64,000 bases of DNA, taken from the NCBI GenBank assembly GCA_017520425.1, contig JAFXFO010000022.1, positions 1 through 64,000 on the forward strand, in the 5' to 3' direction. This document shows, piece after piece, positions 1 through 64,000 of this stretch (the first letter of the stretch is position 1; each line of letters opens with the position of its first letter). Source of the DNA: Lachnospiraceae bacterium. GTDB taxonomy: Bacteria > Bacillota > Clostridia > Lachnospirales > Lachnospiraceae. The notes below the pieces were generated by a model. That model was not told where the DNA came from, ran no database searches, and saw only the letters and a list, made by a program, of their open reading frames with translations. The position numbers and the translations under genes were made by a program.

Positions 1-146
1 CCTCATTATAACGGAAAGGTGATTTTTTTGTATAACAAACACTGCGCACCCGCATAGCGGGTGGTTGTATGTTTCGTGCGTACGTCGTTTCTCTTTCGGA
101 GAAACTCGTAGCTACGCACTCAACCAGGCTAAAGCCCATAAAACAA
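1..146 (-). other. structured region downstream of his operon
   Basis: No gene is visible here. Two strong hairpins are seen beyond the hisIE terminator. One has outer arms at 76-82 and 113-119 (GTGCGTA / TACGCAC) and inner arms at 87-93 and 99-105 (GTTTCTC / GAGAAAC). The other has arms at 47-53 and 57-63 (CACCCGC / GCGGGTG, loop of three). A short GGCT/AGCC stem lies near 128-137. It could be an extended 3' untranslated region, a small RNA, or the end of an element that continues off the left edge. Function is unknown. Confidence 0.45.
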
Positions 147-175
147 GTCGCACCGACCATTTCAGTCAATGCGAC
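141..175 (-). terminator. intrinsic terminator after hisIE
   Basis: The minus-strand transcript folds into an 11-bp stem (arms at 165-175 and 147-157, seven-base loop) followed by TTGTTTTAT. Two of the pairs are G-U only when read on the minus strand; on the plus strand they would be C-A mismatches. The structure is therefore an RNA of the his operon direction. It starts 15 bases after the hisIE stop. Confidence 0.7.
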
Positions 176-190
176 ATGTATATACTCACA

Positions 191-1477
191 TTATCGATTT
201 GCCAGCTCGGTGGTGATATCCTCCCAGCTAACACCCTTCTCAGCCATCAGTACCATACAATGATACAGGAAATCGCTGATTTCATACTTGATTTCGTTAG
301 GATTGGGGTTCTTAGCAGCAATTACGATTTCCGTCGCTTCCTCGCCCAATTTCTTTAAGATTTTGTCCACACCTTTATCAAAAAGGTAATTTGTGTATGA
401 GCCTTCTTTCGGATTTACCTTACGGTCCTGAATCACTGCAAATACATCCTCAAATACCTTCAGAGGGTTATGACTTTCTTCATATTCCTTCTTGGCAATT
501 TCGTTGAAGAAGCAGCTGTGTTTACCGGTATGGCATGCAGCACCCACCTGTGAAACCTTAGCTAAGATGGTATCCATATCACAATCTGCTGCCAAGCTCT
601 TCACGTACTGGTAATGACCGCTTGTATCGCCCTTTAACCATTGCTCTTTGCGACTACGGCTGTAATAGCACATCTTGCCGGTACGAAGTGTGGTTTTATA
701 GGCTTCCTCATTCATATAGGCCAGCATCAGCACTTCATTGGTCTTATAATCCTGTACCACTACAGGTACCAGACCATTATCATCCTTTTTAAATTCATCC
801 CAGGTATATGCAGCCCTTAAGCTTCTTACAGGCACACCATTCTGCTCACAAACTTCCTTCAACGAAGTGATTTCCTTCACATTATCATTCATGGCATTAC
901 CGGTGATACCGCATACATTTTCATACTTAAACAAATCCATCATCTTATCCAAACCAATCTGGCTTACATGCACATAGAAGGGAAGGTCCGATGCATCCAT
1001 AGTCTTGTGGATTTCATGAGGATTCATCAAAATCATGCCGGATACATATTTTTCGATAGTTTCCTTATTCACAGCGAGCACTTCCGCATCCTGGAAGGAC
1101 AGTAATATCTTCTCCTTACCAAACTTTAAGGATACTTCCTCGGTAATTTCCACATTTGACTGCTTGGTGTAGTTTAATACCGCCTTTTTACAGCCGGTAT
1201 AGAGTATCTTTTTGATATCCTCCATACGCTTTACGTTGCCGGCTCCAATCACATCCACCTCTACCTTGGCACAGATATCCTTCATAATATCCAAAGCCGC
1301 ATCATGCTCCGCATCGGTTTCAGACATATCAAATACAATCAGTTCATCCGCACCGGCATCACAATAGCTTTGCGCCAGCTTCACAGGGTCTTCACTGATT
1401 ACGGTAACATCCTGAAAGGATTTTACACAATTCTTACGATATAAATAAATACAGGGTACAAACTCTTTCGTGAACAT
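191..1477 (-). CDS. hisIE: HisIE with extra N-terminal HisF-like domain
   Basis: Bifunctional phosphoribosyl-AMP cyclohydrolase / phosphoribosyl-ATP pyrophosphatase, steps 2 and 3 of histidine synthesis, cytoplasmic. The 428 residues are about twice the usual HisIE length. Residues about 225-320 are HisI, with the metal-binding DCDMDT and CHTGKHSCF motifs. Residues about 335-428 are HisE, with KLGEEATEIVIAAKN. Residues 1-215 resemble a HisF/HisA TIM barrel: GADELIVFDM matches the HisF GADELVFLDI segment, and a GAGN stands where GGGI binds phosphate. The first catalytic Asp of HisF (CLD) is replaced by CIY, so I infer this half is inactive and perhaps structural or regulatory. It is the last gene of the his operon, 31 bases after hisB. 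No separate hisA, hisF or hisH is present in the window. Confidence 0.93.
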   Translation of the reverse strand: MFTKEFVPCIYLYRKNCVKSFQDVTVISEDPVKLAQSYCDAGADELIVFDMSETDAEHDAALDIMKDICAKVEVDVIGAGNVKRMEDIKKILYTGCKKAVLNYTKQSNVEITEEVSLKFGKEKILLSFQDAEVLAVNKETIEKYVSGMILMNPHEIHKTMDASDLPFYVHVSQIGLDKMMDLFKYENVCGITGNAMNDNVKEITSLKEVCEQNGVPVRSLRAAYTWDEFKKDDNGLVPVVVQDYKTNEVLMLAYMNEEAYKTTLRTGKMCYYSRSRKEQWLKGDTSGHYQYVKSLAADCDMDTILAKVSQVGAACHTGKHSCFFNEIAKKEYEESHNPLKVFEDVFAVIQDRKVNPKEGSYTNYLFDKGVDKILKKLGEEATEIVIAAKNPNPNEIKYEISDFLYHCMVLMAEKGVSWEDITTELANR

Positions 1478-1508
1478 AACAAACTTCCTTACCTTTTCTA
1501 TTTAATGC

Positions 1509-2096
1509 TTACAGACTTCCCTTTGTACTTAAGACATCGGTCACTCGTTCGTCGTAGCTTGTAGCCATATCCAAAGCCTTTGCGAAAGCCTTAAACATAG
1601 CCTCAATCATATGATGGTTATTGCCGGGAGTAAGCATCTTAATATGTAAATTCATGCCTGCACTGTAGGACACGGCATAGAAGAATTCCTTCACCAGTTC
1701 AGTCTCCAAATCTCCTACCTTCTCAGAGGTAAACTCACAGTCAAATTGAAAGAAGGGTCTGCCGCATAAATCCACTGCACATAAAGCCAACACTTCATCC
1801 ATGGGCAGTATAAAGTAACCGTATCTGCGGATTCCCTTTTTGTCACCGATAGCTTCCTTAATAGCCTGACCCAGCACAATCCCCGCATCCTCCACTGTAT
1901 GGTGGCCGTCTACCTCTAAATCTCCATCGATCTCACAGCTTAAATCAAAGAAGCCATGCTTGGTAAAGCCCTCCAGCATATGATTGAAGAAGCCAATACC
2001 GGTATCCATCTGCATCTTGCCGCTACCGTCCAGATTGAACTCCATGGTAATATCTGTTTCCTTGGTTTTACGATTGATTGTAGCTATACGACTCAT
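1509..2096 (-). CDS. hisB: imidazoleglycerol-phosphate dehydratase
   Basis: Dehydrates imidazole glycerol phosphate to imidazole acetol phosphate in histidine synthesis. The 195-residue length is normal for a monofunctional HisB without the phosphatase half. The paired Mn-binding motifs are seen as HHTVEDAGI (about residue 66) and HHMIEAMFKAFA (about residue 161). The substrate loop GIGFFNHML is near the N-terminus. It lies 18 bases downstream of hisD and 31 upstream of hisIE, with AGGAGGA before the ATG, so it is translated within the his operon. Confidence 0.97.
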   Translation of the reverse strand: MSRIATINRKTKETDITMEFNLDGSGKMQMDTGIGFFNHMLEGFTKHGFFDLSCEIDGDLEVDGHHTVEDAGIVLGQAIKEAIGDKKGIRRYGYFILPMDEVLALCAVDLCGRPFFQFDCEFTSEKVGDLETELVKEFFYAVSYSAGMNLHIKMLTPGNNHHMIEAMFKAFAKALDMATSYDERVTDVLSTKGSL

Positions 2097-2114
2097 AAGA
2101 ATCCTCCTCCTAAA

Positions 2115-3407
2115 TTAATCCTCGAAACGTACTTTAATACTATTCGCGTGTGCTGTCAAGCCCTCGCTCTCAGCAAACAATTCAATGTCCTTATGCAACT
2201 TCTCCAAAGCTTCTCTGGAGTAAGAAATAATGCTGGATTTCTTGATGAAATCATCCACATTAACAGGTGAGAAGAACTTCGCAGTACCATTGGTAGGTAA
2301 AATATGGTTGGGACCTGCAAAATAATCTCCCAAAGGCTCAGATGAATACTCACCCAGGAAAATCGCTCCCGCATTACGAATCTTGGTCATCACATCAAAA
2401 GGATTCTTGGTAAGAATCTCTAAATGTTCCGAAGCAATCTCATTGGTGGTATCAATAGCCTGTTCCATACTTTCAGCTAATAAAATATATCCGTAATTAT
2501 CCAAAGACTTCTGAATAATCTCTGTTCTGCTAAGTTCTGCAGTAAACTTATCTACTTCCGAAGAAACCTTTTCAGCAAGCTCCTTGGATGTGGTAATCAA
2601 AATTGCACTTGCCAATTCATCATGCTCTGCCTGGGAAAGCATATCAGCTGCAACATAACGTGGATTGGCAGTTTCATCAGCCAGTACCAGGATTTCACTG
2701 GGACCTGCGATGGAATCAATACTTACATAGCCATAAACAGCCTTTTTTGCCAATGCTACGAAGATATTACCGGGTCCGGTGATCTTATCAACCTTAGGAA
2801 TAGACTCTGTACCGTATGCCAATGCTGCAATGGCCTGTGCACCACCCACTTTATAGATGGTATCCACACCTGCAATATCCGCAGCAACCAATGTTCCGGG
2901 ATTTACCTTACCATCTGCTCCCGGAGGGGTGGTCATAATGATTTCTTTTACTCCTGCTACCTTTGCAGGGATTACGTTCATCAGTACGCTGGAAGGATAT
3001 GCCGCCTTACCGCCGGGCACATATACACCGGCCTTTTCGATAGGAGTAATCTTCATACCTAAGATGGTACCGTCTTCCTTGGCATCAAACCAGCTGTTTC
3101 GAAGCTGCTTCATGTGGAATACCTTAATATTTTCAGCAGCCTTACGGATTACCTCTACCAGCTTAGCGTCCATCTTGGTATAAGCTTCATCGATTTCTTC
3201 TCTTGTCACCTTAATATTTTCAGCAGACAAATCAAACTTATCAAACTTCTTTGTATATTCGAATACCGCTTTGTCCTTATTCGCCTTCACATTCTCAATA
3301 ATCTCATTTACGGTAGATTCATATTGAGAATAATTGTTGGGACTTCTTTTCAGCAGGTCGTTCATTACATTCTGCTTGGTATCTTCAGTTAATGCTACGA
3401 TTCTCAT
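2115..3407 (-). CDS. hisD: histidinol dehydrogenase
   Basis: Oxidises L-histidinol to L-histidine in two NAD-dependent steps, the last of the pathway. The 430 residues cover the full family length. Visible family features are GPGNIFVALAKK, the zinc-ligand segment QAEHDELASA, the catalytic EIASEHLEI region and FAGPNHILPT near the C-terminal third. It lies between hisG (20-base gap) and hisB (18-base gap) in the operon. Confidence 0.97.
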   Translation of the reverse strand: MRIVALTEDTKQNVMNDLLKRSPNNYSQYESTVNEIIENVKANKDKAVFEYTKKFDKFDLSAENIKVTREEIDEAYTKMDAKLVEVIRKAAENIKVFHMKQLRNSWFDAKEDGTILGMKITPIEKAGVYVPGGKAAYPSSVLMNVIPAKVAGVKEIIMTTPPGADGKVNPGTLVAADIAGVDTIYKVGGAQAIAALAYGTESIPKVDKITGPGNIFVALAKKAVYGYVSIDSIAGPSEILVLADETANPRYVAADMLSQAEHDELASAILITTSKELAEKVSSEVDKFTAELSRTEIIQKSLDNYGYILLAESMEQAIDTTNEIASEHLEILTKNPFDVMTKIRNAGAIFLGEYSSEPLGDYFAGPNHILPTNGTAKFFSPVNVDDFIKKSSIISYSREALEKLHKDIELFAESEGLTAHANSIKVRFED

Positions 3408-3427
3408 AACTAGCCTCCATTATCGGA

Positions 3428-4084
3428 TTATTTATCTGTTTCCAACTGTTCTCTCAGTTGCCAAATTAGCTTCTTTATACGCTCAGACTGCATCTGCATA
3501 CTTACCGGATTCACAATCATTCTTGCGGAAAGAGGACAAATCTCCTCTAGCACCATCAGACCGTTTTCCTTCAGAGTACTTCCGGTTTCCACGATATCCA
3601 CAATGACATCGGAAAGTTCTACCAAAGGTCCCAATTCCACAGAACCGTTTAATTTAATAATATCAACAGTCTGATATTTCTGATTATAGAAATATTCCTT
3701 GGCAATATTAGGATACTTACTTGCTACACGGATTCTTTCATGATGCTTTAAGAGTTCTTCGGCTTCCTTTGGGCCACAGACACACATTCTGCACTTTCCA
3801 AAGCCCAAATCCAGCACTTCGTATACATTACGGTTTTCTTCTAAGATGGTATCCTCACCAACTACACCGATATCTGCCGCACCGTATTCTACATAGGTGG
3901 GTACATCGGGACCCTTTGCTAAGAAGAAACGTACCTTCAGTTCTTCGTTTACAAATATTAGCTTACGTGAATCCTTATCCTTGATTTCTTCACAGGTAAT
4001 ACCGATTTTTTCTAATAATTCCAATGTTTTATTTGCAAGTCTGCCCTTACCTAAGGCAAAGGTTAAATATTTTTCGTTACTCAT
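3428..4084 (-). CDS. hisG: ATP phosphoribosyltransferase, short form
   Basis: Catalyses the committed step of histidine synthesis, joining ATP and PRPP. At 218 residues it is the short HisG lacking the C-terminal ACT-like regulatory domain, a form that works with HisZ. The N-terminal ALGKGRL and the PRPP-binding DIVETGSTLKENGL segment are typical. hisZ lies immediately upstream, its stop only four bases from this start, which fits an obligate HisG-HisZ complex and coupled translation. Confidence 0.96.
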   Translation of the reverse strand: MSNEKYLTFALGKGRLANKTLELLEKIGITCEEIKDKDSRKLIFVNEELKVRFFLAKGPDVPTYVEYGAADIGVVGEDTILEENRNVYEVLDLGFGKCRMCVCGPKEAEELLKHHERIRVASKYPNIAKEYFYNQKYQTVDIIKLNGSVELGPLVELSDVIVDIVETGSTLKENGLMVLEEICPLSARMIVNPVSMQMQSERIKKLIWQLREQLETDK

Positions 4085-4088
4085 ACTA

Positions 4089-5201
4089 TTACCTTTCCGG
4101 AACCAGCTCCACAGCCTGACCGTTCTTACGATATTCGATAGCTGCTTTTAATTGTTCCTTGTAATTGTCTGCATTATAGGTAAGTACCATTTTATTCTCT
4201 TCGATAGGAAGCTCTACCTTCTGGCGCTTCAAAGCCTCCATCATATCATCCACTACTACCACAAAACCGATAGCTGCGGCATCCTTACCAAACTTCTGAA
4301 GCAAATGGTTATAACGTCCACCCTTAACAATCGCATCTCCGATACCATAAGTATACGCCTTAAACACAATACCAGTGTAGTAATCGTATTGGCTTAAGAG
4401 GCCTAAATCAAAAGTAACCTGTGCTTCTACACCAAAAAGCTTTAACACATCATAAATAGTCTCTAAACGCTCAATCGCACTTAATGAAACCTCATTCTTC
4501 ACCCATTCCTTACAAGCCTTTAAGGATTCCAAATCACCAAATACATCGGTCATCTTTAACAGATTGGACTGATAGGGTTCTGCTACATTTTTGGTACGAA
4601 GCAGACTTTCTGCCGCAAAATAATTCTTACCACTAATATAATCACGCAACTCATCCTCTGTATCCGCATCCAAACCGGCCTCTTCACATAATCCTCTGAA
4701 GAAATCCACATGACCGATACTCAGCTGGAATTTCTCAAGACCTGTATTCTTTAAGCTTTCCACCACCATACTCAACATTTCAGCATCTGCCTGTACAGAA
4801 TCATCGTTAATCAATTCTGCACCGATTTGAGTCACTTCGCTCAATTTACCCTGTAAACTGGAAGTACTGCTGAAGGTATTTCCCATATAACAGAAACGGA
4901 TGGGCCCCTTTTCTTCCATAAAGTATTTTGCTGCGCATCTTGCGATAGACGGCGTAAAGTCGGAACGAAGCACGATGGTTTCACCATCTTTATCAAAGAA
5001 TTTATACAAATCCTTAGACGGTGTGGTTCCGATATCCTTTGAAAATATATCGAAAAATTCAAAGCTGGGAGTCTGAATATCTTCATATCCGTACTTTTCA
5101 ATCATTTCGTGAAGCTTCGTCTCCACAAATAACTTTGCAGCATATTCTTTTCCGTAAATATCTCTTACACCCTCCGGTGTATGTAATAATTTCTTGTTCA
5201 T
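4089..5201 (-). CDS. hisZ: ATP phosphoribosyltransferase regulatory subunit
   Basis: Class II aminoacyl-tRNA-synthetase-like partner that activates short-form HisG and carries its histidine feedback response. The 370 residues are shorter than a true histidyl-tRNA synthetase because the anticodon-binding domain is missing. The N-terminal TPEGVRDIYGKE, motif 2 region (RSDFTPSIAR) and the GGRYNHLLQKFG segment are visible. It is the first gene of the his operon, with a near-consensus promoter 72-100 bases upstream and a palindrome in the leader. Confidence 0.94.
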   Translation of the reverse strand: MNKKLLHTPEGVRDIYGKEYAAKLFVETKLHEMIEKYGYEDIQTPSFEFFDIFSKDIGTTPSKDLYKFFDKDGETIVLRSDFTPSIARCAAKYFMEEKGPIRFCYMGNTFSSTSSLQGKLSEVTQIGAELINDDSVQADAEMLSMVVESLKNTGLEKFQLSIGHVDFFRGLCEEAGLDADTEDELRDYISGKNYFAAESLLRTKNVAEPYQSNLLKMTDVFGDLESLKACKEWVKNEVSLSAIERLETIYDVLKLFGVEAQVTFDLGLLSQYDYYTGIVFKAYTYGIGDAIVKGGRYNHLLQKFGKDAAAIGFVVVVDDMMEALKRQKVELPIEENKMVLTYNADNYKEQLKAAIEYRKNGQAVELVPER

Positions 5202-5234
5202 AAATAAATCCCTTTATACTTTATTGTGGTAACG

Positions 5235-5250
5235 TGCTAATTGATTAGCA
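5235..5250. promoter_or_regulatory. 16-bp palindrome in his operon leader
   Basis: A perfect inverted repeat TGCTAAT-TG-ATTAGCA lies between the his promoter -10 box and the hisZ start. Its position just downstream of the likely transcription start fits a repressor operator, though it could also form a small RNA hairpin. No matching regulator gene is identified in the window. No T-box or histidine-rich leader peptide is seen. Confidence 0.45.
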
Positions 5251-5272
5251 TATTGAAGAATCAATTGTTTGT

Positions 5273-5301
5273 AGTATATCCTTTTCGGCATGGATTGTCA
5301 A
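5273..5301 (-). promoter_or_regulatory. sigma-A promoter of his operon
   Basis: TTGACA (5296-5301) and TATACT (5273-5278) are separated by exactly 17 bases on the minus strand. It overlaps the space just after the recU stop, so the his operon has its own promoter although recU reads in the same direction. Confidence 0.85.
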
Positions 5302-5315
5302 GGAAAATTAACAAT

Positions 5316-5861
5316 TTATTCTCCTTCCTCATCACGTGTGGCCAAATCCCGATTAATCATGTCCAAATAGGGGACTAAAATACCGCTTTTATGGGGCAAA
5401 ACAAAGCTTTCATCCAGTTCATCAAAGCGAAAGCTTTTTCGTCCGCCCTCCACAGAACGTTTCCAAAACTTATGCAATTTATCATATGATAAATAATACA
5501 ACAGATTCTTATGGGTGTAGAAAATCAAGATAAATGCCACACCACCCTGCCTTTCAAAATCCCCCATGAACTTTACCTGATGTTCATGGATATTCTGCAG
5601 GGAAAAGGTATCCGTAGCACATTCCTTGGCATCAAAACAAACAGGAATCCCTTGTACTGCACCAATATAGTCCACCGTACTTTTTTGGTCGAAATAGGCC
5701 AGTGTAATATGCCGGTTCTCTTTATCTATTTTAATCGGTGTAATGGGTGTGGGAATCTTTTGTATCAAAGCAAGACCGCTTTCCGCATATCTGTCATTGG
5801 TTCGATTCACCATATCCTCCAGTGTGGAGCCTCTAAGGCCTCTGGAATTCCATGTTGCCAT
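5316..5861 (-). CDS. recU: Holliday junction resolvase RecU
   Basis: Structure-specific nuclease that resolves Holliday junctions with RuvAB in Gram-positive bacteria. At 181 residues it matches the family. The N-terminal NSRGLRGSTLEDMVNRTNDRY and the catalytic core IGAVQGIPVCFDAKEC, with its D-A-K acidic/lysine motif, are visible. The start overlaps the stop of the upstream pseudouridine synthase by one base (TAATG), which suggests translational coupling. Many Firmicutes pair recU with a class A PBP gene; here it does not. ruvAB lies about 29 kb away in the window. Confidence 0.93.
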   Translation of the reverse strand: MATWNSRGLRGSTLEDMVNRTNDRYAESGLALIQKIPTPITPIKIDKENRHITLAYFDQKSTVDYIGAVQGIPVCFDAKECATDTFSLQNIHEHQVKFMGDFERQGGVAFILIFYTHKNLLYYLSYDKLHKFWKRSVEGGRKSFRFDELDESFVLPHKSGILVPYLDMINRDLATRDEEGE

Positions 5862-6880
5862 TACTTCACGTCCTCCAGTATCTTTACAAATTGCTTCGGC
5901 AGAGGTGCTGTGATGACTTTCCCGCTTAATTCTGCCAAATCTCCCTCCAACTTAGGAAATTCCATACGATAAGCATGCAATAACTGATGCTTCAATCCAT
6001 ATTTATGGTTCATTTCACGGTTAACTTTCTCATTGCCGTATTTGAAATCCCCGATTAATGGATGTCGGATGCTTGCCAAATGGGCACGTATCTGATGGGT
6101 TTTCCCTGTTATCAATTCTACTTCCAGATAAGTCATATTACCTTTTAGGATTTCAATAGGCGTAAAAGCAGTTTCAATCCCTGTGCTTTTTATGTCAACA
6201 GTGACTTTATTGGTCAATTCATTTTTGGTAAGTGAACCTTTTAATATTTGTGATTCTCTTATCTGCCCTACACATATAGTACGATAAAACTTGCCAATGG
6301 TTCTGTTCTTTATCAAACCGCTTAATGACTGGCTTCCTTTCAGGGAAATACCGCAAAGAACAATACCGCTGGTATTTCTGTCCAATCGGTTTACGACAGA
6401 AGGCTTAAACAGTTCCAATTCTTTCTCTGTTATCCTTCCCTTATTCAACAAATAGCCAATCATCCATTCATTCAGACTGATATCTTTATCTGTTGCTTTC
6501 TGAGTTAATATCCCTACCGGTTTATTCAGTACCAACACATTAGCATCCTCGTATAGGACCTCAATATGTTGCATATCCTTATTCTTAAAGGCAATCAAGT
6601 AATTTTCAGCCGGTGATATCTTTGGGCAAGCCAACTCTTGGTCAGCTACCTCTGAGTTTTTCCCGTTGAATTTTGCAAAGGTTTCATCTGAAAAATAGCT
6701 TTGAACTCTGTCATTCAGCGCTAATATCTCTTTTCCTTCCGCTTTTTTGCCGTTTAACGTAATATTTTTCTTACGAAGCATTTTATAAAGAAAGCTGCTT
6801 CCTGCATTGGGCAAATATTTATGTAAGAATTTATCCAGCCTTTGTCCGGCTTGATTGGCCCCTATTATAATCTCTTGCAT
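5861..6880 (-). CDS. RluA-family pseudouridine synthase
   Basis: Converts a uridine of rRNA or tRNA to pseudouridine. The 339 residues hold an N-terminal S4-like region (AGQRLDKFLHKYLP), a long linker and the catalytic domain. The catalytic motif VNRLDRNTSGIVL carries the expected Asp, and GKTHQIRAHLA is the second conserved box. The exact RNA target cannot be read from sequence. It is ten bases from the downstream end of the small membrane protein gene and overlaps recU by one base. Confidence 0.9.
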   Translation of the reverse strand: MQEIIIGANQAGQRLDKFLHKYLPNAGSSFLYKMLRKKNITLNGKKAEGKEILALNDRVQSYFSDETFAKFNGKNSEVADQELACPKISPAENYLIAFKNKDMQHIEVLYEDANVLVLNKPVGILTQKATDKDISLNEWMIGYLLNKGRITEKELELFKPSVVNRLDRNTSGIVLCGISLKGSQSLSGLIKNRTIGKFYRTICVGQIRESQILKGSLTKNELTNKVTVDIKSTGIETAFTPIEILKGNMTYLEVELITGKTHQIRAHLASIRHPLIGDFKYGNEKVNREMNHKYGLKHQLLHAYRMEFPKLEGDLAELSGKVITAPLPKQFVKILEDVK

Positions 6881-6889
6881 ATTCTTTTC

Positions 6890-7483
6890 CTATAACACAA
6901 CCGAACGGAAGGTATCCATAATTCCTAAGATATTCACACCCTCGTCAATTTCCAGATATTTCAACTGTTCCAAACGTTCCGCATATTTATTAATATCCGT
7001 AAATATCTTAACAGATATGTTTTTATATCCATCTGTTTTCAGTACATTCTGGATATGAGCATTGAAATCTTTTTCGCTAAATTTTTTATCTTCAGAAAAT
7101 CCGCAAACCGTATTTCCCGCTATTACCATATGATTTACAATATGGGTTTTATCATAGGTGGTAAATACCATATCAAAAAGCTCCGGTAATTCATGGTTGG
7201 CAGCGTCTATCTTTTCCGCATTCTCCTGACTCAGACTTCGATGCTTTAAGAACATGATGACACTAACCAGGCTTTTGCAGGCCGGAAGCAGGCCTACCAC
7301 AGCGACTATGGTCAACAAATTCATTTTACTCTTTGTGGTAACATATCCCGCAACAAATAATGACAAGGGAATGAAGAAAAAGATCACGGTACGTATCACT
7401 TCATACTTCTTCTGCGAATTAATATAATTCCGAGTACCTTTAACATAATAACTACTAAATATACGTAATAAAATCTTTCTCAA
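6890..7483 (-). CDS. unknown small membrane protein
   Basis: I do not recognise this 197-residue protein as a named family. Two hydrophobic segments are seen at about residues 31-50 (TVIFFFIPLSLFVAGYVTT) and 55-78. They are followed by a soluble C-terminal region with no catalytic motif that I can name. It sits between the SDR gene (17-base gap) and the RluA-family gene (10-base gap), so it is transcribed with RNA-modification and housekeeping genes. Probably a lineage-conserved protein of unknown function. Confidence 0.75.
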   Translation of the reverse strand: MRKILLRIFSSYYVKGTRNYINSQKKYEVIRTVIFFFIPLSLFVAGYVTTKSKMNLLTIVAVVGLLPACKSLVSVIMFLKHRSLSQENAEKIDAANHELPELFDMVFTTYDKTHIVNHMVIAGNTVCGFSEDKKFSEKDFNAHIQNVLKTDGYKNISVKIFTDINKYAERLEQLKYLEIDEGVNILGIMDTFRSVVL

Positions 7484-7500
7484 TGTTAGCTTCTCCTATT

Positions 7501-8286
7501 CTAAACATCCTGTTGACTTTCCTTGTAAGCTCTCATCAAAGGCATGACCAATCCGTGCGGTACAAGCTTGGTTAATACCCATACAGCTTGGATGGGAAGA
7601 CTATATACGCTGGTGCTCTTCTTAGTACAGCTGTCCTTCAGTGCCTTTCTTGCCACACTGGCAGCATCAACCATGGTTGCCTTCTTAATGGCAAGAATCT
7701 TTCCTGTCTTCTCTGCAATATCAAAGAAAGGGGTATCAATAGGTCCCGGGCAAACCGTTGTAACATATATTTTCTTTCCCTTTAGTTCTTCCCTTAACGC
7801 TTTGCTAAAGCTCTCCACATAAGCTTTTGTAGCGGCATAGATGGCAAATCCGGGCTGCGGAATAAATGCTGCACAGGAAGCTATTTGAATGATTCTGGAG
7901 TTCTTAGCCATAAAAGGAACACACACATGGGTTACATGGGTTAGTGCTTCACAATTCAAGCGAATCATCCCCATCTGTTCTTCACATCCCAAATCGGCAA
8001 AATCTCCTATCACGCCGTATCCTGCACAATTAACCAGCATACGTATCTTACAATCATTATCACTCAAACTGTCACGTAGTCTTTCCAATTGTCCGGGATT
8101 CGTAATATCCATGGCCAAAATCTTTGTGTTATTACGCATTTTTTGACTTAATTCCACAAGCTTTTCTTTTCTTCTTGCGATCAACCAGATTTCGTCTGTT
8201 TTTCTTAATGAGGCATCTAACTGTAATGCAAACTGCTCTCCCAAGCCGGAAGAAGCGCCCACAACTATTACAACGCTTTTAGACAT
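7501..8286 (-). CDS. short-chain dehydrogenase/reductase
   Basis: NAD(P)-dependent oxidoreductase of the classical SDR family, 261 residues. The cofactor motif GASSGLGEQFA is at residues 10-20, NCAGYG at about 88, and the catalytic Ser and YAATK at about 150-154 (IYAATKAYVESF). The PGPIDTPF segment follows. The substrate cannot be inferred; the DltE/YqjQ-type family is the closest guess. It begins three bases before the YgiQ stop and is co-transcribed with it. Confidence 0.9.
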   Translation of the reverse strand: MSKSVVIVVGASSGLGEQFALQLDASLRKTDEIWLIARRKEKLVELSQKMRNNTKILAMDITNPGQLERLRDSLSDNDCKIRMLVNCAGYGVIGDFADLGCEEQMGMIRLNCEALTHVTHVCVPFMAKNSRIIQIASCAAFIPQPGFAIYAATKAYVESFSKALREELKGKKIYVTTVCPGPIDTPFFDIAEKTGKILAIKKATMVDAASVARKALKDSCTKKSTSVYSLPIQAVWVLTKLVPHGLVMPLMRAYKESQQDV

Positions 8287-8288
8287 AA

Positions 8289-10220
8289 TTATTTTCCTTT
8301 CTTTTTGTGTACATTTCGGATGGTTTTCTTTTTTATGTTTTTATTTTCACTCACTTTACTGCTTTGCTGCTTGTTATAATTTTTCTTTTGACCGCCATCA
8401 GTATAAGAACCTGATTTTTTAGGCCGAATCAGACAATGTTTGTCAAATCCGATCAAATCCTCTCTGCCTGCAGTTGTTAATGCTTCGTAAACCAAATCAT
8501 AATTCTTTGGATTACGATATTGTATCAGAGCTCTCTGCATTGCCTTTTCATGAGGATTTTTGCAAACATATACCGTTTTCATATCCCTGGGATCCAGTCC
8601 GGTATAATACATCACTGTAGATATGGTAGAAGGCGTAGGATAAAAATCTTGTACCTGTTCCGGCATATAACCCAGATCACGGAGATATTCCGCAAGTTCA
8701 ATGGCCTCCTTTAATGTAGAACCCGGATGTGAACTCATCAAATAAGGTACCAGGAATTGGTTCTTACCCAGCTTCTCATTAAGTCTCTTATATTTCTTTA
8801 CAAATCTTTCATATACTGCATTTTCCGGTTTACCCATCTTGGAAAGTACCGTATCCGAAATATGCTCCGGTGCCACCTTCAGCTGACCGCTGATATGGTA
8901 CTCTACCAGTTCTTTGAAGAACGTATCATCTTCATCTGCCATCAGATAGTCAAATCGAATTCCTGAACGGACAAAAACCTTCTTCACCTTGGGAAGTGAT
9001 CGAAGCTTGCGCAAAAGTTCCAGATAATCACTATGGTCCACCTTCATATTGGCACAGGGCTTAGGGAACAAACATTGCCTGTTCTTACACACACCATGTG
9101 TCATTTGCTTCTCACAGGAAGGATGTCTGAAATTTGCGGTAGGACCGCCCACGTCATGAATATATCCTTTGAAATCCTTGTCCTCAATCAGTAGTTTCGC
9201 CTCTTCCAGAATGGATTCATGGCTTCTCACCTGAATGGTACGTCCCTGATGAAAGGTCAGTGCACAAAAGCTGCATCCTCCGAAGCATCCCCTATTACTG
9301 ATCAAGGAAAACTTTATCTCAGCAATTGCCGGAACACCACCGGCCTTTTCATAAGAAGGATGATAGGTACGCATATAGGGTAAGGCATATACATCATCCA
9401 TCTCCTGTGTGGTTAGAGGCGGTTGCGGAGGATTCTGTACCACATATACTTTATTGGGATACTCCTCAATCAATTTTTTTCCACTACAAAAGTCCGTATT
9501 CTGGTATTGGATACCAAAGCTTTTAGCATATTCTTTTTTATCTGCTTTCATTGCCTCATAGGAAGGCAATTCAATTGCATCATAAATACCGCTGATATCC
9601 TTTGTCTTATAAACCGTACCTGCAACAAATGTAATGTCCTTTACATCGATTCCGCTATTTAAAGCATCTGCCAGCTCTACGATGGACTTTTCACCCATAC
9701 CATAGGAAATAATATCCGCCTGGCTGTCTAAAAGTATGGAACGCTTAAAATCATCTGACCAATAATCATAATGAGCCATACGTCGAAGACTGGCTTCAAT
9801 ACCACCGATAATAACCGGTACATCCTTATACGCCTTTCGAATCAGATTGCCATAAACAACAGTTGCCCTGTCAGGCCTTTTGCCCATAACACCACCCGGA
9901 GTATAGGCATCCGACGCTCGACGCTTCTTGGACACGGAATAATGATTTACACAGCTGTCCATATTGCCTGCCGATATCAGAAAGCCCAGTCTTGGTTTTC
10001 CAAAAATCTTAATACTGCCATCATCCTTCCAATCCGGCTGCGAAATAATGCAAACCGTATATCCGTGTGCTTCCAAAATACGGCTGATTATAGCCGGTCC
10101 AAAGGACGGATGGTCCACATAGGCGTCACCGATGACATAAACAAAATCCGGTTGTTCTATATTTCGTTCCAACATTTCCTGTCTACTGACAGGTAAAAAT
10201 CCCTTGCTTAAATAAGTCAT
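8289..10220 (-). CDS. YgiQ family radical SAM protein
   Basis: Radical SAM enzyme of unknown reaction, 643 residues. The N-terminal UPF0313 region has [13 protein letters not shown]-like residues ([15 protein letters not shown]). The 4Fe-4S SAM cluster motif is [15 protein letters not shown] at about residue 324. A basic, lysine-rich tail (about 615-643) is typical of the clostridial form. The chosen start overlaps the HAD gene by 38 bases; an internal start is possible, but the conserved FLPVSRQEM begins soon after, so little room remains. Confidence 0.92.
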
Positions 10221-10863
10221 AATAATCCTCTATATAAAAGTCTGCCAATCTTTTCTTCTCTTCAATCTGGTGCATGGAATAAACATCCTCTACTGCACAA
10301 ACAATCATTCCGGCACCTTTCCCGGAACGTATTCCCTTGGGTATATCTTCAAATACCAGACAATGTTCCGGCTTCACATCTAATTCCTCAGCAGCTGCCA
10401 AATACACATCCGGTGCCGGCTTTCCGGGCAATCCGTCACTTCCGGTTTTAATAATATCAAATACCCCTTCTAACTTTCTTGCAGACAATACATTCTCTAT
10501 CAACTCTCTGGAATTACTGCTGGCTATACCCAGCTTAATCCCTTTATTCCTGCAATAATCCAAAAATTCTTTGGCTCCGGGCTTTAAGAATACTTCCTTT
10601 TCATACTTTTCCCAAGCCATCCGGTTCCAATCATCCATCATTTCCTGCTTGGTACGCGGTATCTCATAATGCTCACTGACCCACTCTGCCGTTTCATCAA
10701 AGCTCATTCCTTCGATTTTGGCCTGAAAGGCGGCTATGCTTTCATCTGAAACATCATATCCATAGAAGGAGAGATAATCAATATCAATTTGTTTCCAAAT
10801 CCACATGGAATCAACCAGGGAACCATCCATATCAAAAATCACGGCATCAATTCTTTCTGTCAT
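10183..10863 (-). CDS. HAD-superfamily phosphatase
   Basis: Beta-phosphoglucomutase/sugar-phosphatase type HAD hydrolase of 226 residues. Motif I is [10 protein letters not shown] (residues 10-19), motif II includes ASSNSRE, and motif III/IV is seen as [11 protein letters not shown] with [11 protein letters not shown]. The substrate cannot be told. Its start overlaps the stop of the upstream pseudouridine synthase as ATGA, and its 3' end overlaps ygiQ, so the three are tightly coupled. Confidence 0.92.
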
Positions 10864-11564
10864 CCTATGTCCTTTCTCAACAATTCAACTTCCTCATCTG
10901 TCAATTCACGAAACTCACCCGGTCGCAAATCCTTATCTAAAACCAAACTTCCAAAAGTAATTCTCTTTAAAAATATTACATTATTATCTACTGCCTGTAG
11001 CATTCTTTTCACTTGATGAAAACGACCTTCACATATTTCCAGTTCCAATTCATTGGTACCTGTTATTACTGCTTTGGCAGGTAAGGTGTTTTTTTCATCA
11101 CCAATATCCACCCCCTGTTCCAACGCAATTCTGTCAGATTCAGAAATTTCTTTTCCGCATTGCACATAATAACGCTTAAATACATGCTTCTTTGGAGATA
11201 ATAAGGCATGTCCCAGCTCTCCGTCATTGGTAATCAGCAATAATCCTTCCGTATCTTTATCCAATCTGCCAACCGGAAACATATCCCTCTTTCTGTCAAC
11301 ATCAAGTAAATCCATTACCGTTTTATCAATATTATCTTTCGTGGCAGTAACCACCCCCTGTGGTTTATTCAGCATATAGTACAGGTATGGTTTGTACTTT
11401 ACGATTTTCTCTGAATACATCACCTCATCCTTGGTTTCGTCCACCTTATAATCCGCCTGGCGGCAAATCACACCATTGACTTTCACCATTCCTTTTTTAA
11501 TGCTTTCTTTTACCCGGCTTCTGCTACCTATTTCATTTTCTGTCAAAAATTTGTCCAGACGCAT
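10860..11564 (-). CDS. RsuA/RluB-family pseudouridine synthase
   Basis: 16S or 23S rRNA pseudouridine synthase, 234 residues from the chosen start. The N-terminal S4 domain begins at once (MRLDKFLTENEIGSRSRVKE). The catalytic motif is GRLDKDTEGLLLITND. FHQVKRMLQAV is the family box near the C-terminus. The longer frame from 11597 adds eleven residues unlike the family; the ATG pair at 11562-11567 is preceded by AAGGAAG, so the inner start is preferred. Confidence 0.9.
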   Translation of the reverse strand: MRLDKFLTENEIGSRSRVKESIKKGMVKVNGVICRQADYKVDETKDEVMYSEKIVKYKPYLYYMLNKPQGVVTATKDNIDKTVMDLLDVDRKRDMFPVGRLDKDTEGLLLITNDGELGHALLSPKKHVFKRYYVQCGKEISESDRIALEQGVDIGDEKNTLPAKAVITGTNELELEICEGRFHQVKRMLQAVDNNVIFLKRITFGSLVLDKDLRPGEFRELTDEEVELLRKDIG

Positions 11565-11636
11565 CATCGGCTTCTTCCTTCTATTCCTACAAATCAAACA
11601 TATAATAATATGGTATTTTACATTTACGGAGACAGT

Positions 11637-12530
11637 ATGCTTTTTATCTCATTCTTTTTGCTGTTAACTTATTTCATACTGGTTCATTCAGAGATTAGTC
11701 TGTTCTATGCATTTAACGGTTTTACTTTATGGTATGCCAAGATGGTGCCGGCACTCCTTCCGTTTATGATTATATCCGGTCTTCTTATTTATCTGGATTT
11801 AGCACATAAATTCGCCGGTATTTTCCATCCAATCTTTCATAAAATCTATGGTTGTAGTTCCCATGTTTCATACGGCATCCTTATGGGCTTCCTATGCGGC
11901 TTTCCCATGGGTGCTAAAGTTGCTGCCGATTTATATCGTGAGGGAAAAATCACCGTTACGGAATCAGAATTTCTTCTTAGCTTTACCAACAATATCGGAC
12001 CGGTCTATTTTTGCAGTTTTGTAATTCCCTTGTTTCATTTAAACCAAGCCTTACCTTATCTCTTTGGCATGTATGGAATCCCCTTAATATACGGATTCCT
12101 TCTAAGGAACACTTATTATCGAGACAAACTATCTGCCAACTCATCCGACAATATACTGCAAACCAAACCCGCAAAAGATATATTTACCGCTTTGAATCAC
12201 TCCATAAATGATTCTGTTCAAAAGATTCTAATGTTGTGCGGATATATGATATTTTTTAATCTTTTAAATATCCTTCCACACTTTATCATTCCATCTTTTC
12301 ACAAATACATATCACCATTATTGGAAATAACAGGTGGTCTGAATCTTTTGAATGGAGATTTACCCTATCTATGCTTGTGCTATCTAATGTTTGGTGGTCT
12401 GTCCTGCATCGCTCAAACCCACAGTATGATATCCAATACAGATTTATCCATCCGTAAATATATTCTTCACAAATGCATAATTACACTATTTTCAATCCTT
12501 TATTATTTTCTGTTATTCCTATTAGACTGA
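11637..12530 (+). CDS. ylbJ: YlbJ-like nucleoside-recognition membrane protein
   Basis: Polytopic integral membrane protein of about 297 residues with about seven hydrophobic segments and two Gate-type (nucleoside recognition) repeats. GFLCGFPMGAKVAADLY is the family signature. In Bacillus the YlbJ protein is needed for sporulation, which is family knowledge rather than shown here. The start at 11637 has GGAG five bases upstream. The gene faces an amidase gene and overlaps its 3' end by 28 bases. rsmD and coaD (ylbH and ylbI in B. subtilis) lie nearby, preserving that neighbourhood with ylbJ reversed. Confidence 0.85.
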   Translation: MLFISFFLLLTYFILVHSEISLFYAFNGFTLWYAKMVPALLPFMIISGLLIYLDLAHKFAGIFHPIFHKIYGCSSHVSYGILMGFLCGFPMGAKVAADLYREGKITVTESEFLLSFTNNIGPVYFCSFVIPLFHLNQALPYLFGMYGIPLIYGFLLRNTYYRDKLSANSSDNILQTKPAKDIFTALNHSINDSVQKILMLCGYMIFFNLLNILPHFIIPSFHKYISPLLEITGGLNLLNGDLPYLCLCYLMFGGLSCIAQTHSMISNTDLSIRKYILHKCIITLFSILYYFLLFLLD

Positions 12531-13819
12531 TTGTCATTACGATTTTTAAGCACTCTTTGTATGGAACGTAACATTAGCAGCAATATTCCCATCCATAAGG
12601 TAATAAAAATCATTAACACAATAAATCGTTTCAAGGTAAACCTTACTTCTTCAGGTTCTTTTTTTAAGATATCCGCAATCACATATATTGCTGATTCTTT
12701 CTTTTCTTCTTTTATCACCGGCTTTTCAGGAGATATAACCGCCGGTGGTGCGGTGGGGGATACAAATGCATCAAAGCCTTTCAATTTATTACTTGTACGA
12801 TAAATATCAAATTTATTATAGGCTCTTACTGCAATCTCCGGCACACATCCGTCCGGTACATTAATCATCAATGAAAATTCCTGTGAATAAGTACTTGTTA
12901 TCATATCAGTATCCGGCCAGGCATATAGCTTACTAAAGTTTTTACCACCATCCAAACTGTAAGTATAATACATAACCGGGGTCTGTTTATCTACGGCATT
13001 GACCTTGATAGTCAGAACACCATTTTCATAATCCACCTCTTCTGTTGAGATTATACATTGACTTGGACCCGAAAAATCCTCAAGAGTATGAGAAATCGTC
13101 TCATTTTTCTTAATCTTATAAAGGCTTTCTTCCACATCGGTCATATCTTCGTATACGCCAAAGAATTTCGCAATAGCTATGGCATCTCTACGCCCGAATT
13201 CTTCATAGTCAGATATTTCATCACAATAAGCACTATCCCTATCTTCATCCACGTGACAATGTTCAATAATCACGGCCGGAATATCTCTGGCCACACATTC
13301 ACGTAAGATACCGTAGTAGTCCTTACCGGAATCATTCTTTCTGGTTTTAATACCTCTGCTGAACAGCCCCATCTCCTGCATTTCTAATTGCTGAAGATAT
13401 GCGAATTTATATGCAAGGGAATGATGTGGTGCATGTAAGGGAATCCATACCTCAGTACCATACAGTGTATGATTTTCTGATGCATTATAATGTAGACTGA
13501 ATACGAAATCAGCATTAACACTCTTTGCAAAAACCGCCCTGTCCCGAAGGGAAATATCTGTATCATCCGTTCTTGTCAGATGCACTTCCAACTGTTCGTA
13601 CTTTTCCAATTCTTTAACCAGGGCTAACGCTGTCTGCATCAGAATATCTTTCTCTTCAAAAGCAGGATTGGCTACAGTACCTTTATTTTCTCCACCATGT
13701 CCGGGATCAATTACAATTATATATTTCTCCTTTTCACCATACAAAGATTGACCATTGACCTTCATACCTGATAAGAGAAAAAGGGAAATTATACATAAAC
13801 AGAATAAAACTCTTTTCAA
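12503..13819 (-). CDS. membrane-anchored N-acetylmuramoyl-L-alanine amidase
   Basis: Zinc amidase (Amidase_3) that cleaves the bond between MurNAc and the stem peptide of peptidoglycan. The 438 residues start with a signal peptide or anchor (VLFCLCIISLFLLSG). The catalytic domain runs about 30-235, with DPGHGGENKG (zinc His), FSLHYNAS (zinc His) and the catalytic Glu region AVIIEHCHVDE. A beta-rich middle domain follows, and a C-terminal transmembrane segment (IVLMIFITLWMGILLLML) lies at about 400-420, ending in an Asn/Arg-rich tail. The two-ended membrane anchoring is unusual for a secreted CwlD-like amidase. It overlaps ylbJ tail to tail and is preceded by a terminator. Confidence 0.88.
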   Translation of the reverse strand: MKRVLFCLCIISLFLLSGMKVNGQSLYGEKEKYIIVIDPGHGGENKGTVANPAFEEKDILMQTALALVKELEKYEQLEVHLTRTDDTDISLRDRAVFAKSVNADFVFSLHYNASENHTLYGTEVWIPLHAPHHSLAYKFAYLQQLEMQEMGLFSRGIKTRKNDSGKDYYGILRECVARDIPAVIIEHCHVDEDRDSAYCDEISDYEEFGRRDAIAIAKFFGVYEDMTDVEESLYKIKKNETISHTLEDFSGPSQCIISTEEVDYENGVLTIKVNAVDKQTPVMYYTYSLDGGKNFSKLYAWPDTDMITSTYSQEFSLMINVPDGCVPEIAVRAYNKFDIYRTSNKLKGFDAFVSPTAPPAVISPEKPVIKEEKKESAIYVIADILKKEPEEVRFTLKRFIVLMIFITLWMGILLLMLRSIQRVLKNRNDNQSNRNNRK

Positions 13820-13844
13820 TCTTTACACTCCAAAATATCCACAC

Positions 13845-13873
13845 AAGAAAACCGGCTTCCTATCGAAACCGGT
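13845..13873 (-). terminator. intrinsic terminator
   Basis: A nine-pair stem (arms 13865-13873 and 13851-13859, one G-U pair) is followed on the minus strand by TTTTCTTGT. It ends the rsmD-coaD-coiled-coil transcript 15 bases after the last stop and separates it from the amidase gene. Confidence 0.8.
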
Positions 13874-13887
13874 CCTTTATCTGTTAT

Positions 13888-14481
13888 CTATTCTTCTTCA
13901 GTTTCAGAATTATCTAAAACCACATTAGACAACTCATCCTCTTCTACCGGATGCAGCTCTGCTCGGTTTGACTGAATAATATCTTTATATTGATTTAATC
14001 CACTCAAGAGATTTTCATAACTCGCAACAGCACTGTTTGTAGAATTTACAATCAAATTCTCCAGATAGCTTAAAATATCATCCATATACTGCATAGCAGC
14101 ACTACGAACGCTGTTTGCTTCCATAGTGGCAGTATCCAATATCTGCTGTGCCTGATATGTTGCTGAAGTTACTACTTCATTAGCCTGTGCATATGCTTGC
14201 TGCATAATTTCATGTTCACTAATCAACTTATTAGTATGAACAGTCGCTTCATTGATTAATGTCTCTGCCTTCGCACGTGCATCGTTTAAGATGGCTTCTT
14301 TATTGCTGATAATCTTCTGATAACGCTTGATTTCGTCTGGAGTATTTACTCTCAGTTCACGAAGCATATCATCAATCTGTTCTCTGTTTACAACAATCTT
14401 TGTGCTTGACAAAGGATAATATTTACAATTATCAATATAAATCTCAATATCATCAATCAACTGTTCAATTTTGCTACTCAT
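13888..14481 (-). CDS. coiled-coil protein, ATP-synthase-H-like
   Basis: A 197-residue soluble, mostly helical protein. Residues about 60-165 are a long Ala/Glu/Gln-rich coiled coil similar to V-type ATPase subunit H or DivIVA-like proteins. The family is usually annotated only as ATPase-like, and no enzyme motif is seen. The acidic tail is VEEDELSNVVLDNSETEEE. The start at 14481 has AGAGGT nine bases upstream; the longer frame begins with TTG. It follows coaD by 23 bases and closes the rsmD-coaD transcript. A role at the division site or envelope is speculation. Confidence 0.8.
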   Translation of the reverse strand: MSSKIEQLIDDIEIYIDNCKYYPLSSTKIVVNREQIDDMLRELRVNTPDEIKRYQKIISNKEAILNDARAKAETLINEATVHTNKLISEHEIMQQAYAQANEVVTSATYQAQQILDTATMEANSVRSAAMQYMDDILSYLENLIVNSTNSAVASYENLLSGLNQYKDIIQSNRAELHPVEEDELSNVVLDNSETEEE

Positions 14482-14504
14482 AAGATAAATACCTCTCAAT
14501 TTGT

Positions 14505-14987
14505 TTATAAATTATACTTCTCTGCTACCAGCTTCGCCACACTTTCAGGCAAGTAAGGTGATACATCCCCATGGAATCCTGCCACCTCTTTTACACCGGA
14601 AGAACTAATGTAAGAATACTCCGGACTAGTCACCAAAAAGATTGTTTCCAGCTCACCACAGGACAATCTGTCATTGTACTGGGCGATTTGTGTTTCGTAT
14701 TCAAAATCTGAAATACTGCGTAATCCTCTAATGGAAACATTTATGTTGTTTTGCTTGGCATAATCCACAAGCATACCGCTGAATGTGTCGATTTTCACAT
14801 TGGGCAAATCAGCAGTTACTTCCTCTAATATCTTAACACGTTCTTGCACAGAAAACAATGGTGACTTTTGCGGATTATTCAATATTCCTACAATAACTTC
14901 ATCAAAAATACGTGCGGAACGTTTTATAATATCCAAATGTCCCAATGTCACAGGATCAAAACTTCCGGGATAGATTGCACGACTCAT
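14505..14987 (-). CDS. coaD: phosphopantetheine adenylyltransferase
   Basis: Transfers AMP from ATP to 4'-phosphopantetheine, the fourth step of coenzyme A synthesis. The 160 residues match the family. The nucleotidyltransferase motif YPGSFDPVTLGHLDI is at the N-terminus, and SSSGVKEVAGFHGDVS near the C-terminus. It lies 15 bases downstream of rsmD, the order also found in Bacillus (ylbH-ylbI). Confidence 0.97.
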   Translation of the reverse strand: MSRAIYPGSFDPVTLGHLDIIKRSARIFDEVIVGILNNPQKSPLFSVQERVKILEEVTADLPNVKIDTFSGMLVDYAKQNNINVSIRGLRSISDFEYETQIAQYNDRLSCGELETIFLVTSPEYSYISSSGVKEVAGFHGDVSPYLPESVAKLVAEKYNL

Positions 14988-15002
14988 AATTATCCTCCTG
15001 AT

Positions 15003-15554
15003 TTATGCCCTCTTCTTGATAAAAAGGTGCTTATTTGTCTTATAATTCTTTTCACGGATTAACTCAAAACCTAAGGCTTCCAGATAATCCGTTTTCGTTT
15101 TTAATGCTGCCTCTACGATAATCAAAGTATCTTCTGTTACATATTTCATCCCCGCCAAAACATTCAATACCCTTTCTTCATATCCACTGTTATAGGGCGG
15201 ATCCATAAAGATAATATCCACTTCTTTTTCATAGATGGAAGTCAATGCAAGCACAGCTTCCTGCTTTAATACAACTGCTTTGTCCGTAAACTTCGTAAAA
15301 GCCAAATTGTCCTGAATACATGCCAGCGCCTTTGGTGCATTCTCTATGAAATATGCCTTTCTGGCACCTCTGCTCAAGGCTTCGATTCCGATTCCACCGC
15401 TACCGCTGAACAAATCAACAAATACAGCCCCCGGAATATCATTTTGCAATATATTGAATAATGTTTCCTTAATACGGTCTGTAGTGGGTCTGGTATCCGG
15501 TCCCTCTGGGGTTTTTAACGGCATACTTCTCGCCACACCTGCTATTACTCGCAT
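15003..15554 (-). CDS. rsmD: 16S rRNA (guanine(966)-N(2))-methyltransferase
   Basis: SAM-dependent methyltransferase acting on G966 of 16S rRNA, 183 residues. The N-terminal RPTTDRIKETLFNIL, the SAM-binding FVDLFSGSGGIGIEALSRG and the catalytic DPPY (about residue 120) are all visible. AAAGGAG precedes the ATG. It starts 12 bases after the topoisomerase A-subunit gene and may be read from the same transcript. Confidence 0.96.
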   Translation of the reverse strand: MRVIAGVARSMPLKTPEGPDTRPTTDRIKETLFNILQNDIPGAVFVDLFSGSGGIGIEALSRGARKAYFIENAPKALACIQDNLAFTKFTDKAVVLKQEAVLALTSIYEKEVDIIFMDPPYNSGYEERVLNVLAGMKYVTEDTLIIVEAALKTKTDYLEALGFELIREKNYKTNKHLFIKKRA

Positions 15555-15566
15555 AAATACTCTCCT

Positions 15567-17807
15567 TTAACCACGTACTTTAATACCCTTTCCGTCTCTC
15601 TTTCCCAGTTTAATGGTATTCAGTACCAGTTGCTTGCTCTTATAAGGGATTTCAACCTCTACACCATTCTGTGTATAGTATACAGCTTCCAGTTCGTCTT
15701 TCTCACCCAGCTTCATACCTCTCACACCAATAGCCGCTTTTTTCTTCTCCGGTATTTCATCAATCGGGAATCTCAAGAAATAACCATCCTTAGATTGTAA
15801 TACCACATTTTTCTGGTCTTGTATACATACAATACTCAAAACTCTATCATCATCCAACAGCTTAGTGGCAGCAACTGTTCGTTTACTTACATCAAACTCA
15901 CCGCCATCTACCACCTTCATCATGGCGCTCTTTGTAACAAAGATTACTCTGCACAAGTTCAACTGTGTCTGATTGGTAATAAATACCATATTTTCTTTCT
16001 CAGAACTGAAATTGCTTACGTTATCGATAGGAATACCCTTATCACGGAACTTTCCAAAGGGTAAATCCAACACCTTAATCATATGCAACTGACCGGCATC
16101 CGTAAAGAGACAAATCTTACCGGTATTTTTGCATTTAAATACATATTTATTCTCGCTGTCAGCAGCTTCCTTATTTCGCTCATAAGTAGGAATATCCACT
16201 GTTTTTGCATAACCGAAGCGGTCCATAAGGAACATAACATCCATTTCTTCCAGTTCTTTTTCCTTGTAAACAGCTTCTTCAGCATTTTCAATAGCGGTTC
16301 TTCTGGCACGTTTGTATTCTTTCTTAAAGTTTTCCAATTCATTCATGATAACCTGTGCCATTGAATCCCTACGTTCCAAAATATCTTCATAACGGAAGAT
16401 ATTTGCCATGGTCTCTTCATGTTCATTAATCAGTGCTTCTATTTCCAAGCCGATTAATTTATACAAACGCATTTCCAATATGGCATTGGCCTGCTTCTCC
16501 GTAAACATCAACTGAGTTGCCATAATCTTTGATTCTTTGGATTTAAACTTTATTCCCTCAATCTCACCATTTACTAAACAATTCTTCGCCATATTACGGT
16601 CCTTGGAACCACGTAATATCTCAATAATTAAGTCAATTACATTACAAGCCTTTATTAGACCTTCCTGCACTTCCTTGCGGTCCAGTTCCTTTGCCAGCAG
16701 GTTAGTGTACTTTCGTGTCGCCACCTCATACTGGAAGTCCACACAAGCCTTTATGATACTTTTCAGCCCCATTACCTCAGGACGTCCACCGGCAATGGCA
16801 AGCATATTTACGCCGAAGGTATCCTCCAAACGGGTCTTCTTGTATAATAAATTCTTGAAATTCTCAACATCTGCATCCTTACGCAGCTCAATTACAATAC
16901 GGATACCCTCTTTTGAGGACTGATTGGAAATATCAACAATATCCTGGGTCTTTTTGGTCTCGGAAAGTGCTGCCACATCAGACAGGAATTTCGCAATATT
17001 TGCACCAATCATAGTATAAGGAATCTCCGTAATTACCAGATTCACCTTACCACCCTTTGCCTTTTCCACTTCTACCTTACCACGGAGTTTTATCTTACCC
17101 ACACCGGTTTCGTAGATTTCCAGCAAATCATCCTGATTGGTCACAATACCGCCGGTAGGGAAATCCGGTCCTTTGATATAACGCATCAATTCCCTGGTAG
17201 TGATGTTTTCATCCAGCATATATGCCTTTGTGGCATCGATTACTTCTGCCAGATTGTGTGGCGGTATGCTGGTTGTCATACCAACCGCAATACCTTCCGA
17301 TCCATTTATCAGAATATTGGGGATCTTTACAGGTAATACGGTAGGTTCCTTCTCTGTTTCATCAAAGTTTGGGCCGAAATCAACCACATCCTTATCCAAG
17401 TCAGCCAGATATGCTTCCTGAGTAACCTTCGCCAGTCTTGCCTCCGTATAACGCATGGCAGCGGCTCCATCTCCTTCAATGTTGCCGAAGTTACCGTGAC
17501 CATCCACCAAAGGAAGTCCCTTTTTGAAATCCTGGGTCATAACCACCAAGGCTTCATAAATAGAACTGTCTCCGTGGGGATGATATTTACCCATGGTATC
17601 ACCTACAATACGGGCGCTTTTACGATAGGGCTTATCATATCGGATACCAAGCTCATGCATATCATAAAGGGTACGTCTTTGAACAGGCTTCAAACCATCC
17701 CTTACATCCGGAATGGCTCTGGCTATAATAACACTCATGGCATAATCTATAAAGGATTTCTGCATGACCTCAGAATATTCTGTTTTAATTATTCTATCAT
17801 CACTCAT
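15567..17807 (-). CDS. parC: type II topoisomerase A subunit (ParC/GyrA)
   Basis: DNA-cleaving subunit of gyrase or topoisomerase IV, 746 residues from the preferred start. The winged-helix region has [14 protein letters not shown], the quinolone region is [14 protein letters not shown], and the catalytic Tyr lies in MRYTEARL. A six-bladed beta-pinwheel C-terminal domain spans about 490-746. The gyrase-defining GyrA box (QRRGGKG type) is not found in the first blade, where [13 protein letters not shown] stands instead. I therefore favour ParC-like, although many databases label such clostridial second copies GyrA. The 17807 start has GGTGAT upstream. It lies directly after its partner, 17 bases away. 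Confidence 0.88.
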
Positions 17808-17824
17808 CGTATCACCATCCATCC

Positions 17825-19747
17825 TTAAATATCCAGCTGCGCATCAGTAGCATGTTCATAAATAAAGGCTTTACGCGGGGCTACATCCGTACCCATCAGC
17901 ATCTCAGTCACCTCGGAAGCCAATCTTGCATCTTCTATTTCCACCTGCTTTAACATACGAGTTTCAGGATCCAAGGTTGTTTCCCAAAGCTGTCCCGCAT
18001 CCATTTCACCCAAACCTTTATATCTTTGCAGGGTAAATGGTCCCTTATGGCTCTTACGATACTTCTCTAAGGCCTTGTCATCATATAAATATTCTTCTTT
18101 TCCCTTTGAAGGCATGGCTTTGTACAAAGGAGGCATAGCTATATATACATGTCCTTCAAAAATCAACTCAGGCATAAAACGATAAAACAGAGTTAACAGC
18201 AATGTGGAAATATGTTCACCGTCCACATCCGCATCTGCCATAATAATAATCTTGTCATAACGCAGCTTGGTAATATCAAAATCATTACCATAGCCTTCCG
18301 AAAAACCACAGCCAAAGGCATTAATCATGGTTTTGATTTCCGCATTTGCCAATACTTTATCGATACTTGCCTTTTCAACGTTCAATATCTTACCGCGAAT
18401 AGGTAAAATTGCCTGGAATTCACGATTTCTTGCTGTTTTTGCACTACCACCGGCAGAATCACCCTCTACGATAAAAATTTCGCATTTAGAGGCATCCTTA
18501 GAAATACAGTTAGCAAGCTTTCCGTTAGAATCAAAGGAAAACTTCTGCTTTGTCAGCATATTGGTACGTGCTTTCTCTTCTGTCTTACGAATCTTAGCAG
18601 CTTTTTCTGCACAGGCAATGATGCTCTTTAAAGACTCTAAATTTCGGTCAAAGAAACGGACTACTTCATCGCCCACCACCTTGGCAACAGCTTTAGAGGC
18701 ATCCTGATTGTCCAGCTTGGTCTTGGTCTGACCTTCAAAACGGGGATCCGGATGTTTGATGGAAACCACAGCCGTCATACCGTTTCTTACATCCGCACCG
18801 GTGAAGTTTACATCCTTTTCCTTCAGTATATTCAGTTCACGGGCATAGGTATTGATTACATTTGTAAATACGGTCTTAAAGCCGGTCAAATGGGTGCCAC
18901 CTTCAGAATTATAGATGTTATTACAGAATCCAAGCACATTTTCGTGGAACTCATTCACATATTGGAATGCCACTTCCACATAAATACCTTCGGATTCTCC
19001 CTTTATATGTACGCAATCATGAACTGCTTCGCTGCCCTTATTGATATCCTTGATAAAGCCGGTAATACCATCCGGTTCATGGAAGGTAATAATCTCCGGT
19101 TCATCCTTTCTTTTGTCCTGAAAAATAATGGTAAGCTCCGGATTCAAATATGCGGTCTCATGAAGTCTGCTTTTAATTTCGTCTTCTTTAAATCTGGTTT
19201 TATCAAATATGGTGTCATCCGGCAAAAAAGAGATGGTTGTACCGGTTTCTCTGGTTTTGCCCACAACAGGCAACAAACCGTCAATCAGGTCAATAACCGG
19301 GATACCACGTTCGTATTTATCTTCATAAATCTGCTTTCCATCCTTGACTCTTACAGTCAACCAATTAGAAAGCGCATTTACAACAGAAGAACCTACACCA
19401 TGCAATCCACCGCTGGTTTTGTATGCGGAATTGTCAAATTTACCGCCCGCATGTAAAGTGGTAAATACCAATCGTTCTGCACTGATTCCTTTTTCATGCA
19501 TACCCACAGGGATACCTCGACCATTATCCGAAATAGTTGCTGAGCCATCCTTTTCCAAAATTACGGTTATTTCCGAACAGAAGCCTGCCAAATGTTCGTC
19601 CACGGAATTGTCCACAATTTCATAAATCAAATGATTCAATCCCTTGGTAGTCACACTACCGATGTACATACCCGGACGTTTACGAACCGCTTCCAGTCCC
19701 TCTAATACGGTAATACTACTTGCACCATACTCACTTGCCTTAGCCAT
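17825..19747 (-). CDS. parE: type II topoisomerase B subunit (ParE/GyrB)
   Basis: ATPase subunit partnering the gene just downstream. The GHKL ATPase region has EIVDNSVDEHLAGF, DNGRGIPVG and GGLHGVGSSVVNALS. The TOPRIM domain has EGDSAGGSAK and DADVDGEHI, and QRYKGLGEMDAGQLW follows. Its 640 residues have no large insert, as in Gram-positive GyrB and ParE. It is first in its transcript with a strong promoter upstream. No recF or dnaN neighbours are present, unlike the origin-linked gyrB, which again favours a topoisomerase IV assignment. Confidence 0.9.
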   Translation of the reverse strand: MAKASEYGASSITVLEGLEAVRKRPGMYIGSVTTKGLNHLIYEIVDNSVDEHLAGFCSEITVILEKDGSATISDNGRGIPVGMHEKGISAERLVFTTLHAGGKFDNSAYKTSGGLHGVGSSVVNALSNWLTVRVKDGKQIYEDKYERGIPVIDLIDGLLPVVGKTRETGTTISFLPDDTIFDKTRFKEDEIKSRLHETAYLNPELTIIFQDKRKDEPEIITFHEPDGITGFIKDINKGSEAVHDCVHIKGESEGIYVEVAFQYVNEFHENVLGFCNNIYNSEGGTHLTGFKTVFTNVINTYARELNILKEKDVNFTGADVRNGMTAVVSIKHPDPRFEGQTKTKLDNQDASKAVAKVVGDEVVRFFDRNLESLKSIIACAEKAAKIRKTEEKARTNMLTKQKFSFDSNGKLANCISKDASKCEIFIVEGDSAGGSAKTARNREFQAILPIRGKILNVEKASIDKVLANAEIKTMINAFGCGFSEGYGNDFDITKLRYDKIIIMADADVDGEHISTLLLTLFYRFMPELIFEGHVYIAMPPLYKAMPSKGKEEYLYDDKALEKYRKSHKGPFTLQRYKGLGEMDAGQLWETTLDPETRMLKQVEIEDARLASEVTEMLMGTDVAPRKAFIYEHATDAQLDI

Positions 19748-19815
19748 CACATAACCTCATACTTTTAGTTTTCATTGGAACATTATCAAAAGTACATAAA
19801 GCCCATATTGAGTAT

Positions 19816-19845
19816 ATTATACACCATATATTGGGGATACGTCAA
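19816..19845 (-). promoter_or_regulatory. sigma-A promoter of parE-parC
   Basis: TTGACG (19840-19845) and TATAAT (19816-19821) are 18 bases apart on the minus strand. It lies between the degV terminator and the parE start and is one of the strongest promoters in the window. Confidence 0.8.
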
Positions 19846-19879
19846 TCAAATACCACAAGAATCCGAACATATTTTCTTA

Positions 19880-19919
19880 AAACAAGAAAAGAACCCGACT
19901 CTGTTTTCAGAGTCGGGTT
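19880..19919 (-). terminator. intrinsic terminator after degV
   Basis: Arms at 19908-19919 and 19892-19903 form a perfect 12-bp stem with a four-base loop, followed on the minus strand by CTTTTCTTGTTTT. It starts about seven bases after the degV stop. Confidence 0.9.
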
Positions 19920-19925
19920 TCATAA

Positions 19926-20789
19926 TTAAACATTATCATAATCCATTTTCTGACTGCAAGCCAGGGCTAGTGCTCCGGGTCCGATATGACAGGATACGCT
20001 GAGAGAAAGTTCCCCCACATAAATATCCGTATCCGGGAAGATATCCTTTAAGTCCTCCTTAAATGCCAATGCTGCTTCCTCATTATGGGAATGTGCCACA
20101 CAAAGATGAATACGATTATCAAACCGATTGGTTTCATCATTCTTCATAGAATTTACCATAATGGATCGGCCCTGTGATGATGTTCTTGCTTTTGCAAAAG
20201 AATCCAGCTTTTCTCCCTGTATCTGTAAAACAGGTTTTATTTTCAGCAGTGCACCAAGTGCTGCTGCTGAGGGAGTAATACGTCCGCCTTTTTTCAGATA
20301 TTTCAAAGTATCCATCATAATATAGATACTGCTGTTCATCTTATCTGCTTCCAGAATATTCTTAATTTCTTCTGCACTTTTGTCTCGCTTTGTCAGCTCA
20401 AGCGCATCTAAAACAGACTGCCTCTGTGTAACGGAAATACGCTGATTATCAACCACCTGCACCTTACCGTCATATTCCTGCGAAAGCATCCATGCGGTCT
20501 GGCACGCACCGCTTAAGCCGCTACTCATGGGGATATGAACGATTTCATCATATTCCTTCAATATATCATCCCATAATTTCGTCACAGCTTCCGGTGCAGG
20601 TTGACTTGTATATATATCAGCATCATTTTCCAACATTTCATAAAACCCATCCACTGTCAGATTAATTCCTTCAAAATACTCTTTTCCGTCAATGGTAAAT
20701 GGCATAGGTAATACAAAAACACCTATTTTTTCTGCATCCATTTGTGAAATACCACTGTTACTGTCCGTAACGATCGCAATTTTTCTCAT
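19926..20789 (-). CDS. DegV family fatty-acid-binding protein (FakB-like)
   Basis: DegV proteins bind a fatty acid and present it to the kinase FakA for phosphorylation. The 287 residues show IVTDSNSGIS at the N-terminus, the family TSQPAPEAVTKLWDD segment, PMSSGLSGACQTAW and GRITPSAAALGALLKIKPVL. The DAK2-domain gene (a FakA candidate) lies 2.2 kb upstream on the same strand with only recG between. This supports a fatty acid kinase function, but the particular fatty acid cannot be told. Confidence 0.9.
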   Translation of the reverse strand: MRKIAIVTDSNSGISQMDAEKIGVFVLPMPFTIDGKEYFEGINLTVDGFYEMLENDADIYTSQPAPEAVTKLWDDILKEYDEIVHIPMSSGLSGACQTAWMLSQEYDGKVQVVDNQRISVTQRQSVLDALELTKRDKSAEEIKNILEADKMNSSIYIMMDTLKYLKKGGRITPSAAALGALLKIKPVLQIQGEKLDSFAKARTSSQGRSIMVNSMKNDETNRFDNRIHLCVAHSHNEEAALAFKEDLKDIFPDTDIYVGELSLSVSCHIGPGALALACSQKMDYDNV

Positions 20790-20842
20790 ATTTCCTCCAA
20801 AAAGGTTGTATTTTGTAAACTTTATTCAGAAATATAATAGCT

Positions 20843-22894
20843 TTATATGGTCCTAAAGTCAACCTTATTCTCACTAGTATTTTTTAGGAAATTCTTAATC
20901 CGTTCACAATCCTTCTCAGGGAATTCCCCGTCCAGCACTCTGTTTACTGCTTCTGAGGCTAACTTCAGTATTCCGGAATCACTATAAATATCTGCCATTT
21001 TAAAAGCAAATTCACCGCTTTGCCGGATTCCGAACAAATCTCCCGGTCCTCGAAGTTTCATATCCTCGGAAGCAATATAGAACCCATCATTGGAATGATT
21101 TAGAATATTCAATCGTTCCATGGTTTCCTTATTATCCTTGGTACTTACAAAAATACAATAACTCTGATGTTCGCCACGACCCACACGTCCACGCAACTGA
21201 TGCAACTGTGCCAAGCCAAAACGTTCTGCATTTTCCACCATCATAACGGTAGAATTTGGCACATTAATGCCCACTTCGATTACGGTGGTAGAAACCAACA
21301 CATCAATATTATGCTTGGAGAACTCTTCCATAATACGATTTTTTTCAGTCGGTTTCATTTTTCCGTGTAGGGACGCAATCTGGATATCCTGTGGAAGTAC
21401 GCTTCTTAATTTTTCCGCATAATCCACCACATTTTCCAGTTCCTCCATATCCCCTTCTTCTACCATGGGGCAAATTACATAAGCTTGTCTGCCTTTGCGT
21501 ACTTCTGCTTCAATAAATTCATAAGCTTTTTTTCTGAAATTAGTATTTACCACACAGTTTTTAATGGGCAGACGTTCTGCCGGAAGCTCATCAATTACGG
21601 ATATTTGTAAATCACCGTAAAGAATAATTGCCAAGGTTCGGGGAATCGGCGTCGCACTCATAACCAAAACGTGCGGATTCTTACCCTTATTTGCCAGGAT
21701 TTCTCTCTGGCGCACCCCAAAACGGTGCTGTTCATCCGTAACTACCAATGCCAGGTTCTTAAATACCACCTTGTCCTGAATTACCGCATGGGTTCCAATC
21801 ACCAGATTTACCTCACCTGTGGCGATTTTCTCATAGGTTTCCCGCTTTTCCTTTGCCGTCATGCTTCCCACCAGCAAAGCCGGCCTCAATTGTAAATGGT
21901 AACGCTTTACATATTCACAAATATCTTCATAATGCTGTGTGGCTAATACTTCCGTAGGGGCCATCATGGCTCCCTGATAACCGTTTGCCACACACATTAA
22001 CAATGCCAAAATGGCTATTATGGTTTTGCCAGAACCCACATCACCCTGTACCAGTCTGTTCATACAATACGCACTGTTAAGGTCACTTCTAATTTCTGCC
22101 CACACTTTCTTCTGCGCTTTCGTAAGCTCATAAGGCAATTGCTCCAAAAATCGAACCGTATCCGCAGTCTCTATCATTTGATATTCGTTAGACAACTGTT
22201 CAGATTGTTCCTTGTTTTCCCTCATATAATACAGAAAATCAAAAAACTCATCAAACACAATTCGTCTTCTGGCCTGAATCAGAGATTCCATATCCTTGGG
22301 AAAATGCATTCCCTTTAATGCTTCCTTGTATTTCATCAAATCATACTCTTTGCGAAATTCATCGGAATATTTTTCGGTATTCTCCACATAATCCACCAAG
22401 GCTTGCTTCATGGATTTCAATATAGTTTGATTGCTTAATCCCTTCGTCAGTCCGTATCTTGGTTGAATATTCTTAAGTAGTCCGTTATATTCCTGAATCT
22501 TATAAATACGAGGCTGCTCCATCACTTTAGCAGTGCCTTTTGCCTGCACAATCCCCCGAAAAACAAAAGTTTCATTATTTCGTAATACATTTTTCAGATA
22601 GGGCATATTGAAAAAGGTTAATTGCATACCTCCGGTATTATCTTTTATGAGTACATTGATAATGGTCAGATTTCGCACCTTTTTCACATTGGGCATTCCA
22701 ACCACAGTACCCAGGACAGCCTGGGTCCGGCCGGTTATAGTTTCACTAATCTTCACACTCTCATGAAAGGTCTCATAATCTCTGGGAAAATAGCACAACA
22801 ACTGCTCCACTGTATCAATATGAAGTTTTTGAAATAGCCTGGCTGTTTTGTCACCAATACCTTTTAGCTGCTGTAAAGGGGTTGTATCACTCAT
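20843..22894 (-). CDS. recG: ATP-dependent DNA helicase RecG
   Basis: Branch-migrating helicase for stalled forks and recombination, 683 residues. The wedge/OB region is followed by helicase motif I (GDVGSGKT), Ia, II (DEQHR), III (MSATPIPRTLA), VI (QLRGRVGRGEHQSYC) and the family TRG region. The longest frame starts at 22945, but that start falls inside the upstream terminator stem. The ATG at 22894 has AAGGAG seven bases before it and leads into the usual LQQLKGIGDKTA helix-hairpin-helix, so it is taken as the start. Confidence 0.95.
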   Translation of the reverse strand: MSDTTPLQQLKGIGDKTARLFQKLHIDTVEQLLCYFPRDYETFHESVKISETITGRTQAVLGTVVGMPNVKKVRNLTIINVLIKDNTGGMQLTFFNMPYLKNVLRNNETFVFRGIVQAKGTAKVMEQPRIYKIQEYNGLLKNIQPRYGLTKGLSNQTILKSMKQALVDYVENTEKYSDEFRKEYDLMKYKEALKGMHFPKDMESLIQARRRIVFDEFFDFLYYMRENKEQSEQLSNEYQMIETADTVRFLEQLPYELTKAQKKVWAEIRSDLNSAYCMNRLVQGDVGSGKTIIAILALLMCVANGYQGAMMAPTEVLATQHYEDICEYVKRYHLQLRPALLVGSMTAKEKRETYEKIATGEVNLVIGTHAVIQDKVVFKNLALVVTDEQHRFGVRQREILANKGKNPHVLVMSATPIPRTLAIILYGDLQISVIDELPAERLPIKNCVVNTNFRKKAYEFIEAEVRKGRQAYVICPMVEEGDMEELENVVDYAEKLRSVLPQDIQIASLHGKMKPTEKNRIMEEFSKHNIDVLVSTTVIEVGINVPNSTVMMVENAERFGLAQLHQLRGRVGRGEHQSYCIFVSTKDNKETMERLNILNHSNDGFYIASEDMKLRGPGDLFGIRQSGEFAFKMADIYSDSGILKLASEAVNRVLDGEFPEKDCERIKNFLKNTSENKVDFRTI

Positions 22895-22910
22895 TTTCCC
22901 TCTCCTTCCA

Positions 22911-22942
22911 TTTAGAAAAAGGGGCACAAGAAGTGCCCCTTT
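22911..22942 (-). terminator. intrinsic terminator between fakA-like gene and recG
   Basis: A ten-pair stem (arms 22933-22942 and 22918-22927, five-base loop) is followed on the minus strand by TTTTTCTAAA. It begins eight bases after the DAK2 gene stop and ends 17 bases before the recG start, so recG must be read through it or have its own promoter. Confidence 0.85.
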
Positions 22943-22949
22943 CAACGTC

Positions 22950-24638
22950 TTATTCTACTGAAATCACATAATAGTAAATGGGCTGACCGCCAAACTGCAG
23001 TTCCACATCACAATCCGGATATTTTGCTGACAGTTCATCACAAATCACCTGTGCATCTTCTTCGGTCACATCACTACCATAGTATATACTAATCAGTTCA
23101 GAATCATCATCCACCATGGCATCTACCATTTCCATGGTAACCTGCTTCATATCCCTGCCAACAGAATGAAGACCCGCATCTCCAAGTCCCATAAAATCAT
23201 CCTGATGAATCTCTTTGTCATCAATCATGGTATCTCTGACTGCATATGTCACCTGGCCGGTTTTTACCTTGCGGATTTCTTCCAGCATGGTAGCTTCATT
23301 ATCCTCTACGGACAATTCCTCCACATAGTTAATCACCGCGGTAATACCCTGAGGTATGGTCTTGGTCGGAATCACTAATAAATGCTTATCCGTAGTCAAT
23401 TCAGCCGCCTGATTTGCTGCCAGAATGATATTCTTGTTGTTCGGCAAAATGAAGATATTCTCAGCATTTACCTTATCTACTGCATCTAAGATATCCGCAG
23501 TACTTGGGTTCATAGTCTGACCGCCTTCAATGATATAGTCCACACCCAGACTTTTGAAGATTTCATTTACACCTTCTCCTACGGAAACAGCCAAAAATCC
23601 TACGGGCTTAGCGGGTTCCTTGGGTGCAGCAGTCGCTGTCTGAAGTTCCTCTTCCTTCTCAGACATCTTAAACAGCTTTTCCTGATGCTCCAGGCGCATA
23701 TTATCAATCTTAAGATTGGATAACTGACCAAACTGTAATGCCTTCTGTATCGCTAAACCGGGGTCATTGGTATGAACGTGTACCTTCACCACATCATCAT
23801 CCGCAACACATACAATAGAATCACCAATTGATTCCAAGTAAGCTTTAAAATCCAGTTCATGCTTTATATTGAAGGTCTTGCTTAACAATATTATAAACTC
23901 TGTACAATATCCAAATTTAATTTCCATCTCTGCCTGTGCTGTATAGCTGGAAGAAACCATATTGGTTGCTGCCCCTTTGGATTCAGCAGGCTTAATTGCA
24001 GAATAATCTATCTCTTTTCCTAGGAACGCATCAAACGCTCCCTTTACCACCTGAATCAGTCCCTGTCCGCCGGAATCCACCACGCCAGCTTGCTTCAGAA
24101 CAGGCAACATCTCCGGTGTCTGACTCAAAACATATTCCGCATGCTCAATGGTCTGCTTCAGGAACTTTTCCATATCTGTGATGCCTTCGTCACATAATTC
24201 ACGTGCCTTTTCAGCACCGCCACGGGCTACTGTTAAAATAGTACCTTCCTTAGGCTTCATAACTGCTTTATAGGCGGTTTCAACTCCCTTTTCAAAAGCA
24301 TCAGCTAATATTTCAATGGTTAATTCCTGCTTATCGGAAACACACTTTGTAAAACCTCTTAATAACTGGGATAAGATAACACCCGAATTACCTCTTGCAC
24401 CTCGTAAGGAACCACTTGAAATAGCTTTACACAAGGTAAGCATATCCGGCTCTTCCCCTAATGCAGCCACTTCTCTGGCAGCCGACATTATGGTCATAGT
24501 CATATTGGTTCCGGTATCACCATCAGGAACAGGGAATACATTTAACTCATTAATCCATTCCTTATGGGATTCCAAATTATTTGCACCGGCCAAGAACATT
24601 TTAGAAAGCATCTTGGCATCGATTTTATTTGAAGTCAC
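22950..24638 (-). CDS. fakA: DAK2-domain fatty acid kinase FakA-like (YloV)
   Basis: Probable catalytic subunit of the fatty acid kinase that phosphorylates fatty acids held by DegV-type FakB proteins. Of 562 residues, about 1-205 are the DhaL/DAK2 ATP-binding domain, with VPDGDTGTNMTMT and the SLRGARGNSGVILSQLLRG segment. The middle is a linker domain and the C-terminal third (about 340-562) is DegV-like. asp23 precedes it by 12 bases, the same order as yloU-yloV in Bacillus. Confidence 0.92.
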   Translation of the reverse strand: MTSNKIDAKMLSKMFLAGANNLESHKEWINELNVFPVPDGDTGTNMTMTIMSAAREVAALGEEPDMLTLCKAISSGSLRGARGNSGVILSQLLRGFTKCVSDKQELTIEILADAFEKGVETAYKAVMKPKEGTILTVARGGAEKARELCDEGITDMEKFLKQTIEHAEYVLSQTPEMLPVLKQAGVVDSGGQGLIQVVKGAFDAFLGKEIDYSAIKPAESKGAATNMVSSSYTAQAEMEIKFGYCTEFIILLSKTFNIKHELDFKAYLESIGDSIVCVADDDVVKVHVHTNDPGLAIQKALQFGQLSNLKIDNMRLEHQEKLFKMSEKEEELQTATAAPKEPAKPVGFLAVSVGEGVNEIFKSLGVDYIIEGGQTMNPSTADILDAVDKVNAENIFILPNNKNIILAANQAAELTTDKHLLVIPTKTIPQGITAVINYVEELSVEDNEATMLEEIRKVKTGQVTYAVRDTMIDDKEIHQDDFMGLGDAGLHSVGRDMKQVTMEMVDAMVDDDSELISIYYGSDVTEEDAQVICDELSAKYPDCDVELQFGGQPIYYYVISVE

Positions 24639-24650
24639 GATTCTTTCCTC

Positions 24651-25010
24651 CTAATCAATTACTCTAACACCTTCAACAAAGATGTTTATTTTTTCAATCT
24701 GAATACCGGTCGCATCCGCAACCTTATATTTTACACTATTTATCAGATTATCGGACACAGCTATAATACTAACACCATAAGCTACGATTACATGAAAATC
24801 TAAGGTCAGCTTGTTGTTATTAATTGTCACATTAATTCCACGTGTAAGATTATCCTTTTTAAGAAGGCGTACCAAACCATCCTTCATACTGACGCCGGCC
24901 ATACCTACAATACCGAAACATTCCACTGCAACACTTCCTGCATACTGTGCAATCACTTCGTTATCAATCTTGATACTTCCCAAATGTGTATTCAAAGTCG
25001 AACCCTTCAT
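24651..25010 (-). CDS. Asp23/Gls24 family envelope stress protein (YloU)
   Basis: Small Asp23-family protein of 119 residues with the family pattern VAVECFGIVGMAG and a beta-alpha fold (VIVAYGVSIIAVSDNL). In other Firmicutes these proteins associate with the membrane and affect envelope stress. The start at 25010 has AGGAGG seven bases upstream; the longer frame to 25040 lacks such a site. It is divergent from rpmB and upstream of fakA, as in Bacillus. Confidence 0.9.
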   Translation of the reverse strand: MKGSTLNTHLGSIKIDNEVIAQYAGSVAVECFGIVGMAGVSMKDGLVRLLKKDNLTRGINVTINNNKLTLDFHVIVAYGVSIIAVSDNLINSVKYKVADATGIQIEKINIFVEGVRVID

Positions 25011-25106
25011 ATCAGTACCTCCTATATCATAATGAATCAATTATACAATCTTTTCCTAAAAAAGGGAAGAAAAAAACAAATATTTTTAAAAAATCATTTT
25101 TAGTGC

Positions 25107-25135
25107 TTGATTTTATCAAGTTTTTCTGTTAATAT
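25107..25135 (+). promoter_or_regulatory. promoter of rpmB with overlapping inverted repeat
   Basis: TTGATT (25107-25112) and TAATAT (25130-25135) are 17 bases apart. A perfect inverted repeat CTTGAT-TTT-ATCAAG (25106-25120) overlaps the -35 box and could be an operator, though it may be chance in AT-rich DNA. Confidence 0.55.
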
Positions 25136-25180
25136 ATCAATGTTGTTTTAATATGACCGTAATCGAGGAGGTGTCAAGAG

Positions 25181-25366
25181 ATGGCAAAGTGTGATGTATG
25201 TGGCAAAGGCGTTCATTTTGGTAACAACGTAAGCCATTCCCATAGAAGAAGTAACGCTATTTGGAAATCTAACGTAAAGAGTGTTAAGTGTATGGTAAAC
25301 GGTGCGGCTAAGAAGATGCATGTTTGTACTGCTTGCTTAAAGTCTAACGCTGTTGAAAGAGCATAA
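25181..25366 (+). CDS. rpmB: 50S ribosomal protein L28
   Basis: Large-subunit ribosomal protein of 61 residues. It is the zinc-binding (C+) form: two Cys pairs, CDVC at residues 4-7 and CTAC near 48-51, are present. HRRSNAIWKSNVK is the conserved core. A strong ribosome-binding site (GAGGAGGTG, 25165-25173) precedes the ATG, and a terminator follows directly. It is the only plus-strand gene for many kilobases, divergent from asp23. Confidence 0.97.
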   Translation: MAKCDVCGKGVHFGNNVSHSHRRSNAIWKSNVKSVKCMVNGAAKKMHVCTACLKSNAVERA

Positions 25367-25383
25367 TAAGTTTATGAGAAAAG

Positions 25384-25413
25384 AGCCTGTTCATTGAACA
25401 GGCTTTTCTTTTT
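25384..25413. terminator. bidirectional intrinsic terminator
   Basis: A ten-pair stem (25384-25393 and 25395-25404) sits between the converging rpmB and J-domain genes. T-rich runs follow it on both strands (TTTTCTTTTTT on plus, CTTTTCTC on minus), so it probably serves both. Confidence 0.85.
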
Positions 25414-25422
25414 TCATTCCTT

Positions 25423-25956
25423 TTATAAATACTCTTCTTTTCTTCTGGCAAACTCTTTATTAATCAATTGTACCAGCTCTGCATCCCCCGAATTATTATC
25501 GGGATGAAAAATCTTCATCAAATCTTTGTAGCGTTTTCTCAGACTCATTAAGCTATTGGTACCTCGAAATAATACTCCCACAAACTCGTCCATATTGATA
25601 TAACGCTTGGAATTGGCAAAACCCGCATCATATCTTCGATTGGTTTCGTAAAGCTTCTTATCTCTTTCAAATTTCTTTCTGTCTTCTTCCAACTTACGAA
25701 AACCTTCTCGCAGGATGTCCATCTTCTTTTCAACAATCAGGTTTTCATCCTTCAAACGCTTTTGCTCTATCGTCATACGATGATTGAGAGCGTCCACATC
25801 CTTTCGATGTCTTGCTTTCTCCTGAATAAACTTGTCCTGCATTTCATCAATAGCATTCTTTTCATTTTGAATTCGTATATTTTCCTGAAATAACCAAAGC
25901 TTAGCCTGTTTCAGCTCTTCTACGCTTTTGGCATTCATTACCTCATTCCAGTCCAT
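25423..25956 (-). CDS. coiled-coil protein with C-terminal J domain
   Basis: A 177-residue protein in two parts. Residues about 15-110 are a charged coiled coil rich in Lys, Glu and Arg. Residues about 120-177 look like a J domain, with LRKRYKDLMKIFHPDNNSGD holding the HPD tripeptide that stimulates DnaK ATPase. J domains are usually N-terminal, so the C-terminal placement after a coiled coil is uncommon. No zinc fingers or substrate-binding domain of true DnaJ are present. The ATG at 25956 has GGAG six bases upstream; the longer frame begins with GTG. A specialised DnaK co-chaperone is a reasonable guess. Confidence 0.8.
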   Translation of the reverse strand: MDWNEVMNAKSVEELKQAKLWLFQENIRIQNEKNAIDEMQDKFIQEKARHRKDVDALNHRMTIEQKRLKDENLIVEKKMDILREGFRKLEEDRKKFERDKKLYETNRRYDAGFANSKRYINMDEFVGVLFRGTNSLMSLRKRYKDLMKIFHPDNNSGDAELVQLINKEFARRKEEYL

Positions 25957-25980
25957 ATCAAACTCCACATCCTATATGCC

Positions 25981-26133
25981 TTAATCACAAATCAGACACC
26001 AATATCCTAATATCAGCAAAAGGGCAATCAAAATAACCGCACCAATTTTACTGGAAATAAACAACATCAAAAGCATTCCTATTGCAACAAAGAACGCAAT
26101 CATGCCGATTAATTGTTTTATAGAATTTCTCAC
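25981..26133 (-). CDS. possible small membrane protein, 50 aa
   Basis: A frame of 50 codons opens with GTG at 26133. It holds two hydrophobic stretches (GMIAFFVAIGMLLMLF and GAVILIALLLILGYW) separated by SSKI. It lies in the gap between gerW and the J-domain gene, same strand. The ribosome-binding site is weak (AGGG eleven bases away). The frame stays open a further 17 codons upstream without an ATG, GTG or TTG and there encodes a CxxC pair (CIYC), so the true start is uncertain. An inner ATG would give 40 residues. Confidence 0.4.
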   Translation of the reverse strand: MRNSIKQLIGMIAFFVAIGMLLMLFISSKIGAVILIALLLILGYWCLICD

Positions 26134-26194
26134 AAATATACCAGCCCTGTCTTCCTTGTTACAATATATGCAGTCTTTGCTTTTTTATGATGAA

Positions 26195-26584
26195 TTATGC
26201 GTTTTCCTCTGGAAATGCAATATCCATAGCCTCTTCATTGCTCATAGGCTCTTTCTTGGTAAACTTGTCAACCAATTCCGGAAGCATATCCAATACCTTA
26301 GTTACAGTATCCTGATTCTTCACATTCACCATCTTAGTTGTACCGTCTTTGATTACCAATACTGCGCTGGGAGACATTTTACCGCCCAAACCGCCGGCCG
26401 CCTTGGTACTCTTCTTTTCCTCATTGGCACCGGTACCAACTCCGAATCCAAAACTCACATCCACAAGGGGTACAATAATGGTATCACCGATTTCTGTTGG
26501 AGCACCAACCACTGTCTTTGTTGACAAAGCGGTATCCATCTTATTCAATAATGATTCTACTACACCTTCAACACTCTTATCCAT
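26195..26584 (-). CDS. GerW family sporulation protein (YtfJ)
   Basis: Small protein of 129 residues in the GerW/YtfJ family. It shows the family core TVVGAPTEIGDTIIVPLVDVSFGFGVG and a glycine-rich GGLGGKMSP segment. In Bacillus the protein is made in the forespore and affects germination. The DUF2953 gene just upstream overlaps it by eight bases, the same pairing as ytfI-ytfJ. Presence of the pair suggests a spore-forming or formerly spore-forming lineage. Confidence 0.92.
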   Translation of the reverse strand: MDKSVEGVVESLLNKMDTALSTKTVVGAPTEIGDTIIVPLVDVSFGFGVGTGANEEKKSTKAAGGLGGKMSPSAVLVIKDGTTKMVNVKNQDTVTKVLDMLPELVDKFTKKEPMSNEEAMDIAFPEENA

Positions 26585-27554
26585 TTTTATTACCTCCGTT
26601 TTTAAATTTATGAATCAGTCTCTTTAATCTCTTATCCAAAACAATCTTCAACCCATTTATGACTATTGTTATTAATTGAATACGGCCCTTCAAAAACAGG
26701 CTGACATCCATATATTTTTCGTCAAATACAGGTTCCAATGTAATATCCTCTCCAAGCCAGGGCATTGCCATACAATAGTAACCATACACCTTACCTGTAG
26801 TGTCCGGAGAATCAAATCCAAGCACTGCCTGTAATTGAAACACTTTTGGTCGAATACTCTTTAATATCTTACAAACAGACTTCCATGAGTCCTTAATCAA
26901 TCCTTGGGTTTCTTCTTCCTCATAAATCCCAATATAGTATTCTGCCTTATCCATAACATTTGTTATTTTATCATATAATGTTGTGATTTTAAATAATATC
27001 TTTTCGATTTTCTCTTCAAAGGTCAGCTTTTTATCCGAACCTTCCTCATCTGTAATCTTTTCTGGAACGCTTGCGTCAGATTTAGGCGCTTCTCCGTTTT
27101 TAAGTGCTTCAGCTCTGGCCGCTTCCGCATCAGCCGCTTCCAGCAGTGCAATATTCACGGCAGGATGATATTTTTCTTTTTTTACTTTTTCCTTCTTACC
27201 CTTTTCTTTCACGGGTTTTTGCTTTTTAATCTCTTTCAGTTCTTTCGGAACTTTTACTTTTTTGGGTTTTCCTGATTCTTTCTTCTTGTTCAGCATCTTC
27301 ATAACATCAATCCAAAAAACCTTAAGTTCCAATATGGGTTTTGCAGGATGATTATAATCAAGCTTAACACGGATTATTTTACATAACCATGTAACCTTAG
27401 CTGTCACCGCCTTTTCCTCATCACATAAATGTCCCTTTGCAGAGTATCTGATTGGGACTAATAATACTATGGAAACCAGAAGAATCAAGGTTATCAGCAA
27501 AACCAAAAGAATGATTCCGATTACTTTTAATAACCCCAATATAATCCCTAACAT
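26577..27554 (-). CDS. DUF2953 membrane protein (YtfI-like)
   Basis: Protein of 325 residues with one N-terminal transmembrane segment (about 5-30, rich in Leu, Ile and Val). A strongly basic Lys/Glu linker follows (about 85-135), and the C-terminal DUF2953 domain includes the GFDSPDTTGKVYGY segment. Function is unknown; it is usually beside gerW/ytfJ, as here. The longest frame starts with TTG; the ATG at 27554 has GGAG six bases upstream and is preferred. The repetitive basic linker is lineage-specific. Confidence 0.87.
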   Translation of the reverse strand: MLGIILGLLKVIGIILLVLLITLILLVSIVLLVPIRYSAKGHLCDEEKAVTAKVTWLCKIIRVKLDYNHPAKPILELKVFWIDVMKMLNKKKESGKPKKVKVPKELKEIKKQKPVKEKGKKEKVKKEKYHPAVNIALLEAADAEAARAEALKNGEAPKSDASVPEKITDEEGSDKKLTFEEKIEKILFKITTLYDKITNVMDKAEYYIGIYEEEETQGLIKDSWKSVCKILKSIRPKVFQLQAVLGFDSPDTTGKVYGYYCMAMPWLGEDITLEPVFDEKYMDVSLFLKGRIQLITIVINGLKIVLDKRLKRLIHKFKNGGNKNG

Positions 27555-27555
27555 C

Positions 27556-27879
27556 TTATTCTCCAATTAAATAAGCTTTTAAATCAGCATGGTTGTATTT
27601 TTCCACACATTCTTTCATCAGTTCTTCCACAATGGCAAATGCATGTCCCTTTTCCTTCGCAATACCGATTACATAAGGCGGATTCTTCTGAAAATACTTT
27701 TGTACCAGAAATTTCGCATCATATATATCCAGTTGCTCATCACTATTTGCCGAAATAGTGATTAGGAATAAATTAGCTTCTATAGGATTTTCACTTAAGT
27801 CTTTTTTAATCTTATCAATATCCTTTTCGAAAAGTCCCTCTCCAAGCCTTAAATTATGATGGTAAATAATATTATACAT
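27556..27879 (-). CDS. hypothetical protein, 107 aa
   Basis: I do not recognise this soluble protein. It has an alpha/beta look (ANLFLITISANSD, PYVIGIAKEKGHAFAIVEELM) and no catalytic or metal motif. The ATG at 27879 follows GGGTGG closely; a TTG at 27891 is the other possible start. Its stop is one base before the DUF2953 start, so it heads the gerW transcript and may be functionally tied to that membrane pair. Confidence 0.75.
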   Translation of the reverse strand: MYNIIYHHNLRLGEGLFEKDIDKIKKDLSENPIEANLFLITISANSDEQLDIYDAKFLVQKYFQKNPPYVIGIAKEKGHAFAIVEELMKECVEKYNHADLKAYLIGE

Positions 27880-28006
27880 AAATCCACCCAACTAAATCAG
27901 TTTATAATTATTCTACTATAGTATATCATATAAATCCCAAAAAGAAAATGATAATTCTATAAAAAGAACTCCTCTTTTATACGGAACCGTCAAAGATTTC
28001 GAACAC

Positions 28007-28034
28007 TAAAAAAGTTTGGCCTAAGCCAAACTTT
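28007..28034 (-). terminator. intrinsic terminator overlapping Nudix stop
   Basis: A perfect ten-pair stem (arms 28025-28034 and 28011-28020, loop of four) is followed on the minus strand by TTTTTTAG. Two bases of the Nudix TAA stop codon lie in the stem. Confidence 0.85.
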
Positions 28035-28485
28035 AGTAGTACTTACGATTTCCCCATAAATTATTACGTTTCAGTTCCAAATATTCATTATATGCCTTTT
28101 CCAGAATCTGCTTTTCATTAGAAAAACGTAACAAATGGTATGCTTCGTGATATTTGTAATAACCTGAATCCACGAAATATTCTTCCTTTTGTGGTTTACT
28201 GTAATAACTGTCCGCCATCATCAGATACCAATGAACATCCTTTTCCACCACATCTTCAGGTACGGAAAAGGTATATTCACTCTTACCGATATATTTGATA
28301 ATTGACGCTTTCGCACCGGATTCTTCCAGAACTTCGCGAAGTGCAGTATCCTTGTACTCTTCACCTTCTTCTACTGTTCCTTTGGGAAGAACCCAACCTT
28401 CGTACTTATTCTTGTAATTCTTATACAAGAGTAGTATTTTCCCACGAAAAATTACCACACCACCACAGCTTGTTGCTTCAATCAT
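28033..28485 (-). CDS. Nudix hydrolase
   Basis: Hydrolase of nucleoside diphosphates linked to another group, 150 residues. The Nudix box is complete: GTVEEGEEYKDTALREVLEESGA, broken here as G(x5)E(x7)REVLEES-G. The substrate cannot be read from sequence; the small size and N-terminal SCGGVVIFRGKILLLY are like Ap4A-hydrolase or MutT-type members. It has its own terminator and lies downstream of the PBP gene region with an 81-base gap. Confidence 0.9.
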   Translation of the reverse strand: MIEATSCGGVVIFRGKILLLYKNYKNKYEGWVLPKGTVEEGEEYKDTALREVLEESGAKASIIKYIGKSEYTFSVPEDVVEKDVHWYLMMADSYYSKPQKEEYFVDSGYYKYHEAYHLLRFSNEKQILEKAYNEYLELKRNNLWGNRKYY

Positions 28486-28566
28486 TGCAATTCCTCCTGA
28501 TTTGGTGTGCCAATACTTGACCTAAATAGTAGTATATTCCAAAACAGAAAGAATAGCAATAAAAAT

Positions 28567-29988
28567 TTACTTAAAATATGCGTCCAAAACTCTTCTTGCA
28601 ATGGGTACGGCATAATCACCGCCCGCACCGGCACTTTCAATAATCACGGTTATCGCTATTTCCGGTTCTTCCGCAGGTGCAAAACCCGTAAACCAGGCAT
28701 GTGAATCACCTAAACTATTATATTCCGCAGATCCGGTTTTACCTGCCACTGTATATCCATAACCCTTCATACGATTAGCAGTACCGTTTTCAACCACTTC
28801 CTTCATCAGTACCTGCAGTGCAGCACTTTCCTCTTCGGACATTAATCGTCCGTATTCCTTCGCCTTATAAGCATGAACCAAGTCACCGTCTGCCGATTCT
28901 ATACGATCCACTAGATAAGGCTTCATCAACAAACCGTCATTTGCAATAGCGGATGTAATCATATTCAAATGAATGGGCGTAATCTGTACCGTCCCCTGTC
29001 CGATAGATGCCTGTAACATCTCTTCATCTGACATTTGTGCATTTATGGGTGTTTTACTTACTGCTGTCGAAAAATCAAGACTTAGATTTTTGCCAAACAA
29101 TAGCTTGTCCAGTGTATCAGAAAACGAATCTCTGTCAAGCCCCATAGCCAAATTCACAAATGATGTGTTGCAGGATTTGGCAAAAGATTTGGTAAGGTTT
29201 ACACGGTTGTGGACACTGTTATGATAACAATGAATCGTCATATCACCCTTTTTGTAGGAACCGCGACAGGTATAAGTATAATTCTGATATTCATTCTTAT
29301 GCTCTTTTATATATTCCAGAGTACTCATAATCTTAAACGTGGAACCGGGAGGATACAATCCGGTGGTTACACGATTTAATAATATAGAGCTTTCATCATT
29401 TTCAACCCATTTATCCCACATTTCCACTACAGTATTCGGATCAAAATCAGGCTTGGAAACCATGGCCAATATTTTTCCGGTAGATACTTCTGTCACAATC
29501 ACCGCACCTTCGTAGATACCCATAGCCTGATAGGCTGCCTGTTGAATATCATAATTCAATGTGGTATAGGCATTATTGCCGGGATTTTTTCTTCCGGCTG
29601 TGGTATTTTCGACTTTATTTATTAAAGATATATCCGAATTAATCAGATAGTAATTTGCAAAATCTTCTATGCCTGTTCTTCCATGAGTGGAAAATCCAAC
29701 CACATGGGAAAACATATTTTCGTAGGGGTAATAACGTACCTCTTCTCCCTTGGAATTCAGAGCAGTCTGAGCCAGTATCTGTCCGTCTGATGAGTAAATG
29801 CTTCCCCTGTAATTTTTGGCAAGTATAAGCTCTTGGCGATGATTATAACTGTTATTAATCATATCTTGCTCATTAGTTGCCACAAAATATCCCAGATACA
29901 CCATCATTGACGCAAAGATACCTACTACAAAAAGCATGACCCCTATTATTTTGCCATTATTCGCTGATGAATTCATCCTGCTTTTCAT
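28567..29988 (-). CDS. penicillin-binding protein, class B transpeptidase
   Basis: Peptidoglycan transpeptidase of about 473 residues. One N-terminal transmembrane segment (GVMLFVVGIFASMMVYLGYF) anchors it outside the cell. The active-site motifs are SxxK as STFK in YPPGSTFKI, SxN as SCN, and KTG in AGKTGSAE. The pedestal region is short, like clostridial and actinobacterial PbpA rather than FtsI. It overlaps the FtsW/RodA-type gene, its natural polymerase partner. The longest frame would overlap by 113 bases; the ATG at 29988 has GGAAG six bases upstream and overlaps by 32, so it is preferred with moderate certainty. Confidence 0.9.
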   Translation of the reverse strand: MKSRMNSSANNGKIIGVMLFVVGIFASMMVYLGYFVATNEQDMINNSYNHRQELILAKNYRGSIYSSDGQILAQTALNSKGEEVRYYPYENMFSHVVGFSTHGRTGIEDFANYYLINSDISLINKVENTTAGRKNPGNNAYTTLNYDIQQAAYQAMGIYEGAVIVTEVSTGKILAMVSKPDFDPNTVVEMWDKWVENDESSILLNRVTTGLYPPGSTFKIMSTLEYIKEHKNEYQNYTYTCRGSYKKGDMTIHCYHNSVHNRVNLTKSFAKSCNTSFVNLAMGLDRDSFSDTLDKLLFGKNLSLDFSTAVSKTPINAQMSDEEMLQASIGQGTVQITPIHLNMITSAIANDGLLMKPYLVDRIESADGDLVHAYKAKEYGRLMSEEESAALQVLMKEVVENGTANRMKGYGYTVAGKTGSAEYNSLGDSHAWFTGFAPAEEPEIAITVIIESAGAGGDYAVPIARRVLDAYFK

Positions 29989-31381
29989 CGAAATCTTCCC
30001 GTTCTTCGAGACTTTCATTCGTTTTTTCTGTTCTGTTTTTTCTATGCTTGAAGTTTTCCTTTCCTGCATGGAACTTATCTCCTTCTTTCACAGCAACCAT
30101 ATATATACCCTGTAACACAAAAAACATAATCATGGTTGTCACCATGGAACTTCCGCCATAACTGACCAAAGGAAGGGTCACACCGGTTATGGGAATAAAC
30201 CGGATACCGCCACCCACTGTCAGGAATATTTGGAAAATATAAACAATACCAAAGCCGAAAGCCGCATAACGATAAAAAGGCGTTTTACATTTTAATGCAA
30301 TCTTTATCATCATTAAGAAGCAACTTAATATAACCAACAAAAGACACATTCCGAATAATGTACCAAATTCCTCACATATGGACGAAAAGATAAAGTCCTC
30401 TTCTACATAAGGGATATCATCCGGTACGCCCTGATACAGGCCCATTCCAAACCAACTGCCGCTACCAATGGCAAAAAGGGATTGGGTAATCTGATAGCCC
30501 TGATTATCGATATAAGTCCATGGATTGGTCCATGCCAAAATACGGATTTTCACATGAGTAAACATGTGATATGCAAACACGGAGGCACCGGATGCAGCAA
30601 CCAAACCGATTATCAGATACAAATAGCTACCTGATGCCACAAAAAGTACCAGTAAAAATGCCACAAAGAATATAAGTGCGCTGCCCAAATCTCTGGACAG
30701 AACCAAAACACCTACATGGGCAGCCGCGACCGCTCCGGTCAATAACACACGACCTATGGTTGTTCCTTTCGACAGGGATGCAGCCAGGAACAAAACAAAC
30801 ATCACTTTGACCATTTCAGAAGGTTGGAAAGTAATCCCCTGAATGGTAAATGACAGCTTTGAACCCAGCGTGGTTTCTCCTAATACCAAAACCATGGATA
30901 AAGGAATCAATCCAATCAGGGCATAGCCCCAGGTAAGCTTTGATATAAACTTGCACTTTGTTATGATAATCGGTACTAACATACAGATTACATAAGATAT
31001 GGCTATGATTTTGAACTGTTTCACCGCCTTATCCATATTTAGTCTGGCAATCATAATCATTCCGATTCCCAACAGCATACACATATTGTTTAAAAGCAGA
31101 CGGTTTATCTTTTGATAAACAATGGATGTCACACAAAGAATCAATACCAGCAACACCTGCATGGCAAGATACATATACACATACATCCAATCCCTGCTGA
31201 GCACCGCCAGATTATAAAAACTTCCTAACTGTATTACAAAAATCCAAAAGGCCTGACGAACATACAGGAATCCGCCTTCCTGCTCATTGCGATTTGCAAA
31301 CACAAGCAGGGAGTCCAGCGTATAAAATGCCATACACAAAGCCAATATGTATTTAGACACTTCCACCAAAAATTGCTGCAT
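29957..31381 (-). CDS. FtsW/RodA/SpoVE family glycosyltransferase
   Basis: SEDS-family peptidoglycan polymerase with about ten membrane segments, 474 residues. The family signature region GGGIRFIPITGVTLPLVSYGGSSM is seen (only part quoted here as VTLPLVSYGGSS). A long charged tail of about 45 residues extends into the cytoplasm. It overlaps the class B PBP gene, forming a polymerase-transpeptidase pair like RodA-PbpA. Which process it serves (elongation, division or sporulation) is not clear from sequence. Confidence 0.93.
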   Translation of the reverse strand: MQQFLVEVSKYILALCMAFYTLDSLLVFANRNEQEGGFLYVRQAFWIFVIQLGSFYNLAVLSRDWMYVYMYLAMQVLLVLILCVTSIVYQKINRLLLNNMCMLLGIGMIMIARLNMDKAVKQFKIIAISYVICMLVPIIITKCKFISKLTWGYALIGLIPLSMVLVLGETTLGSKLSFTIQGITFQPSEMVKVMFVLFLAASLSKGTTIGRVLLTGAVAAAHVGVLVLSRDLGSALIFFVAFLLVLFVASGSYLYLIIGLVAASGASVFAYHMFTHVKIRILAWTNPWTYIDNQGYQITQSLFAIGSGSWFGMGLYQGVPDDIPYVEEDFIFSSICEEFGTLFGMCLLLVILSCFLMMIKIALKCKTPFYRYAAFGFGIVYIFQIFLTVGGGIRFIPITGVTLPLVSYGGSSMVTTMIMFFVLQGIYMVAVKEGDKFHAGKENFKHRKNRTEKTNESLEEREDFDEKQDEFISE

Positions 31382-31399
31382 ATTCCTCTCCTTTCTCTT

Positions 31400-33589
31400 C
31401 TATTCAACACCACGTTTTTCATGACCTGTAGTATAATCCTGATATGGTATCTGCGGTTCATTTCCTTTATGCAAGGAATCATAAAACTTTAACACTTCTA
31501 TGGTTTGTTTTTTATCCTCCACAGTAAATACCAATCGGCAAATAAAATTCTCTTCATATCGTGCCATATCCTTATGCAAGGAAAGAGGCACAGAATTATA
31601 TATAATATTATGACAAAATGTGCAATTGGTATATACCGGAAATACTTTTTGATAACGATCCTGTAATGGCAATATTCTCTTCTTTGCAGGATTGCATCCG
31701 TTGATGGATTTTTGGATACAATTGGCAGTTATCATCATGGGAAGTCTTCCGTATAGTACCTTTTCACAATTACGATTTTTTAATAATTCAAAACCTTCTC
31801 TTAAATTTAATTCATAAGGATAAGTGATTCCATTCATTCTCCGCGACCAGAACGATAAAGAACCGGAGTTCCATACATATACAGAGGCATCCGCAATCAC
31901 TTCACCATCGTAGCCTATTTTATTTAAGAAAGCAATTGTTTCAATATTTCGTACCAAAAAACCATTATAATCTTGATTCTTCGCATATGCAACTATTTTT
32001 ATGAATTCTTCATAGTCTTTCTGTCTAAAACAATAAGGTAATGCTATATACATTTTGCCGTAATATGCCTTACCGGAAATGCCTTCCTCTTTCACCAATT
32101 CACTTTCCAAATAAATCCTTCGTATATTTAATGAGGCAGTATCATAATATTCTCTAAAAGCATTCCATTGTTCTTTTGTTGAAATATTGATACTCCATCC
32201 CTTTTCATTTGATTGTACAACTGATGACTTATTTTCTAATCCTTCCGAATAGATTTTTACATCATCTTTATTTGGAGCAGTACGTTTTACAACAAATCCA
32301 TTCTTTTCAATCCATTGATTCTCTAATTGTAAAACCGCTTCTCTTCGTAACTCATTTAAGGATTTCAAGGAATAAAATGCCTGGCCGTCAGTATATATCT
32401 CCAAGTCCTTTCGCTCAAAACAGGTATCTCCTAATTTGCCAAGCTGCTTCTTTATGTTCTCTTCACTCAAAGGTTGTTGATTGGCCTTTTCTACCTCATC
32501 TCCATATACTGTCACACTTACATCCTCACAGCATATGGTAAGGGAAGCTTTTTCTCCACAAGTTAATACAGCATACATTGTAATAGGAATCCGTGGCTTG
32601 TTTTCAATATACTGTTCTCTGATTTGTGCAATATAAGCCTCATCACTTCCGCTGTAAGCCGGATTGTCAAGTGTCACCATATCTTTACCGTTTTGACGAA
32701 AATAATAACCATCCTGACGTTCACTACGAATATAAAGACCTGCCAGCTTATCTAAATCAGACTTTTCTATTTTCAGTTTCTGATGAGGGTTTTTCAGCTT
32801 TCGATCCATATATTTCCGATAAATAGCTGTTACACCGGCTGCATATTCAGCCTTTTTCATTCTTCCTTCAATTTTGAAAGAATCAATCCCTGCCTCCATC
32901 AATGTATCCAAATGCTCTATGGTACACATATCTTTCAAGCTTAAAGGATAACATTCCAATTGCCTGCCATCTGCACCTTTTACCTTATACGGCAAACGAC
33001 AAGGCTGTGCACACCTTCCCCGATTGCCGCTTCTGCCGCCCAAAATACTGCTGAATAAACATTGGCCGGAATAAGAATAACACATGGCGCCGTGTATGAA
33101 AGTTTCCACTTCCACACCGGTTTCTTTAATCTTTTGAATCTCTTCCAGGCTCATCTCTCTGGCCGGTACGATTCGTGAAGCACCAAGGTCTTTCAAATAT
33201 TCTGCTCCATATGCACCGGTTATGGTCATCTGTGTGCTTACATGCAACTCCATATCCGGAAAGTTTTCCTTCAACATCTGAAATACGCCTAAATCCTGAA
33301 CAATACAAGCGTCTAATCCATTTTCATAAAAAGGAAGTATATATTCACAGAGCTCAGAAAGTTCATCCTCTTTAAATAAGGTATTCACTGTTAAATAGAC
33401 TTTTCTTCCAAACAAATGGGCATAACGAATACAATACAGCAAATCCTCATTCGCAAAATTGTCTGCATATGCCCTTGCACCATATTTACTTCCTGCCAGA
33501 TAGACTGCATCTGCACCGGCGTGTATTGCTCCTAAAAATGCTTCTTTATTACCTGCAGGTGCTAACAACTCATACTTTTTCTTAACCAT
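31400..33589 (-). CDS. U32 family peptidase-like RNA hydroxylation protein
   Basis: A 729-residue U32 family protein. The N-terminal two thirds have LAPAGNKEAFLGAIHAGADAVYLAG and the cysteine cluster GQCLFSS...GRCAQPC that in relatives binds an Fe-S cluster. A DUF3656-like middle and a C-terminal extension follow. Experimental relatives such as RlhA and TrhP act in 23S rRNA or tRNA hydroxylation rather than proteolysis; that role is family knowledge, and length plus the DUF3656-like part fits RlhA best. It lies 18 bases upstream of the FtsW gene and 53 downstream of zapA. Confidence 0.85.
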   Translation of the reverse strand: MVKKKYELLAPAGNKEAFLGAIHAGADAVYLAGSKYGARAYADNFANEDLLYCIRYAHLFGRKVYLTVNTLFKEDELSELCEYILPFYENGLDACIVQDLGVFQMLKENFPDMELHVSTQMTITGAYGAEYLKDLGASRIVPAREMSLEEIQKIKETGVEVETFIHGAMCYSYSGQCLFSSILGGRSGNRGRCAQPCRLPYKVKGADGRQLECYPLSLKDMCTIEHLDTLMEAGIDSFKIEGRMKKAEYAAGVTAIYRKYMDRKLKNPHQKLKIEKSDLDKLAGLYIRSERQDGYYFRQNGKDMVTLDNPAYSGSDEAYIAQIREQYIENKPRIPITMYAVLTCGEKASLTICCEDVSVTVYGDEVEKANQQPLSEENIKKQLGKLGDTCFERKDLEIYTDGQAFYSLKSLNELRREAVLQLENQWIEKNGFVVKRTAPNKDDVKIYSEGLENKSSVVQSNEKGWSINISTKEQWNAFREYYDTASLNIRRIYLESELVKEEGISGKAYYGKMYIALPYCFRQKDYEEFIKIVAYAKNQDYNGFLVRNIETIAFLNKIGYDGEVIADASVYVWNSGSLSFWSRRMNGITYPYELNLREGFELLKNRNCEKVLYGRLPMMITANCIQKSINGCNPAKKRILPLQDRYQKVFPVYTNCTFCHNIIYNSVPLSLHKDMARYEENFICRLVFTVEDKKQTIEVLKFYDSLHKGNEPQIPYQDYTTGHEKRGVE

Positions 33590-33604
33590 AATTAATCCTT
33601 CTCA

Positions 33605-33632
33605 AAAAATAATGGCTGCCTTACGGCAGCCA
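33605..33632 (-). terminator. intrinsic terminator after zapA
   Basis: An eight-pair stem (arms 33625-33632 and 33613-33620, loop of four) is followed by ATTATTTTTTG on the minus strand. It separates zapA from the U32 gene. Confidence 0.8.
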
Positions 33633-33642
33633 CTCTCATAAA

Positions 33643-33984
33643 CTATCTTCTTTCACGATTATTTCTGCTGGCATTTTCGAGCTTCATCTGTGCAGACACC
33701 AACTCGTGCTTCAAATCATACAGCTCCTTCTCTTTTCTCTGCAATTCATCTTCAATCAAAGAAATCTGCTTCTTCGCTTTAAAATAATCATCTGCAATAT
33801 TTAACTGCATCAAAATATTCTGGGTGTCAATAGACTGACGCTTAAAATTCGGCAGTTTATTATATTCATTGTATTTATTATTCAGATAAGTAGCCACCTT
33901 CTGTAAATACTCCTCACTTTCATAGCCACTTAATGTAAATACTTTGCCTGCAATAATTACTTCAATATCCGTTTTTGAAGACAT
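33643..33984 (-). CDS. zapA: cell division protein ZapA
   Basis: Small FtsZ-bundling protein of 113 residues. The N-terminal beta region is IEVIIAGKVFTLSGYESEEYLQKVA and the rest is a coiled coil ending in a basic NNRERR tail. ZapA binds FtsZ filaments at mid-cell; that is family knowledge. The ATG at 33984 has AGGGG seven bases upstream; the longer frame begins with GTG. It stands alone between its own promoter and terminator. Confidence 0.88.
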   Translation of the reverse strand: MSSKTDIEVIIAGKVFTLSGYESEEYLQKVATYLNNKYNEYNKLPNFKRQSIDTQNILMQLNIADDYFKAKKQISLIEDELQRKEKELYDLKHELVSAQMKLENASRNNRERR

Positions 33985-34005
33985 ACGCACACCCCTTATC
34001 CTTTA

Positions 34006-34024
34006 TAGCATACTAAATATGCTA
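34006..34024. promoter_or_regulatory. inverted repeat in zapA leader
   Basis: TAGCATA-CTAAA-TATGCTA is a perfect 7-bp inverted repeat between the zapA promoter and start codon. It could be an operator or an RNA hairpin in the leader; no regulator can be assigned. Confidence 0.4.
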
Positions 34025-34051
34025 AACATTCGTAATAATTATACAAGATAT

Positions 34052-34080
34052 ATTATATATCATATATGGATAAGTGGCAA
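34052..34080 (-). promoter_or_regulatory. promoter of zapA
   Basis: TTGCCA (34075-34080) and TATAAT (34052-34057) are 17 bases apart on the minus strand, just beyond the ruvB stop. Confidence 0.65.
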
Positions 34081-34087
34081 GTACTTT

Positions 34088-35086
34088 TTATTCGGCAGAT
34101 TTTATCCCCAGATGCTTATAGGCATACTCGGTTACCACTCTGCCTCGCGGTGTACGATTGATAAAGCCATTTTTAATCAAATAGGGTTCATATACATCTT
34201 CAATGGTGCCGGTATCTTCACCGATAGCAGCTGCTAAGGTATCCAATCCTACAGGACCTCCGCTGAATTTCTGTATCATGGTCATCAGGATATTACGATC
34301 AATATGGTCCAGACCCATCTTATCTACATCCATCAAATCCAAGGCTTCCTTTGCCACTGCTTCCGTAATCACTCCGTCAAAACGAACCTGCGCAAAATCA
34401 CGAACTCTCTTTAAGATACGATTGGCCAGTCTGGGAGTTCCACGGCTTCTTCTGGCCATCTCCAATGCCCCCTTCTTCTCTATCTCCACATTCAAAATAC
34501 GGGCAGAATGCTCAATAATTTGACGCAGTTCATCTAATTCATAAAATTCAAGGTGATGAATCATGCCAAAACGGTCCCTTAGAGGTGCCGTCAGCATACC
34601 GGCTCTGGTAGTGGCACCCACCAATGTGAATTTGGGCAAATCCAAACGTACACTTCTGGCAGAAGCACCCTTGCCAATCATAATATCTATGGCATAATCC
34701 TCCATGGCAGGATATAAAACCTCTTCCACCTGGCGATTTAAGCGATGTATTTCATCCACAAAGAGCAAATCGCCTTCTTCCAAATTATTTAATATGGCAG
34801 CCATTTCACCAGGTTTCTCAATAGCCGGTCCTGATGTAACCTTAAGATTGACCCCCATCTCATTGGCAATAATTCCGGCCAATGTGGTCTTACCAAGACC
34901 CGGAGGGCCGTAAAATAACACGTGATCCAATGCATCCCCACGTTGCTTTGCGGCTTCTATATAAATCTTTAATGTTTCCTTAATCTTTGATTGACCAATA
35001 TAGTCATCCAGTTTCTGAGGACGCAAGGAGCCTTCAATCTTTACATCCTCCTGCGTTAAGTTGGTTTCAATGATTCTCTTCGCCAT
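34088..35086 (-). CDS. ruvB: Holliday junction helicase RuvB
   Basis: AAA+ motor that drives branch migration of Holliday junctions with RuvA, 332 residues. Walker A is [11 protein letters not shown], Walker [12 protein letters not shown], sensor 1 VGATTRAG, with the arginine finger region APLRDRFG. The C-terminal winged helix includes [13 protein letters not shown]. It follows ruvA by 31 bases on the same strand. Confidence 0.98.
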
Positions 35087-35117
35087 AATTGACTTCCTTT
35101 ATGTAGTCTTATTTCAA

Positions 35118-35726
35118 TTAAAACAACTTCTTTAATGCTGCTTTCAATAATGCGCCCGCATCCATATCTTCCCCGCCGGGTACTGCATTCACTGCTTTCA
35201 AACTTTCCGTCTGTCCGTATCCCAATGCAACCAAAGCTTCTACCGCTTCTTTCTTCTGTGCATCGTCAATAGCAAGTCCACCAGGCTGATATGATGCAAT
35301 CTCTTTATCAATCATTGCATCATCTATCGTCAGCTTATCTTTAAGTTCCAGAATCAAACGTTCCGCCGTACGTTTCCCGATACCGGGTGCTTTTGATATG
35401 GCCTTCACATCTTGAGAAATAATGGCAAATCGCAAGTCATCCGCATCCATGGCAGACAGAAGTCCTAACGCACCTTTGGGTCCAATACCACTTACCGTAA
35501 TGCACTTTTTAAACATCTCTAAATCAGCCTTCGACAAGAAGCCATACAATTGCAAGGCATCTTCCTTCACATTGGTATAGGTAAATAGCTTCACCCGTTC
35601 CCCAATGCCCGGTAGTCTGGTCATGGTTTGTCCGGAAATCTGCACATTATAACCGATGTCGTTTACATCTATGATACAATTATCCTCTTCAATATCTGCT
35701 ATAATACCATTTAAATATGCGTACAT
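35118..35726 (-). CDS. ruvA: Holliday junction DNA helicase RuvA
   Basis: Tetrameric junction-binding protein, 202 residues. Domain I is the OB fold (MYAYLNGIIADIEEDN), domain II has the helix-hairpin-helix repeats (VSGIGPKGALGLLS and APGIGKRTAERLILELKDK), and domain III near the C-terminus contacts RuvB. It stands just upstream of ruvB, the usual order. Confidence 0.97.
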   Translation of the reverse strand: MYAYLNGIIADIEEDNCIIDVNDIGYNVQISGQTMTRLPGIGERVKLFTYTNVKEDALQLYGFLSKADLEMFKKCITVSGIGPKGALGLLSAMDADDLRFAIISQDVKAISKAPGIGKRTAERLILELKDKLTIDDAMIDKEIASYQPGGLAIDDAQKKEAVEALVALGYGQTESLKAVNAVPGGEDMDAGALLKAALKKLF

Positions 35727-35778
35727 TTTTGTTCCTCTTCGTCTCCATTATGTTTATTAGCGCTCATCTAACAGATCA

Positions 35779-36015
35779 TCACTTCTTTTCTGCAATTACC
35801 TTCTCCAAAACAGCCAAAATCTTATTGTAGGCCTCTGCGCTTTCTTTATCCCCTCTCTTTTCAGACTCAGGTATAATACGATTCTTTATCTCTTTTCTGA
35901 TGAATTGATCTGCCTCCAGAGAAAATTCCCGAAATCTCTTTTCGCAAACATTAAGTGGTGTATTATAACTTAATACCATATGCATCCACGCATCAGCTCT
36001 TATTAAATCGCTCAT
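35779..36015 (-). CDS. hypothetical protein, 78 aa
   Basis: Small, mostly helical, charged protein. I recognise no family. It begins MSDLIRADAWMHMVL, has a GAGG-type ribosome-binding site (GAGGAAAG) before its ATG and ends in a Lys-rich VIAEKK. It lies 52 bases upstream of ruvA and nine downstream of the broken YcxB-like frame, and may share a transcript with ruvAB. Confidence 0.6.
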   Translation of the reverse strand: MSDLIRADAWMHMVLSYNTPLNVCEKRFREFSLEADQFIRKEIKNRIIPESEKRGDKESAEAYNKILAVLEKVIAEKK

Positions 36016-36024
36016 TTCTTTCCT

Positions 36025-36311
36025 CTATCTATTAATCATTTCTTTACACTTTTCCCAATCACCCTGCGTAAAACAATCTTTATAAAGACGAACTACTGTC
36101 TTATTATTCATATGCAACCAGATTTTGTTTCCCTTTTCTTTTATTTTCTCAATATCAGAAAACAAGTAGTCTACAGTTACTATGCCATCTTCAACCTTAA
36201 TCTTTTTTCTGCAAAACTGATTGTTCTTTTCCAATCTGCGCCTTTAAACGCATTTTCAAGTCCCCATTCTCTAAATCTTTTCCCTGTTACCTTATATGTA
36301 TTTTGTATCAT
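36025..36311 (-). pseudogene. frame-broken YcxB-like gene remnant
   Basis: Two frames lie end to end. The first starts with ATG at 36311, four bases after AGGAG, and reads 43 codons to a TAG at 36180. The second runs from 36234 to 36025 in another frame and has only a TTG start without a ribosome-binding site. A single-base change near the GGAAAAG at about 36225-36232 would join them into about 100 residues. The C-terminal part (SDIEKIKEKGNKIWLHM and CFTQGDWEKCKEMI) resembles the C-terminal domain of YcxB-like PH-fold proteins, but the usual membrane segments are absent. A sequencing error or programmed shift is also possible. Confidence 0.5.
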
Positions 36312-36396
36312 TTTACTCCTTTCGGCAGCCCACGTTAGATACTATATAATATTCTATCACATCTTGTTTTAATTTGCAAGAACATTTGTTCGCTGC

Positions 36397-37773
36397 CTAA
36401 TTTTCATCCATATTCATAATATGTCCCAGTTTCCGATAAATCACCAGGAACATAATCAACTGTACTACAAAGGTTACTGTCCAGGTCACCGGATAAGATA
36501 TATATAATACTTCTAAGGTTCTAAATTTAGCAAAAATCGTATAAATCCAAACCACACGAAATGCACAAACACCGGTTAATGAAACAATCATCGGTGCAAT
36601 GGCATATCCCATTCCTCGCAGAATTCCTACCATAACATCCATCATGCCACAAAGAAAATAGGTCGTACAAATAATTCTTAATCGGTTAACACCATACTGT
36701 ATTACTTCCGGATCTGTAGAGTATAGTCCCAATAATGGTTTACTGAATATCAGTATCACACCACTTAAAATTACACCAACCACGATTACCAGCAATTCAC
36801 AAATCAACGCAATTTTGGCAATACGCTTGAATTTTCTTGCACCATAATTTTGTCCGGAAAAGCTGACCGCTCCCTGATGAAGGGCATTCATGGCCGTAAA
36901 AACAAAGCCTTCAATGTTCTGACCTGCGGTATTCCCGGCCATGGCAATATCTCCAAAGGAATTTACGGAAGACTGAATCAGCACATTAGAAACAGAGAAC
37001 ATAGCACCTTGTAATCCTGCCGGTACACCGATTCGTATCATTTTGACAAGCTTATCCGGAACGATCCGAAGCTTCCTTAAATCCAGCTTTATACTACCGT
37101 CATTCAGCACGAGACAACGGATAACCAAACCCGCTGAAACCACCTGTGACAACACAGTCGCCAAAGCCACACCGGCTACGCCCATGTGAAATACAATTAC
37201 AAACAGTAGGTTGAGTATTACATTTAATACACCTGCCACCGTCAAATAGTATAAAGGTCTCTTTGTATCACCGACTGCACGTAAAATGGCACTACCGAAG
37301 TTAAACAGCATCATCACAGGCATACCGGCAAAATAAATTTTCATGTATATTACAGACTGATTAATAACATTGGACGGAGTATCCATAAGTGCCAATGCCG
37401 GACTCGCCAGACCAACACCTAAGACCACCAAAATCAGGCCGGACACCAAAGCGGTTGTTATGGCTGTATGGACCATATCATCCAGTTCTTTCTTTTGACC
37501 GGCACCGTAAAAGCGAGCCACCAACACATTGGCACCCACAGACAGTCCCATGAATACATTTACAAATAGATTAGTCAGGGAACTGGTCGGTCCCAGTGCA
37601 GCCAATGCCTCTTTACCAGCAAATCTGCCAACCACCACGATGTCCGCTGCATTAAAGGTCAGCTGCAACAAACCTGACAGCATCAGCGGAATAGAATAAA
37701 TCATTATTTTGCTTAATAAAGGACCATTGCACATGTCCATTTCGTATTTGTTTGATTTACTAATACTACTCAT
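36397..37773 (-). CDS. MATE family multidrug efflux transporter
   Basis: Twelve-helix membrane exporter of 458 residues, probably cation-coupled. GPLLSKIMIYSIPLMLSGLLQL opens the first helix in the usual MATE way, and VGRFAGKEALAALGPTSSL with GLSVGANVLVARFYGA follows. Its substrate cannot be read from sequence. The ATG at 37773 has AGGTG six bases upstream; the longer frame begins with GTG. It stands alone with its own promoter. Confidence 0.92.
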   Translation of the reverse strand: MSSISKSNKYEMDMCNGPLLSKIMIYSIPLMLSGLLQLTFNAADIVVVGRFAGKEALAALGPTSSLTNLFVNVFMGLSVGANVLVARFYGAGQKKELDDMVHTAITTALVSGLILVVLGVGLASPALALMDTPSNVINQSVIYMKIYFAGMPVMMLFNFGSAILRAVGDTKRPLYYLTVAGVLNVILNLLFVIVFHMGVAGVALATVLSQVVSAGLVIRCLVLNDGSIKLDLRKLRIVPDKLVKMIRIGVPAGLQGAMFSVSNVLIQSSVNSFGDIAMAGNTAGQNIEGFVFTAMNALHQGAVSFSGQNYGARKFKRIAKIALICELLVIVVGVILSGVILIFSKPLLGLYSTDPEVIQYGVNRLRIICTTYFLCGMMDVMVGILRGMGYAIAPMIVSLTGVCAFRVVWIYTIFAKFRTLEVLYISYPVTWTVTFVVQLIMFLVIYRKLGHIMNMDEN

Positions 37774-37808
37774 TCTTTTCACCTACTCTTCTCAACCTGA
37801 TAATCTTA

Positions 37809-37836
37809 ATTATACTACTATCCTAATCAAGTACAA
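37809..37836 (-). promoter_or_regulatory. promoter of MATE transporter gene
   Basis: A perfect TATAAT (37809-37814) has TTGTAC 16 bases upstream (37831-37836) on the minus strand. The -35 match is weak, the -10 perfect. Confidence 0.5.
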
Positions 37837-37850
37837 CCAGCAAAACGCAC

Positions 37851-37883
37851 AAAAAAAGCTCCCGGTATTGGCTTCCGAGAGCT
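37851..37883 (-). terminator. intrinsic terminator after leuD
   Basis: A nine-pair stem (arms 37875-37883 and 37857-37865, one G-U) is followed on the minus strand by TTTTTTT. It lies about 13 bases after the leuD stop and ends the leuCD transcript. Confidence 0.85.
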
Positions 37884-37895
37884 TTTATCACTATG

Positions 37896-38381
37896 TTACT
37901 TATTATTGATGTAGTTAATCAAACCTTCCGCAGCAATAATCTTCTGCATGAATTCAGGGAACGCCTGGCCTTTAAACTCTGTACCCTTGGTACGGTTATA
38001 AATCATACCGGTATTAAAGTCGATTTCTACATCATCTCCTGCATCAATGCCCTTGCTTGCTTCCGCGCATTCGATAATGGGCAAACCGATATTGATGGCA
38101 TTACGGTAAAAGATTCTTGCGAAGGTTTCTGCGATTACACAGCTGACACCAGCCGCCTTAATAGCGATTGGAGCATGTTCTCTGGAAGAACCGCAGCCAA
38201 AGTTCTTAGTAGCCACAATAATGTCGCCCTTCTTTACGTTCTTTACAAAATCCTTATCAATATCTTCCATACAATGAGTAGCCAGCTCTGCAGGATCTGA
38301 GCTATTCAGATATCTTGCAGGAATGATTACATCAGTATCTACATTGTCACCATATTTAAAAACTGTTCCTTTTGCTTGCAT
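37896..38381 (-). CDS. leuD: 3-isopropylmalate dehydratase small subunit
   Basis: Small subunit of isopropylmalate isomerase in leucine synthesis, 161 residues. The swivelling domain shows [17 protein letters not shown] and [18 protein letters not shown]. The open frame runs on to 38480, but those extra residues overlap leuC; the ATG at 38381 has GGAGG about eight bases upstream and matches the family start. It lies 13 bases after leuC. Confidence 0.97.
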
Positions 38382-38394
38382 CTGTTTATCCTCC

Positions 38395-39663
38395 TTACAT
38401 TCCCAATTCATAGGGACTGGAAATCTTGCCGGTGATAGCACTTGCCGCAGCAACTGCAGGGCTTGCCAAGTAGATTTCACTGGTTACATGTCCCATACGT
38501 CCTACGAAGTTACGGTTTGTGGTGGAAACGCATCTTTCCTTCTCAGCCAAAATACCCATATAACCACCCAAGCAAGGTCCGCAGGTAGGGGTACTTACTA
38601 CGGCACCTGCTTCGATAAATATCTTAAGCAACCCCTCTTCCATAGCCTGCATATAAATCTTCTGGGTAGCAGGGATAATAATACATCTCATGCCCTTCTT
38701 TACATGCTGACCTTCCAGTACCTTTGCCGCGATTCTAAGGTCGTCAATTCGTCCGTTGGTACAAGAACCGATTACCACCTGATCGATTACTATATCTTCC
38801 TTAATATCGTCAATGGTATGTGTATTCTCAGGCAAGTGAGGGAACGCAATGGTAGGACGGAGAGTACTTAAATCAATGGTGTACTCCTCATCATAAACAG
38901 CATCTTCATCTGCTTCATAAATTGTGTACGGACGGTTGCTGTGTTCCTTCATGTATTCAATAGCCAAATCATCTACAGGGAAGATACCGTTCTTTCCACC
39001 TGCTTCAATAGCCATGTTCGCAATGGTAAATCTGTCATCCATAGAAAGGTTTTTGATTCCCTCTCCTACGAATTCCATAGACTTGTAAAGTGCACCATCC
39101 ACACCAATCATACCGATGATATGAAGGATTACATCTTTACCGCTTACCCATTTATCCATCTTACCTACGATGTTAAACTTAATAGCAGAAGGCACCTTAA
39201 ACCATGCCTTACCGGTAGCCATGCCGGCAGCCATATCTGTACTGCCCACGCCGGTAGAGAATGCACCAAGTGCACCATATGTACAGGTATGTGAGTCTGC
39301 ACCGATAATTACATCACCTGCAACGGTTAAACCTTTTTCAGGAAGTAATGCATGCTCAATACCCATTTCACCTACTTCAAAGTAGTTTGTAATATCATTC
39401 TTTCTTGCAAACTCTCTTACGCATTTGCAATGTTCTGCGGACTTAATATCCTTATTCGGTACAAAATGGTCCGGTACCAAAGCGATTTTGTCTTTATTAA
39501 AAACGCCTTCCACCTTCATCTTGTCCATTTCTTTTATTGCTACAGGGCTGGTAATATCATTACCTAATACCAAGCTCAAATTCGCCTCAATCAGCTGTCC
39601 TGCTTCTACTTTTTCAAGTCCTGCAGCGGCAGCCAGGATTTTCTGCGTCATTGTCATTCCCAT
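38395..39663 (-). CDS. leuC: 3-isopropylmalate dehydratase large subunit
   Basis: Aconitase-like 4Fe-4S subunit of isopropylmalate isomerase, 422 residues; this is the short archaeal/clostridial LeuC form. The three cluster cysteines are in SCTNGR ([12 protein letters not shown]) and CGPCLGG ([11 protein letters not shown]). DHFVPNKDI and [15 protein letters not shown] are also visible. AAGGAGG precedes the ATG by seven bases. It is divergent from the lysR gene, sharing a 152-base control region. Confidence 0.97.
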
Positions 39664-39697
39664 GTTTTTTCCTCCTTGTAATTTTCTAACTGAATGT

Positions 39698-39726
39698 ATA
39701 ATAACATAGATTTAGTTATAATTCAA
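39698..39726 (-). promoter_or_regulatory. promoter of leuCD
   Basis: TTGAAT (39721-39726) and TATTAT (39698-39703) are 17 bases apart on the minus strand. A 9-mer TTATAATTC (39716-39724) overlapping the -35 box recurs as a direct repeat at 39767-39775. Confidence 0.7.
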
Positions 39727-39743
39727 ATACATAATATTCATAG

Positions 39744-39773
39744 TTGCTATAACTTATGTTTATGGTTTATAAT
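39744..39773 (+). promoter_or_regulatory. promoter of lysR gene
   Basis: TTGCTA (39744-39749) and TATAAT (39768-39773) are 18 bases apart on the plus strand. One half of the putative LysR box (39749-39757) falls inside its spacer. Confidence 0.6.
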
Positions 39774-39788
39774 TCTAATATAAGTTAT
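39749..39788. promoter_or_regulatory. putative LysR-binding inverted repeat
   Basis: ATAACTTAT (39749-39757) and its exact complement ATAAGTTAT (39780-39788) flank the lysR -10 box, 31 bases apart start to start. The same 9-mer occurs at 42400-42408 upstream of ilvC. AT-rich inverted repeats near a divergent LysR gene fit autoregulation. Binding is inferred, not shown. Confidence 0.5.
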
Positions 39789-39815
39789 TAACTACAAGTT
39801 GGGAGGTAAGTATTT

Positions 39816-40766
39816 GTGAATAATTCTCTTAATCTTTATTATATTTTTTATGTAGTAGCCCAATGTGGCAATATATCTGCTGCTGCAAAAAAACTGTATA
39901 TCAGCCAGCCTGCCGTCAGCAAATCTATTTCCAAGCTGGAGGAAAATTTTCCCACTCCTCTTTTACAACGTACCTCTAAGGGTGTAATACTAACTGAAAG
40001 TGGTCATATCCTATATCAGCAATTAGAAACTGCTTTTCAGGCCATAAAACAGGGCGAGGAACAAATTCAGCATAACAATGAATTAGGTGTAGGTACCATT
40101 TCCATTGGCGTTAGTACCACACTTTGTAAGTATGTACTTCTGCCCTATTTAAAGAGCTTTATTGCAGCCAACCCTAACATAAAGGTAAACATCTCCTGTC
40201 AGTCCACCTATGAAACTCTGACCGCTTTAGAAAACGGTAGTTTGGATATCGGACTGGTAGGTGAATCCGAACGACTGGGTAATCTTACATTCCAGCCCAT
40301 TCAGACCATTCATGACACCCTGGTTACCAGTCCTGAATATCTCGAGAAATTGACCGATATTGCGGCAAAAGCCTTTAATAAGACAGACTTAACCTCCCTT
40401 ACAGAGACCGAGCTAATGTCCGCTGCAACCTTTTTAATGCTGAACAAAAACAATGTTACCAGACAGCATGTGGATCGGTATTTGGCCTCTAAGGGACTTA
40501 ACTTAGATAACCAGATTGTGGTGACTACCATGGATTTATTGATTGATTTCGCCAAGCTTGGACTTGGCATCGCTTGTGTTATAAAGGAATTTGTCACTGA
40601 AGAATTTAACAAGGGGGAATTATTAGAATTTGTCACTGAAGAAGCCATTCCTGAGAGAAGGATTGGATTCGCATATACAAACAGGGGCCTGGCAAATCCT
40701 GCTTTACAAAAATTTTTACAGGGGTGTAGAATCTACATCCCCCAAAAACATTTACAAACAAAGTAA
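39816..40766 (+). CDS. LysR family transcriptional regulator
   Basis: Transcription factor of 316 residues. The N-terminal winged helix-turn-helix (about 3-62) shows NISAAAKKLYISQPAVSKSISKLEE (split here as AAAKKLYISQPAVSKSI). The effector-binding domain spans about 90-300. GTG is the start, nine bases after GGGAGG. The divergent leuCD operon suggests control of branched-chain amino acid synthesis, perhaps with an intermediate such as isopropylmalate or ketoisovalerate as effector; this is inference. Its 3' end overlaps the next gene on the other strand. Confidence 0.9.
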   Translation: MNNSLNLYYIFYVVAQCGNISAAAKKLYISQPAVSKSISKLEENFPTPLLQRTSKGVILTESGHILYQQLETAFQAIKQGEEQIQHNNELGVGTISIGVSTTLCKYVLLPYLKSFIAANPNIKVNISCQSTYETLTALENGSLDIGLVGESERLGNLTFQPIQTIHDTLVTSPEYLEKLTDIAAKAFNKTDLTSLTETELMSAATFLMLNKNNVTRQHVDRYLASKGLNLDNQIVVTTMDLLIDFAKLGLGIACVIKEFVTEEFNKGELLEFVTEEAIPERRIGFAYTNRGLANPALQKFLQGCRIYIPQKHLQTK

Positions 40767-41279
40767 GGTATCCAAAACAATACTCCCCACTATCAGAATG
40801 CTCATAAATACTCTGCTTCTTCCATCCATATTTTTCAAAAAATGGCACACTATCGGGTCAATCGCCTTAATCAAAAGCACCGTTAACACACCAAACAAAA
40901 TACTGCTCCCAAGGGCAATTCTCCCCTGAAAATTGTATGACCAGTGCCGATAGGTCCATAATTCCATTTGAAAAAAATATTCCAATATGTAAGAAGCTCC
41001 AAGTTCAATCAATGTAGTCACAAGGGTACCTGTTACAAATATAGTCAATACGTTTTTAATTCTACCAAACAGTCCTAATAGCACAACTGCTCCAAATCCA
41101 TAAACAGGGCATAATGGTAGTTGCAAAAATCCTCTTTCTGCAAACTCCCCCCATCGAATTGATGTAAAGATAGTCTCATATAACCAGCCACAAAAACTGC
41201 TAACCAGAAATATAAACACTAAGTGACACCATCTAAATTCCCACGTTTTAACAAACGCATTTCTTTCCTTGTTTAGCAT
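40752..41279 (-). CDS. CmpB-type putative ABC transporter permease
   Basis: Integral membrane protein of 175 residues with about five hydrophobic segments. SSFCGWLYETIF and LPLCPVYGFGAVVLL are signature stretches of the family named putative ABC transporter permease (CmpB). No ATPase partner is nearby, and the transport label rests on little. The ATG at 41279 has GAGGAC six bases upstream; the longer frame starts with TTG. Its stop overlaps the converging lysR gene by 15 bases. Confidence 0.8.
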   Translation of the reverse strand: MLNKERNAFVKTWEFRWCHLVFIFLVSSFCGWLYETIFTSIRWGEFAERGFLQLPLCPVYGFGAVVLLGLFGRIKNVLTIFVTGTLVTTLIELGASYILEYFFQMELWTYRHWSYNFQGRIALGSSILFGVLTVLLIKAIDPIVCHFLKNMDGRSRVFMSILIVGSIVLDTLLCL

Positions 41280-41303
41280 AGAATGTCCTCTTATCAATTA
41301 TTT

Positions 41304-41334
41304 CAAAAAGGAGCAGATATTACATCTGCTCCTT
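41304..41334 (-). terminator. intrinsic terminator after ilvC
   Basis: An eleven-pair stem (arms 41324-41334 and 41308-41318, loop of five) is followed by TTTGAAAT on the minus strand. It lies 13 bases after the ilvC stop and ends the ilv transcript. Confidence 0.85.
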
Positions 41335-41347
41335 CCAATCATAAAAA

Positions 41348-42397
<1,050 letters not shown>

Positions 42398-42399
42398 TT

Positions 42400-42408
42400 A
42401 TAACTTAT
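42400..42408. promoter_or_regulatory. ATAACTTAT motif upstream of ilvC
   Basis: The same 9-mer forms both arms of the inverted repeat in the leuC-lysR spacer. Here it is a single copy in a strongly AT-rich gap between the small-subunit gene and ilvC. It may be a half-site for the LysR regulator. Confidence 0.35.
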
Positions 42409-42427
42409 AGGATTTCCCTAAAATTAA

Positions 42428-42931
42428 CTAATCTTCAATGTGGACAACCTTTTCGCTGCCTCGACACAATCCGGCGATACCGGTTCTTGCCAGTTCAAGA
42501 ATTTCATATCCCTCCAGCAGATTCAGAAATGCTTCGATTTTAGCCTGATTACCGGTAAGCTCAATAATCAAACTGTCCTTAGCCACATCGATAACCTTAG
42601 CACGGAAAATATCAACCACTGAAATGACACCCTGTCTCATTTCCGGTGTAGCCTTTACCTTAATCAGTGCCAATTCTCTGTAAACAGACTCATCCGGTTT
42701 TAATTCCTGAATATCTCTTACATCCACCAACTTACCAAGCTGTTTTTCAATCTGCTCCAATACCACATCATCTCCGACAGCAACAATTGTGATACGAGTC
42801 ACTTTGTAATCAGCAGTCACACCGGCGGTAATACTTTCAATACTATATCCTCGTCTGGAGAACAATCCTGAAATACGACTTAACACACCGGGATTGTTAT
42901 CAACCAATAACTGAAATACTTTTTTCTGCAT
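42428..42931 (-). CDS. ilvN: acetolactate synthase small subunit (copy 1)
   Basis: ACT-domain regulatory subunit of acetolactate synthase, 167 residues. NPGVLSRISGLFSRRGYSIESITAG is the classical start (quoted in part as VLSRISGLFSRRGYSIES). The second domain ends ELARTGIAGLCRG. It gives activity and feedback sensitivity to IlvB. Its own strong promoter lies just upstream, so it can be made with ilvC apart from ilvB. The second ACT subunit gene is 79 bases upstream. Confidence 0.95.
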   Translation of the reverse strand: MQKKVFQLLVDNNPGVLSRISGLFSRRGYSIESITAGVTADYKVTRITIVAVGDDVVLEQIEKQLGKLVDVRDIQELKPDESVYRELALIKVKATPEMRQGVISVVDIFRAKVIDVAKDSLIIELTGNQAKIEAFLNLLEGYEILELARTGIAGLCRGSEKVVHIED

Positions 42932-42976
42932 AGTAATTTCCTTCTATTATAATTTTAATTAGTCTCGAACATATCC

Positions 42977-43005
42977 ATTTTAGTACATTAAAGCACTACT
43001 GTCAA
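42977..43005 (-). promoter_or_regulatory. internal promoter of ilvN-ilvC
   Basis: TTGACA (43000-43005) and TAAAAT (42977-42982) are exactly 17 bases apart on the minus strand, immediately after the stop of the second small-subunit gene. It is among the best promoter matches in the window. Confidence 0.75.
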
Positions 43006-43010
43006 CCTTC

Positions 43011-43502
43011 TTATTCATCATTCTCCATACATTTTGCAAGTGCAACGGTTCCGGTACGTGCCACTTCTACAATACTGATGGATTGAAGCATGTTTATCAT
43101 AAGCTTAATACGGTCGGGTACATCACAAATCTGAATAATCATAAAATGCTTTGACATATCAACTATCTGTGCATTCATGACCTCACAGATTTCCATGATA
43201 TCACGACGATTATTCTTATTGTACTTAACCTTAATCAGCATAAGTTCACGGCTGATACTCTGTGCTTCCTTAAAGGTTTTTACCTTAATTACATCAATTT
43301 TTTTATTTAATTGTTTCTCAATCTGCTCGATGGTTCTTTCGTCACCACTGCTGACAATAGTCATACAGGACACATTGGGATCATCGGTTTCACCAACCAC
43401 CAAACTATCAATATTAAAACATCTTCTTGCAAAAAGACCTACCACCTTACCAAGTACGCCGGCACGGTTCTCTACCAGTACGGAATATATTCTTTTCTTC
43501 AT
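43011..43502 (-). CDS. acetolactate synthase small-subunit paralog (copy 2)
   Basis: A second ACT-domain subunit of 163 residues. RAGVLGKVVGLFARRCFNIDSL parallels copy 1 (quoted in part as VLGKVVGLFARRCFNID), but the C-terminal domain differs: NKNNRRDIMEICEVMNAQIVDMS and an end in TVALAKCMENDE. It lies 11 bases after ilvB and is clearly in that transcript. Two small subunits beside one large subunit could give two regulated forms or a heteromeric regulator; this is inference. Confidence 0.88.
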   Translation of the reverse strand: MKKRIYSVLVENRAGVLGKVVGLFARRCFNIDSLVVGETDDPNVSCMTIVSSGDERTIEQIEKQLNKKIDVIKVKTFKEAQSISRELMLIKVKYNKNNRRDIMEICEVMNAQIVDMSKHFMIIQICDVPDRIKLMINMLQSISIVEVARTGTVALAKCMENDE

Positions 43503-43513
43503 ATCGTCATCCT

Positions 43514-45127
43514 CTACACCAAATCCATAGGATCAATCAGGCATTCCAAAAGTACTCTTTCATCATTCTTTAAGAATTCATCAATCACTTCTTCAGCCTT
43601 TTCCATATTTTCCAGACGTAAATACTTCATATCGTAAGCTGCAGCAATATTCTCCAGCTTCGGGCTTCCGCTTAAATCTACTACGGAATAGCTATCTTTA
43701 TATGTAAAATGCTGATACTGCCGTACCATTCCCAGATAATTATTCTTCAAAACAATAAGCTTCACCGGCACATCAAACTGCTTCATGGTAGCCAATTCCA
43801 TCATAGACATCTGAAAGGAACCGTCACCACATACAGCAACCACCTGACGATTTGGATCTGCAATCTTTGCACCAAGTGCAGCCGGGATGGAATAACCCAT
43901 GGTACCCATACCGCCGGAGGTAAAGAAACGTCCGTCTTTTACAATATGGTAACCGCAGGACCAAATCTGGTTCTGTCCCACGTCCGCCACATATACAGCT
44001 CTGTCATGCATCTTTTCGGATAACATGGTAATAAATCCTGCCGGATCCACATAATCCGGATTAGGATTACGCTTCTTTTCCATGGTATCACGGTACTCAT
44101 TTAAGGTCTCTAACCATGCTTCATGCTCACATTCCATTTCCATGGTAAGCAAATCGTTGAAAATATGCTTCGCATCACCTACCAGAGGAATAGTCGGGCA
44201 TGCATTTTTACCGATTTCTACCGGATCCACATCAATATGTACCAAAATCTTATTCTGGGTAATCAAATCCGGCTGGCTAATGGCACGGTCAGCCACTCTT
44301 GCACCAACCATGATAAGCAAATCAGACTCATTCATGGCACGATTAGCATAGGGCTTACCGTTATTTCCCACCATACCAAAATACATGGGATGCTTGGTAG
44401 GCATGGCACCAATACCCATCATAGTACTGACTACCGGCACCTTGTACTTTTCACTGAATGCACGAAGTTCATTTTTTGCTCCACTAAGAAGCACACCACC
44501 ACCTACACAGATAATAGGTCTGTCAGCCTTGTCCAGCTCTCTTAAAACCTTTTTTAACTGTGCCATATTCCCCTTTAATGTGGGCTTATAGGTACGCATA
44601 CTGATTTCTTCCAGATAACTGAATTTATTTACAGGTGCATTCTGAATATCAATGGGCACATCAATTAATACAGGTCCTTTTCTTCCTGTATTTGCCAGAT
44701 AAAATGCCTCCTTGAATATACGTGGAATATCATTTGCGTTTTTCACCAGATAACTGTATTTTACAAATGATTCTACCGCACCGGTAATGTCAGCTTCCTG
44801 AAACACATCACTTCCAAGCAAAGCACTATCTACCTGTCCGGTGATTACAATCATAGGGATACTGTCTGCATACGCAGTGGCAATACCGGTAATCACATTG
44901 GTTGCACCGGGGCCGCTGGTTACCGCACATACACCGGGTCTTCCGGTCATTCTGGCCATACCGCTTGCCGCATGTGCCGCATTCTGTTCCGTACGAATCA
45001 GAATGGTCTTTATATCAGAATCTAAAATACTATTGTAAAAGGGGCAAATAGCTACACCGGGATATCCGAATACATATTCTACGCCTTCTGCTTCTAAACA
45101 TTTAATTATTGCGTCAGCACCTATCAT
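43514..45127 (-). CDS. ilvB: acetolactate synthase large subunit
   Basis: Thiamine-diphosphate- and FAD-dependent catalytic subunit, 537 residues, condensing pyruvate with pyruvate or ketobutyrate. The N-terminal catalytic Glu is in RTEQNAAHAASGMAR, GPGATNVITGIA follows, and the ThDP motif is GDGSFQMSMMELATMKQ...NN (GDGSFQM onward). The ATG at 45127 has AGGAGGT six bases upstream; the longer frame to 45151 adds eight residues without support. It heads the ilv cluster. Confidence 0.96.
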   Translation of the reverse strand: MIGADAIIKCLEAEGVEYVFGYPGVAICPFYNSILDSDIKTILIRTEQNAAHAASGMARMTGRPGVCAVTSGPGATNVITGIATAYADSIPMIVITGQVDSALLGSDVFQEADITGAVESFVKYSYLVKNANDIPRIFKEAFYLANTGRKGPVLIDVPIDIQNAPVNKFSYLEEISMRTYKPTLKGNMAQLKKVLRELDKADRPIICVGGGVLLSGAKNELRAFSEKYKVPVVSTMMGIGAMPTKHPMYFGMVGNNGKPYANRAMNESDLLIMVGARVADRAISQPDLITQNKILVHIDVDPVEIGKNACPTIPLVGDAKHIFNDLLTMEMECEHEAWLETLNEYRDTMEKKRNPNPDYVDPAGFITMLSEKMHDRAVYVADVGQNQIWSCGYHIVKDGRFFTSGGMGTMGYSIPAALGAKIADPNRQVVAVCGDGSFQMSMMELATMKQFDVPVKLIVLKNNYLGMVRQYQHFTYKDSYSVVDLSGSPKLENIAAAYDMKYLRLENMEKAEEVIDEFLKNDERVLLECLIDPMDLV

Positions 45128-45164
45128 ATGGTGACCTCCTATGTGAATCAATATTAACTAAAAC

Positions 45165-45193
45165 ATTTTATCATTCAAACGTGTTTTAATCAA
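45165..45193 (-). promoter_or_regulatory. promoter of ilvB
   Basis: TTGATT (45188-45193) and TAAAAT (45165-45170) are 17 bases apart on the minus strand, 38 bases or more ahead of ilvB. The leader is short (under 40 bases), leaving no room for a T-box or attenuator. Confidence 0.65.
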
Positions 45194-45206
45194 CTGTTTT
45201 TAACAA

Positions 45207-47657
45207 TTAACTTAACAAGCTCTTGGCAACTTTCACGGCCTCTGCAGCATCCTTCGCATAACCGTCTGCGCCGATTTCCTTCATGAATTCCGGTGTTGTC
45301 ACAGCACCGCCAATCATCACCTTAGTTTTTAATCCTTTTTCCTTGACAGCTGTAACTACTTCCTTCATTCTTTGCATGGTTGTGGTCATAAGTGCAGATA
45401 ATGCTATGATATCCGCATGTTCTTCCATGGCTTTTTGTATAATCTGCTCTTTCGGCACATCCTTACCCAAATCCACTACACGGAATCCATAATTCTTCAA
45501 CATCATAGCCACCAAGTTTTTACCGATATCATGAATATCACCTTCTACGGTAGCAATTACAACCACAGGCATATCATCAGAAGTGGTGCTGACGGACAAC
45601 TTTTCTTCCAATATATCAATGGAATTTTTCATAGCTTCTGCACTGGCTATCAACTGCGGAAGGAAGTATTTCTTCTGTTCAAAATACTCTCCCACCAGAT
45701 TGATCCCCGGTAATAGAGCCTCATTCAAAAGCTTCTGTGCATCTTCACCCGCATCTAACGCCCGCTTAGTCAGCTTGGCGATACCATTTTTATTTCCTTT
45801 CAAAACAGCTTCCTTTAACAGCTTCACATATCCTTCAGAAGTATCCGTATCCACTGCCTTAACATCCGCCTTTGGTGCTGTAGTACTCTTTGCTTTCGTA
45901 TCCACGGGAGTGATTTTTGAAGCATATTCAATATACCGCAAGTCAGCTTCCTCTTTGGCCATTAACAAATCCGTTGCCAGAGCGCCGCATATCAGCATCT
46001 CCTGCGAGGGATTTGCAATTGCCATTGTCAGACCTGCCTGTATCGCCAGTGTCAGGAATGCAGTATTTACGTGCACACGGGCCGGCATACCAAAAGAAAT
46101 ATTGGACAAACCACAAACAGTCGCCAAACCCCTTTCCTTACAATAACGTATGGTTTCCAACGTCTCCAATGCGGCCATTTTGTTGGCACCCACAGTAGTC
46201 ACCAAACCATCTACAATAATGTCCTCTTTCTCCATTCCCAGTTCCAAAGCTCTGGTATATATTTTCTCAATAATATCCTTTTTCTCATCCAGATTTTTAG
46301 GTAATCCTTCATCCGACAGAGGTAATAAAATGAACATGGCACCGTATTTTTTAACGATAGGAAGAAGTTTTTCAAACTTTTCTTTCTCATAGGAAACGGA
46401 ATTGACCAATGCTCTTCCGGGATAAATGCGAAGTGCGGCCTCTAATACATCAATATGGCTGGAATCCAGTGAAAGAGGCAGATTGCTTACCATTTGAACT
46501 TCTTCGATAACCTGAAGCATCATTGCCTTCTCATCAATACCGCTCATACCCATATTCACATCCAACACGGAAGCACCATCCGCCTCCTGTTCCTGTGCAA
46601 AGTTAAGCACTCTTTCAATATTTCCCTGACGGAGTTCCTCCTGCAAGGCTTTTTTGCCGGTAGGATTAATACGTTCGCCAATAACCAAAAAGTTACCATC
46701 CAATCCAAAGGATATGGTTTCTCTTTCACTTGTCAAATAACGAATATTATCTTTCTTTTCATGCTTTACAGGTGCTTTCTCTTTAAGCATAGCTTTCACT
46801 GCTGCGATATGCTCAGGTGTGGTTCCGCAGCATCCGCCCAGGATAACTGCCCCTTTCGTAGTTAAAAGTTCCATTTCCTTTGCAAATTCTTCCGGAAGCA
46901 TGGGATAGATGGTTTTTCCATGATTATCCACCTGCGGAAGGCCTGCATTCGGCTTTGCAATCAACGGTAAATTCGTAACTTCCGCCATACCTTCAATAAT
47001 CTCTGCCATCTTAGCCGGCCCGGTGGAACAATTCACACCAATGGCTGCTGCTCCCAATTTATCTAAAACGATGGCTGCAGTTTTTGCATCGGTTCCAAAA
47101 AGGGTACGACCGTTTTCTTCAAAAGTTAAGGTAACCATTACCGGCAATTCACAGACTTCCTTAGCTGCTATTAACGCTGCTCGACACTCAGCCAGACTCA
47201 TCATGGTTTCTACCACCAAAAGGTCTACTCCGGATTCTGCCAAAAAGCCAATCTGCTCTTTATATACATCAATCAGCTCTTCTAACGGCATATCACCAAT
47301 AGGTGCCAATTGACGTCCGGTCATGGTCAGATCACCTGCAATATAAGCCTTGTCACCGGCAGCTTCTTTCGATATCTCCACCAGTGCCCGTATCATTTCC
47401 TTCTGTTTATCCGCCAGTCTATATTCTGCCAGTTTAATACGATTAGCCGTAAAGGTAGGCGCATACAGTATATTGGTTCCGGCTTCTACATATTCTTTCT
47501 GAAGCCGTAACATAACGTCACGATGTTCCAGTATCCACTGTTCAGGACATACTCCAACCGGCATACCAGCTTTCATTAGATTGGTACCGGTAGCACCGTC
47601 TAAAAGCAGAAAACCATTATATTTATCTAATAAACCATTGAAATCCATCACTTTCAT
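45207..47657 (-). CDS. metH: cobalamin-dependent methionine synthase, no reactivation domain
   Basis: Methylates homocysteine from methyltetrahydrofolate through a bound cobalamin, 816 residues. Residues about 1-290 are the homocysteine domain, with zinc cysteines in GVNCSTGP and GGCCGTTPEH. About 300-570 is the pterin-binding domain (GERINPTGKK, DVNMG). About 600-690 is the B12 cap and 690-816 the B12-binding domain with GDIHDIGKN (the DxHxxG His ligand). The C-terminal SAM-dependent reactivation domain of E. coli MetH is absent, as in many clostridia, so reactivation needs another protein. No SAM or B12 riboswitch is seen upstream. The start is at the ATG after GAGGTG. Confidence 0.93.
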   Translation of the reverse strand: MKVMDFNGLLDKYNGFLLLDGATGTNLMKAGMPVGVCPEQWILEHRDVMLRLQKEYVEAGTNILYAPTFTANRIKLAEYRLADKQKEMIRALVEISKEAAGDKAYIAGDLTMTGRQLAPIGDMPLEELIDVYKEQIGFLAESGVDLLVVETMMSLAECRAALIAAKEVCELPVMVTLTFEENGRTLFGTDAKTAAIVLDKLGAAAIGVNCSTGPAKMAEIIEGMAEVTNLPLIAKPNAGLPQVDNHGKTIYPMLPEEFAKEMELLTTKGAVILGGCCGTTPEHIAAVKAMLKEKAPVKHEKKDNIRYLTSERETISFGLDGNFLVIGERINPTGKKALQEELRQGNIERVLNFAQEQEADGASVLDVNMGMSGIDEKAMMLQVIEEVQMVSNLPLSLDSSHIDVLEAALRIYPGRALVNSVSYEKEKFEKLLPIVKKYGAMFILLPLSDEGLPKNLDEKKDIIEKIYTRALELGMEKEDIIVDGLVTTVGANKMAALETLETIRYCKERGLATVCGLSNISFGMPARVHVNTAFLTLAIQAGLTMAIANPSQEMLICGALATDLLMAKEEADLRYIEYASKITPVDTKAKSTTAPKADVKAVDTDTSEGYVKLLKEAVLKGNKNGIAKLTKRALDAGEDAQKLLNEALLPGINLVGEYFEQKKYFLPQLIASAEAMKNSIDILEEKLSVSTTSDDMPVVVIATVEGDIHDIGKNLVAMMLKNYGFRVVDLGKDVPKEQIIQKAMEEHADIIALSALMTTTMQRMKEVVTAVKEKGLKTKVMIGGAVTTPEFMKEIGADGYAKDAAEAVKVAKSLLS

Positions 47658-47686
47658 AAAGCACCTCAAAAATATACATTTCATAA

Positions 47687-47715
47687 ATCATACCATAAAT
47701 CTCTTTCTCATACAA
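47687..47715 (-). promoter_or_regulatory. promoter of metH
   Basis: TTGTAT (47710-47715) and TATGAT (47687-47692) are 17 bases apart on the minus strand. The leader is about 25 bases, too short for a riboswitch. Confidence 0.55.
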
Positions 47716-47772
47716 GCTAATTACATATCAGAAATATGATATCTTAAGATTTATGAAACTCCATACTAATCA

Positions 47773-47801
47773 TTGATTTCCTTCGGAAAATATGTTAAAT
47801 T
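47773..47801 (+). promoter_or_regulatory. promoter of lipoprotein gene
   Basis: TTGATT (47773-47778) and TAAATT (47796-47801) are 17 bases apart on the plus strand, 30 bases before the start codon. Confidence 0.5.
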
Positions 47802-47831
47802 TGTTATAGCTGTTTTTTAGGAGGAATTACT

Positions 47832-48290
47832 TTGAAAAGATTATTGATATTATGTTTATGCTGTGTATTTTTAACCGGATGCAAAAGTAACATAGATTAT
47901 GAGACAACTCGTTTCCATGCAGAGATTAACAGTTTCTGTGATAATATAAAAGAGATTGACGAATCCATCAATAAAATCACCAATATCACTGCAGATGAAG
48001 AAGGCTTAAAAGAAGCCACCAAATCTCTCATGAATCAGATGGACCGATTAAAAGATGAATTCACAAAATTCGCCAACATGGACTTCCCAACTGAATATGA
48101 TTATTTGGAAAAATTAGCCGATGAAGCTGGTTCTTACATGACCGAAGCAGTCAGTGCTTATCACAAGACTTATGAAGACAATTATACCGAAAGCATGGAA
48201 GATTATGCACAGCAGAATTACAGTCGTGCTTATAAGCGTGTTCAATTTATCATCGATAGCATAAATGGCAAAGACCCCAACGCTTCATAA
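47832..48290 (+). CDS. putative lipoprotein, 152 aa
   Basis: Secreted, lipid-anchored protein. A short signal peptide (LLILCLCCVFLTGC) ends in the lipobox LTGC, so Cys17 should carry the lipid. The rest is mainly helical and charged with no recognised domain. TTG is the start codon, seven bases after AGGAGG at 47819-47824; no better ATG is available. It is a single plus-strand gene divergent from metH. Function unknown. Confidence 0.8.
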   Translation: MKRLLILCLCCVFLTGCKSNIDYETTRFHAEINSFCDNIKEIDESINKITNITADEEGLKEATKSLMNQMDRLKDEFTKFANMDFPTEYDYLEKLADEAGSYMTEAVSAYHKTYEDNYTESMEDYAQQNYSRAYKRVQFIIDSINGKDPNAS

Positions 48291-48301
48291 TAGTGCAAAC
48301 A

Positions 48302-48332
48302 AAAAGCTCCTCGTAAAGAGGAGCTTTTCCAT
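48302..48332. terminator. bidirectional intrinsic terminator
   Basis: An eleven-pair stem (48302-48312 and 48318-48328, loop of five) separates the converging lipoprotein gene and the SPFH-operon tail. A short run of A on the left serves the minus strand; the plus-strand side ends in TTTTCC. Confidence 0.75.
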
Positions 48333-48343
48333 TTGTTGATTAC

Positions 48344-48715
48344 CTATTTCCAAATAACAATATCGCCGATAATAGGGAACTTTGTATCTTTTCCTTTTAC
48401 AGCAAGATAGATACCCCAAACACCAAATACTAAAGTAATCACATTCACAATAATACCGATTACCTTTGCAACTAAATCAAGTATCGGAATCAATCCAAGT
48501 ACCCAGCAAATCAAGCCGCACACCAGTCCAAGCACAATAATTACAAATGACTGATTCAAATGAACCATCGCACCCTTCTTGTCACCGACAGAATAAACGA
48601 CAAACCAAATGATCAACGGAATAAACATACCTAATTTTCCCAAACCATCCAGAATGCCAAACCAGCCTGCCAAAATAGCTGCATAAGCAACAATTGATGT
48701 AACCTTTTTGTCCAT
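48344..48715 (-). CDS. DUF4870-like small membrane protein
   Basis: A 123-residue membrane protein with about four hydrophobic segments. AYAAILAGWFGILDGL, a VVYSVGDKKGAMVHLNQSF loop and an Ile/Val-rich tail fit DUF4870-type proteins. The ATG at 48715 has GGGAGG seven bases upstream. It follows the zinc-ribbon genes by 86 bases and may be the last member of that operon or a separate gene. Confidence 0.7.
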   Translation of the reverse strand: MDKKVTSIVAYAAILAGWFGILDGLGKLGMFIPLIIWFVVYSVGDKKGAMVHLNQSFVIIVLGLVCGLICWVLGLIPILDLVAKVIGIIVNVITLVFGVWGIYLAVKGKDTKFPIIGDIVIWK

Positions 48716-48800
48716 TTCTAATCCTCCCAAGATTATATTGTTCTATATCAAGCCACATAAAGGCTTAGATACCATACAACCACCCCTATAAGACGAAAGA

Positions 48801-49271
48801 TTATAATACTTTAGTACCACAATTAGGACAGAATGCACCATTTTCAACTGCCTGACCGCATTTAGGGCATACAACTGCCTTTTCTTCCTGCATCACATTA
48901 TTCAGATAACTGTTTGCCTCCTGAATATTGGTTCCGCACTTTGTACAGCAAATCACGTCACTGTTTTCTTCTGAACCACAATTGGGACAAATCTGTAATC
49001 CCTTTGCAATTGCAAGTTCCTTCTTATCCTTTTCAATCTGATCCTGAAGTTCCCGAATACGCTTACAAGCATCAGGACAAATGCCAAGTAATTCTTCAAA
49101 GTGATCATTTACCATCACCTTTGCAATTTCCAAATGACATTCTTTAATTTCTTTTTCTGCTTCCTTAATCTTCATGGTTAAAGTTACGGTACTGGAAACA
49201 CCACTGGCTTTCTGCGAAACAGCAGCGCCTGCATTCTTTAATGATTCTTTAGCCTTGTTAAAAAAGTCCAT
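48801..49271 (-). CDS. coiled-coil protein with two zinc ribbons
   Basis: A 156-residue soluble protein. Residues about 25-90 are helical. Two Cys4 zinc ribbons follow, CPNCG...CTKCG (about 94-115) and CPKCG...CPNCG (about 135-153). The spacing is that of zinc-ribbon (DUF) domains fused to many membrane-stress proteins. I do not assign a function. It lies 15 bases downstream of the next zinc-ribbon gene, in the SPFH operon. Confidence 0.8.
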   Translation of the reverse strand: MDFFNKAKESLKNAGAAVSQKASGVSSTVTLTMKIKEAEKEIKECHLEIAKVMVNDHFEELLGICPDACKRIRELQDQIEKDKKELAIAKGLQICPNCGSEENSDVICCTKCGTNIQEANSYLNNVMQEEKAVVCPKCGQAVENGAFCPNCGTKVL

Positions 49272-49285
49272 ATTCCTTCTCCCTT

Positions 49286-49915
49286 CTATTTACCTGTGAT
49301 AGGTGTATCACAATAATCACAATATATGGTCTCACCCTTCTTAATAACGTGCTTTGCACCGCATCCGGGACATACCACATTAACATTTACAGGTGCTTCC
49401 ACCACTTCCACTGCAGGAGCATAACCATTATTACTTCTGACCGGCGCTTCTCTTCTTACCGTAATCATACGGCCATTGGTATCCAATATGGCACCTTTTA
49501 AGATATTACGATTAATTAATGTCTGAAGTTCTTTAAGCATTACATCATACTGAATATTACAAACACTTGCAATTTTATCCAATGAAGTTTCTCCGCGGTT
49601 TACAATCAGTTCAATATACTGTCTGTTTCTCTGTGCTTTCTTTTGCAATCTGTCAGCATAATAAATCAACGCTCCGCCACCTGCCATTGTAAACAAGCCC
49701 CAGAAAACGCTGTTACTCAGCCAGCATAAACCAACAATAATCAATAAAATTCCGCCGATTATGTACTTTTTCTTATCTGTTGTTCCCATAAATACAGCCT
49801 GTTTGCCCTGGGAATTACGTGATAGTATTAATAAAATACCGACGGGCCAGCAAGCAAGTAATGCAATAATGATTACTACCCCGGATTGATACCAGGGTCT
49901 GATATTGTTATCCAT
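49286..49915 (-). CDS. membrane protein with HTH-like domain and zinc ribbon
   Basis: A 209-residue protein. Two or three hydrophobic segments occupy about 10-85 (VVIIIALLACWPVGILLIL and others). A winged-helix-like segment with TSLDKIASVCNIQYDVML and LINRNILKGAILD follows at about 108-150. A C-terminal zinc ribbon is CPGCG...CDYC (about 185-203). The combined membrane, HTH-like and metal modules are unusual. The HTH-like part may be a protein-binding domain, not DNA-binding. It lies between the four-helix membrane gene and the two-ribbon gene, each at 15-base spacing. Confidence 0.75.
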   Translation of the reverse strand: MDNNIRPWYQSGVVIIIALLACWPVGILLILSRNSQGKQAVFMGTTDKKKYIIGGILLIIVGLCWLSNSVFWGLFTMAGGGALIYYADRLQKKAQRNRQYIELIVNRGETSLDKIASVCNIQYDVMLKELQTLINRNILKGAILDTNGRMITVRREAPVRSNNGYAPAVEVVEAPVNVNVVCPGCGAKHVIKKGETIYCDYCDTPITGK

Positions 49916-49930
49916 TCTTCCTTCCTCCTA

Positions 49931-50614
49931 TTACCACATAGGGTTACTTGTATTCATAATACGCTTTCTTTCTTCTGCCGCCAATTCCAGCTGATGGCAC
50001 AAATCCGCAACCATCTCCTGATTGTTATTGTTAACAGCCTCATCCAGCATATTAATCATATCTAACATTTTATTTTCAACTACACGTGCCATATCATTGC
50101 TTTGCACCTGTCCGCTAGCCATAGAATCATAAGCATGCTTCATCTTCTTATAGTTCACATCCTCATACTTCACATTGGCAATTACAGCCTGCATTCTATC
50201 CAGCACGTACTTAAACGCAATAATATCGCGCCCTCTTACTGCCTGCTGTTCTTTAATGGTATTATTGTGAATACTGGTGCCCAGCATTACAGTAAGATAG
50301 AAAGCAAATACAAATAAATTAATCAAGAACAAAGGTAGTAGATTGTCCTGTAAAAGCTTGTAAGTAACTACTGCTACTACAACAGCAACAATACTGTACA
50401 AATATGTAACTGCCATTACAGGATACTTAAATATCAAAGCCTCTTTCTTTGTATAGAAAATCTCTACACCGGTAGCAATTAATGCCGCAATCATGGCGAA
50501 TACATAGCAAATCCAGAAGGCTTCATTAAAATCATCTAATATCAAAAATACTGCAAGATTGGTAAACAGGATTACGATTAAAGAAATCAAACCCTTCATT
50601 ACATTATTCTTCAT
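49931..50614 (-). CDS. four-helix membrane protein with helical C-terminus
   Basis: A 227-residue protein with about four transmembrane helices in the first 115 residues and a soluble, mostly helical half (about 120-227) that looks like a protein-interaction domain. No named family is recognised. It follows the SPFH gene by 13 bases and precedes the HTH/zinc-ribbon gene by 15, which suggests that the proteins act together at the membrane. Confidence 0.75.
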   Translation of the reverse strand: MKNNVMKGLISLIVILFTNLAVFLILDDFNEAFWICYVFAMIAALIATGVEIFYTKKEALIFKYPVMAVTYLYSIVAVVVAVVTYKLLQDNLLPLFLINLFVFAFYLTVMLGTSIHNNTIKEQQAVRGRDIIAFKYVLDRMQAVIANVKYEDVNYKKMKHAYDSMASGQVQSNDMARVVENKMLDMINMLDEAVNNNNQEMVADLCHQLELAAEERKRIMNTSNPMW

Positions 50615-50627
50615 GAATCGTTTCCCC

Positions 50628-51905
50628 CTATTCCTCTACTTTACTTCCGCAACTGCCACAGAATTTCATACCTTCCGGAACTTCCATTCCACAATTTGTG
50701 CATTTCTTTTTCTGTTGTACTACCATGGTACCGCAATTACCGCAGAACTTCATACCGGGGATTAAATCTGCACCACAGCTTGCACATTTAGGCTTCTTGC
50801 TTTCCACCTTGGTACCACAATTACCACAGAAAGCCATACCTGCGGGAACCACTGCATTACAATTGCTACAAATCACCTTTGGTTCACCGTTACCGGCCAT
50901 AATAGAGTTATTATTGCCCATGAGCTGTCCCATTACATCGCCCATCTGAACACCCATTCCAAGGCCAACACCTGCACCCATTATACCGCCTGCAATGCCT
51001 TCGTTCTTTGCAGCTGCACGCATTATCTCAGCCGCTTCCTGACGTGCCCAACCGTTATTACCGTCCTGATCACGAATCGCCATTCTCTCATAATCTGCAT
51101 GTGCCATCTGACCGGATACATAACGATCTGCTTCAGAAGATTCTCTACGCAAACTAAAACGCATTCTCTCATCTTCAACATTCTGTTCACGTTCGAATTC
51201 TCTTTCCTTACGCTGAATACGCATCTCACGTACTCGCTTCATACTGTCATCGTTTTCAGGTACTTCAATGCTTTCAATATAGAAGTTAACCAGTTCCAGA
51301 CCATACTCGTCCAGAATCTCATTCAACATGGGTGCCAGACCGTCTGCCAACTGTTTCTTACGGTTGATAGAAACCAGCACTTCTGCATCCTGTGAGGTAA
51401 GATAGTTAGCCAATTCATCGGTAATGTTCTGAATAAAAGCAGTACGGAAATTACGTACGATTTCATTCTCTTCCATGGAACCATTTGCACCAACTAATTT
51501 CAGGAAGAACTTTTTGCCATCCTTAACCTGCACAGTATATGCACCTCTGGCCTGCACATGCATTTCAATGCCCCATACAGGGTCCAAAACTCTCAGTGCG
51601 CTACCGGTACCCCATTTTAACTCCAAATGGTGAGATTTGTTAATATAATATACCTTACAATTAAATGCACTTACACCACCGGTAAGCAGCTTAGACATAA
51701 ACTTTGTAATAAACGGATAGTTCTCAGTCGTCAAAGAATACTTACCGGGACCGAAAGAATTCTCTACCAGACCATCCTTCATAAATAATGCTTCTTCATA
51801 CTCTGCTACAATCAGCTGTGAGCCAACATTAAAATCCTCATAAGGAACTTTATAGCACAGCATATTTCCGGATGCATTATTTTTAATAACATTCATTATG
51901 GGCAT
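50628..51905 (-). CDS. SPFH-domain protein with C-terminal zinc ribbons (YdjI-like)
   Basis: A 425-residue protein. The first two thirds are an SPFH/band-7-like domain with a helical stretch (about 220-290) like B. subtilis YdjI (virion core protein) family members. A Gly/Met-rich linker (GGIMGAGVGLGMGVQMG) at about 310-335 leads to three tandem zinc ribbons: CSNCN...CGNCG, CASCG...CGNCG and CTNCG...CGSCG. In B. subtilis, YdjI acts in a PspA-linked envelope-stress operon; no PspA gene is visible here. AAGGAGGGG precedes the ATG and a promoter lies upstream, so it heads the operon. Confidence 0.85.
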   Translation of the reverse strand: MPIMNVIKNNASGNMLCYKVPYEDFNVGSQLIVAEYEEALFMKDGLVENSFGPGKYSLTTENYPFITKFMSKLLTGGVSAFNCKVYYINKSHHLELKWGTGSALRVLDPVWGIEMHVQARGAYTVQVKDGKKFFLKLVGANGSMEENEIVRNFRTAFIQNITDELANYLTSQDAEVLVSINRKKQLADGLAPMLNEILDEYGLELVNFYIESIEVPENDDSMKRVREMRIQRKEREFEREQNVEDERMRFSLRRESSEADRYVSGQMAHADYERMAIRDQDGNNGWARQEAAEIMRAAAKNEGIAGGIMGAGVGLGMGVQMGDVMGQLMGNNNSIMAGNGEPKVICSNCNAVVPAGMAFCGNCGTKVESKKPKCASCGADLIPGMKFCGNCGTMVVQQKKKCTNCGMEVPEGMKFCGSCGSKVEE

Positions 51906-51940
51906 AATTATCCCCTCCTTGAATCATATTGATTATGTAT

Positions 51941-51968
51941 ATTTTACCATAATACTGTCATTTTTCAA
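51941..51968 (-). promoter_or_regulatory. promoter of SPFH/zinc-ribbon operon
   Basis: TTGAAA (51963-51968) and TAAAAT (51941-51946) are 16 bases apart on the minus strand, about 36 bases before the start codon. Confidence 0.6.
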
Positions 51969-52021
51969 GTAATATTATGCTAATAATTGGTTTTATCAGT
52001 ATTATTTTGTCGATTTTTCAC

Positions 52022-52059
52022 AAAAAAGAAGCCAGAATCCTTTTACGATCCCGGCTTCT
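52022..52059 (-). terminator. intrinsic terminator after GGGtGRT gene
   Basis: A 13-pair stem (arms 52047-52059 and 52027-52039, two G-U pairs, loop of about seven) is followed on the minus strand by TTTTTTG. It lies 28 bases after the stop and isolates the pair of genes from the SPFH operon. Confidence 0.85.
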
Positions 52060-52086
52060 GATTATTCATTATTCTTTTTCGTTTTT

Positions 52087-53097
52087 TTAGAACTTGCCTT
52101 CTTCAGCTGCCATCTGGATAGCTACTGCAACAGCTACAGTCATACCAACCATAGGGTTGTTACCTGCACCGATAAGACCCATCATTTCTACGTGAGCAGG
52201 AACAGATGAAGAACCTGCGAACTGTGCGTCTGAGTGCATACGACCCATGGTATCGGTCATACCGTAAGAAGCAGGACCTGCAGCCATGTTATCAGGATGA
52301 AGGGTACGTCCGGTACCACCACCTGAAGCTACAGAGAAGTACTTCTTGCCCTGTTCGTTACATTCCTTCTTGTAAGTACCTGCAACAGGATGCTGGAATC
52401 TGGTAGGGTTAGTAGAGTTACCGGTAATGGAAACGTCTACGCCTTCCTTATGCATGATAGCAACACCTTCGCAAACATCGTTAGAACCGTAGCAGTTAAC
52501 CTTTGCACGAAGTCCTTCAGAGTAAGACTTGCGATATACTTCCTTAACAGTGTTGGTGTAAGGATCGTATTCGGTTTCTACGAAAGTAAATCCGTTGATA
52601 CGAGCGATAATCTGAGCTGCGTCCTTACCAAGACCGTTTAAGATAACTCTTAAAGGCTTTGTACGAACCTTATTAGCCTTCTCAGCGATACCGATAGCAC
52701 CTTCAGCAGCTGCGAAAGACTCATGACCAGCCAAGAAGCAGAAACATTCGGTTTCTTCTTCCAATAACATCTTACCTAAGTTACCATGTCCGAGACCTAC
52801 CTTACGGGTGTCAGCTACAGAACCGGGAATACAGAAAGCCTGAAGACCTTCACCGATTGCTGCTGCAGCATCAGCTGCTCTCTTGCAACCCTTCTTGATA
52901 GCGATTGCAGCACCTACAATGTAAGCCCAACAAGCGTTCTCAAAACAGATAGGCTGGATAGCCTTAATCTGGTCGTATACATTAAGACCTGCGTCTTTTG
53001 TAATCTTTTCAGCTTCTTCGATAGAAGCGATGCCATAGCTATTTAATACGCCATTGATTTTATCAATACGTCTTTCATATGATTCAAATAATGCCAT
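52087..53097 (-). CDS. GGGtGRT protein
   Basis: Member of a family named after its motif, here ASGGGTGRTLHPDN (about residue 252-265). The 336 residues contain many Cys and conserved blocks such as FCIPGSVADTRKVGLGHGNLG, and AYIVGAAIAIKKGC. The enzyme or partner is not known to me. The NifU-like scaffold gene lies immediately upstream (20-base gap) and shares its transcript. That suggests a role linked to Fe-S cluster assembly or delivery, which is inference from context. Confidence 0.88.
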   Translation of the reverse strand: MALFESYERRIDKINGVLNSYGIASIEEAEKITKDAGLNVYDQIKAIQPICFENACWAYIVGAAIAIKKGCKRAADAAAAIGEGLQAFCIPGSVADTRKVGLGHGNLGKMLLEEETECFCFLAGHESFAAAEGAIGIAEKANKVRTKPLRVILNGLGKDAAQIIARINGFTFVETEYDPYTNTVKEVYRKSYSEGLRAKVNCYGSNDVCEGVAIMHKEGVDVSITGNSTNPTRFQHPVAGTYKKECNEQGKKYFSVASGGGTGRTLHPDNMAAGPASYGMTDTMGRMHSDAQFAGSSSVPAHVEMMGLIGAGNNPMVGMTVAVAVAIQMAAEEGKF

Positions 53098-53116
53098 TTT
53101 TACGTCCTCCTATCTC

Positions 53117-53809
53117 TTATTCATGTCTGGGGTCGATAATCTTAACTGCATCAGCCACACGACCATACTGTCCTTTAGCCTTCTCCCATGCGGTGTTAGG
53201 ATCGTCACCCTTCTTAATAAAGTCAGTCATCTTGCCAAGGCTTACGAACTGATATCCGATGATATGATCATCAGCATCAAGTGCGATACCGGTTACATAA
53301 CCTTCAGCCATTTCCAAATAACGGGGACCCTTAGCCAATGTACCGTACATAGTACCAACCTGGCTTCTTAAGCCCTTACCAAGGTCTTCCAAACCTGCAC
53401 CTACAGGAAGTCCGTCCTCAGAGAAAGCAGACTGTGTACGACCATAAACGATCTGTAAGAACAGTTCTCTCATTGCAGTGTTGATTGCGTCACAAACAAG
53501 GTCAGTATTTAAAGCTTCCATAACGGTTCTGCCGGGCAGAATCTCAGAAGCCATAGCTGCTGAGTGAGTCATACCGGAACATCCGATGGTCTCAACCAAT
53601 GCTTCCTGGATGATACCTTCCTTAACGTTCAGAGTCAGCTTACAAGCACCCTGCTGAGGAGCACACCAGCCAACACCGTGTGTTAAACCGCTAATGTCTG
53701 TTACATCTTTAACTTTTACCCATTTTGCTTCTTCAGGAATGGGAGCACAACCGTGAGACACGCCCTGTGCTACGGGACACATTTCTTCAACTTCTCTTGA
53801 ATAAATCAT
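53117..53809 (-). CDS. NifU/IscU-like iron-sulfur scaffold protein
   Basis: Probable Fe-S assembly scaffold of 230 residues, partner of the GGGtGRT protein. Cysteines at PQQGACKLTL and ETIGCSGMTHS align with the first two ligand cysteines of IscU; further Cys lie in CPVAQGVSHGC at the N-terminus, in GWC and in LVCDAIN. The start is taken at 53809, where AGGAGAT is well spaced; the open frame to 53890 lacks support. Biochemical role is inferred from family. Confidence 0.85.
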   Translation of the reverse strand: MIYSREVEEMCPVAQGVSHGCAPIPEEAKWVKVKDVTDISGLTHGVGWCAPQQGACKLTLNVKEGIIQEALVETIGCSGMTHSAAMASEILPGRTVMEALNTDLVCDAINTAMRELFLQIVYGRTQSAFSEDGLPVGAGLEDLGKGLRSQVGTMYGTLAKGPRYLEMAEGYVTGIALDADDHIIGYQFVSLGKMTDFIKKGDDPNTAWEKAKGQYGRVADAVKIIDPRHE

Positions 53810-53954
53810 GTGAAATCTCCTTTCAAATCTGATTATATTTAGATACCTTTTATCTTTTGATAAAAAAATACCATAAATCACCGCATACATTCTCTCACAT
53901 TTGGATTAAAAAATCCAGTGTTTTTTTGTATTTTTTGTAATTTGCTGTAAGATT

Positions 53955-54617
53955 TTATTTTCTCTTCCCAACAATCTCATCGTTCTTCTTGTATATACTG
54001 TCAGCAGGCACCATTCCTCGAACACAGCTGGTAGGATAAACATTAGAATTTCTGCCAATGACTGTACCCGGATTCAGTACACTGTTGCAGCCCACTTCCA
54101 CATTGTCACCCAGCATGGCACCTACCTTCTTAAGCCCTGTTTCTACCTGCTCCTCACCATTTTTAATCACCACAAGTGTCTTATCACTCTTTACATTAGA
54201 GGTGATGGAACCTGCGCCCATATGTGCTTTATAGCCCAAAATACTGTCTCCCACATAATTGTAATGAGGCACTTGCACCTTATTAAAAAGAATTACGTTC
54301 TTAAGCTCTGTGGAATTGCCTACTACAGCGCCCTTACCCACAATAGCACTTCCTCTTACGAAAGCGCAGTGACGGATTTCAGCCTCCTCATCTACGATTA
54401 AGGGACCGTTTAAGCAAGCGGTAGGTGCAACCTTCGCACTCTTAGCCACCCAGATGTCTTCTCCCCTTTTTTCATAAACATCAGAATCAAGGGTTTCTCC
54501 AAGCTTTACTATAAACTCCTTTATCTTTGGCAACAGCTCCCAGGGATATACTGCTCCGTCAAATAATTCTGTAGCTATCGTTTCATTCAAATCATACATT
54601 TCCTGTATTGTCAGCAT
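53955..54617 (-). CDS. left-handed beta-helix acyl/uridylyltransferase-like protein
   Basis: A 220-residue protein with hexapeptide repeats forming a left-handed beta-helix (VDEEAEIRHCAFVRGSAIVGKGAVVGNS region, quoted in part as IRHCAFVRGSAIVGKG). It resembles the C-terminal half of GlmU but lacks the nucleotidyltransferase half. The substrate is unknown. The start at 54617 has AGGAAA upstream and overlaps the topoisomerase gene by 26 bases; the longer frame to 54668 overlaps more and is less likely. Confidence 0.8.
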   Translation of the reverse strand: MLTIQEMYDLNETIATELFDGAVYPWELLPKIKEFIVKLGETLDSDVYEKRGEDIWVAKSAKVAPTACLNGPLIVDEEAEIRHCAFVRGSAIVGKGAVVGNSTELKNVILFNKVQVPHYNYVGDSILGYKAHMGAGSITSNVKSDKTLVVIKNGEEQVETGLKKVGAMLGDNVEVGCNSVLNPGTVIGRNSNVYPTSCVRGMVPADSIYKKNDEIVGKRK

Positions 54618-57600
54618 TTTCAGTTTCCTTCCTTTCCTCAAAATCAAATACGATTCTGTTTTCTTCATTCAGCTTCAGATAAGCATCAAAGGCATTGCCA
54701 GCCTTAGAGACAAACCCTTGTACCTTTTCTTCCGTACGTTTATTTGTAAGAAGCTGTGAAATAATGGTATCATCTAAATCCTTACCTGCCACGATGGCCG
54801 GCAGTCTGAATTTACACTCACAGAAATAATTCCTTTTATTCTTTTGCATCTTTCCGGAGCATTTCGGACAAACCAGTTCCGTAGCTACCGTCTCGCCCTC
54901 TCCAAAATCAAAGGTAATACGGCCGTCTTCTCCCAGCTTTAATGCAGCTGAATACATCATTCCGGTTTTTGCCACGAACTTATCGATAATGTCCGTTTTT
55001 CCTTCTGTCAAAAGCTGCTTCAGTTGCTTTTCATTCAGTGCCACGCCTGCTATTTTACCCACGGTAAACTGACAGCTTTCTGCATTATTTCTATCATTAT
55101 TAGCACAGCGGTATCCAAAACGCGTCACCACCACATCAGCTCCGCATATAGGACATTGTACATCTTTTACCTTTTTATCTTCCAGTTCCTCGAAGTCAAA
55201 CTTAAGACCTGTGACCTTGCCCTCTTCGTCCTTGTTTAAAGCAATACGAGCATCAAACTTTTTGCCTGCTTTGGACTTAAAGCCATAGATGGTAGATGTC
55301 CTCTCCTTTTGCAGCAGTTCCTTCACCTGGGCTTCTGTCAAATCCCTACCTGCCATCTTTCCGATGGCAAATTTGCAGCTTTCCGGGTCATCCTTTTTGT
55401 AATTGGAGCAACCGTAACCAAACGTGTTTTTTACGATTTCACCGCCGCAAATAGGGCAATTTACATCCTTTATAACCTTAGCTTCCACTTCTTCAAAATC
55501 AAAAGCAACTGTCGGCATAGCCCCTTCTTCCTTTTGAAGCATCAAACAGGCATCAAACTTCTTGCCGGCCTTTGACTTAAATCCGCGAATGGTTTGCGTC
55601 TTACCGTTCAAGAGTAATTCTTTCACCTGTGCTACAGAAAGTTCTTTATCCGCAATTTTTCCGATGGCAAATCGGCAACCGCTCTTATCCTCTGCGTTGT
55701 AATTGGCGCAACCGTAACCAAAACTCTTTATCAGCAAATCTCCGCCACAGGCAGGACATTTTACATCCTCCAATACCTCCGGCTCATTTTGGAAAGATTC
55801 AAATACTACACTTACCTTTTCGTCTTCTTTTTTCAAGGCCAATGTAGCCGAAAACTTACGTTTATTCTTTCCTACAAAGCCATCAATCAGACGTGTCTTC
55901 CCGGATTCTATCAGTTCCTTAAAATCCTCTTCCGAAAGTACCACTCCGGCAATGCTTCCTACATTGAACTTGCAACCATTCTCTTTATTCCAGTAATTGC
56001 TGCAACCATAGCCGAAGGATGTGGTGGTAAGCTCTCCGCCGCAGGAAGGACAAGCAATCCCCAATGGTTTTCGGGTAGCAATCCCCTTGGATTCCTTACC
56101 GGTAAAGCGATTGATTTGTCTGGCAATATTCTCAGTCAAATCGCTGTTCGCCATGGCAAGTGTCTCCGTACGGATATAATCCTCCAGCTTCTCACGGTAT
56201 TGTTCCATAATCACACTACCGTTTATGATACCCTCCAGACCCTTTTCCCAAGAAGCTGTCATCTTAGGATTCAAAAGGGATGGCACGGACATATTCACCA
56301 CCTCAAAAATCATTTCACCCAGATTTTCCGGGGTTAATATCTGCGTTTTTTCATTCAAATGAATATATCCTATTTTAATCAGTTTCTTAATGATTTCTGC
56401 TCTGGTAGCACTGGTACCGATACCGGTATTCTTAATCTGTGCACGAAGTTCTTCATCCTCTATCAGATTACCTGCATTTTCCATGGCAAGAATAATGGTA
56501 CCCGAAGTATAACGCTTAGGCGGCGAGGTTTTGCCTTCTTTTATGGCATAAGAATCCACCGATACCTCATCACCGGCTTTCAACTGCTCAGCCAGCTCTA
56601 AAAGCTTTTGTTTCTGCTGTTCGCTTTCTTCTTCCCCGTCTGCACTCTTTGGTACACCGCTTATTTCCATATAGCCCTTGGATTTCAATACCTTTGCATT
56701 AGCAGTAAGCTGTTCATTCTTAACATTAACTACCATCTTTACCGCCAGATACTCAGCAGGCGGATAGAATATGCTTAAAAATCTTCTGGCTATCAAATCG
56801 AACACCTTACCATGCAGCCCTGACAATCCGTTCAAACCATTTACCTGCCCTGTAGGCATAATAGCATAATGGTCTGTTATTTTGGAATCATCCACATATT
56901 GGGTTTTTGACAAACCTGTATACAGCTTCTTATCAATAATATTCTGCGTAAATGAAGCCGTTGGTTCATAATCTCTTAACTTATATAAATTCTTATGTAC
57001 TTCCTTTGCCACTGCTGTAGAAAGCACTCTTGCATCGGTTCTGGGATAGGTGGTCAGCTTTCGTTCGTACAAATCCTGTGCAATCTGCAAGGTCTGGTCC
57101 GGGCTGATTTTAAAGAGCTTGGCACATTCTGCCTGAAGTTCTGCCAAGTTAAATAAAAGAGGGGCCTTTTTCTTGGAGATGCTCTTTTCCATATTGGAAA
57201 TAATCGCTTTTTCACCATTCAATTCGTCAATCAGCTGTTTTGCGGATTCTTCTTTCTTAAATCCGTTTTCTTTATACAAGAGAGGGGATTCAAAATACTT
57301 TGAACCTTCTACCGCTTTCCATTCTGCGCCTATCTTACCCTCCGTAAAATAACCCATAACCCTGTAAAAAGGTGTCTCCACAAAATCACGAATTTCACGT
57401 TCGCGGATTACTATCATGCCCAGCACACAGGTCATAACACGCCCCACTGCAATGGCAGTATAGCTCTTTGTAGCCGCCGCATCGTTTAAAAGCTTTCCGT
57501 ATTTTACAGATAATACTCTGGAAAAATTGATACCCAATGCATAATCTTCTATGGTACGCATGATACCCGATTTTCCCAGATTATCATAATCAGACATGGG

Positions 57601-58050
57601 TTTGGCTTCTCTGATACCTCGCTGGATTTCCTCATCCGTCTGTGAGTCAATCCATACTCGCCTTTCTTCCATCCCCTCGCGTACACCGCCGTATTTTCGG
57701 ATATTTTCTTCAATGGTCTGACCTTCTTTTCCGGAGTCTCCCGCCCAATATACGGTATCAACATCCTCTCTGTGCAGAAGGCCGTGGACAATTTCATACT
57801 GCTGTCGTACACTATCAATTACACCGTATTTATATTCTGCAGGCAAAAAAGGCAAGTCTTCCACTCGCCATTTTTTGTACTTTTCATCATATGCCTCCGG
57901 ATACAACATCTCAACCAGATGTCCCACACACCAGGTTATGATATATTCGTTATTTTCTATGTATCCGTTTTGCCGTCCGCCTACTCCCAGCACTCTGGCA
58001 AAATCTCTTGCTACGGAAGGTTTCTCCGTAATAATTAGTTTCTTACCCAA
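54592..58050 (-). CDS. topB: DNA topoisomerase III with five C-terminal modules
   Basis: Type IA topoisomerase, 1152 residues against a usual 650-750. The N-terminal TOPRIM (ITEKPSVARDFARVLG) and the catalytic Tyr in TTYPRTDAR (about residue 334) are intact. From about 660 to the end five tandem modules of about 97 residues each follow (starts near 663, 763, 861, 963 and 1058). Each opens with CPxCGG and a second Cys pair (fourth module CPICGA, fifth shortened), then a Toprim-crawler-like GKT...GFKSKAGKKFDA block. They probably bind single-stranded DNA. The reason for five copies is not known. Confidence 0.93.
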   Translation of the reverse strand: MGKKLIITEKPSVARDFARVLGVGGRQNGYIENNEYIITWCVGHLVEMLYPEAYDEKYKKWRVEDLPFLPAEYKYGVIDSVRQQYEIVHGLLHREDVDTVYWAGDSGKEGQTIEENIRKYGGVREGMEERRVWIDSQTDEEIQRGIREAKPMSDYDNLGKSGIMRTIEDYALGINFSRVLSVKYGKLLNDAAATKSYTAIAVGRVMTCVLGMIVIREREIRDFVETPFYRVMGYFTEGKIGAEWKAVEGSKYFESPLLYKENGFKKEESAKQLIDELNGEKAIISNMEKSISKKKAPLLFNLAELQAECAKLFKISPDQTLQIAQDLYERKLTTYPRTDARVLSTAVAKEVHKNLYKLRDYEPTASFTQNIIDKKLYTGLSKTQYVDDSKITDHYAIMPTGQVNGLNGLSGLHGKVFDLIARRFLSIFYPPAEYLAVKMVVNVKNEQLTANAKVLKSKGYMEISGVPKSADGEEESEQQKQKLLELAEQLKAGDEVSVDSYAIKEGKTSPPKRYTSGTIILAMENAGNLIEDEELRAQIKNTGIGTSATRAEIIKKLIKIGYIHLNEKTQILTPENLGEMIFEVVNMSVPSLLNPKMTASWEKGLEGIINGSVIMEQYREKLEDYIRTETLAMANSDLTENIARQINRFTGKESKGIATRKPLGIACPSCGGELTTTSFGYGCSNYWNKENGCKFNVGSIAGVVLSEEDFKELIESGKTRLIDGFVGKNKRKFSATLALKKEDEKVSVVFESFQNEPEVLEDVKCPACGGDLLIKSFGYGCANYNAEDKSGCRFAIGKIADKELSVAQVKELLLNGKTQTIRGFKSKAGKKFDACLMLQKEEGAMPTVAFDFEEVEAKVIKDVNCPICGGEIVKNTFGYGCSNYKKDDPESCKFAIGKMAGRDLTEAQVKELLQKERTSTIYGFKSKAGKKFDARIALNKDEEGKVTGLKFDFEELEDKKVKDVQCPICGADVVVTRFGYRCANNDRNNAESCQFTVGKIAGVALNEKQLKQLLTEGKTDIIDKFVAKTGMMYSAALKLGEDGRITFDFGEGETVATELVCPKCSGKMQKNKRNYFCECKFRLPAIVAGKDLDDTIISQLLTNKRTEEKVQGFVSKAGNAFDAYLKLNEENRIVFDFEERKETENADNTGNV

Positions 58051-58067
58051 TCCCCTATACTCCTTAT

Positions 58068-58095
58068 TACAAAAAGCTGCTAAGAAAGCAGCTTT
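58068..58095 (-). terminator. intrinsic terminator overlapping GGDEF/EAL stop
   Basis: A nine-pair stem (arms 58087-58095 and 58073-58081, loop of five) is followed on the minus strand by TTGTAA. The last codons (Lys-Leu-Leu-Ser) and the TAG stop of the EAL gene are in the stem and loop. Confidence 0.75.
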
Positions 58096-59753
58096 TCAAT
58101 TTCTTCCACATTTTTTGGTCTGGCAAAATAAAAGCCTTGTATTACATCACAACCAATTTCGTTCAAATACTTATATTGCAGTTCATGTTCCACACCTTCC
58201 GCCACTGCTTCAAAGCCCATGGTTTTCACCATATTGATAATAGACTCTGTAATAACCTGTGTGGCATGATCGTACAAAACTGTATCAATAAAGCTTTTAT
58301 CAATTTTCAGTGTATCAATCGGCAGTTTCTTCAAATATGCTAAAGAAGAGTAACCCGTACCAAAATCGTCAAGGGATATTCTAACTCCATATTCTTTCAA
58401 CGCTTTCAACTTGGTTGCCACACTGTCAAAATCCGCAATTAAAACACTTTCAGTAACCTCAAGCTCGATATATTTCGGATCTACTCCGTATTTCTCAATG
58501 ACGGCTATCAGATTCTCAACAAAATCAATCTTCATATATTGGATAGCAGATACATTAATAGACATAATAATCGGATTTTGATATTTTTTATGCCACTCTG
58601 CGCATTGACGGATACTCTCATCCATCACCCAATTACCAATGGAAATAATGGTACCGTTCTTTTCTGCCAAAGGAATAAATACCGTAGGGCTTATAGTCGT
58701 ATTTTCTCCGGCATCTTCCCATCTGATTAGTGCTTCCACACCCCTAAGTTTCTGTGTATCCGCATAAAACTGAGGCTGATACTGTAACGTAAAATGATTA
58801 TTGGATACCGCTTCCCTTAATTTATTATCCATTTGAACATTATTGAGGAAATCATCCAAAATAGGTGTATCAAAATACTGAATCAGATTCTTACCCAGAC
58901 TCTTGCCCCGAAACATAACAATTTCCGCACAATTAATCAATTCCACAGCATCCTTTGAGGCTTCCGGATAAGATGCCACACCTACCGAAACTGTCACATT
59001 GATTTCCGCACCGTTGCTCAAATAAAAAGGTCTTCTCAGCCTGGTTTGGATTCGCTGATAAATACTATCTACAGTAAAATCGTTTTTTGGCTCATAAATG
59101 GCGATGGAATAAATATCGCTATTGACATGACCAACAATTACATTGGCATTGGATAACTCTTTCAATACACTTCCCAATTGCTGTACAAGCTCGTCTCCGG
59201 CCACCATGCCCATTCCGTCGTTGACCTTGCGGAAATCATCAATATCCACAATCATAACCGAAACAATCTTGTCATCATCCTGGGCATTCCGAATAAACTC
59301 ACCTAAAAGTCTTACGAAATAATTACGGTTATACAAGCCTGTAAGAGGATCATAATATGCCAAATAAGCCAATTCTTCATTCTGACGCTTAAATTTTGTG
59401 ATATCACTGATACATATCAATTTGTTTTTTGGTTTATCATTCTCATCATATTCAACAGTAACATTAATGGAATACCAGTTTTTCTTATTGCGATTTAATG
59501 CTTCACAAAAACCGTTAGGCAATTTCCTCTTTTCCAGATAGACCAGATTTCTAACCTTCTCAACATAGAAATCCGCCATATTGTCATATAATACCGGCAG
59601 GTCTTCTATTGTCTTAATCTCAAAGGGAAAGAATTCATTCCATTTTCCCAATGTACGCACTTCGTCCTCTTCAAAGGAATAAAAAAGGAAGGCATCACAA
59701 GATGTTTCACAAACCAATCGATACATATCAAGCTGATACTGCAATTCACTCAT
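58080..59753 (-). CDS. PAS-like / GGDEF / EAL cyclic-di-GMP protein
   Basis: A 557-residue protein with three parts: a PAS-like sensory region (about 1-130), a GGDEF-type domain (about 145-300) and an EAL phosphodiesterase domain (about 305-557). The GGDEF motif is altered to AGDEL and the I-site Arg is absent (KVND), so cyclase activity is doubtful. The EAL residues look intact: VEALIRWED, a conserved Asn (SINVSAIQ), ELEVTES, DDFGTGYSSLAYLKKL and AEGVE. It most likely degrades c-di-GMP with the GGDEF part as a GTP sensor; this is inference. AGGAGG precedes the ATG. Confidence 0.9.
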   Translation of the reverse strand: MSELQYQLDMYRLVCETSCDAFLFYSFEEDEVRTLGKWNEFFPFEIKTIEDLPVLYDNMADFYVEKVRNLVYLEKRKLPNGFCEALNRNKKNWYSINVTVEYDENDKPKNKLICISDITKFKRQNEELAYLAYYDPLTGLYNRNYFVRLLGEFIRNAQDDDKIVSVMIVDIDDFRKVNDGMGMVAGDELVQQLGSVLKELSNANVIVGHVNSDIYSIAIYEPKNDFTVDSIYQRIQTRLRRPFYLSNGAEINVTVSVGVASYPEASKDAVELINCAEIVMFRGKSLGKNLIQYFDTPILDDFLNNVQMDNKLREAVSNNHFTLQYQPQFYADTQKLRGVEALIRWEDAGENTTISPTVFIPLAEKNGTIISIGNWVMDESIRQCAEWHKKYQNPIIMSINVSAIQYMKIDFVENLIAVIEKYGVDPKYIELEVTESVLIADFDSVATKLKALKEYGVRISLDDFGTGYSSLAYLKKLPIDTLKIDKSFIDTVLYDHATQVITESIINMVKTMGFEAVAEGVEHELQYKYLNEIGCDVIQGFYFARPKNVEEIEKLLS

Positions 59754-59781
59754 CTTACTGCCCTCCTTTGTATTTAGTTTT

Positions 59782-59809
59782 ATTATATACTATTTCCGTG
59801 AAAATTCAA
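59782..59809 (-). promoter_or_regulatory. promoter of GGDEF/EAL gene
   Basis: TATAAT (59782-59787) and TTGAAT (59804-59809) are 16 bases apart on the minus strand. The whole promoter sits in the 68-base gap after asd, so the gene can be expressed alone. Confidence 0.65.
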
Positions 59810-59821
59810 ACAATTTTTCAC

Positions 59822-60907
59822 TTATTTGCGTGTAATATATCCCTGTGCCTTTAACAATTCTGCACAAAGCACCGCACCACCTGCTGCACCTCTTACAGTA
59901 TTGTGGGAAAGACCTACAAATTTGAAGTCGTATACATTATCCTCACGGATACGTCCTACACTGACACCCATACCGTTTTCATAATCCACATCCAGATTTA
60001 CCTGAGGTCTGTTATCCTCTTCCAGATACTGGATAAACTGCTTAGGTGCACTGGGAAGTTCTAATTCCTGAGGCACTCCCTTGAATGCCCAAAGCTTTTC
60101 AATCAGCTGTTCCTTGGTGGGTTTCTTTCTGAACTTAACAAATACAGCTGCGGTATGTCCGTTTAATACAGGTACACGGATACACTGGCAGGTAATTACG
60201 GGGCTGGTAGCAGGTGCAATCACACCATCCTTAATTTCACCCCAGATACGCAAAGGCTCCTTCTCAGACTTTTCTTCTTCACCGCCGATGTAAGGAATGA
60301 TATTCTCAACCATTTCCGGCCAATCCTTAAAGGTCTTACCTGCACCGGAAATCGCCTGATAAGTGGTTGCTACTACTTCATAAGGCTCAAACTCTTTCCA
60401 AGCAGTAAGAACGGGTGCATAGCTCTGGATAGAACAATTGGGCTTAACTGCCACAAATCCTCTTGTGGTACCAAGACGCTTCTTCTGGAACTCGATTACT
60501 TTCATATGGTCGGGATTGATCTCCGGTACTACCATAGGAACATCAGGAGTCCAACGATGTGCACTGTTATTAGATACTACAGGAGTTTCTGTTTTTGCGT
60601 AATCTTCTTCAATCTTCTTGATTTCGTCCTTGCTCATATCAACGGCACTGAACACAAAATCAACTTCTGCAGCAACCTTTTCTACTTCATTTACATTCAT
60701 TACAACAATATTCTTAACCGTTTCCGGCATAGGTGTTGTCATTTTCCAACGGTCACCTACCGCTTCTGCATAGGTCTTGCCTGCCGAACGGGGGCTTGCA
60801 GCGATTGTAGTCACTTCAAACCAGGGATGATTCTCCAATAATGCAATAAATCTCTGTCCTACCATACCGGTACCGCCAAGGATACCTACCTTCAACTTGT
60901 CACTCAT
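59822..60907 (-). CDS. asd: aspartate-semialdehyde dehydrogenase, archaeal/fungal type
   Basis: Reduces aspartyl phosphate to aspartate semialdehyde for lysine, threonine, methionine and diaminopimelate. The 361 residues show the NADP-binding GILGGTGMVGQRFI, the catalytic Cys in KPNCSIQS and GLSHNTVRGAAGG. Length and these blocks match the archaeal/fungal subfamily rather than the usual bacterial Asd. The ATG at 60907 has AGGAG nine bases upstream; the ATG at 60916 directly abuts the ribosome-binding site and is less likely. Confidence 0.94.
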   Translation of the reverse strand: MSDKLKVGILGGTGMVGQRFIALLENHPWFEVTTIAASPRSAGKTYAEAVGDRWKMTTPMPETVKNIVVMNVNEVEKVAAEVDFVFSAVDMSKDEIKKIEEDYAKTETPVVSNNSAHRWTPDVPMVVPEINPDHMKVIEFQKKRLGTTRGFVAVKPNCSIQSYAPVLTAWKEFEPYEVVATTYQAISGAGKTFKDWPEMVENIIPYIGGEEEKSEKEPLRIWGEIKDGVIAPATSPVITCQCIRVPVLNGHTAAVFVKFRKKPTKEQLIEKLWAFKGVPQELELPSAPKQFIQYLEEDNRPQVNLDVDYENGMGVSVGRIREDNVYDFKFVGLSHNTVRGAAGGAVLCAELLKAQGYITRK

Positions 60908-61062
60908 AACTGTCATCTCCTAATCTACTTTGTCCGTCTGTCGCGAACAACTGTCTTTGTTGGGAATATATTACTTGATATAGAAGAAAAAAACAATCAT
61001 CATATCGTAGTATTTTAATACATTTCCACTTATCTTTTTGTCACTTTTGAACAACAAAAATC

Positions 61063-62460
61063 TTATTTCTCGCTTAATTCACCATTTTTCATCATGTATT
61101 CTTTATGGATGGCAACTACTTTCTTCATTACGTCCATACCCGGCGCACCAATGGTAAGACGCTTTTCCACACAGGTTTCCAGTGAAATAGCTTCATATAT
61201 ATCCGCTTCAAACACATCACTGATAGATTTAAGCTCCTCTAAAGTTAAATCATCAATAGAACAATTCTTCTCAATACAGAAAAGCACTAATCTTCCGATA
61301 ATACCATGCGCATCACGAAATGGTACACCTCTGTTCACAAGATAATCTGCTGCATCGGTAGCATTGGTAAAGCCACCCAAAGCACTCTTTGCCATTTTAT
61401 CCTTACGGAATTTCATTGTTGCAATCATGCCATTAAATAAAACCAAACAGTTCTGAACATTTTCCATGGCATCAAAGGCCATTTCTTTATCTTCCTGCAT
61501 ATCCTTATTGTATGCCAAAGGAATGCCCTTCATAGTAGTAAGCAGGGACAATAATGCGCCATAAACACGTCCGGTCTTTCCTCTCACCAACTCAGCAATA
61601 TCCGGATTCTTTTTCTGGGGCATAATACTGCTTCCGGTAGAATAAGCATCATCAATCTCCACAAACTGGTATTCATTACTGTTCCAGATAATGATTTCCT
61701 CAGAGAAACGGCTTAAATGCATCATAATGGTAGCTAAGCTTGCCAAAAACTCAATCAAATAATCCCTGTCAGATACGGAATCCATACTGTTTAAGGTAGG
61801 ACCGTAAAAACCAAGGAGCTGTGCTGTATACTCTCTGTCCAAAGGATATGTAGTTCCTGCCAATGCGCCTGCTCCCAAAGGACAGTAATTCATTCTCTTA
61901 TAAATATCATGAAGACGCTCTCTGTCACGCTTAAACATCTCAAAATAAGCACCGTAATGATGTGCCAATGTAGTAGGCTGTGCCTTCTGCAAATGGGTAA
62001 ATCCGGGCATATAGGTATCCAGATTTTCTTCCATCGTCTTCAATATGGTTTCCATCAGACTCTTTACCAGCACATCTGTCTGAACAACCTGTTCACGGGT
62101 GTACAATCTCATATCCACTGCCACCTGATCGTTACGGCTGCGTCCGGTATGAAGTCTTTTTCCGGCTTCGCCCACTCTGTCAATCAGATTAGCCTCCACG
62201 AAGCTATGGATATCCTCATATTTCATATCAATTACAAGAGTTCCGTTTTCCACATCCTCGAGAATCCCCTGCAATCCTTGCAATATAACTTCCTTATCTT
62301 CCTGTGTAAGTATATTCTGCTTTGCCAGCATTTTCACATGGGCCATACTTCCCTGTATGTCCTGCTTATACAACTTTTTGTCAAAATTAATGGACGCATT
62401 AAACTCATATACCATTCTGTCGGTATCCTTTGTAAAACGTCCTCCCCATAAATCTGCCAT
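61063..62460 (-). CDS. argH: argininosuccinate lyase
   Basis: Last step of arginine synthesis, cleaving argininosuccinate to arginine and fumarate, 465 residues. WGGRFTKDTDRMVYEFNASINFDK is the family opening (quoted in part as WGGRFTKDTDRM), HTGRSRNDQVA follows, and the signature loop is GSSIMPQKKNPD. AGAGGAT lies before the ATG at 62460, the preferred start. It stands alone, with 155 bases between it and asd. Confidence 0.97.
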   Translation of the reverse strand: MADLWGGRFTKDTDRMVYEFNASINFDKKLYKQDIQGSMAHVKMLAKQNILTQEDKEVILQGLQGILEDVENGTLVIDMKYEDIHSFVEANLIDRVGEAGKRLHTGRSRNDQVAVDMRLYTREQVVQTDVLVKSLMETILKTMEENLDTYMPGFTHLQKAQPTTLAHHYGAYFEMFKRDRERLHDIYKRMNYCPLGAGALAGTTYPLDREYTAQLLGFYGPTLNSMDSVSDRDYLIEFLASLATIMMHLSRFSEEIIIWNSNEYQFVEIDDAYSTGSSIMPQKKNPDIAELVRGKTGRVYGALLSLLTTMKGIPLAYNKDMQEDKEMAFDAMENVQNCLVLFNGMIATMKFRKDKMAKSALGGFTNATDAADYLVNRGVPFRDAHGIIGRLVLFCIEKNCSIDDLTLEELKSISDVFEADIYEAISLETCVEKRLTIGAPGMDVMKKVVAIHKEYMMKNGELSEK

Positions 62461-62604
62461 AGTTATCCTCTCCATCCTTTAACTTTCTGTTGATAATAAC
62501 ACAAACCTCGCTTTATTGCAATAGAGTGCTTCGATTTTGCTTTCTGACACCACCTGAAAAGCTAATGAATATAATAAAATCAAACAAAGAAAAGAGCCCC
62601 TTAT

Positions 62605-63384
62605 ATGACACCTTATTTAATTGAACTTAAAAATATATGTTACTCCTACCATACATTACATGGGGAAACAAAAGCTTTGGACCGGATATCCTTCGGCGTT
62701 AAGAACGGGGAATTTGTAGCCATTGTAGGCCCCAGCGGATGCGGAAAATCAACTCTTCTATCCATTATTGCCGGACTTATCAAACCGGAGGAAGGCACCA
62801 TTGCGGTAAATAAACCGGATGGTTCCTTAGGATACCCCAAAATCGGTTATATGTTGCAGAAAGACCACCTTCTTGATTGGCGAAGTGTCTATCAGAACAT
62901 GCTGTTAGGACTGGAAATCCGTAAAGAATTAACACAGGAAAATCTGGATTATGTAGATGAGTTATTGAAAGAATACGGTCTGGGAGCCTTTCGTGACAAA
63001 CGCCCCTTCGAACTGTCCGGTGGTATGAAACAAAGAGCTGCTCTCATTCGTACACTAGCTCTAAAACCGGAGCTTTTGCTTTTAGATGAAGCCTTCAGTG
63101 CCTTGGATTATCAGACCCGCTTAATTGTTTCCGCTGATATTTGTAATATTATTCGCAGCACCGGCAAAACCATGATTATGATTACCCATGATTTATCCGA
63201 AGCGGTACGCCTTGCGGACAGAATCATAGTTTTGACAGCACGACCAGCCACTGTGAAAGCAGAAGTCCCTATTCACCTGACCATAAATGAACCTTCCCCG
63301 CTTGCTGCCATGAATGCTCCGGAATTCAACGATTATTTTAATCTCATATGGAAGGAGTTAAATGATGAAAACTCATTCAAATAG
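62605..63384 (+). CDS. ABC importer ATPase, nitrate/sulfonate/thiamine-precursor type
   Basis: ATP-binding subunit of 259 residues. Walker A is GPSGCGKSTLLS, the signature is ELSGGMKQRAALIRTLA, Walker B LLLLDEAFSALD and the switch His is in ITHDLSEAVRLADR. The closest type is SsuB/TauB/ThiZ-like. The substrate cannot be told; no substrate-binding protein or riboswitch is in view. The ribosome-binding site is weak. A perfect TATAAT lies at 62570-62575 without a good -35 box. It overlaps the permease gene by 20 bases. Confidence 0.9.
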   Translation: MTPYLIELKNICYSYHTLHGETKALDRISFGVKNGEFVAIVGPSGCGKSTLLSIIAGLIKPEEGTIAVNKPDGSLGYPKIGYMLQKDHLLDWRSVYQNMLLGLEIRKELTQENLDYVDELLKEYGLGAFRDKRPFELSGGMKQRAALIRTLALKPELLLLDEAFSALDYQTRLIVSADICNIIRSTGKTMIMITHDLSEAVRLADRIIVLTARPATVKAEVPIHLTINEPSPLAAMNAPEFNDYFNLIWKELNDENSFK

Positions 63385-64000
63385 CCAATTAACCAATCAG
63401 GAACTCTTTGTAAAAGAACACCGAAAACACCATCATCAAGTGGCGGCCTATCGAATCCTCATTTTTATTGGTTTTCTCTTACTTTGGGAACTCAGTGTAT
63501 TCTTTGGAGGTCTGGATGCTTTCTTTTTTTCCAGCCCCAGCCGTGTATTACAATGCTTTATTGATTTAACCCTTAACAAATCCTTGTTTATGCATATTGG
63601 TATCACCCTGTTAGAAACACTCATTAGTTTCCTTTTAGTATTAATTATCAGCTTGGTGGTGGCCACCGCACTATGGTACTCCGGCAAGCTTTCCGAGGTA
63701 CTGGAACCGTATCTTGTCATCCTGAACAGTCTTCCGAAATCAGCACTTGCACCACTGTTTATTGTGTGGCTCGGTACCGGAATGAGCACAATTATTGTAG
63801 CCGGAATATCGGTAGCTGTTTTTGGTTCCATTATCAGTTTTTACACAGCTTTTCAGCAAATCAGCCAATCCGAAATCACACTAATTTATACATTGGGCGG
63901 CGACAAAAATCACGCCCTTACCAAAGTAGTACTGCCCGGCTCCATACCCACTCTGATCAGTACCGCCAAAGTCAATATCGGATTGTCTTTGGTGGGTGTA
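63365..64000 (+). CDS. ABC importer permease, cut by right edge
   Basis: Partial gene; 212 codons are seen and the frame continues past the edge. An AAGGAG seven bases before the ATG at 63365 decides the start; an ATG three bases earlier is also possible. Hydrophobic helices are visible (ILIFIGFLLLWELSVFFGG, ISFLLVLIISLVVATALW). The EAA-like coupling loop region GGDKNHALTKVVLPGSIPTLIS fits the SsuC/ThiX type of permease (quoted in part as DKNHALTKVVLPGSIP). It overlaps the ATPase gene, its partner. Confidence 0.88.
   Translation, partial: MKTHSNSQLTNQELFVKEHRKHHHQVAAYRILIFIGFLLLWELSVFFGGLDAFFFSSPSRVLQCFIDLTLNKSLFMHIGITLLETLISFLLVLIISLVVATALWYSGKLSEVLEPYLVILNSLPKSALAPLFIVWLGTGMSTIIVAGISVAVFGSIISFYTAFQQISQSEITLIYTLGGDKNHALTKVVLPGSIPTLISTAKVNIGLSLVGV

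Follow-up and report, generated by a model that had tools for sequence, protein, structure and literature searches.

The 64,000-nucleotide stretch of DNA analyzed here (the window) contains a run of five minus-strand genes. Our survey of related loci supports a conserved unit of three to four of these genes, a co-inherited cassette of membrane-scaffold-type ribbon proteins. The five genes are as follows.

Gene 1, 50628..51905, minus strand: SPFH (Band_7_1) protein of 425 amino acids with three C-terminal zinc ribbons and no TM-like segment (from the PF13421 match, six CxxC motifs and hydropathy).
Gene 2, 49931..50614, minus strand: protein of 227 amino acids with four TM-like segments and a helical tail, which is probably cytosolic; near-constant neighbor of gene 1.
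Gene 3, 49286..49915, minus strand: protein of 209 amino acids with TM segments, a putative XpaC-type winged helix and one C-terminal zinc ribbon.
Gene 4, 48801..49271, minus strand: protein of 156 amino acids with an amphipathic start, a charged helical stretch and two zinc ribbons; optional.
Gene 5, 48344..48715, minus strand: DUF4870 membrane protein; codirectional, outside the conserved set.

In the ORF listing of the window, the gaps from gene 1 to gene 5 are 13, 15, 14 and 85 bp. The preliminary description had given 13-15 bases, which holds for the first three gaps, and 86 for the last, which is 85 bp. The five domain types that it assigned are all present as judged by ORFs, Pfam and hydropathy, and its count of six zinc ribbons in the operon was reproduced. 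For gene 5, the ORF list places the start at a TTG at 48730, and an ATG at 48715 is preceded by GGGAGG. The five-gene boundary did not survive the neighborhood survey. The order of genes 1-2-3 is kept in all 19 closest loci (in one of these, L017, gene 3 is truncated by the contig end) and gene 4 is present in 9 of the 18 closest loci with room for it. In contrast, gene 5 (DUF4870, PF09685; 26.4 bits, cut-off 25) was not found in any of the 80 surveyed loci. Thus, gene 5 is ruled out as a member of the unit. Scattering of the genes in relatives had been named beforehand as an observation that would speak against the set: genes 1-3 are not scattered, whereas gene 5 is. The flanks vary in 8 of 11 viewed loci, namely those outside a ribosomal-gene setting, and we count this variation in favor of the cassette. 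The recurrence of the 1-2-3 order is more than chance. Carriers of the cassette include Pseudobutyrivibrio ruminis CF1b (L022) and P. xylanivorans DSM 14809 (L023). Furthermore, the ribbon pattern occurs in 77 of 288 nearby same-strand ORFs versus 4 of 169 far ORFs (summed counts). In single-protein searches of 120 family genomes, gene 2 matched 3 and gene 3 matched 4; profiles reach more. Because ribbons contaminated the profiles built from the entire genes 3 and 4, both were rebuilt from the cores minus the C-terminal ribbons.

Gene 1 matches PF13421 at 119.6 bits against the Pfam gathering cut-off of 24, which places it in the Band_7_1 family. Its peak 19-residue hydropathy is 1.25, and its three ribbons comprise six CxxC motifs. 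No solved structural relative of gene 1 was found by sequence search. The available part of PMC8581546 describes the YdjI type as an SPFH domain with a C-terminal zinc finger and no TM segment, and gene 1 has this composition. Thus, the YdjI-like make-up proposed earlier for gene 1 was borne out. Hydropathy of gene 2 gives four TM-like segments and then a tail of about 115 residues. In the window, the Pfam matches of gene 2 are all below cut-off; neither Pfam nor NCBIfam gives its family a consistent match, and its solved structural relatives by sequence are weak matches. In the neighborhood survey, genes 1 and 2 lie side by side in 75 of the 77 loci with room. Therefore, we regard the SPFH protein and gene 2 as the core unit. 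In a separate draw, an SPFH match lies within 2.5 kb of 20 of 22 strong gene-2 matches.

In gene 3, TM-like segments lie at residues 13-31 and 52-70, followed by a weaker hydrophobic stretch to about residue 86. Residues 91-156 have a sub-cut-off match to the DDRGK winged helix (E 0.0041). The ribbon was assigned by its cysteines, and C182, C185, C199 and C202 are invariant. Gene 3 has no match in Pfam at E 0.1 to PF10112, which we take to be XpaC. When the gene 3 profile was aligned by hhalign with the N-terminal half of 20 XpaC proteins, a probability of 99.0% was obtained (E 6.4e-18, 89 columns); with the C-terminal half, the probability was 0.2%. By this comparison, gene 3 shares homology with XpaC in its predicted TM hairpin and winged helix, and XpaC is its closest relative at the profile level. 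As for gene 2, PF10112 was touched by 1 of 50 members (E 0.0081), and whole gene 2 aligned with the XpaC N-terminal half at a probability of 35.8% (E 3.8e-4) over a stretch that includes TM sequence. We also considered a split XpaC, in which the tail of gene 2 corresponds to the XpaC C-terminal half, and this match was not significant (probability 0.9%, E 0.064). In locus L097, the ORF after the XpaC gene is presumably TelA. The available parts of two papers place the XpaC family in envelope-stress responses: a transcriptome table for Lactococcus CesSR lists XpaC/TelA genes as raised (PMC3139573), and a paper on phage shock in Listeria discusses them (PMC12791056).

From these features, we propose, at about even confidence, that the cassette encodes a membrane-anchored SPFH scaffold beneath the cell membrane, whose ribbons dock partners and which acts most likely in envelope stress. 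Gene 2 would be the membrane anchor. We infer that gene 1 forms a soluble SPFH oligomer, which gene 2 would hold in a complex at the inner leaflet. This arrangement would parallel that in B. subtilis, where membrane placement of YdjI requires YdjG and YdjH according to the available part of PMC8581546; TM-like segments, absent from gene 1 and present in genes 2 and 3, fit that case. The ribbons of genes 1, 3 and 4 may serve as docking modules that gather protein partners on this platform. Gene 3 would supply the XpaC-type membrane hairpin and winged helix, and gene 4 may be a peripheral helical protein. The likeliest role would be to stabilize or mark the membrane during envelope stress. Gene 3 accompanies the SPFH-gene 2 pair in two separate SPFH clades. 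Several observations, including the sister-clade toxin loci and the PspA counts given below, are counted against the scaffold proposal. Two strong gene 3 matches (G065 and G164) have no listed SPFH match next to them, and the distribution of the cassette is patchy (the gene-2 profile matched 26 of 200 genomes of the family and 15 of 61 of the genus). The signals that flank the cassette are as follows.

51941..51968, minus strand: promoter-like site with an extended -10, 10 of 12 consensus positions (such sites number 17 in the region versus 17.6 in shuffles and are not commoner).
52027..52059, minus strand: terminator-like hairpin 3' of the upstream GGGtGRT gene.
48302..48328, strand not assigned: hairpin between gene 5 and the convergent gene 47832-48290 (listed on the plus strand; its use on the minus strand was read from the sequence).

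The -10-like block is also visible in the aligned upstream regions. The upstream region of the cassette, with its extended -10-like block, looks ordinary, and this is counted against the stress reading. No RNA family was found in 47500-52300 at gathering scores.

Other bacteria carry the SPFH-gene 2 pair in toxin-type loci, which leaves room for readings other than membrane surveillance. In a third SPFH clade, at least one of a HerA ATPase, YidD-like, TPR-ribbon or PH-like gene is nearby in 30 of 38 rows. Four sampled neighbors in this sister clade match toxin families: ADPrib_exo_Tox, Colicin-DNase/WHH (two proteins) and Gln_amidase. In other family members, the pair stands beside large ribbon proteins (by eye). 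The sister-clade loci suggest a toxin-related arrangement of the pair with a HerA ATPase, YidD-like proteins and toxin domains. We found no description of this arrangement with the pair in the literature searched, from which most subscription papers were out of reach. A role in conflict is therefore a live rival: the pair would be a membrane platform that exports, or protects from, proteinaceous toxins or phage, and the window cassette would be a stand-alone immunity or defense offshoot. However, a search of the 10 kb around the window cassette and of its 19 closest loci gave no member of the four marker families, and the window SPFH clade is separate from the sister clade on the tree. Among the window genes, the best PADLOC score was 1.7e1 bits, for gene 4, which we do not consider meaningful; gene 2 and the sister-clade SPFH had no PADLOC match. 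On balance, we consider the conflict role unlikely for the window cassette, and the strongest of the alternatives.

A second alternative, which we judge improbable, is a Psp system without PspA, in which gene 4 replaces PspA and genes 1-3 recruit gene 4 as YdjGHI recruit PspA. Residues 1-18 of gene 4 have a helical moment of 0.451, which was reached by 1.5% of shuffles for this one chosen segment; the two ribbons lie C-terminal to the charged helical stretch, where a coiled coil was called by eye. Furthermore, no match to PspA (PF04012) was found in the assembly itself, which is 90.38% complete, in agreement with the earlier remark that PspA is lacking here. However, gene 4 was not matched by PF04012 at E 0.1, it is missing from half of the close loci with room, and a TPM domain of the YdjH type is encoded elsewhere in the genome (one protein, C36), while none was matched among the scanned window proteins. 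PspA also occurs independently of gene 2: 7 of 21 genomes with gene 2 possess PspA versus 54 of 179 without it. Because genomes that have gene 2 do not differ in this respect from those that lack it, the cassette is not supported as a simple genome-level substitute for PspA. None of the 22 strong gene-2 matches is on a PspA-bearing contig.

It is very improbable that gene 3 is a membrane-tethered regulator whose winged helix binds DNA and relays the state of the membrane to transcription: among 30 family members there are lone weak matches to DeoR, HTH_36, PafC or TrmB and one to YgbI, and the gene 3 profile touches LrpA (E 0.031), but the closest relative is XpaC, the other weak matches are to PCI (3 of 30 members), DDRGK and the solved chain 1wi9 (Protein C20orf116 homolog, presumably DDRGK1), and inspection by eye of 10 aligned upstream sequences showed no operator-like block outside the promoter region.

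Returning to the scaffold proposal, gene 2 is named here as a near-constant membrane partner for a large SPFH class (its records carry the labels of several phyla), and it offers a concrete candidate anchor for a soluble scaffold. Moreover, one cassette joins two families associated with envelope stress, SPFH/YdjI and XpaC. More broadly, and with less than even confidence, the SPFH protein and gene 2 may together make up a membrane platform that is widespread and whose ribbon or SHOCT adaptor tails can be exchanged. Its clients would vary by lineage: XpaC-like ribbon proteins in the stand-alone form of the window, large ribbon-repeat proteins, or an undescribed HerA/YidD-linked polymorphic-toxin system.

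Gene 1 shares the SPFH domain with flotillins, although flotillins have a membrane helix or hairpin of their own and gene 1 has neither. The TM hairpin and winged helix of the XpaC N-terminal half are common to gene 3, whereas the C-terminal half of XpaC is missing from gene 3, which ends in a ribbon instead; no gene like telA, the partner gene of xpaC, is beside gene 3 in the Pfam list of the window. Polymorphic toxin systems, as described in the available part of PMC3482391, combine variable toxin domains with a HerA-type ATPase as in the sister-clade loci of the pair, but these features are all missing from the window locus; the terms YidD, SHOCT and Band-7 are absent from the part of that text examined. 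In the same bacterial family, at least 43 of 61 PspA-bearing genomes have a PF13421 SPFH gene within 5.5 kb of PspA. These SPFH proteins match the same family as gene 1, but their partner is PspA, whereas the window SPFH is linked to gene 2. In the available parts of PMC8581546, PMC9239133 and PMC11237479, B. subtilis pspA-ydjGHI encodes a soluble SPFH protein with a C-terminal zinc finger together with membrane and ribbon-bearing proteins, as the window does. However, PspA and the TPM-domain protein YdjH are missing from the window locus, where gene 2, the XpaC-like gene 3 and gene 4 stand instead. YdjG, which is described as having two ribbons, a YpeB-related NTF2-like domain and TM sequence, has no counterpart in the window by Pfam and by comparison with that description; gene 3 carries a single ribbon together with a winged helix. 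Thus, the cassette resembles a known membrane-repair kit, with different partners.

The five genes that a preliminary description grouped as a membrane-surveillance operon are present on the minus strand with the boundaries assigned there, and the total of six zinc ribbons across them was also borne out. The gaps between genes 1 to 5 are 13, 15, 14 and 85 bp. The features are as follows.

52059-52027, minus strand: terminator-like hairpin following the GGGtGRT gene, bounding the cassette upstream
51968-51941, minus strand: promoter-like site with extended -10, upstream of gene 1
50628-51905, minus strand: gene 1, SPFH protein (PF13421, 119.6 bits) with three ribbons and without a TM-like segment
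49931-50614, minus strand: gene 2, four TM-like segments and a tail
49286-49915, minus strand: gene 3, TM-like segments, a winged-helix-like stretch and one ribbon
48801-49271, minus strand: gene 4, amphipathic start, charged helical stretch and two ribbons
48344-48715, minus strand: gene 5, DUF4870
48302-48328, detected on the plus strand: hairpin beyond gene 5, its minus-strand use being our reading of the sequence

Promoter-like sites as a class are not commoner than in shuffles (17 found versus 17.6 expected); a -10-like block is repeated, as judged by eye, across most of the ten upstream regions that were aligned. Upstream of the cassette (52087-53890, minus strand), the GGGtGRT protein adjoins one whose NifU_N match falls below the cut-off. 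A small lipoprotein-like gene (47832-48290, plus strand), with family matches below the cut-off only, is convergent with gene 5, and the hairpin at 48302-48328 is common to both. No Pfam family consistently matched the relatives of gene 2 (n = 50; 13 families, one member each) or of gene 3 (n = 30; most commonly DUF2852, 7/30, and PCI, 3/30). Likewise, no NCBIfam family was consistent (for gene 2 most commonly EPS_sugtrans, 3/50; for gene 3 two single matches).

An SPFH-alignment scan of named genomes gave 441 relatives, and the best 80 were kept for the survey. Gene 1 and gene 2 are adjacent in 75 of these 80 loci. Three others, L058, L059 and L078, lack room because their contigs stop too soon, which leaves 75 of 77. 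In both exceptions, L074 and L083, gene 3 directly follows gene 1. In locus L094, gene 2 is present as a short frame only. The 19 closest loci (59-76% identity) come from records titled Lachnospiraceae or its genera and from two Ruminococcus MAGs. Genes 1, 2 and 3 have the same order and strand in all 19 (in L017 the contig end truncates gene 3). Gene 4 comes next in nine of the 18 with room (L021, L025-L030, L032 and L033; broken in L027), and gene 5 was found in none of the best 80, many of which are cut by contig ends. Thus, the proposed operon holds together in its first three genes, but gene 5 does not belong to the conserved set and gene 4 does so in only half of the close loci. The genus locus L115 has genes 1-2-3-4, with no gene 5 in the portion examined. 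Flanks were viewed in 11 of the 19 closest loci: L027, L028 and L030 have common ribosomal-protein flanks, and those of the other eight are unlike one another. In L019 (3213-5073) and L020 (4130-5017), some 2 kb before gene 1 there is a second SPFH-type gene that matches the gene 1 profile weakly; the one in L019 is itself preceded by another, HflK-like by eye.

In a separate draw of 200 Lachnospiraceae genomes, the window's own included, PF13421 matched 147 genomes and the gene-2 profile 26; within the window's genus, the latter matched 15 of 61, own included. Strong gene-2 matches (E 1e-15 or better) numbered 22 in 21 genomes, and 20 of them have an SPFH match at a distance of 2.5 kb or less. 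Of the other two, the one in G105 is about 7 kb from an SPFH match on the same contig, and G092 has no listed SPFH match. Gene 2 is on the opposite side of the SPFH gene in G196 and G024. The absence of PspA, originally noted for the locus, extends to the whole own assembly. PspA was found above cut-off in 61 of the 200 genomes, and at least 43 of these have it no more than 5.5 kb from an SPFH match, a lower bound because only 80 SPFH matches entered the distance comparison. None of the 22 strong gene-2 matches shares a contig with an above-cut-off PspA, many assemblies being fragmented; at the genome level, PspA is unrelated to gene 2 (7/21 genomes with strong gene 2 versus 54/179 others). 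The family thus has two SPFH arrangements, PspA-linked and gene-2-linked, and the window holds the latter. The own genome has another SPFH locus (L016, 6537-8816, contig C21), in which a distant SPFH protein with ribbons is followed by a membrane protein bearing a ribbon-like stretch.

The core of gene 3 matched the own genome's PF10112 (XpaC) protein at 46.4 bits and, in a profile-profile comparison, the N-terminal half of 20 PF10112 proteins (probability 99.0%, E 6.4e-18). The gene 3 profile had matches in 133 of the 200 family genomes. Eight matches, from seven genomes, are set apart by their strength (E 8.6e-38 or better): six, from five genomes, adjoin SPFH and gene 2 matches, and the two in G065 and G164 do not. 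Most matches from about E 1e-18 to 1e-9 cover the hairpin and winged helix of longer frames, which as in XpaC mostly have about 370-600 residues, and most of the weakest among those listed span the ribbon only. In the own genome (L097/L154, contig C20), the PF10112 protein, its N-terminal half homologous to gene 3, is followed by a frame that we take to be TelA-like. A table of a Lactococcus CesSR study lists XpaC/TelA genes as raised in expression (PMC3139573), and a Listeria phage-shock paper discusses XpaC/TelA together with the nisin susceptibility of a mutant of lmo1967, TelA-like (PMC12791056). This is the strongest, although indirect, support for a possible envelope role of the cassette.

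A quick SPFH tree (85 rows, SH-aLRT supports only, long branches flagged) contains three clades. All 20 rows of the window clade (support 92) have gene 3; of the 23 in a Clostridium/termite-gut clade (support 100), six do; and of the 38 in a sister clade (support 82), 30 have toxin-locus markers. L016 and L037-L039 fall outside, with markers in L038 and L039. Phylum labels may reflect binning because many records are MAGs. The gene 3 label requires two changes versus a shuffled mean of 22.4, and the marker label 10 versus 25.9. Four kinds of gene served as markers: those for a HerA-type ATPase (PF01935), for a YidD-like protein (PF01809), for a TPR-ribbon protein and for a protein that has no Pfam match and that we call PH-like. 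Toxin families matched in four of ten scanned neighbours (ADPrib_exo_Tox, Gln_amidase, and Colicin-DNase with WHH in two). These loci possibly represent an undescribed toxin-related system. On this sister clade rests the alternative to a stress role, in which the pair of gene 1 and gene 2 would be a platform in toxin or phage conflict.

The pair is near markers in L011, L012, L036, L038-L047, L051, L052, L054, L056, L057, L060-L065, L070, L072, L073, L084, L088, L091 and L093; L059 is also near markers, with only the SPFH gene at the contig end. In family and genus loci L116-L122, L124, L128, L131 and L132, the pair is near proteins of 600-900 residues in which a ribbon at the N-terminus, repeats and C-termini of varied kinds were seen by eye. 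A simple ribbon pattern is more frequent in same-strand ORFs near the pair (within 2.5 kb; 27/82, 23/74 and 27/132 in three groups) than in far ORFs (0/32, 0/50 and 4/87). This contrast is partly built in, as genes 3 and 4 themselves count among the near ORFs and the far ones may include spurious frames.

The stress role is proposed because of the analogy with YdjI and XpaC. In B. subtilis, one study placed soluble YdjI at the membrane only in the presence of YdjG and YdjH, and two-hybrid assays showed YdjH in contact with both YdjI and PspA (PMC8581546). By analogy, gene 2 would be the membrane anchor of gene 1. The ribbons may be docking modules. Gene 3 may encode a second partner held at the membrane, and the gene 4 product may be a peripheral protein. 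SPFH-ribbon scaffold operons are already known as a kind. In the portions consulted of PMC11237479, PMC9239133, PMC10936438, PMC3581485, PMC3482391 and PMC7159879, we met no description of the partner set of the window. With the literature partly covered, we regard this partner set as new within that known kind.
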